A stretch of DNA of 15,549 nt, from contig DNMQ01000285.1 in NCBI GenBank assembly GCA_003488145.1, forward strand, positions 1-15,549, written 5' to 3'. Below are positions 1-15,549 of this stretch, one piece after another. The notes under the pieces are model-generated. The model saw nothing but the letters and a program-made list of their open reading frames with translations. It searched no databases and was not told the DNA's origin. The translations under genes were made by a program, and so were the position numbers. Position 1 is the first letter of the stretch; every line of letters begins with the position of its first letter. This DNA comes from Pseudomonas sp. GTDB lineage: Bacteria > Pseudomonadota > Gammaproteobacteria > Pseudomonadales > Pseudomonadaceae.

Positions 1-1142
1 GGCATCGGCAGAAGCAGGTCGTGAAGAAGGCCGAGCAGGAAGTACAGAAACAGCAGGATCTGCTCCCGGCCCAGCGTGCGGCCGAAACCAAGGAGCTGGG
101 CTGGGACGATGTGACGCCGGTGGACATGGTGGGGCTGGAAGTTGGCTACCGGCTGATTCCGCTGGTGGATCGCAACCAGGGGGGGCAACTGCTGGCGCGT
201 ATCAAGGGGGTGCGCAAGAAGCTCTCGCAGGACCTGGGTTTCCTGATGCCCTCGGTTCACATCCGCGACAACCTGGATCTGCTGCCCAACGCCTATCGCT
301 TGACGCTGATGGGTGTGAGCCTGGCCGAGGCTGAGGTCTATCCGGATCGCGAGCTGGCGATCAATCCGGGCCAGGTGTTCGGACCGCTGAACGGCATTAC
401 CGCCAGAGACCCGGCGTTTGGGCTGGAGGCGGTCTGGATCGAGGCGAGTCAGCGCGATCAGGCGCAGTCGCTGGGTTACACCGTGGTGGATGCCAGTACT
501 GTGGTCGCTACCCACCTCAATCAGGTATTGCACAAGCATGCACATGAGCTGCTTGGCCATGAGGAAGTCCAGCAACTGTTGCAGCTGCTGGCCAAGAGCT
601 CGCCCAAGCTGGCCGAGGAGCTGGTGCCCGGGATGGTTTCGCTGTCAACGCTGCTCAAGGTGCTGCAAGCCTTGCTGCAGGAGCAGGTGCCGGTGCGCGA
701 CATCCGCACCATCGCCGAGGCCATCGCCAATGCCGCCGCCAAGAGTCAAGATCCCGCCGCAATGGTGGCCGCGGTGCGCGTCGCACTGTCTCGCGCAATC
801 GTGCAAAACGTTGTGGGACTAGAGTCGGAGCTGCCTGTGATCACCCTGGAGCCTCGGTTGGAACAGATTTTGCTCAATAGCCTGCAGAAGGCTGGGCAAG
901 GCTCCGAAGACGGCATTCTGCTGGAGCCGGGAATGGCCGAGAAGTTGCAAAGGTCCCTGGTAGAAGCAGCACAGCGTCAAGAAATGCTCGGCAAACCGGC
1001 GGTGTTGCTGGTAGCCGGCCCGGTACGGGCGATGCTTTCGAGATTCGCGCGTCTGGCGGTGCCGAACATTCATGTTTTGGCCTACCAGGAAATACCGGAC
1101 AACAAGCAGGTCACCATCGTTTCGACGGTGGGTCAGAATTAA
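1..1142 (+). CDS. flhA: Flagellar export gate protein FlhA, C-terminal part (5' end outside window)
   Basis: FlhA is the large subunit of the flagellar type III export gate in the inner membrane. Its cytoplasmic C-terminal domain forms a nonamer ring that docks chaperone-substrate complexes. The open frame runs in from the left edge (first whole codon at base 3), so the GTG at base 21 is internal and not a start. The visible 379 residues are about half of a typical roughly 700-residue FlhA. They hold only the linker end and cytoplasmic domain; no membrane segments are present. Family marks include MVGLEVGYRLIPLVD near the left end, the LHKHAHELLGHEEVQ helix, PVITLEPRLEQIL, LLVAGPVRAMLSRFAR and the closing VLAYQEIPDNKQVTIVSTVG. 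The next gene, flhF, follows 15 bases after the stop, which fits one operon. The identity is secure; only the N-terminal membrane half is missing. Confidence 0.96.
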   Translation, partial: HRQKQVVKKAEQEVQKQQDLLPAQRAAETKELGWDDVTPVDMVGLEVGYRLIPLVDRNQGGQLLARIKGVRKKLSQDLGFLMPSVHIRDNLDLLPNAYRLTLMGVSLAEAEVYPDRELAINPGQVFGPLNGITARDPAFGLEAVWIEASQRDQAQSLGYTVVDASTVVATHLNQVLHKHAHELLGHEEVQQLLQLLAKSSPKLAEELVPGMVSLSTLLKVLQALLQEQVPVRDIRTIAEAIANAAAKSQDPAAMVAAVRVALSRAIVQNVVGLESELPVITLEPRLEQILLNSLQKAGQGSEDGILLEPGMAEKLQRSLVEAAQRQEMLGKPAVLLVAGPVRAMLSRFARLAVPNIHVLAYQEIPDNKQVTIVSTVGQN

Positions 1143-1157
1143 CCGAGGGTGCAGGCC

Positions 1158-2450
1158 ATGCAGGTCAAACGTTTCTTCGCCGCCGATATGCGCATCGCCA
1201 TGAAAATGGTCCGCGACGAGCTGGGCGCCGATGCCGTGATCATCGGCAATCGCCGGGTGGCCGGTGGCGTCGAGCTGACTGCTGTGCTCGATTACCCTAT
1301 GCAGTCCGCACCGGCGGCCAACAAGCCCAATCCGGCGCTGGAAGCCGAATTACGCAAGACGCAGTCGCGCCTGGCCAATGCACATGCCGAGCTGAGCACT
1401 GCCCCGCGGGCGAAAATGCAGGATCGTCAACTGGTTGACGAGAAGCCCGCCGCAGCCGCCAGCAAGGTGCAGTCGGAGGCGGTCGCCGAGCCTTCCCCTG
1501 CGGCCGATTTCCGTGCCATCGAAGCGATGTACTCGGAATTGCACGGTCTGCGCGAGCTGATCGAAGTGCAGCTCGGCTCGATCGCCTGGGGCCAGGAGCA
1601 GAGCCGTCGTCCGCAGCAGGCCGGCCTCTGGCGCCGCCTGCAGCGTCTTGGCCTGCCGGCCGAGTTGTCGCGTAGCCTGCTGGAAAAGGTCGCCGGTATC
1701 AACGAGCCGCGTCAGGCCTGGCGCATGGTGCTGGCGTATCTGGCGCAGGCAATCAAGGTCAGCAAGAACGAGCCGCTGGAAGAGGGCGGTGTGATCGCCC
1801 TGGTCGGCCCGGCAGGCGTCGGTAAGACCACTACGCTGGCCAAGCTGGCTGCTCGCTACGTGCTGAAACACGGCGCGCAGAGCATTGCACTGGCCAGCAT
1901 GGACAATTATCGGATCGGTGCGCAGGAGCAACTCAAGACACTGGGCCGGATCCTCGACGTGCCGGTGGTGCAGATCGATCCTAGCCAGCCGCTGAGCAAA
2001 TCGCTGGCCTCGCTGGCGCGTAAGCGGATCATCCTGATCGACACCGCCGGCTTGCCGGCAAGCGATCCGACGCTGCGCATGCAGCTCGAAGCGCTGTCGG
2101 ACAAGGGCGTCAAATCGAAGAATTACCTGGTGCTGGCGGCAACCAGCCAGAGCCAGGTGCTCAAGGCGGCATGGCACAACTATCGTCGTTGCGGCCTGGC
2201 GGGCTGTATTCTGACCAAGTTGGATGAGGCAGGCAGCCTCGGTGATGTGCTCGGGCTCACAATCAGCCAGCACTTGCCGATAGCCTACCTCGCGGACGGC
2301 CCGCGCATTCCGGACGACCTGCATCTGCCGCGTAGCCATCAGCTGGTGAGCCGTGCGGTGAGTTTGCAATCCGGCGAGGAACCGAGCGAGGAAACCATGG
2401 CCGATATGTTCGCCGGGTTGTACAACGGTTCGTCACGGCGGGCTGGATGA
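1158..2450 (+). CDS. flhF: Flagellar polar-placement GTPase FlhF
   Basis: FlhF is an SRP-family (SIMIBI class) GTPase that recruits early flagellar parts to the cell pole. The 430 residues comprise a basic N-terminal region (MQVKRFFAADMRIAM, then DELGADAVIIGNRR), a variable Ala/Gln-rich B region to about residue 130, and the NG domain. G1 is GPAGVGKTT at residues 217-225, G3 is DTAG at 295-298, and G4 is TKLD at 353-356. All nucleotide-binding signatures are intact and the length is normal for Pseudomonas. I chose ATG 1158 over an in-frame GTG at 1149, because the protein then starts MQVKRFF as in relatives. The sequence GAGGG (1145-1149) lies 8 bases upstream as ribosome binding site. It sits between flhA and fleN, its usual partners, and FleN (FlhG) stimulates FlhF GTPase in other systems. 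Confidence 0.97.
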   Translation: MQVKRFFAADMRIAMKMVRDELGADAVIIGNRRVAGGVELTAVLDYPMQSAPAANKPNPALEAELRKTQSRLANAHAELSTAPRAKMQDRQLVDEKPAAAASKVQSEAVAEPSPAADFRAIEAMYSELHGLRELIEVQLGSIAWGQEQSRRPQQAGLWRRLQRLGLPAELSRSLLEKVAGINEPRQAWRMVLAYLAQAIKVSKNEPLEEGGVIALVGPAGVGKTTTLAKLAARYVLKHGAQSIALASMDNYRIGAQEQLKTLGRILDVPVVQIDPSQPLSKSLASLARKRIILIDTAGLPASDPTLRMQLEALSDKGVKSKNYLVLAATSQSQVLKAAWHNYRRCGLAGCILTKLDEAGSLGDVLGLTISQHLPIAYLADGPRIPDDLHLPRSHQLVSRAVSLQSGEEPSEETMADMFAGLYNGSSRRAG

Positions 2451-2505
2451 TGAGGCGACAGCGGTACCAGAATGAATCAGATGCGTGCCCTGCGTGCGCA
2501 TCGCC

Positions 2506-2517
2506 GGCCGAAAGGCC
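2506..2517 (+). other. Small GGCC-GAAA-GGCC hairpin in the fleN leader
   Basis: In the 91-base gap between flhF and fleN, GGCC (2506-2509) and GGCC (2514-2517) can pair around the stable GNRA tetraloop GAAA. The hairpin ends 24 bases before the fleN ATG. No T-run follows, so it does not look like a terminator. The short direct repeat TGCGTGC (2482-2488 and 2491-2497) lies just upstream. The stem is only 4 bp, so a role in fleN translation or RNA stability is a guess. Confidence 0.3.
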
Positions 2518-2541
2518 CCAGCAAGATATAGGCGTGTGAAC

Positions 2542-3369
2542 ATGGGTATGAATCCCGTACAGGTGATTGCGGTGACCGGCGGCAAGGGTGGCGTCGGCAA
2601 GACCAACGTGTCGGTCAATCTGGCGCTGGCCCTGGCCGATCTCGGTCGGCGCGTGGTGCTGCTCGACGCCGACCTCGGCTTGGCCAACGTCGACGTGCTG
2701 CTGGGTCTGACCAGCAAGCGCACCCTGGCCGACGTAATCGCCGGCGAGTGCGATCTGCGTGACGTGCTCATCCAGGGGCCAGGTGGCATTCGCATCGTGC
2801 CGGCAGCGTCCGGTACCCAGAGCATGGTGCAACTGTCGTCCCTGCAGCACGCAGGGCTGATCCAGGCATTCAGCGAGATGGGCGACGAGATCGATGTGCT
2901 GATCATCGACACCGCGGCCGGTATCGGCGACTCGGTAGTCAGCTTCGTGCGCGCCGCGCAGGAGGTGCTGCTGGTGGTCACCGACGAGCCGACATCGATC
3001 ACGGACGCCTACGCGCTGATCAAGCTGCTCAATCGTGACTACGGCATCAGCCGCTTCCGCGTGTTGGCCAACATGGCCCATGCGCCGCAAGAAGGTCGCA
3101 ACCTGTTCGCCAAACTGACTAAGGTTACCGAACGGTTTCTCGATGTGGCGCTGCAGTACGTTGGCGCCGTGCCTTACGACGAGGCCGTGCGCAAGGCGGT
3201 ACAGAAACAGCGTGCGGTCTACGAGGCCTATCCGCGCTCGAAATGCGCGCTGGCCTTCAAGGCCATCGCACAGAAGATCGATACCTGGCCGTTGCCCGCG
3301 ACGCCGCGCGGCCATCTCGAATTCTTCGTGGAGCGCCTCATCAGTCCCGCTTCTCAAAGTCACGAATGA
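2542..3369 (+). CDS. fleN: Flagellar number regulator FleN (FlhG), MinD/ParA-family ATPase
   Basis: FleN (FlhG) limits flagella to one per pole by binding the master activator FleQ in an ATP-dependent way; in Pseudomonas the FleQ-FleN pair also responds to cyclic di-GMP. The 275 residues begin MGMNPVQVIAVTGGKGGVGKT. The deviant Walker A motif KGGVGKT is at residues 15-21, with both signature lysines (K15, K20). LLDADLGLANVDVLLG and IIDTAAGIGDSV (Walker B region) follow. ITDAYALIKLLNRDYG and the end region GHLEFFVERL are typical of the family. ATG 2542 is chosen because upstream in-frame codons look unlike the family; ATG 2548 and GTG 2536 remain possible, and no strong Shine-Dalgarno decides among them. 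The stop overlaps the fliA start (ATGA), implying coupled translation. Identity is secure; the exact start is less so. Confidence 0.95.
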   Translation: MGMNPVQVIAVTGGKGGVGKTNVSVNLALALADLGRRVVLLDADLGLANVDVLLGLTSKRTLADVIAGECDLRDVLIQGPGGIRIVPAASGTQSMVQLSSLQHAGLIQAFSEMGDEIDVLIIDTAAGIGDSVVSFVRAAQEVLLVVTDEPTSITDAYALIKLLNRDYGISRFRVLANMAHAPQEGRNLFAKLTKVTERFLDVALQYVGAVPYDEAVRKAVQKQRAVYEAYPRSKCALAFKAIAQKIDTWPLPATPRGHLEFFVERLISPASQSHE

Positions 3370-4112
3370 CAGGTGCCGGATCCGCTATGTATTACAGCAA
3401 GGCTCAGGCAAAGGATGCGCAGTACCGCCTGATCGATCAGTACGCCCCATTGGTCAAGCGAATCGCTTACCACTTGTTGGCGCGTCTGCCTGCAAGCGTG
3501 CAAGTGGACGATCTGATTCAGGCTGGAATGATCGGACTGCTGGAAGCAGCTAAGAAATACGACGCCGGCAAGGGTGCCAGCTTCGAAACCTACGCCGGTA
3601 TCCGCATTCGCGGCACCATGCTGGACGAAGTCCGGAAGGGTGACTGGGCGCCGCGCTCGGTGCATCGCAATTCGCGGATGGTCAGCGAGGCGATCCGGGC
3701 GATCGAAGCTAAAACCGGGCGCGACGCTAAAGATCACGAGGTTGCGGCCGAACTTAAGCTAAGTCTCGACGAGTATTACGGCATTCTGGGCGATACGCTG
3801 GGCAGTCGCCTGTTCAGCTTCGACGATCTGCTGCAGGAAGGCGATCATGGCGAGCTCGAGGAAGACGCTGCCAGTCTCCACCCGGAGCCGTTCCGTGATC
3901 TCGAGGATGAACGTTTTCAGCAGGCGCTGGCCGACGCCATCGCCAACCTGCCCGAGCGTGAAAAGCTGGTGCTGTCGCTGTATTACGACGAAGAATTGAA
4001 TTTGAAGGAAATCGGTCAGGTGCTGGGTGTCAGCGAGTCGCGTGTGAGCCAGTTGCATAGCCAGTGCGCTGCGCGCTTGCGCGCGCGCCTCGGCGAATGG
4101 CGCGCCAATTAA
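3366..4112 (+). CDS. fliA: RNA polymerase sigma factor FliA (sigma-28)
   Basis: FliA directs RNA polymerase to late flagellar and many chemotaxis promoters and is held inactive by the anti-sigma factor FlgM until hook completion. The protein has 248 residues, as usual for Pseudomonas. Sigma region 2 spans roughly residues 25-95 (LIDQYAPLVKRIAYHLL, DDLIQAGMIGLLEAAKKYD, FETYAGIRIRGTMLDEVRK). Region 3 covers about 100-165 and region 4 about 188-240, with a helix-turn-helix at NLKEIGQVLGVSESRVSQL. The ATG at 3366 overlaps the fleN stop by four bases. The alternative ATG 3387 would remove only seven residues (MTGAGSA) and lacks the coupling. A 62-base gap separates the gene from cheY; I saw no sigma-28 or sigma-54 motif in that gap, so cheYZAB may be read through from upstream or from a promoter I cannot recognise. 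Confidence 0.97.
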   Translation: MTGAGSAMYYSKAQAKDAQYRLIDQYAPLVKRIAYHLLARLPASVQVDDLIQAGMIGLLEAAKKYDAGKGASFETYAGIRIRGTMLDEVRKGDWAPRSVHRNSRMVSEAIRAIEAKTGRDAKDHEVAAELKLSLDEYYGILGDTLGSRLFSFDDLLQEGDHGELEEDAASLHPEPFRDLEDERFQQALADAIANLPEREKLVLSLYYDEELNLKEIGQVLGVSESRVSQLHSQCAARLRARLGEWRAN

Positions 4113-4164
4113 CGATTGTTTGCGGTATGACGTGCTCGGTTTGCTGAGGCATTTTGGGACTTAC

Positions 4165-4169
4165 GGAGG
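4165..4169 (+). promoter_or_regulatory. Strong Shine-Dalgarno GGAGG that points to the TTG start of cheY
   Basis: GGAGG at 4165-4169 is the best ribosome binding site in the fliA-cheY gap. It lies 5 bases before TTG 4175 but 17 bases before ATG 4187. The short distance is normal for initiation and the long one is not, so the site favours the TTG. Confidence 0.7.
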
Positions 4170-4174
4170 TCGAC

Positions 4175-4561
4175 TTGGACAAGAACATGAAAATCCTCAT
4201 CGTCGATGACTTCTCGACGATGAGACGAATCATCAAGAACCTCCTGCGTGATCTGGGGTTCACCAACACCGCCGAAGCGGATGACGGTACTACCGCGCTG
4301 CCGATGCTCAAGAGCGGCAGCTTCGACTTCCTGGTGACCGACTGGAACATGCCGGGCATGAGCGGCATCGATCTGCTGCGCACCGTGCGTGCCGATGAGC
4401 GCCTCAAGCACCTGCCGGTGCTGATGGTGACGGCCGAAGCGAAACGCGATCAGATCATCGAAGCCGCCCAGGCCGGGGTTAACGGCTATGTGGTCAAGCC
4501 TTTCACTGCCCAGGTGCTCAAGGAGAAGATCGAGAAGATCTTCGAGCGCGTCAACGGCTGA
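4175..4561 (+). CDS. cheY: Chemotaxis response regulator CheY
   Basis: CheY is the single-domain receiver that carries phosphate from CheA to the flagellar switch protein FliM. Starting at TTG 4175 the protein is [18 protein letters not shown] and has 128 residues. Acidic-pocket residues are D11 and D12, the phospho-acceptor is D56 (TDWNMPG), and the switch residues are T86, Y105 and K108. Each is offset by one from E. coli CheY (D12, D13, D57, T87, Y106, K109). The four extra residues relative to ATG 4187 (124 residues) match the start of E. coli CheY (MADKEL) and the DKN-type starts I recall from Vibrio and Shewanella. The Shine-Dalgarno spacing also supports TTG. Annotations commonly use the ATG. 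cheZ, encoding its phosphatase, follows after 23 bases. Confidence 0.96.
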
Positions 4562-4584
4562 AGCAGCAACGCCGCGAGGGCACT

Positions 4585-5379
4585 ATGACGCAAGCAGACC
4601 AAAGCCTGGCAGAGTTCGAAGCGACTCTGAAGGCGCATGCACCCAAGTTGATCGAAAGTCTGCAGCAGGGCCGCTTCGATGAAGCGACGCAGATGTTCAA
4701 TGAGCTGAATCAGGTGCGTAATCACGGGCTTTATCTGGAAGTTGGCAAGCTCACACGCGAGCTGCACAACGCCATCGTCAAGCTCGAGATGGACACCTGC
4801 GCCACTGGCGGCGATCCGTCGCCGATCACGGACGCGACCGATCGCCTGTCCTACGTGGTGGAGATGACCGAGAAGGCTGCCAACCGCACCATGGACCTGG
4901 TCGAAGAATCAGCGCCGCTGGTGAACTACGTGAGCTATGAGGCGCAGAGCCTGACAGCCGACTGGCAGCGTTTCATGCGTCGTGAGATGAATGCCGATCA
5001 GTTCCGCGATCTGGTCAAGCGCATCGACCAGTACCTGCAGCGCAGCATGAACGATGGCGGCCAGCTGTCGCAGAACCTCAGCGAAATCATGCTGGCGCAG
5101 GACTTCCAGGACCTGACCGGGCAGGTGATCAAGCGAGTGACGCGCCTCATCACTGAACTCGAAAGCAACCTGCTTAACCTGGTCCTGATGGCGGGGCAGG
5201 TCGATCGCGTGGCAGGCATCCAGCATGACCGCGAGGCGATGCGCGCCGAGCAGGAAAAGAAAAAACAAGAAAAAGAGCCTTCCAAGGGTGAAGGTCCGCA
5301 GATGCATGCCGATATGCGTGAAGACGTCGTTTCCGGCCAGGACGATGTCGATGATCTGCTTTCAAGCCTGGGCTTTTAG
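4585..5379 (+). CDS. cheZ: CheY-P phosphatase CheZ
   Basis: CheZ speeds removal of phosphate from CheY and ends the motor signal. The 264-residue protein is largely helical and should dimerise as a long four-helix bundle. The catalytic signature QDFQDLTGQ places D176 and Q180 at the positions of E. coli D143 and Q147. The extreme C-terminus QDDVDDLLSSLGF (residues 252-264) is the CheY-binding peptide of the family. Between core and tail is a very charged linker rich in Lys and Glu (about residues 216-235). It is encoded by an A-rich run at 5252-5274 that stands out in this G+C-rich gene. ATG 4585 has GAGGG at 4576-4580, 4 bases upstream. The gene is longer than E. coli cheZ (214 residues) but ordinary for pseudomonads. 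cheA starts 11 bases after the stop. Confidence 0.96.
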   Translation: MTQADQSLAEFEATLKAHAPKLIESLQQGRFDEATQMFNELNQVRNHGLYLEVGKLTRELHNAIVKLEMDTCATGGDPSPITDATDRLSYVVEMTEKAANRTMDLVEESAPLVNYVSYEAQSLTADWQRFMRREMNADQFRDLVKRIDQYLQRSMNDGGQLSQNLSEIMLAQDFQDLTGQVIKRVTRLITELESNLLNLVLMAGQVDRVAGIQHDREAMRAEQEKKKQEKEPSKGEGPQMHADMREDVVSGQDDVDDLLSSLGF

Positions 5380-5390
5380 GGGATGTGAAT

Positions 5391-7583
5391 ATGAGCTTCG
5401 ACGCCGATGAAGAAATCCTCCAGGATTTCCTGGTAGAGGCCGGCGAGATTCTCGAACTATTGTCAGAGCAACTCGTGGAGCTGGAAAGCAGCCCCGATGA
5501 CATGGCGTTGCTCAATGCGATTTTTCGCGGGTTCCATACGGTCAAGGGCGGTGCCGGTTTCCTCCAGCTGCATGAGCTGGTGGAGTGCTGCCACATCGCC
5601 GAAAACGTCTTCGACATCCTGCGCAAGGGTGAGCGTCGAGTCGATTCCGAACTGATGGATGTCGTTCTGCAGGCGCTCGACGCCGTGAACGCGATGTTCA
5701 GTCAGGTCCGCGAGCGCGTCGAGCCGACGCCAGCCTCGCGTGAGTTGCTTGCGGCGCTGGCACGTCTGGCGGAGCCAGCCTCGGCTGATGAGCCCGCGCC
5801 GGCAGTCGAACCGCAGGTCGTGGCCGAACCCCGGTCCGAGGGCGCCGATAGCGAATTCGAACAGATGCTCGATGCCATTCAGCCGTCCGCCAGCGAGCCG
5901 GCTGCGGCCGAAGTAGCGACTGGCCCTGCCACCGACGAGATTACCGACGACGAATTCGAGTCGCTGCTCGACCAGCTGCATGGCAAGGGACAATTCTCTG
6001 CCGCTGCGGGTGCCTCGATGCCTGCCGAGAGCGAGTTCGTTGCTGCGCCGACCAGTGACGAAATCACCGATGACGAATTTGAAGCCTTGCTGGACCAGCT
6101 GCATGGCAAGGGCAAGTTCGAAGCGGCCCCGGCTGAACCCGCTGCGCCAGCAAGCGCCGAACCGGCAAAGGGCGGTGCTACAGCTGGTGCAGCTGACGAG
6201 ATCACCGACGACGAGTTCGAAGCACTGCTCGATCAACTGCATGGCAAGGGTAAGTTCGAGCCTGCGGTCGTAGAGACCCCGGCTGAACCTGCTGCGGCTG
6301 TGCCGATCAAACCGGCGCCCAAGCCTGCCCCTGCTGCTGCTCCGGCCAAGGCCGCTCCGGCAGCTGCGGTGAGCAAGCCGGCCGCTGCTGCTCCGGCGGA
6401 AAAGCCTCCGGCCGAGGCCGAGACCACCGTGCGCGTCGATACCGCACGCCTGGACGAGATCATGAACATGGTCGGCGAACTGGTGCTGGTGCGTAACCGT
6501 CTGGTACGCCTGGGCTCCAACAGCGGCGACGAGGCGATGGCCAAGGCCGTCTCCAACCTCGACGTGGTGACGGCCGATCTGCAGAGTGCGGTTATGAAGA
6601 CCCGCATGCAGCCGATCAAGAAGGTCTTCGGGCGCTTCCCGCGCCTGGTCCGCGACCTGGCTCGCAGCCTGAAGAAAGAGATCAACCTTGAGCTCGTCGG
6701 TGAAGAAACCGATCTCGACAAGAACCTGGTCGAAGCCCTGGCCGATCCGCTGGTGCACCTGGTGCGCAACGCGGTCGACCACGGTATCGAGATGCCCGAG
6801 GAGCGCGAAGCCGCCGGCAAGCCGCGTACCGGGCGGGTAGTGCTTTCCGCCGAGCAGGAAGGCGACCATATCCTGTTGATCATCAGTGATGACGGCAAGG
6901 GTATGGATGCCAACGTCCTGCGCGCCAAGGCCGTCGAGAAAGGCATGCTGGAGAAGGATGCCGCCGATCGCCTGAGCGACCTGGAGTGCTACAACCTGAT
7001 CTTCGCGCCGGGCTTCTCGACCAAGACCGAGATTTCCGACGTGTCCGGCCGCGGTGTCGGCATGGACGTGGTCAAGACCAAGATTTCCCAGCTCAACGGC
7101 ACGGTGAACGTGTTCTCCACCAAGGGCCAGGGCTCGCGGGTGGTGATCAAGGTGCCGCTGACCCTGGCGATCATGCCGACCCTGATGGTCATGCTCGGCA
7201 ACCAGGCCTTCGCCTTCCCGCTGGTCAACGTCAACGAGATCTTCCACCTCGACCTGTCGCGGACCAACGTCGTCGATGGCCAGGAAGTGGTGATCGTCCG
7301 CGACAAGGCGCTGCCGCTGTTCTACCTCAAGCGCTGGCTGGTCCACGATGCGGCTCAGGAAGAGCAGCGTGAAGGCCATGTAGTAATTCTCAGCGTCGGC
7401 AATCAGAGCATCGGCTTCGTCGTCGATCAGCTCGTGGGACAGGAAGAAGTGGTCATCAAGCCGCTTGGCAAGATGCTGCAGGGTACGCCTGGCATGTCCG
7501 GTGCGACGATCACCGGCGATGGCCGCATCGCGCTGATTCTCGATGTTCCCAGCATGCTCAAGCGCTACGCACGCAGGATTTGA
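5391..7583 (+). CDS. cheA: Chemotaxis histidine kinase CheA with repeat-bearing linker and no visible P2 domain
   Basis: CheA is the receptor-coupled kinase that phosphorylates CheY and CheB. The protein has 730 residues. P1 (HPt, about 1-110) carries the phosphorylated H49 in FHTVKGGAGF. A low-complexity Ala/Pro/Glu linker (about 115-343) follows, where E. coli has a folded P2 domain; here I see none. It contains three copies of a 21-residue acidic motif and one degenerate copy, listed separately. P3 dimerisation starts near residue 345 (VRVDTARLDEIMNMVGELV). P4 ATPase has the N box with N460 (HLVRNAVDHG), DDGKG at 500-504 and GRGVGMD at 553-559. P5 (CheW-like) fills about 590-730. I chose ATG 5391 (MSFDADEEILQDF) over GTG 5385, with AGGGGA at 5378-5383 seven bases upstream. 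All kinase residues are intact, so it should be active. Confidence 0.97.
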   Translation: MSFDADEEILQDFLVEAGEILELLSEQLVELESSPDDMALLNAIFRGFHTVKGGAGFLQLHELVECCHIAENVFDILRKGERRVDSELMDVVLQALDAVNAMFSQVRERVEPTPASRELLAALARLAEPASADEPAPAVEPQVVAEPRSEGADSEFEQMLDAIQPSASEPAAAEVATGPATDEITDDEFESLLDQLHGKGQFSAAAGASMPAESEFVAAPTSDEITDDEFEALLDQLHGKGKFEAAPAEPAAPASAEPAKGGATAGAADEITDDEFEALLDQLHGKGKFEPAVVETPAEPAAAVPIKPAPKPAPAAAPAKAAPAAAVSKPAAAAPAEKPPAEAETTVRVDTARLDEIMNMVGELVLVRNRLVRLGSNSGDEAMAKAVSNLDVVTADLQSAVMKTRMQPIKKVFGRFPRLVRDLARSLKKEINLELVGEETDLDKNLVEALADPLVHLVRNAVDHGIEMPEEREAAGKPRTGRVVLSAEQEGDHILLIISDDGKGMDANVLRAKAVEKGMLEKDAADRLSDLECYNLIFAPGFSTKTEISDVSGRGVGMDVVKTKISQLNGTVNVFSTKGQGSRVVIKVPLTLAIMPTLMVMLGNQAFAFPLVNVNEIFHLDLSRTNVVDGQEVVIVRDKALPLFYLKRWLVHDAAQEEQREGHVVILSVGNQSIGFVVDQLVGQEEVVIKPLGKMLQGTPGMSGATITGDGRIALILDVPSMLKRYARRI
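5847..5882 (+). repeat. Degenerate first copy of the CheA linker motif
   Basis: Residues 153-164 of CheA read DSEFEQMLDAIQ. They keep the pattern acidic-Phe-acidic-x-hydrophobic-Leu of the three better copies downstream (DDEFEALLDQLH) but lack the ITD lead and the HGKG tail. It is probably a diverged member of the array, or an unrelated short helix; the match is only about six of twelve positions. Confidence 0.5.
5934..5996 (+). repeat. CheA linker motif, copy 1
   Basis: Codes for residues 182-202 of CheA, a 21-residue unit with core ITDDEFESLLDQLHGKG ending in QF. It differs from copies 2 and 3 at two residues (Ser for Ala, Gln for Lys). A 60-base Ala/Pro-rich spacer separates it from copy 2. 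The unit is predicted to form a short acidic amphipathic helix followed by a Gly/Lys turn. Confidence 0.9.
6057..6119 (+). repeat. CheA linker motif, copy 2
   Basis: Codes for residues 223-243 of CheA, with core ITDDEFEALLDQLHGKG ending in KF. The protein is identical to copy 3 over all 21 residues, yet the DNA differs at ten positions, all silent. That pattern argues for selection on the peptide and against a very recent duplication. A 75-base spacer follows. Confidence 0.92.
6195..6257 (+). repeat. CheA linker motif, copy 3
   Basis: Codes for residues 269-289 of CheA, identical in protein to copy 2. It is followed by a Pro/Ala/Lys-rich tether (about residues 295-343) leading into the P3 dimerisation helices. 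The copies are spaced by 20 and 25 residues, so each could bind a partner independently. Confidence 0.92.
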
Positions 7584-7591
7584 TTCAGTCA

Positions 7592-7622
7592 GGCAGCGCT
7601 TACCTCGGATGGGAGCGCTGCC
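7592..7622 (+). promoter_or_regulatory. Perfect 9-bp hairpin between cheA and cheB, beside the cheB ribosome binding site
   Basis: GGCAGCGCT (7592-7600) and AGCGCTGCC (7614-7622) are exact reverse complements around a 13-base loop. The hairpin occupies most of the 53-base cheA-cheB gap and ends two bases before the cheB Shine-Dalgarno TAGGAG (7625-7630). No T-run follows, so it is not a standard intrinsic terminator. The loop carries GGA (7607-7609), and a second GGA lies in the Shine-Dalgarno, the kind of pair that RsmA/CsrA proteins can use. The structure is seen directly; regulation of the CheB:CheA ratio is inference. Confidence 0.6.
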
Positions 7623-7636
7623 GCTAGGAGTGATGT

Positions 7637-8752
7637 ATGGCAGTCAAGGTCCTGGTCGTCGACGATTCCGGCTTCTTTCGTCGGCGCGTCTCGGAAATCC
7701 TTTCCTCTGATTCGAATATCCAGGTCGTCGGCACCGCCACCAATGGACGCGAGGCGATCGACCAGGTGCTGGCGTTGAAGCCGGATGTCATCACCATGGA
7801 CTACGAGATGCCGATGATGGACGGCATCACGGCGGTGCGGCAGATCATGCAGCGCTGCCCCACACCGGTGTTGATGTTTTCCTCGCTGACGCACGAAGGC
7901 GCTCGGGTCACCCTCGATGCACTGGATGCCGGCGCCGTCGACTATCTGCCGAAGAACTTCGAAGACATTTCGCGTAACCCGGATAAGGTCAAGCAGCTGC
8001 TGTGCGAGAAGGTACATACCGTTTCGCGCAGCAACCGGCGCTACAGCACGTTCTGTACCTCGAGCGTAAGTACGCCGCCGGTATCCGCGCGTGGCACTGC
8101 CTCGACATTGGCTACTGCAGCGCCTCGGACCGGCGCTACAGCGCCAGCGCCCGCTGCGCCGGCAGCTCGTTCGCCGGCGCCCAAGCGCAAGGCGTATAAG
8201 CTGGTGGCCATCGGTACGTCTACTGGCGGTCCGGTGGCGCTGCAGCGTGTGCTCACTCAGCTCCCGGCGAATTTCCCCGCGCCGATCGTGCTCATCCAGC
8301 ACATGCCGGCCGCGTTCACCAAAGCCTTCGCCGATCGTCTGGACAAGCTTTGCCGCATTCGTGTCAAGGAAGCCGAGGACGGCGACGTGCTGCGTCCGGG
8401 GCTTGCTTTGCTGGCACCGGGTGGCAAGCAGATGATGATCGATGGCCGCGGTGCGGTCCGCATCCTGCCGGGCGATGATCGCCTCAACTACAAGCCTTGC
8501 GTCGACGTTACCTTCGGTTCGGCCGCCAAGTCGTTTCACGACAAGGTGCTGGCGGTGGTGCTGACCGGCATGGGTGCCGATGGTCGCGAAGGCGCACGGT
8601 TGCTCAAGCAGAGCGGCAGCCAGGTGTGGGCGCAGGATGAAGCCAGCTGCGTGATCTATGGCATGCCGATGGCGGTGGTCAAAGCCAACCTGAGTGATGC
8701 GGTCTACGGGCTCGACGATATCGGTCGCAATCTGGCCGAGGCGTGCATCTGA
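7637..8752 (+). CDS. cheB: Chemotaxis protein-glutamate methylesterase/deamidase CheB
   Basis: CheB removes methyl groups from receptor glutamates, and deamidates receptor glutamines, to adapt signalling once phosphorylated by CheA. The 371 residues contain an N-terminal receiver (about 1-120) with D9, D10 and phospho-acceptor D55 (TMDYEMP). An Ala/Thr/Pro-rich linker (about 135-183) follows, then the esterase domain. The catalytic triad is S195 (IGTSTGGP), H222 (LIQHMP) and D315 (LTGMGADG). ATG 7637 has TAGGAG (7625-7630) six bases upstream. cheR, the opposing methyltransferase, is not in the window; in pseudomonads it usually lies in another flagellar block. The stop at 8750-8752 is followed after 16 bases by motC, so chemotaxis and stator genes appear to share a transcript. 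Confidence 0.96.
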   Translation: MAVKVLVVDDSGFFRRRVSEILSSDSNIQVVGTATNGREAIDQVLALKPDVITMDYEMPMMDGITAVRQIMQRCPTPVLMFSSLTHEGARVTLDALDAGAVDYLPKNFEDISRNPDKVKQLLCEKVHTVSRSNRRYSTFCTSSVSTPPVSARGTASTLATAAPRTGATAPAPAAPAARSPAPKRKAYKLVAIGTSTGGPVALQRVLTQLPANFPAPIVLIQHMPAAFTKAFADRLDKLCRIRVKEAEDGDVLRPGLALLAPGGKQMMIDGRGAVRILPGDDRLNYKPCVDVTFGSAAKSFHDKVLAVVLTGMGADGREGARLLKQSGSQVWAQDEASCVIYGMPMAVVKANLSDAVYGLDDIGRNLAEACI

Positions 8753-8753
8753 T

Positions 8754-8766
8754 GGAGGCCCGCCTC
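8754..8766 (+). other. motC Shine-Dalgarno inside a small inverted repeat
   Basis: GGAGG at 8754-8758 is the motC ribosome binding site, 10 bases before ATG 8769. Part of it (GAGGC, 8755-8759) can pair with GCCTC (8762-8766), leaving a two-base turn or, more realistically, a 4-bp stem with a CCCG loop. The stem is short and could hide the site when ribosomes are not finishing cheB. The effect is uncertain. Confidence 0.3.
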
Positions 8767-8768
8767 TA

Positions 8769-9509
8769 ATGGACGTGCTCAGCCTGATCGGGCTGCTGTT
8801 GGCGTTCGTCGCCATCGTTGGGGGCAATTTTCTCGAGGGCGGCCATATCTCGGCGCTGCTCAATGGGCCGGCCGCGTTGATCGTGCTTGGCGGTACCCTG
8901 GGTGCCGTCCTGCTGCAGACGCCCATCGCCGTGTTCATGCGGGCGATGAGTATTGGTCGCTGGATATTCTTTCCGCCGCGGATCGATCTCGCGCGCGGCA
9001 TCCTCATGGTCACTACCTGGAGCAATACTGCGCGCAAGGAGGGGTTGCTCGGCCTCGAGCCGGTCGCCGAGACGGAGCCCGATCCTTACGCACGCAAGGG
9101 CCTGCAGCTGCTGGTCGATGGCGCCGAGCCGGAAGTGATCCGCAGCATCCTCGAGGTCGATCTGTATACCCAGGAGGGGCGTGACCTGCGCGCGGCCAAG
9201 GTCTACGAGAGCATGGGTGGCTACTCGCCGACCATCGGCATCATCGGCGCGGTAATGGGGTTGATCCACGTGATGGGCAATCTGGCCGATCCCAGCCAGC
9301 TGGGCAGCGGCATCGCCGTTGCGTTCGTGGCGACCATCTATGGCGTCGCTTTCGCCAACCTGCTGGTGCTGCCGGTCGGCAACAAGCTGAAGAGCGTCGT
9401 CCAGCGGCAGACCGCCTATCGCGAGATGCTGCTGGAGGGCGTGCTGTCCATCGCCGAGGGCGAAAATCCGCGTTCCATCGAGATGAAGCTGCAAGGCTTC
9501 ATGGACTGA
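8769..9509 (+). CDS. motC: Flagellar motor stator protein MotC (MotA family)
   Basis: MotC is the MotA-type subunit of the second stator of pseudomonads. With MotD it conducts protons and turns the rotor. The 246 residues have four membrane segments, approximately 3-20, 33-50, 151-170 and 180-202. A large cytoplasmic loop contains the rotor-contact region ARKEGLLGLE (charged R89, K90, E91). The segment GYSPTIGIIGAVMGLIHVMG includes conserved P154, and GIAVAFVATIYG marks the last helix. ATG 8769 is chosen because MDVLSLIGLLLAF is the usual start; in-frame codons before it run back into cheB. The partner gene motD starts 5 bases after the stop. Location in the che operon and not beside a motAB pair supports MotC over MotA. 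Confidence 0.95.
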   Translation: MDVLSLIGLLLAFVAIVGGNFLEGGHISALLNGPAALIVLGGTLGAVLLQTPIAVFMRAMSIGRWIFFPPRIDLARGILMVTTWSNTARKEGLLGLEPVAETEPDPYARKGLQLLVDGAEPEVIRSILEVDLYTQEGRDLRAAKVYESMGGYSPTIGIIGAVMGLIHVMGNLADPSQLGSGIAVAFVATIYGVAFANLLVLPVGNKLKSVVQRQTAYREMLLEGVLSIAEGENPRSIEMKLQGFMD

Positions 9510-9514
9510 CCGCC

Positions 9515-10357
9515 ATGGCCAGACGCAGACCACCGGAAGAGCACGAGAATCACGAGCGATGGCTGGTTTCCTACGCCGACTTCATCACGCTGTTATTTGC
9601 CTTCTTCGTGGTGATGTACTCGATCTCCTCGATCAACGAGGGCAAGTACAAGATCCTCTCCGATTCGCTGGTCGGCGTGTTCAATCAGGTCGATCGTTCG
9701 GTCCAGCCCATCCCCATCGGTGAGGAGCGACCTCGGACCACCGAGGCGGATGTGTCCCAGGTCGAGGATCTGTCGGGCCCTGCTTCGTCGGCGGGGAAGC
9801 CGACCCTCGATCCGCTGGAGCGAATTGCGCAGAGCATGCGCGAGACGTTCGGCGAGCTGATCGCCAACGAGCAACTGACGATCCGTGGCAATGAGCTGTG
9901 GATCGAGATCGAACTCAACTCCAGCCTGCTGTTCCCCAGCGGCGATGCGCTTCCCAACGACCAGGCATTTCTGCTGATCGACAAGGTCGCCGGAATTCTG
10001 GCCCCTTTCGACAACCCGATCCATGTCGAAGGGTTTACCGACAATCTGCCAATCAGCACCAGCCAGTTCCCTACCAACTGGGAGCTGTCCGCAGCCCGCG
10101 CTGGCAGCGTTGTGAGGATGCTTGCAGCGCAGGGGGTGGACCCTTCGCGGATGGCAGCGGTGGGCTATGGCGAATTTCAGCCCGTGGCGGACAACGCGAC
10201 GGCCGAAGGCCGGGCGCGCAACCGGCGGGTGATTCTGGTGGTATCGCGCAATCTCGATGTGCGCCGGAGTGTCACCGGAATGGGCAGCAGCAACGTACGG
10301 CCTGACGATGCGTTGCGTCGGGCTGGCACACAATCTGCACCGGCTGTGTCCATGTAA
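9515..10357 (+). CDS. motD: Flagellar motor stator protein MotD (MotB family, OmpA-like domain)
   Basis: MotD anchors the MotC/MotD stator to peptidoglycan and supplies the proton-binding aspartate. The 280 residues have a charged cytoplasmic start (RRRPPEEHENHER). A single membrane helix at about 16-38 follows (WLVSYADFITLLFAFFVVMY) with the essential Asp at D22. A plug/linker region leads to a periplasmic OmpA-like domain from about residue 125. Peptidoglycan-binding marks are VEGFTDNLPI, NWELSAARAGSVVRML and VGYGEFQPVADN...RARNRRV. No clear Shine-Dalgarno precedes ATG 9515, so coupling to motC across the 5-base gap is likely. The tail after the OmpA fold (about 248-280) is polar and probably disordered. 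All key residues are present. Confidence 0.95.
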   Translation: MARRRPPEEHENHERWLVSYADFITLLFAFFVVMYSISSINEGKYKILSDSLVGVFNQVDRSVQPIPIGEERPRTTEADVSQVEDLSGPASSAGKPTLDPLERIAQSMRETFGELIANEQLTIRGNELWIEIELNSSLLFPSGDALPNDQAFLLIDKVAGILAPFDNPIHVEGFTDNLPISTSQFPTNWELSAARAGSVVRMLAAQGVDPSRMAAVGYGEFQPVADNATAEGRARNRRVILVVSRNLDVRRSVTGMGSSNVRPDDALRRAGTQSAPAVSM

Positions 10358-10443
10358 GCGCTTCAGGGCGCAGTCGTCAAAACACCGTCGCTTTGCCGTT
10401 TCAGGCAATGCCGTTCCGGTCAGCTTCGCCGGGTGGAAGATCA

Positions 10444-11232
10444 ATGAGAGTCTGGGCTGTAGCCAATCAAAAGGGTGGGGTGGGCAAGACCACTACGTCG
10501 ATCGCACTGGCGGGCTTGCTGGCCGATTCCGGCAAGCGCGTCGTCGTGCTGGATCTGGATCCGCATGGGTCGATGACCAGCTATTTCGGGCATGATCCCG
10601 ACAACCTGGACCATAGCGTCTTCGATCTCTTCCAGCACCAGGGTACCGTGCCGGATGGCCTGCCGTGGCAGCTGCTGCTGGCCACCAGTCACGAGCGTAT
10701 CTCGCTGATGCCTTCCAGTACCGTGCTGGCGACACTCGAGCGCCAGTCGCCCGGGCAGAACGGCCTCGGGCTGGTCATTGCCAAGAGCCTGTCGCAGCTT
10801 TGGCAGGACTTCGATTACGCCATCATCGACAGCCCGCCGCTGCTCGGTGTGCTGATGGTCAACGCGCTGGCTGCCAGTCAGCAGCTGGTGATTCCGGTGC
10901 AGACGGAGTTTCTGGCGATGAAGGGTCTCGAGCGAATGGTCAGCACGCTGTCGATGATCAACCGTTCGCGCAAGCAAGCGCTGCCTTACACCATCGTGCC
11001 GACCTTGTTTGACCGCCGCACCCAGGCCTCGATGAATACGCTCAAGGTACTGCGAGCCGGTTATGCCGATCATCTCTGGCCAGCGTTCATCCCGGTCGAT
11101 ACGCGGCTGCGCGATGCCAGCCGCGCCGGCCTGACGCCTTCGCAGTTCGATCCGACCAGTCGTGCGGTTCTTGCCTATCGGGCCTTGCTCAAGCATCTGC
11201 TGGCGTCGCAAGTGTCTCCGCAGGTGGCGTGA
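10444..11232 (+). CDS. parC: ParA-like ATPase ParC for polar positioning of chemosensory arrays
   Basis: ParC-type ATPases (PA1462-like in P. aeruginosa) guide chemotaxis arrays to the cell pole and to daughter cells. They are not plasmid or chromosome ParA proteins, and no parB or parS-like repeat is nearby. The 262 residues start MRVWAVANQKGGVGKTTTSI, with deviant Walker A KGGVGKTT at 10-17. LDLDPHGSMTSYFG and IIDSPPLLGVLMVNAL (Walker B region) follow. The family element QLVIPVQTEFLAMKGLERM is also present. ATG 10444 is preceded by GGAAG at 10435-10439. The 86-base gap after motD holds a weak 5-bp inverted repeat (TTGCC 10393-10397 and GGCAA 10404-10408) and no convincing promoter. parP, encoding its partner, follows after 87 bases. 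The symbol parC follows Vibrio usage and has nothing to do with topoisomerase IV. Confidence 0.92.
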   Translation: MRVWAVANQKGGVGKTTTSIALAGLLADSGKRVVVLDLDPHGSMTSYFGHDPDNLDHSVFDLFQHQGTVPDGLPWQLLLATSHERISLMPSSTVLATLERQSPGQNGLGLVIAKSLSQLWQDFDYAIIDSPPLLGVLMVNALAASQQLVIPVQTEFLAMKGLERMVSTLSMINRSRKQALPYTIVPTLFDRRTQASMNTLKVLRAGYADHLWPAFIPVDTRLRDASRAGLTPSQFDPTSRAVLAYRALLKHLLASQVSPQVA

Positions 11233-11260
11233 AGTGCCATGCCGCTCGGCGCCTGCCAGC

Positions 11261-11288
11261 TCAAGTTTGTCGCGCCAGTGGCCGATAG
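11261..11288 (+). promoter_or_regulatory. Candidate sigma-28 (FliA) promoter for parP-cheW
   Basis: TCAAGTTT (11261-11268), a 12-base spacer and GCCGATAG (11281-11288) match the sigma-28 consensus. The -35 element matches TAAAGTTT at 7 of 8 and has the TCAAG form I associate with Pseudomonas FliA promoters. The -10 element matches GCCGATAA at 7 of 8. The spacer is one base longer than the E. coli optimum. It lies in the parC-parP gap, about 31 bases before the parP ATG, leaving a short leader. FliA itself is encoded at 3366 in this window, so late-gene timing of parP and cheW is likely. Confidence 0.75.
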
Positions 11289-11319
11289 CCTGTTCAGATT
11301 CTCATAACGAGTTCGTTCC

Positions 11320-12120
11320 ATGAGCCGCACCGTCCTAACCGAAACCCGATCCCAGCAGGCGCTGCAGTCCTATCTCGATGGGCTGTTGCAGGACGCTGCC
11401 ATCGAACTGGCCGACTCGGTCAGTCAGGACGAATTCCAGGCGGCCGTGCTCGAGGAGCAACTGCGTGATACGCGGCAGAGCCAACCGCCGCGTCTTGAAA
11501 TAGTCCAGCCGGCGCCGCCGCCCGTGGTGGAAGCGCCTCTAACGATGCCTTCGGTGCCGACTCTTGAGCCGGTCGTGGAGCTCGAGGTTGCGCCGCACCT
11601 GCCCAGCGAGCCAGTCGAAGCCGTGCCTGACGCCCATCCGGGTTGGGGTGAGGAGCCTTTCGAGTGTCTGCTGTTCGATGTGGCAGGGTTGACCCTGGCG
11701 GTGCCGCTGGTGTGCCTGGGCTCCATCTATCCGCTGGCCGGGCATGAGCTGACGCCGCTGTTCGGTCAGCCCGACTGGTTTCTTGGCATACTGCCGAGCC
11801 AGTCAGGCAATCTGAAGGTGCTGGACACCGCGCGCTGGGTGATGCCTGATCGGTACCGTGACGACTTCCGCGAGGGGTTGCAGTACGTGATCTCGGTTCA
11901 GGGCTACGAATGGGGGCTGGCGGTCCATCAGGTCAGTCGCTCGATTCGCCTCGACCCCAGTGAGGTCAAGTGGCGTACGCAGCGCAGTCAGCGTCCATGG
12001 CTGGCCGGTACGGTAATCGAGCATATGTGCGCGCTGGTCGACGTGACTGCGCTGGCCGAGCTGATCGCCAGTGGCGCTGTGAAACAGATGCAGGGCGCGA
12101 CGAAGCCGCGGACGCATTGA
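11320..12120 (+). CDS. parP: ParP-like array-positioning protein with C-terminal CheW-like domain
   Basis: ParP proteins link ParC to chemosensory arrays: the N-terminal part contacts ParC, and the CheW-like C-terminal domain enters the array beside CheA and receptors. The 266 residues start with a short helical segment (LQSYLDGLLQDAAIELADS, about 15-33). A Pro/Glu/Val-rich region (about 56-105) then leads to a CheW-like domain at about 112-250 (FECLLFDVAGLTLAVPLVCLG, then WFLGILPSQSGNLKVLDTARW). This domain is clearly diverged from true CheW: the NLRG loop is replaced by PSQSGN. The start ATG 11320 has only a weak AACGAG upstream (11306-11311). The sigma-28 candidate promoter sits just before it. 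Assignment rests on domain layout plus position between parC and cheW. Confidence 0.88.
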   Translation: MSRTVLTETRSQQALQSYLDGLLQDAAIELADSVSQDEFQAAVLEEQLRDTRQSQPPRLEIVQPAPPPVVEAPLTMPSVPTLEPVVELEVAPHLPSEPVEAVPDAHPGWGEEPFECLLFDVAGLTLAVPLVCLGSIYPLAGHELTPLFGQPDWFLGILPSQSGNLKVLDTARWVMPDRYRDDFREGLQYVISVQGYEWGLAVHQVSRSIRLDPSEVKWRTQRSQRPWLAGTVIEHMCALVDVTALAELIASGAVKQMQGATKPRTH

Positions 12121-12135
12121 AAGCAAACAATTGAC

Positions 12136-12156
12136 GGTCGCGCCTGTTGCGCGGCC
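12136..12156 (+). other. G+C-rich hairpin between parP and cheW
   Basis: GGTCGCGC (12136-12143) can pair with GCGCGGCC (12149-12156) through eight pairs including one G-U, around a 5-base loop. It lies in the 83-base gap between parP and cheW. No T-run follows, so it may act as an RNA-stability or partial-termination element that sets cheW level relative to parP. The structure is seen; the role is unproven. Confidence 0.45.
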
Positions 12157-12203
12157 CGGCGATAGAATCGACCGCCATTGCGGTAACTGAAGAAGGTGGG
12201 GCT

Positions 12204-12683
12204 ATGAAGATGACGTCTGCGCAGGGTTCCGAAGATCCTGTACTGCAATGGGTGACCTTCCGTCTGGACAACGAGACGTACGGCATCAACGTGATGCAGG
12301 TCCAGGAGGTGTTGCGTTACACCGAGATCGCGCCGGTACCGGGTGCTCCGAGCTATGTGCTTGGCATCATCAACCTGCGCGGCAATGTGGTGACGGTGAT
12401 CGACACGCGTCAGCGTTTCGGTCTGGAAACCGCGTCGGTATCGGACAATACTCGAATCGTGATCATCGAGGCGGATCGTCAGGTCATCGGCATCATGGTC
12501 GATAGCGTTGCCGAGGTGGTCTATCTTCGCCAATCCGAGATCGAAACTGCGCCCAATGTCGGTAATGATGAGTCGGCTAAATTCATCCAGGGCGTCTGCA
12601 ACAAGAACGGCGAGCTGCTGATACTGGTCGAACTCGACAAGATGATGAGCGAAGAAGAATGGGCCGAGCTTGAGAGCATCTGA
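12204..12683 (+). CDS. cheW: Chemotaxis coupling protein CheW
   Basis: CheW joins receptors to CheA in the array. The 159 residues form one CheW domain (about 13-150) with QWVTFRLDNETYGINVMQVQ, the VPGAPSYVLGIINLRGNVVT loop (NLRG at 57-60), VIDTRQRFG and the closing GVCNKNGELLILVELDKM. ATG 12204 is chosen because AAGGTG (12193-12198) lies 5 bases upstream and the length fits relatives. The open frame extends 57 bases further left, but those residues look non-family. ATG 12210 is an alternative. Unlike ParP next to it, this protein keeps the standard receptor- and kinase-contact loop, so it is the working coupler of the cheA system here. Confidence 0.96.
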   Translation: MKMTSAQGSEDPVLQWVTFRLDNETYGINVMQVQEVLRYTEIAPVPGAPSYVLGIINLRGNVVTVIDTRQRFGLETASVSDNTRIVIIEADRQVIGIMVDSVAEVVYLRQSEIETAPNVGNDESAKFIQGVCNKNGELLILVELDKMMSEEEWAELESI

Positions 12684-12686
12684 TAC

Positions 12687-13100
12687 ATGCTGATCGCGTC
12701 GCTGGTCGCATCGTTGGTTGCGCTGGCCTTCTGCTGTCTTGGGCTGCTGGGCTTCTGCCTGTGGCTGCTCAGGCGGCAGCGGTTTCTGACCGAACAACAG
12801 CAGCAACGCGATGCGAACAGGGATAAGCGCATCAAGGAGCTGAGCAGCCGCCTGGATGCCTATCTGGAAGGCAGCTTGCGCATGGGTGATGAGTTGCGTG
12901 AGCTGAGTCGCACGCTGGCGCCGTTGCCGGACAAGCTCACCCAGCTGGAACAGCGCGACCCCAACAACTTCTCCTTCTCCCAGGCGGCCAAACTGGTCGG
13001 CATGGGCGCAAGCGTCGACGACCTGACGCAGTCCTGTGGCCTGTCGCAATCCGAAGCCGAGCTGATGAGCAAACTGCATCAGGCTCGCAAGAAACCCTGA
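12687..13100 (+). CDS. DUF2802 membrane-anchored protein of the chemotaxis cluster
   Basis: This 137-residue protein has one N-terminal membrane helix (about 4-28, SLVASLVALAFCCLGLLGFC), then basic residues (RRQRF) that place the rest in the cytoplasm. A Gln/Arg/Glu-rich coiled-coil-like region follows (about 35-90). The C-terminal 40 residues (FSQAAKLVGMGASVDDLTQS through LSQSEAELMSKLH) resemble the DUF2802 family found next to cheW in pseudomonads. That end looks like a small helix-turn-helix fold (ASVDDLTQSCGLSQSEAEL), but DNA binding by a membrane-tethered protein this small is unproven. The start is only 3 bases after the cheW stop, so it is co-translated. Its biochemical role is unknown; a structural part in the polar array or flagellar base is possible from context. 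Confidence 0.85.
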   Translation: MLIASLVASLVALAFCCLGLLGFCLWLLRRQRFLTEQQQQRDANRDKRIKELSSRLDAYLEGSLRMGDELRELSRTLAPLPDKLTQLEQRDPNNFSFSQAAKLVGMGASVDDLTQSCGLSQSEAELMSKLHQARKKP

Positions 13101-13129
13101 TTGCGGTTTTTCCGTCGACTGGTCGTCCC

Positions 13130-13149
13130 TTCCGGGCCTTGTGCCGGAA
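13130..13149 (+). other. Inverted repeat TTCCGG/CCGGAA after the DUF2802 gene
   Basis: TTCCGG (13130-13135) and CCGGAA (13144-13149) are perfect complements around an 8-base loop, in the 136-base gap before the rhodanese gene. No T-run follows on either strand, so it is at best a weak or factor-assisted terminator. The rest of the gap shows no convincing promoter. Confidence 0.35.
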
Positions 13150-13236
13150 CCTCCCACACCCTGCACATTCCAATCCGTATCAGCTTGGCATTGCTGAGCT
13201 TGTCCAGGTCCCATGCTTGGGGCGAGGAGGGCAATG

Positions 13237-13677
13237 ATGCGGCTTACTCTCATTCTGTTGCTGTTCATGGTTTCGCTTGGCGCTCAGGCCGTCGAGGCGC
13301 CAGACGATGTGGACGGTGCAATGACCGTAAACGTCTTTCAAGCCAAGCGCCTTCATGAGCTGGGCGCCGTCTTCATCGATGTGCGTGCCGACCGCGAATG
13401 GTTATGGGGCCACGTGGAAGGCGCCGTGCACTTCGATCTGGCCAGTGATTTCGTAAGCCTGGCCGGGCCGGAGTGGCCGCGTGAGTTTCCGCTGGTGATT
13501 TACTGCGACAGCGAAATCTGCCCGCGTAGCGCGGAAGCCGCAAGAATGGCCGTGGCCTGGGGCTACCAGCGGGTGTTCTATTTCCGTGCTGGCTATTTCG
13601 CCTGGCAGCTGCATGATCTCCCTCAGGTCACTGGTGAAGATCGTGCAGCCGTCGTACTCAACGCGCAGGCCCACTGA
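13237..13677 (+). CDS. Small exported rhodanese-domain protein
   Basis: A single-domain rhodanese with a Sec signal peptide. The 146 residues start MRLTLILLLFMVSLGAQA, with likely cleavage after residue 18 (AQA before VEA), so it should act in the periplasm. The domain has VFIDVRADREWLWGHVEGAVHFDL and VIYCDSEICPRSAEAARMA, where C90 is at the usual active-site cysteine position. C95 gives an unusual C-x4-C pair, and R97 follows. Such proteins may carry persulfide sulfur or act in thiol redox; the substrate is unknown. ATG 13237 is chosen over ATG 13234 because AGGAGG (13225-13230) then lies 6 bases away, against 3 bases for the other. Its 3' end overlaps the convergent FlhB-C gene by 20 bases. 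A link to chemotaxis is by location only. Confidence 0.87.
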   Translation: MRLTLILLLFMVSLGAQAVEAPDDVDGAMTVNVFQAKRLHELGAVFIDVRADREWLWGHVEGAVHFDLASDFVSLAGPEWPREFPLVIYCDSEICPRSAEAARMAVAWGYQRVFYFRAGYFAWQLHDLPQVTGEDRAAVVLNAQAH

Positions 13678-13990
13678 GTTGTGGCAGGGGCGGCGCTGGT
13701 TCGCCTGCGCTCCGTTCGTGGAACCCTGGTGGGCATTTGCCCTTGAGATACCAGGCAAAGGCGATGATCTCCGCGATGGTGCGGTATAACGCTTCCGGGA
13801 TCTCGTCGCCCAGCTCCAGTTTCGCCAACAATCTCACCAGATCGGCGTTCTCGTAGATCGGCACCTCATGTTCCCGAGCGATGGCGAGGATCGTCTCCGC
13901 CAGCTCGTCATCACCCTTGGCGCTCAGACTTGGCGCGTTGACACCGTCATAGCTGAGCGCGATTGCCTGGCGTGGCTGCTTGTCGGTCAT
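13658..13990 (-). CDS. Free-standing FlhB C-terminal-domain protein (YlqH/FlhB2-like)
   Basis: A 110-residue cytoplasmic protein that matches only the part of FlhB/YscU that lies after the autocleavage site. Family marks are IALSYDGVNAPSLSAKG near the start, ETILAIAREHEVPIYENADLVRLL in the middle, and GDEIPEALYRTIAEIIAFAW, the conserved end of FlhB. The cleavage motif NPTH and all membrane helices are absent, and the start codon falls near where the cleaved FlhB fragment would begin. A Pro-rich tail (about 95-110) ends the protein. FlhB-C works with FliK to switch export from hook to filament. This gene overlaps the FliK-like gene by 4 bases (ATGA), so a shared function is likely. Its 3' end overlaps the rhodanese gene on the other strand. 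The full-length flhB is expected upstream of flhA, outside the window. Confidence 0.88.
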   Translation of the reverse strand: MTDKQPRQAIALSYDGVNAPSLSAKGDDELAETILAIAREHEVPIYENADLVRLLAKLELGDEIPEALYRTIAEIIAFAWYLKGKCPPGFHERSAGEPAPPLPQLSGPAR

Positions 13991-15516
13991 GCCTTTTCGT
14001 CCACGAAGCGTTGCTCCAGATTGGTGCTCGGACCCTGCGGTGGCGTTCCTTGCCTGCAGCTCAGTTCTCCGACACTCAGCCCGGCTGCCTGTAGGCGCTC
14101 ACGCAGATGGGTAAGTTCGGTCGCCACCAACTGGGCCGTGGCACTGCGCTCGGCCCACAGCTGGCTGGTGAGGGTGCCGCGCGTCAACTGTGCTTGAACT
14201 TGCAGTGGCCCGAGTGGTGCGACATCGAATGCGAGTTCGATCTTCCAGAGCGGCTCGCCACGCTCCTTTTCCTGCTTTCTAGGCTCTTCTTCGCGCTGCA
14301 GCTTGATTTGCAGCGGCACGATATCTCGCTGGTCGCGCATTGGCAGCTCCAGCTGCCAGGTGGTGAGGAGGGCGCCGTCCGGGCCGATTTGTGTCTGCGC
14401 GAGACTGGACAGTTGATGGGTCTGCAGCCTGGATACCGCGGCGGCTGCGAGCTTGAGCAGCATTTCGAGGTCGGCTTCTCCTTCCAGGCCAGGCGGCAAT
14501 CGGGTTGGTAGCGGGAACCCCAGCGCGAGCTGACGGACATTGCTTTGCGCCAGGGAGCCCAGCGCTTGCCGCGCAAATGCAGGCAACGCCTGGCCCATGG
14601 CGGCACTGGCCTGGGCGCTGGCCAGCGGCGTGCTACCTGGAAGATTGGGCATTTGCGCCAGTAGGCGCAGCAGCCCGGCCTTGAGGTCGCCCTGCAGTCC
14701 TTCGGTTTGTCCGGCCAGCAAGCGCGCCTCAAGGAACACGCCGCTCCTTGCCAGCGCTGCGGCGAGTGCCTTGGCATCGCCCAGTTGCTGCATTTCGGGT
14801 ATCAGCCCCAGCAGTTTTTCGGCGGCGCCGCGCAGCCCCTCGGGGAGAGCCCCGGTACCACCCTGTAGAGCCTTGAACAGGCCTTCCAGCGAGGCCTGGC
14901 GGTTGTGTTGGGCGCCCAGTTGCTCGCCGAGATGCAGCTGATCGAGGCGCCCGCTCAGCGGAAGGAATGCGAGGGATTGGTCGCCCTTGACCTGCGCTGT
15001 CAGCAGGCTGCCGAGTGCCAGCGGGTTGGCTGATTCGATATTCAGCTTCTGTCCAGCGACGGGGCTGTTGAGCAGGCTGATGACCGCCTTGAAGATCTTC
15101 TGCCCGTCCTCCGACTGTTGTTGACTGGTCGCCACGACACGGCCCTGGATGACGCTGCCGACCGGCAGTTGTTGAAGGTCGATCATCGAGGCGGGCTGGC
15201 GCCCGGCGATCTGTGGAGTGGCCAGCAACCGGGTGTCGGACAGGGCGGTGATGACGTACGCGGTGCCGGGTGGCGGTGCCTTGTTGCTGCTGACCTCGAC
15301 GGTCGCCTGGCGGCCGCTGCCCATGGTCAGCCGCAGCACCAGCCGAAATGCCTGCGCCGCTTCCCTGATGCTGACTACCTCCGCTTCGGCGTTTTCGCCA
15401 GCCGCCAGAAGGCCTTGCATCGGTTGCAGCAGTTTCAAAGCGAGGTCATTCGCCGCTGCCGCCTGGCGCGGCGCGCTGCTTGGGGGCAGGGCAGTGGTAC
15501 TCTTGATCTCGGTCAT
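13987..15516 (-). CDS. FliK-like hook-length-control-domain protein
   Basis: A 509-residue protein whose C-terminal third (about 383-490) matches the FliK hook-length control (Flg_hook) domain. LELPMRDQRDIVPLQIKLQ opens it, LWKIELAFDVAPLGPLQVQA is its centre, and LRERLQAAGLSVGELSC closes it. That domain in FliK touches FlhB to switch export specificity. The N-terminal part has an Ala/Gln/Leu-rich composition, and a beta-rich section around 45-185 is not the standard FliK ruler region. An E/K/R-rich insertion lies at about 407-420. ATG 15516 has GAGGA five bases upstream on the - strand. Pseudomonads usually carry another fliK beside fliL/fliM, so this is probably a second, diverged member. 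Possible roles are a second switch or a modulator of FlhB; sequence cannot decide. Confidence 0.85.
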   Translation of the reverse strand: MTEIKSTTALPPSSAPRQAAAANDLALKLLQPMQGLLAAGENAEAEVVSIREAAQAFRLVLRLTMGSGRQATVEVSSNKAPPPGTAYVITALSDTRLLATPQIAGRQPASMIDLQQLPVGSVIQGRVVATSQQQSEDGQKIFKAVISLLNSPVAGQKLNIESANPLALGSLLTAQVKGDQSLAFLPLSGRLDQLHLGEQLGAQHNRQASLEGLFKALQGGTGALPEGLRGAAEKLLGLIPEMQQLGDAKALAAALARSGVFLEARLLAGQTEGLQGDLKAGLLRLLAQMPNLPGSTPLASAQASAAMGQALPAFARQALGSLAQSNVRQLALGFPLPTRLPPGLEGEADLEMLLKLAAAAVSRLQTHQLSSLAQTQIGPDGALLTTWQLELPMRDQRDIVPLQIKLQREEEPRKQEKERGEPLWKIELAFDVAPLGPLQVQAQLTRGTLTSQLWAERSATAQLVATELTHLRERLQAAGLSVGELSCRQGTPPQGPSTNLEQRFVDEKA

Positions 15517-15549
15517 CTTTCCTCAAATGCTCTTACAACCTTTCGCGTT

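Follow-up and report, generated by a model that had tools for sequence, protein, structure and literature searches.

The linker between the P1 and P3 domains of an F6-type CheA contains an array of short acidic repeats. The repeated motif is under strong purifying selection, and the array is probably a multivalent set of CheY-docking peptides which replaces the P2 domain. In many polar-flagellated Gammaproteobacteria, the main chemotaxis kinase belongs to the F6 class. The window (the whole stretch of 15,549 nucleotides that was analysed) is a Stutzerimonas flagellar/chemotaxis operon, and its CheA shares 98-99% identity with S. kunmingensis, S. chloritidismutans and S. stutzeri records. The genes flhF, cheY, cheZ, cheA, cheB, parC, parP and cheW were named by searches; the end of flhA, fleN, fliA and a mot-like pair were named by reading open frames. 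Translation of cheA probably begins at the ATG at 5391 rather than at the GTG at 5385, because homologues begin MSF. The Pfam domains found in the window CheA are Hpt, H-kinase_dim, HATPase_c and CheW. The features are as follows.

4184..4561, + strand: cheY, the proposed ligand of the array (best PDB matches 3to5 and 4hns, named CheY)
5335..5376, + strand: CheZ C-terminal peptide GQDDVDDLLSSLGF, the CheY-binding tail, to which the CheA motif is similar (sequence comparison)
5391..7583, + strand: cheA, chemotaxis kinase of the F6 type in which Pfam finds no P2 domain (Pfam search; start from homologues)
5412..5690, + strand: P1 (Hpt) domain of CheA (Pfam, residues 10-102)
5838..5879, + strand: copy 0, degenerate motif GADSEFEQMLDAIQ, predicted helix 154-165 (alignment, AlphaFold2)
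5934..5996, + strand: copy 1, DEITDDEFESLLDQLHGKGQF, predicted helix 188-198 (alignment, pN/pS, AlphaFold2)
6057..6119, + strand: copy 2, DEITDDEFEALLDQLHGKGKF, predicted helix 229-239 (alignment, pN/pS, AlphaFold2)
6195..6257, + strand: copy 3, DEITDDEFEALLDQLHGKGKF, predicted helix 275-285 (alignment, pN/pS, AlphaFold2)
6423..6602, + strand: P3 dimerisation domain of CheA, where the linker ends (Pfam, residues 347-406)
10393..11232, + strand: parC-like ATPase (searches)
11320..12120, + strand: parP, with a CheW-like AIF domain (searches)

A sequence-only reading of this DNA had placed three copies of 21 residues each, and a fourth that is degenerate, between P1 and P3; the mapped coordinates agree with it. 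Copies 1-3 share the pattern DEITDDEFE(S/A)LLDQLHGKG(Q/K)F; copy 1 differs by two residues from copy 2, and likewise from copy 3. The degenerate copy (DSEFEQMLD, from 5847) aligns with a good copy in relatives, the consensus of which is DITDxEFEQLLDSL. Copies 2 and 3 had been said to encode one peptide with silent differences only. On recount they are identical over 21 amino acids and differ at 10 of 63 bases, which fall in ten codons and are all silent. In a chance model of these codons, with transitions weighted 2, about 24% of point changes are silent; ten silent changes out of ten would thus arise by chance with a probability of about 7e-7. The copies are kept by position in 49 aligned Pseudomonadaceae CheA, and recent duplication was therefore rejected as an origin of the array. 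The array occupies residues 154-291 of 732 and is internal to the linker, not at a chain terminus. AlphaFold2 predicts four helices, one on each copy, and gives the spacers a pLDDT below 50. Because the CheA model as a whole is weak (pLDDT 52.4, pTM 0.29), nothing but this local feature of the linker is drawn from it. A PDB search with a piece of the motif returned nothing meaningful (best E 1.7).

Selection on the motif was measured as pN/pS in two sets, one of six Stutzerimonas and one of the 49 Pseudomonadaceae CheA (the window and 48 of 80 loci). A strict regular expression undercounted the Pseudomonadaceae copies and yielded a CheA for only 73 of the 80 loci. In copies 1-3, pN/pS is 0.042 in the Stutzerimonas set and 0.101 in the larger set; the corresponding values are 0.049 and 0.102 for the catalytic P3-P5 region, 0.31 and 0.160 for copy 0, and 0.590 and 0.614 for the spacers. 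Copies 1-3 are thus constrained like P3-P5, while the linker spacers drift. The earlier claim of selection on the peptide is well supported when the linkers are aligned across Pseudomonadaceae: the motif is neither absent nor freely varying.

The distribution of the motif was determined in 139 F6-type CheA loci from GTDB genomes, comprising 39 of the 40 loci of a first set and all 100 of a second, picked from matches. The label 'F6' denotes similarity to the window CheA and mostly the neighbouring genes, not placement in a tree; a few of the 139 are divergent (50-60% in P3-P5), and one locus which is not F6 (L128) was left out of the F6 counts. A motif profile was built from 94 copies of the first set, and a copy was counted above 12 bits. 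By this profile, 138 of the 139 loci have at least one copy: nine have one, 33 have two, 61 have three and 35 have four. The sole miss (L156) is an open frame of 435 residues without most of the linker. All 100 loci outside profile building have the motif. Linkers of other CheA do not: none of 57 passes the profile (best 10.7; a 58th, L111, is a short fragment and was left out of the alignment and the motif count), and none of 40 further CheA from a phylum search does (best 11.7). Linkers of the latter were cut by BLAST, as the Hpt pattern alone caught three. At the level of sequence, the motif is a mark of a CheA class. A different element, EVSLDELERAF, is found in 10 of the 40 further CheA. 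Other CheA classes may carry peptide docks of their own, for which this element could be a candidate.

The place of the array is that of P2 in other kinases. Neither PF07194 nor PF09078 matches between P1 and P3 of the window CheA at E<=1, and a Pfam P2 or CheY-binding domain is found in none of 51 F6 CheA at E<=0.01 (the window and 50 of the 128 usable F6 loci among the 139). This absence by Pfam is not unique to F6, since 49 of the 57 other CheA are likewise negative; PF09078 is found in eight. The consensus of these 57 has a conserved block at the P2 place, though 49 give no Pfam P2. In 51 aligned F6 CheA, the conserved linker segments are the motifs and the stretch adjoining P1 only. Pfam is insensitive for P2, the detection of which took profile-profile searches in PMC10542144. 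The same source states that more than half of CheA have no P2 but an unstructured region instead, and treats the domain as dispensable; its parts on auxiliary domains, co-occurrence and conclusions make no statement on how P2-less kinases find CheY. In a passage of PMC11978298, Pseudomonas putida CheA is described with a CheY-binding (P2) domain.

The motif core is an acidic amphipathic helix which resembles the peptides of FliM and CheZ. The CheZ tail binds the same face of CheY as the FliM peptide does. In FliM from 30 of these GTDB genomes, the N-terminus has the sequence (S/T)Q(D/E)E(I/V)DALL; in 37 CheZ, the C-terminus has QD(E/D/Q)VD(D/E/A)LL(S/A)SLGF. Both align ungapped with the CheA motif, in which F stands for the I of FliM and the V of CheZ. 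Column frequencies (CheA n=398, FliM n=30, CheZ n=37) give the core pattern of a FliM/CheZ-type peptide. When the CheA profile is run over whole proteins, the N-terminal window ranks first of about 330 in 30 of 30 FliM. In every one of the 37 CheZ, the C-terminal window comes among the best three of about 250; it is first in 16, and some other window outscores it in 21. Each set consists of orthologues, so each protein counts about once. The FliM median is reached by 0.34% of 4974 other open frames, one of which is a mislabelled F6 CheA (L117); the CheZ median is a best-window value, and the best window is the C-terminal one in only 16 of 37. In the genome of the window, a FliN-like frame with SQDDIDALLNQ also scored with the CheA profile. 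The reverse scan of the window linker is the weaker test: a combined FliM and CheZ profile gives 8 of 2000 shuffled linkers a score at least as high as that of the real linker, and the number is 14 of 2000 with FliM alone and 59 of 2000 with CheZ alone. Among 4197 other open frames, the CheA median is reached by 16 with the FliM profile, 72 with the CheZ profile and 18 with both. The likeness is modest. EIDALL is given as the conserved CheY-P site of FliM/FliY in a passage of PMC9126983.

The repeated helices resemble the CheY-binding peptides of FliM and CheZ, and the kinase, in which no usual CheY-docking domain was found, therefore probably holds CheY by short peptides. Each copy would be a separate amphipathic helix with an N-cap, (I)(T/S)(D/E)xEF(E/D)xLLDxL, in a disordered Ala/Pro linker, and would mimic the CheY-binding peptides of FliM, (S/T)Q(D/E)EIDALL, and CheZ, QDxVDDLLSSL. 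Three or four copies per chain, and hence six to eight per CheA dimer, would hold CheY near phospho-P1; CheB may be held by them too. CheY would be bound via its alpha4-beta5-alpha5 face, and docking would speed or localise phosphotransfer. The avidity of the copies would do the job of the globular P2 in E. coli. A docking site present in several copies had been proposed from the sequence, with the partner left open among CheY, CheB, ParP and ParC. The docking site fits the isolated predicted helices, and as partner CheY is favoured because of the likeness to FliM, CheZ and apparently FliN, the confinement of the motif to a class without Pfam P2, and its persistence where ParC and ParP were not found. 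In passages of PMC7184735, CheY-F6 is distinguished from the CheY working with CheA-F7 chiefly by residues that face P1 (five) and P2 (three) of CheA, and its FliM-binding helix carries a charge reversal compared with F7-type CheY; these differences are in line with a different docking mode. Among the points against CheY docking are that it leaves the HGxGK half of the motif unexplained, and that a kinase dock should favour CheY, whereas FliM and CheZ peptides prefer CheY-P.

The Vibrio LID had been raised as a related possibility, and the genes for ParC and ParP are present in the window. Passages on the LID describe it as the CheA region bound by ParP through Trp305 (PMC5706961), located between P2 and P3 and found only with ParC/ParP (PMC7534058). 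The Trp of RPWLAGT in ParP (11998-12000) is invariant in 15 of 15 aligned ParP. A clear ParP, with at least 100 bits in the profile search, accompanies 87 of the CheA; the motif is present in all 87, and, like the LID, it precedes P3 in the linker. In a search of 41 genomes, all 40 with F6 have ParC-level matches, and ParC presence is no discriminator there; the set was therefore widened with divergent F6 genomes until it included nine that lack ParC. In these nine, which are 91-100% complete, the best ParC match is 110-137 bits, the level of chromosomal ParA (eleven other genomes give 191 bits or more), and the ParP profile gives at most 33 bits, the level of CheW (controls: CheW 27-31, true ParP 215-225). 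The motif is kept in all nine. The absence of ParP is less firm than that of ParC, because some divergent ParP give only 29-50 bits or no match (L297, L130, L295); L295 has a short ParP-like frame with the Trp between ParC and CheW. A divergent ParP is thus possible in the nine, but as they stand the motif does not keep to genomes with ParC/ParP, to which the LID is limited in a passage of PMC7534058.

The likeliest alternative overlaps with CheY docking and extends it, and is held tentatively: the FliM-like half of the motif would dock CheY, and the HGxGK half of some copies would be the ParP (LID) contact. None of the nine genomes that lack ParC/ParP matches has lost the core, whereas two of them (L282, L284) have lost the HG tail. 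The tail is also gone in L139 and L142, where the locus has no ParP, and in L143, where ParP has lost its Trp. However, seven of the nine keep the tail, and there are exceptions in both directions: in L271 and L295 a ParP-like frame retains the Trp although no HG copy is present, and L302 lacks the ParP Trp yet has one HG copy. Independent events are few. A strict link between HGxGK and ParP was clean in the first 40 loci and fails in the larger set; the HG(x)G(K) tail may have a role with ParP. It is also conceivable, if doubtful, that the F6 class swapped P2 for FliM-mimicking peptides and that the same helices are the ParP/LID contact. CheY and the polar anchor would then compete for one site, and positioning would thereby be coupled to signalling.

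It is unlikely that the copies are CheY-P buffers instead of substrate docks, keeping CheY-P at the pole in competition with FliM and CheZ. Such a role would suit the likeness to peptides which prefer CheY-P, and the chemotaxis array and the motor share a pole in such bacteria; however, the place of the linker between P1 and the kinase core suits substrate delivery, and the motif marks a class without Pfam P2.

It is improbable that the array is the Vibrio LID with the sole job of binding the ParP AIF domain and so tying CheA to the polar ParC/ParP anchor. The LID is placed in the CheA linker before P3 in passages of PMC7534058 and PMC5706961, and the motifs are the sole conserved linker segments in F6 CheA besides the stretch next to P1. 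Of the 87 CheA that have a clear ParP, 86 carry one or more HG copies, and the remaining one (L129) has QG; loss of the HG tails is seen where the locus has no ParP or the ParP is Trp-less. Against this, the motif is kept in nine genomes without ParC/ParP matches, seven of which keep HG copies (P=0.18 for the per-copy difference when H, Y or Q before G is accepted). L271, L295 and L302 are again exceptions, and the likeness to FliM and CheZ is left unexplained. ParP docking is probably not the only role of the motif, since those nine genomes keep it. The LID may overlap the motif stretch, because most of what is conserved in F6 linkers lies in the motifs. A SHOCT-like oligomerisation helix, or a generic helix without a CheY role, is very improbable: Pfam SHOCT matches 40 of 51 F6 linkers at E<=0.01 and the window CheA, searched as its N-terminal piece, scores 28.5 against a cut-off of 27, but SHOCT was not accepted as the identity of the motif because only positions 12-27 of the 28 in the profile match and the whole protein scores 24.4. 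The array is also not C-terminal, and such a helix would leave the FliM/CheZ likeness unexplained.

If CheY docking is the function of the array, the 'unstructured' F6 linker would serve as a multivalent substrate dock, made from the peptide with which the motor itself binds CheY. One peptide code would then set kinase, phosphatase and motor in competition for CheY, and the LID would be recast. A reading of the CheA linker as CheY-docking linear motifs was not found in the openly licensed literature, which was the scope of the search; an earlier description may exist in subscription journals, the LID paper among them.

The array can be compared with four known systems. It shares with the P2 domain of CheA (PF07194, PF09078) the place between P1 and P3 and the proposed job, but it consists of short repeated helices instead of a globular domain and gives no Pfam match in the 51 F6 CheA. 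With the LID of Vibrio CheA it has in common the place in the linker and an occurrence in CheA with ParC/ParP; the LID is said to be exclusive to species with ParC/ParP, which the motif seems not to be. SHOCT (PF09851) corresponds to the motif in the second half of its profile (ITxEEFE...L). The array differs from SHOCT in that the first half is missing, it is not C-terminal, and the whole-protein score is under the cut-off. FliM and CheZ peptides, and those of FliN/FliY, have the same succession of a polar cap, D/E-E, a hydrophobic residue, D/E, any residue, L, L, two residues and L/V, and they too are short helices in flexible regions. The CheA motif differs from them in being internal to a linker, in usually occurring in two to four copies, in having F for I/V and in its additional HGxGK tail; binding of CheY by the CheA motif is inferred only.

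SHOCT, a Pfam family, is matched at E<=0.01 in 40 of 51 CheA proteins of the polar type (F6), in the window CheA over the motif region (5838-6257). It is also a precomputed annotation on many homologues of the window CheA among the matches listed (P0001-P0120). The assignment to many F6 CheA is due to the linker motif, a short repeated acidic stretch predicted to be helical; the SHOCT label on these proteins is probably a misannotation.

ParC is present at loci L139 and L142 (38-39%), where the gene immediately after parC is cheW and parP is missing from between the two; the CheA linker is short and carries a single motif without the HG tail. F6-type CheA is kept in nine genomes (L270, L278, L280, L281, L282, L284, L285, L293 and L299) in which searches gave no ParC-level or ParP-level matches.

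In the phylum search set, 10 of 40 non-F6 CheA linkers (L316, L318, L326-L328, L331, L334-L336 and L340) contain one conserved element, E(V/I)(S/T/P)L(D/E)(D/E)LE(R/A)(A/M)F (for example, LRPGEVSLDELERAFRET), which may be the docking motif of another CheA class. The consensus of 57 other non-F6 CheA (L087-L116, without the short fragment L111, and L187-L214) reads WxIxFxP...TGNDP... over a block conserved in the region from P1 to P3. Of these 57, only 8 receive a CheY-binding domain from Pfam; the block is probably a P2-type domain outside the reach of Pfam models.
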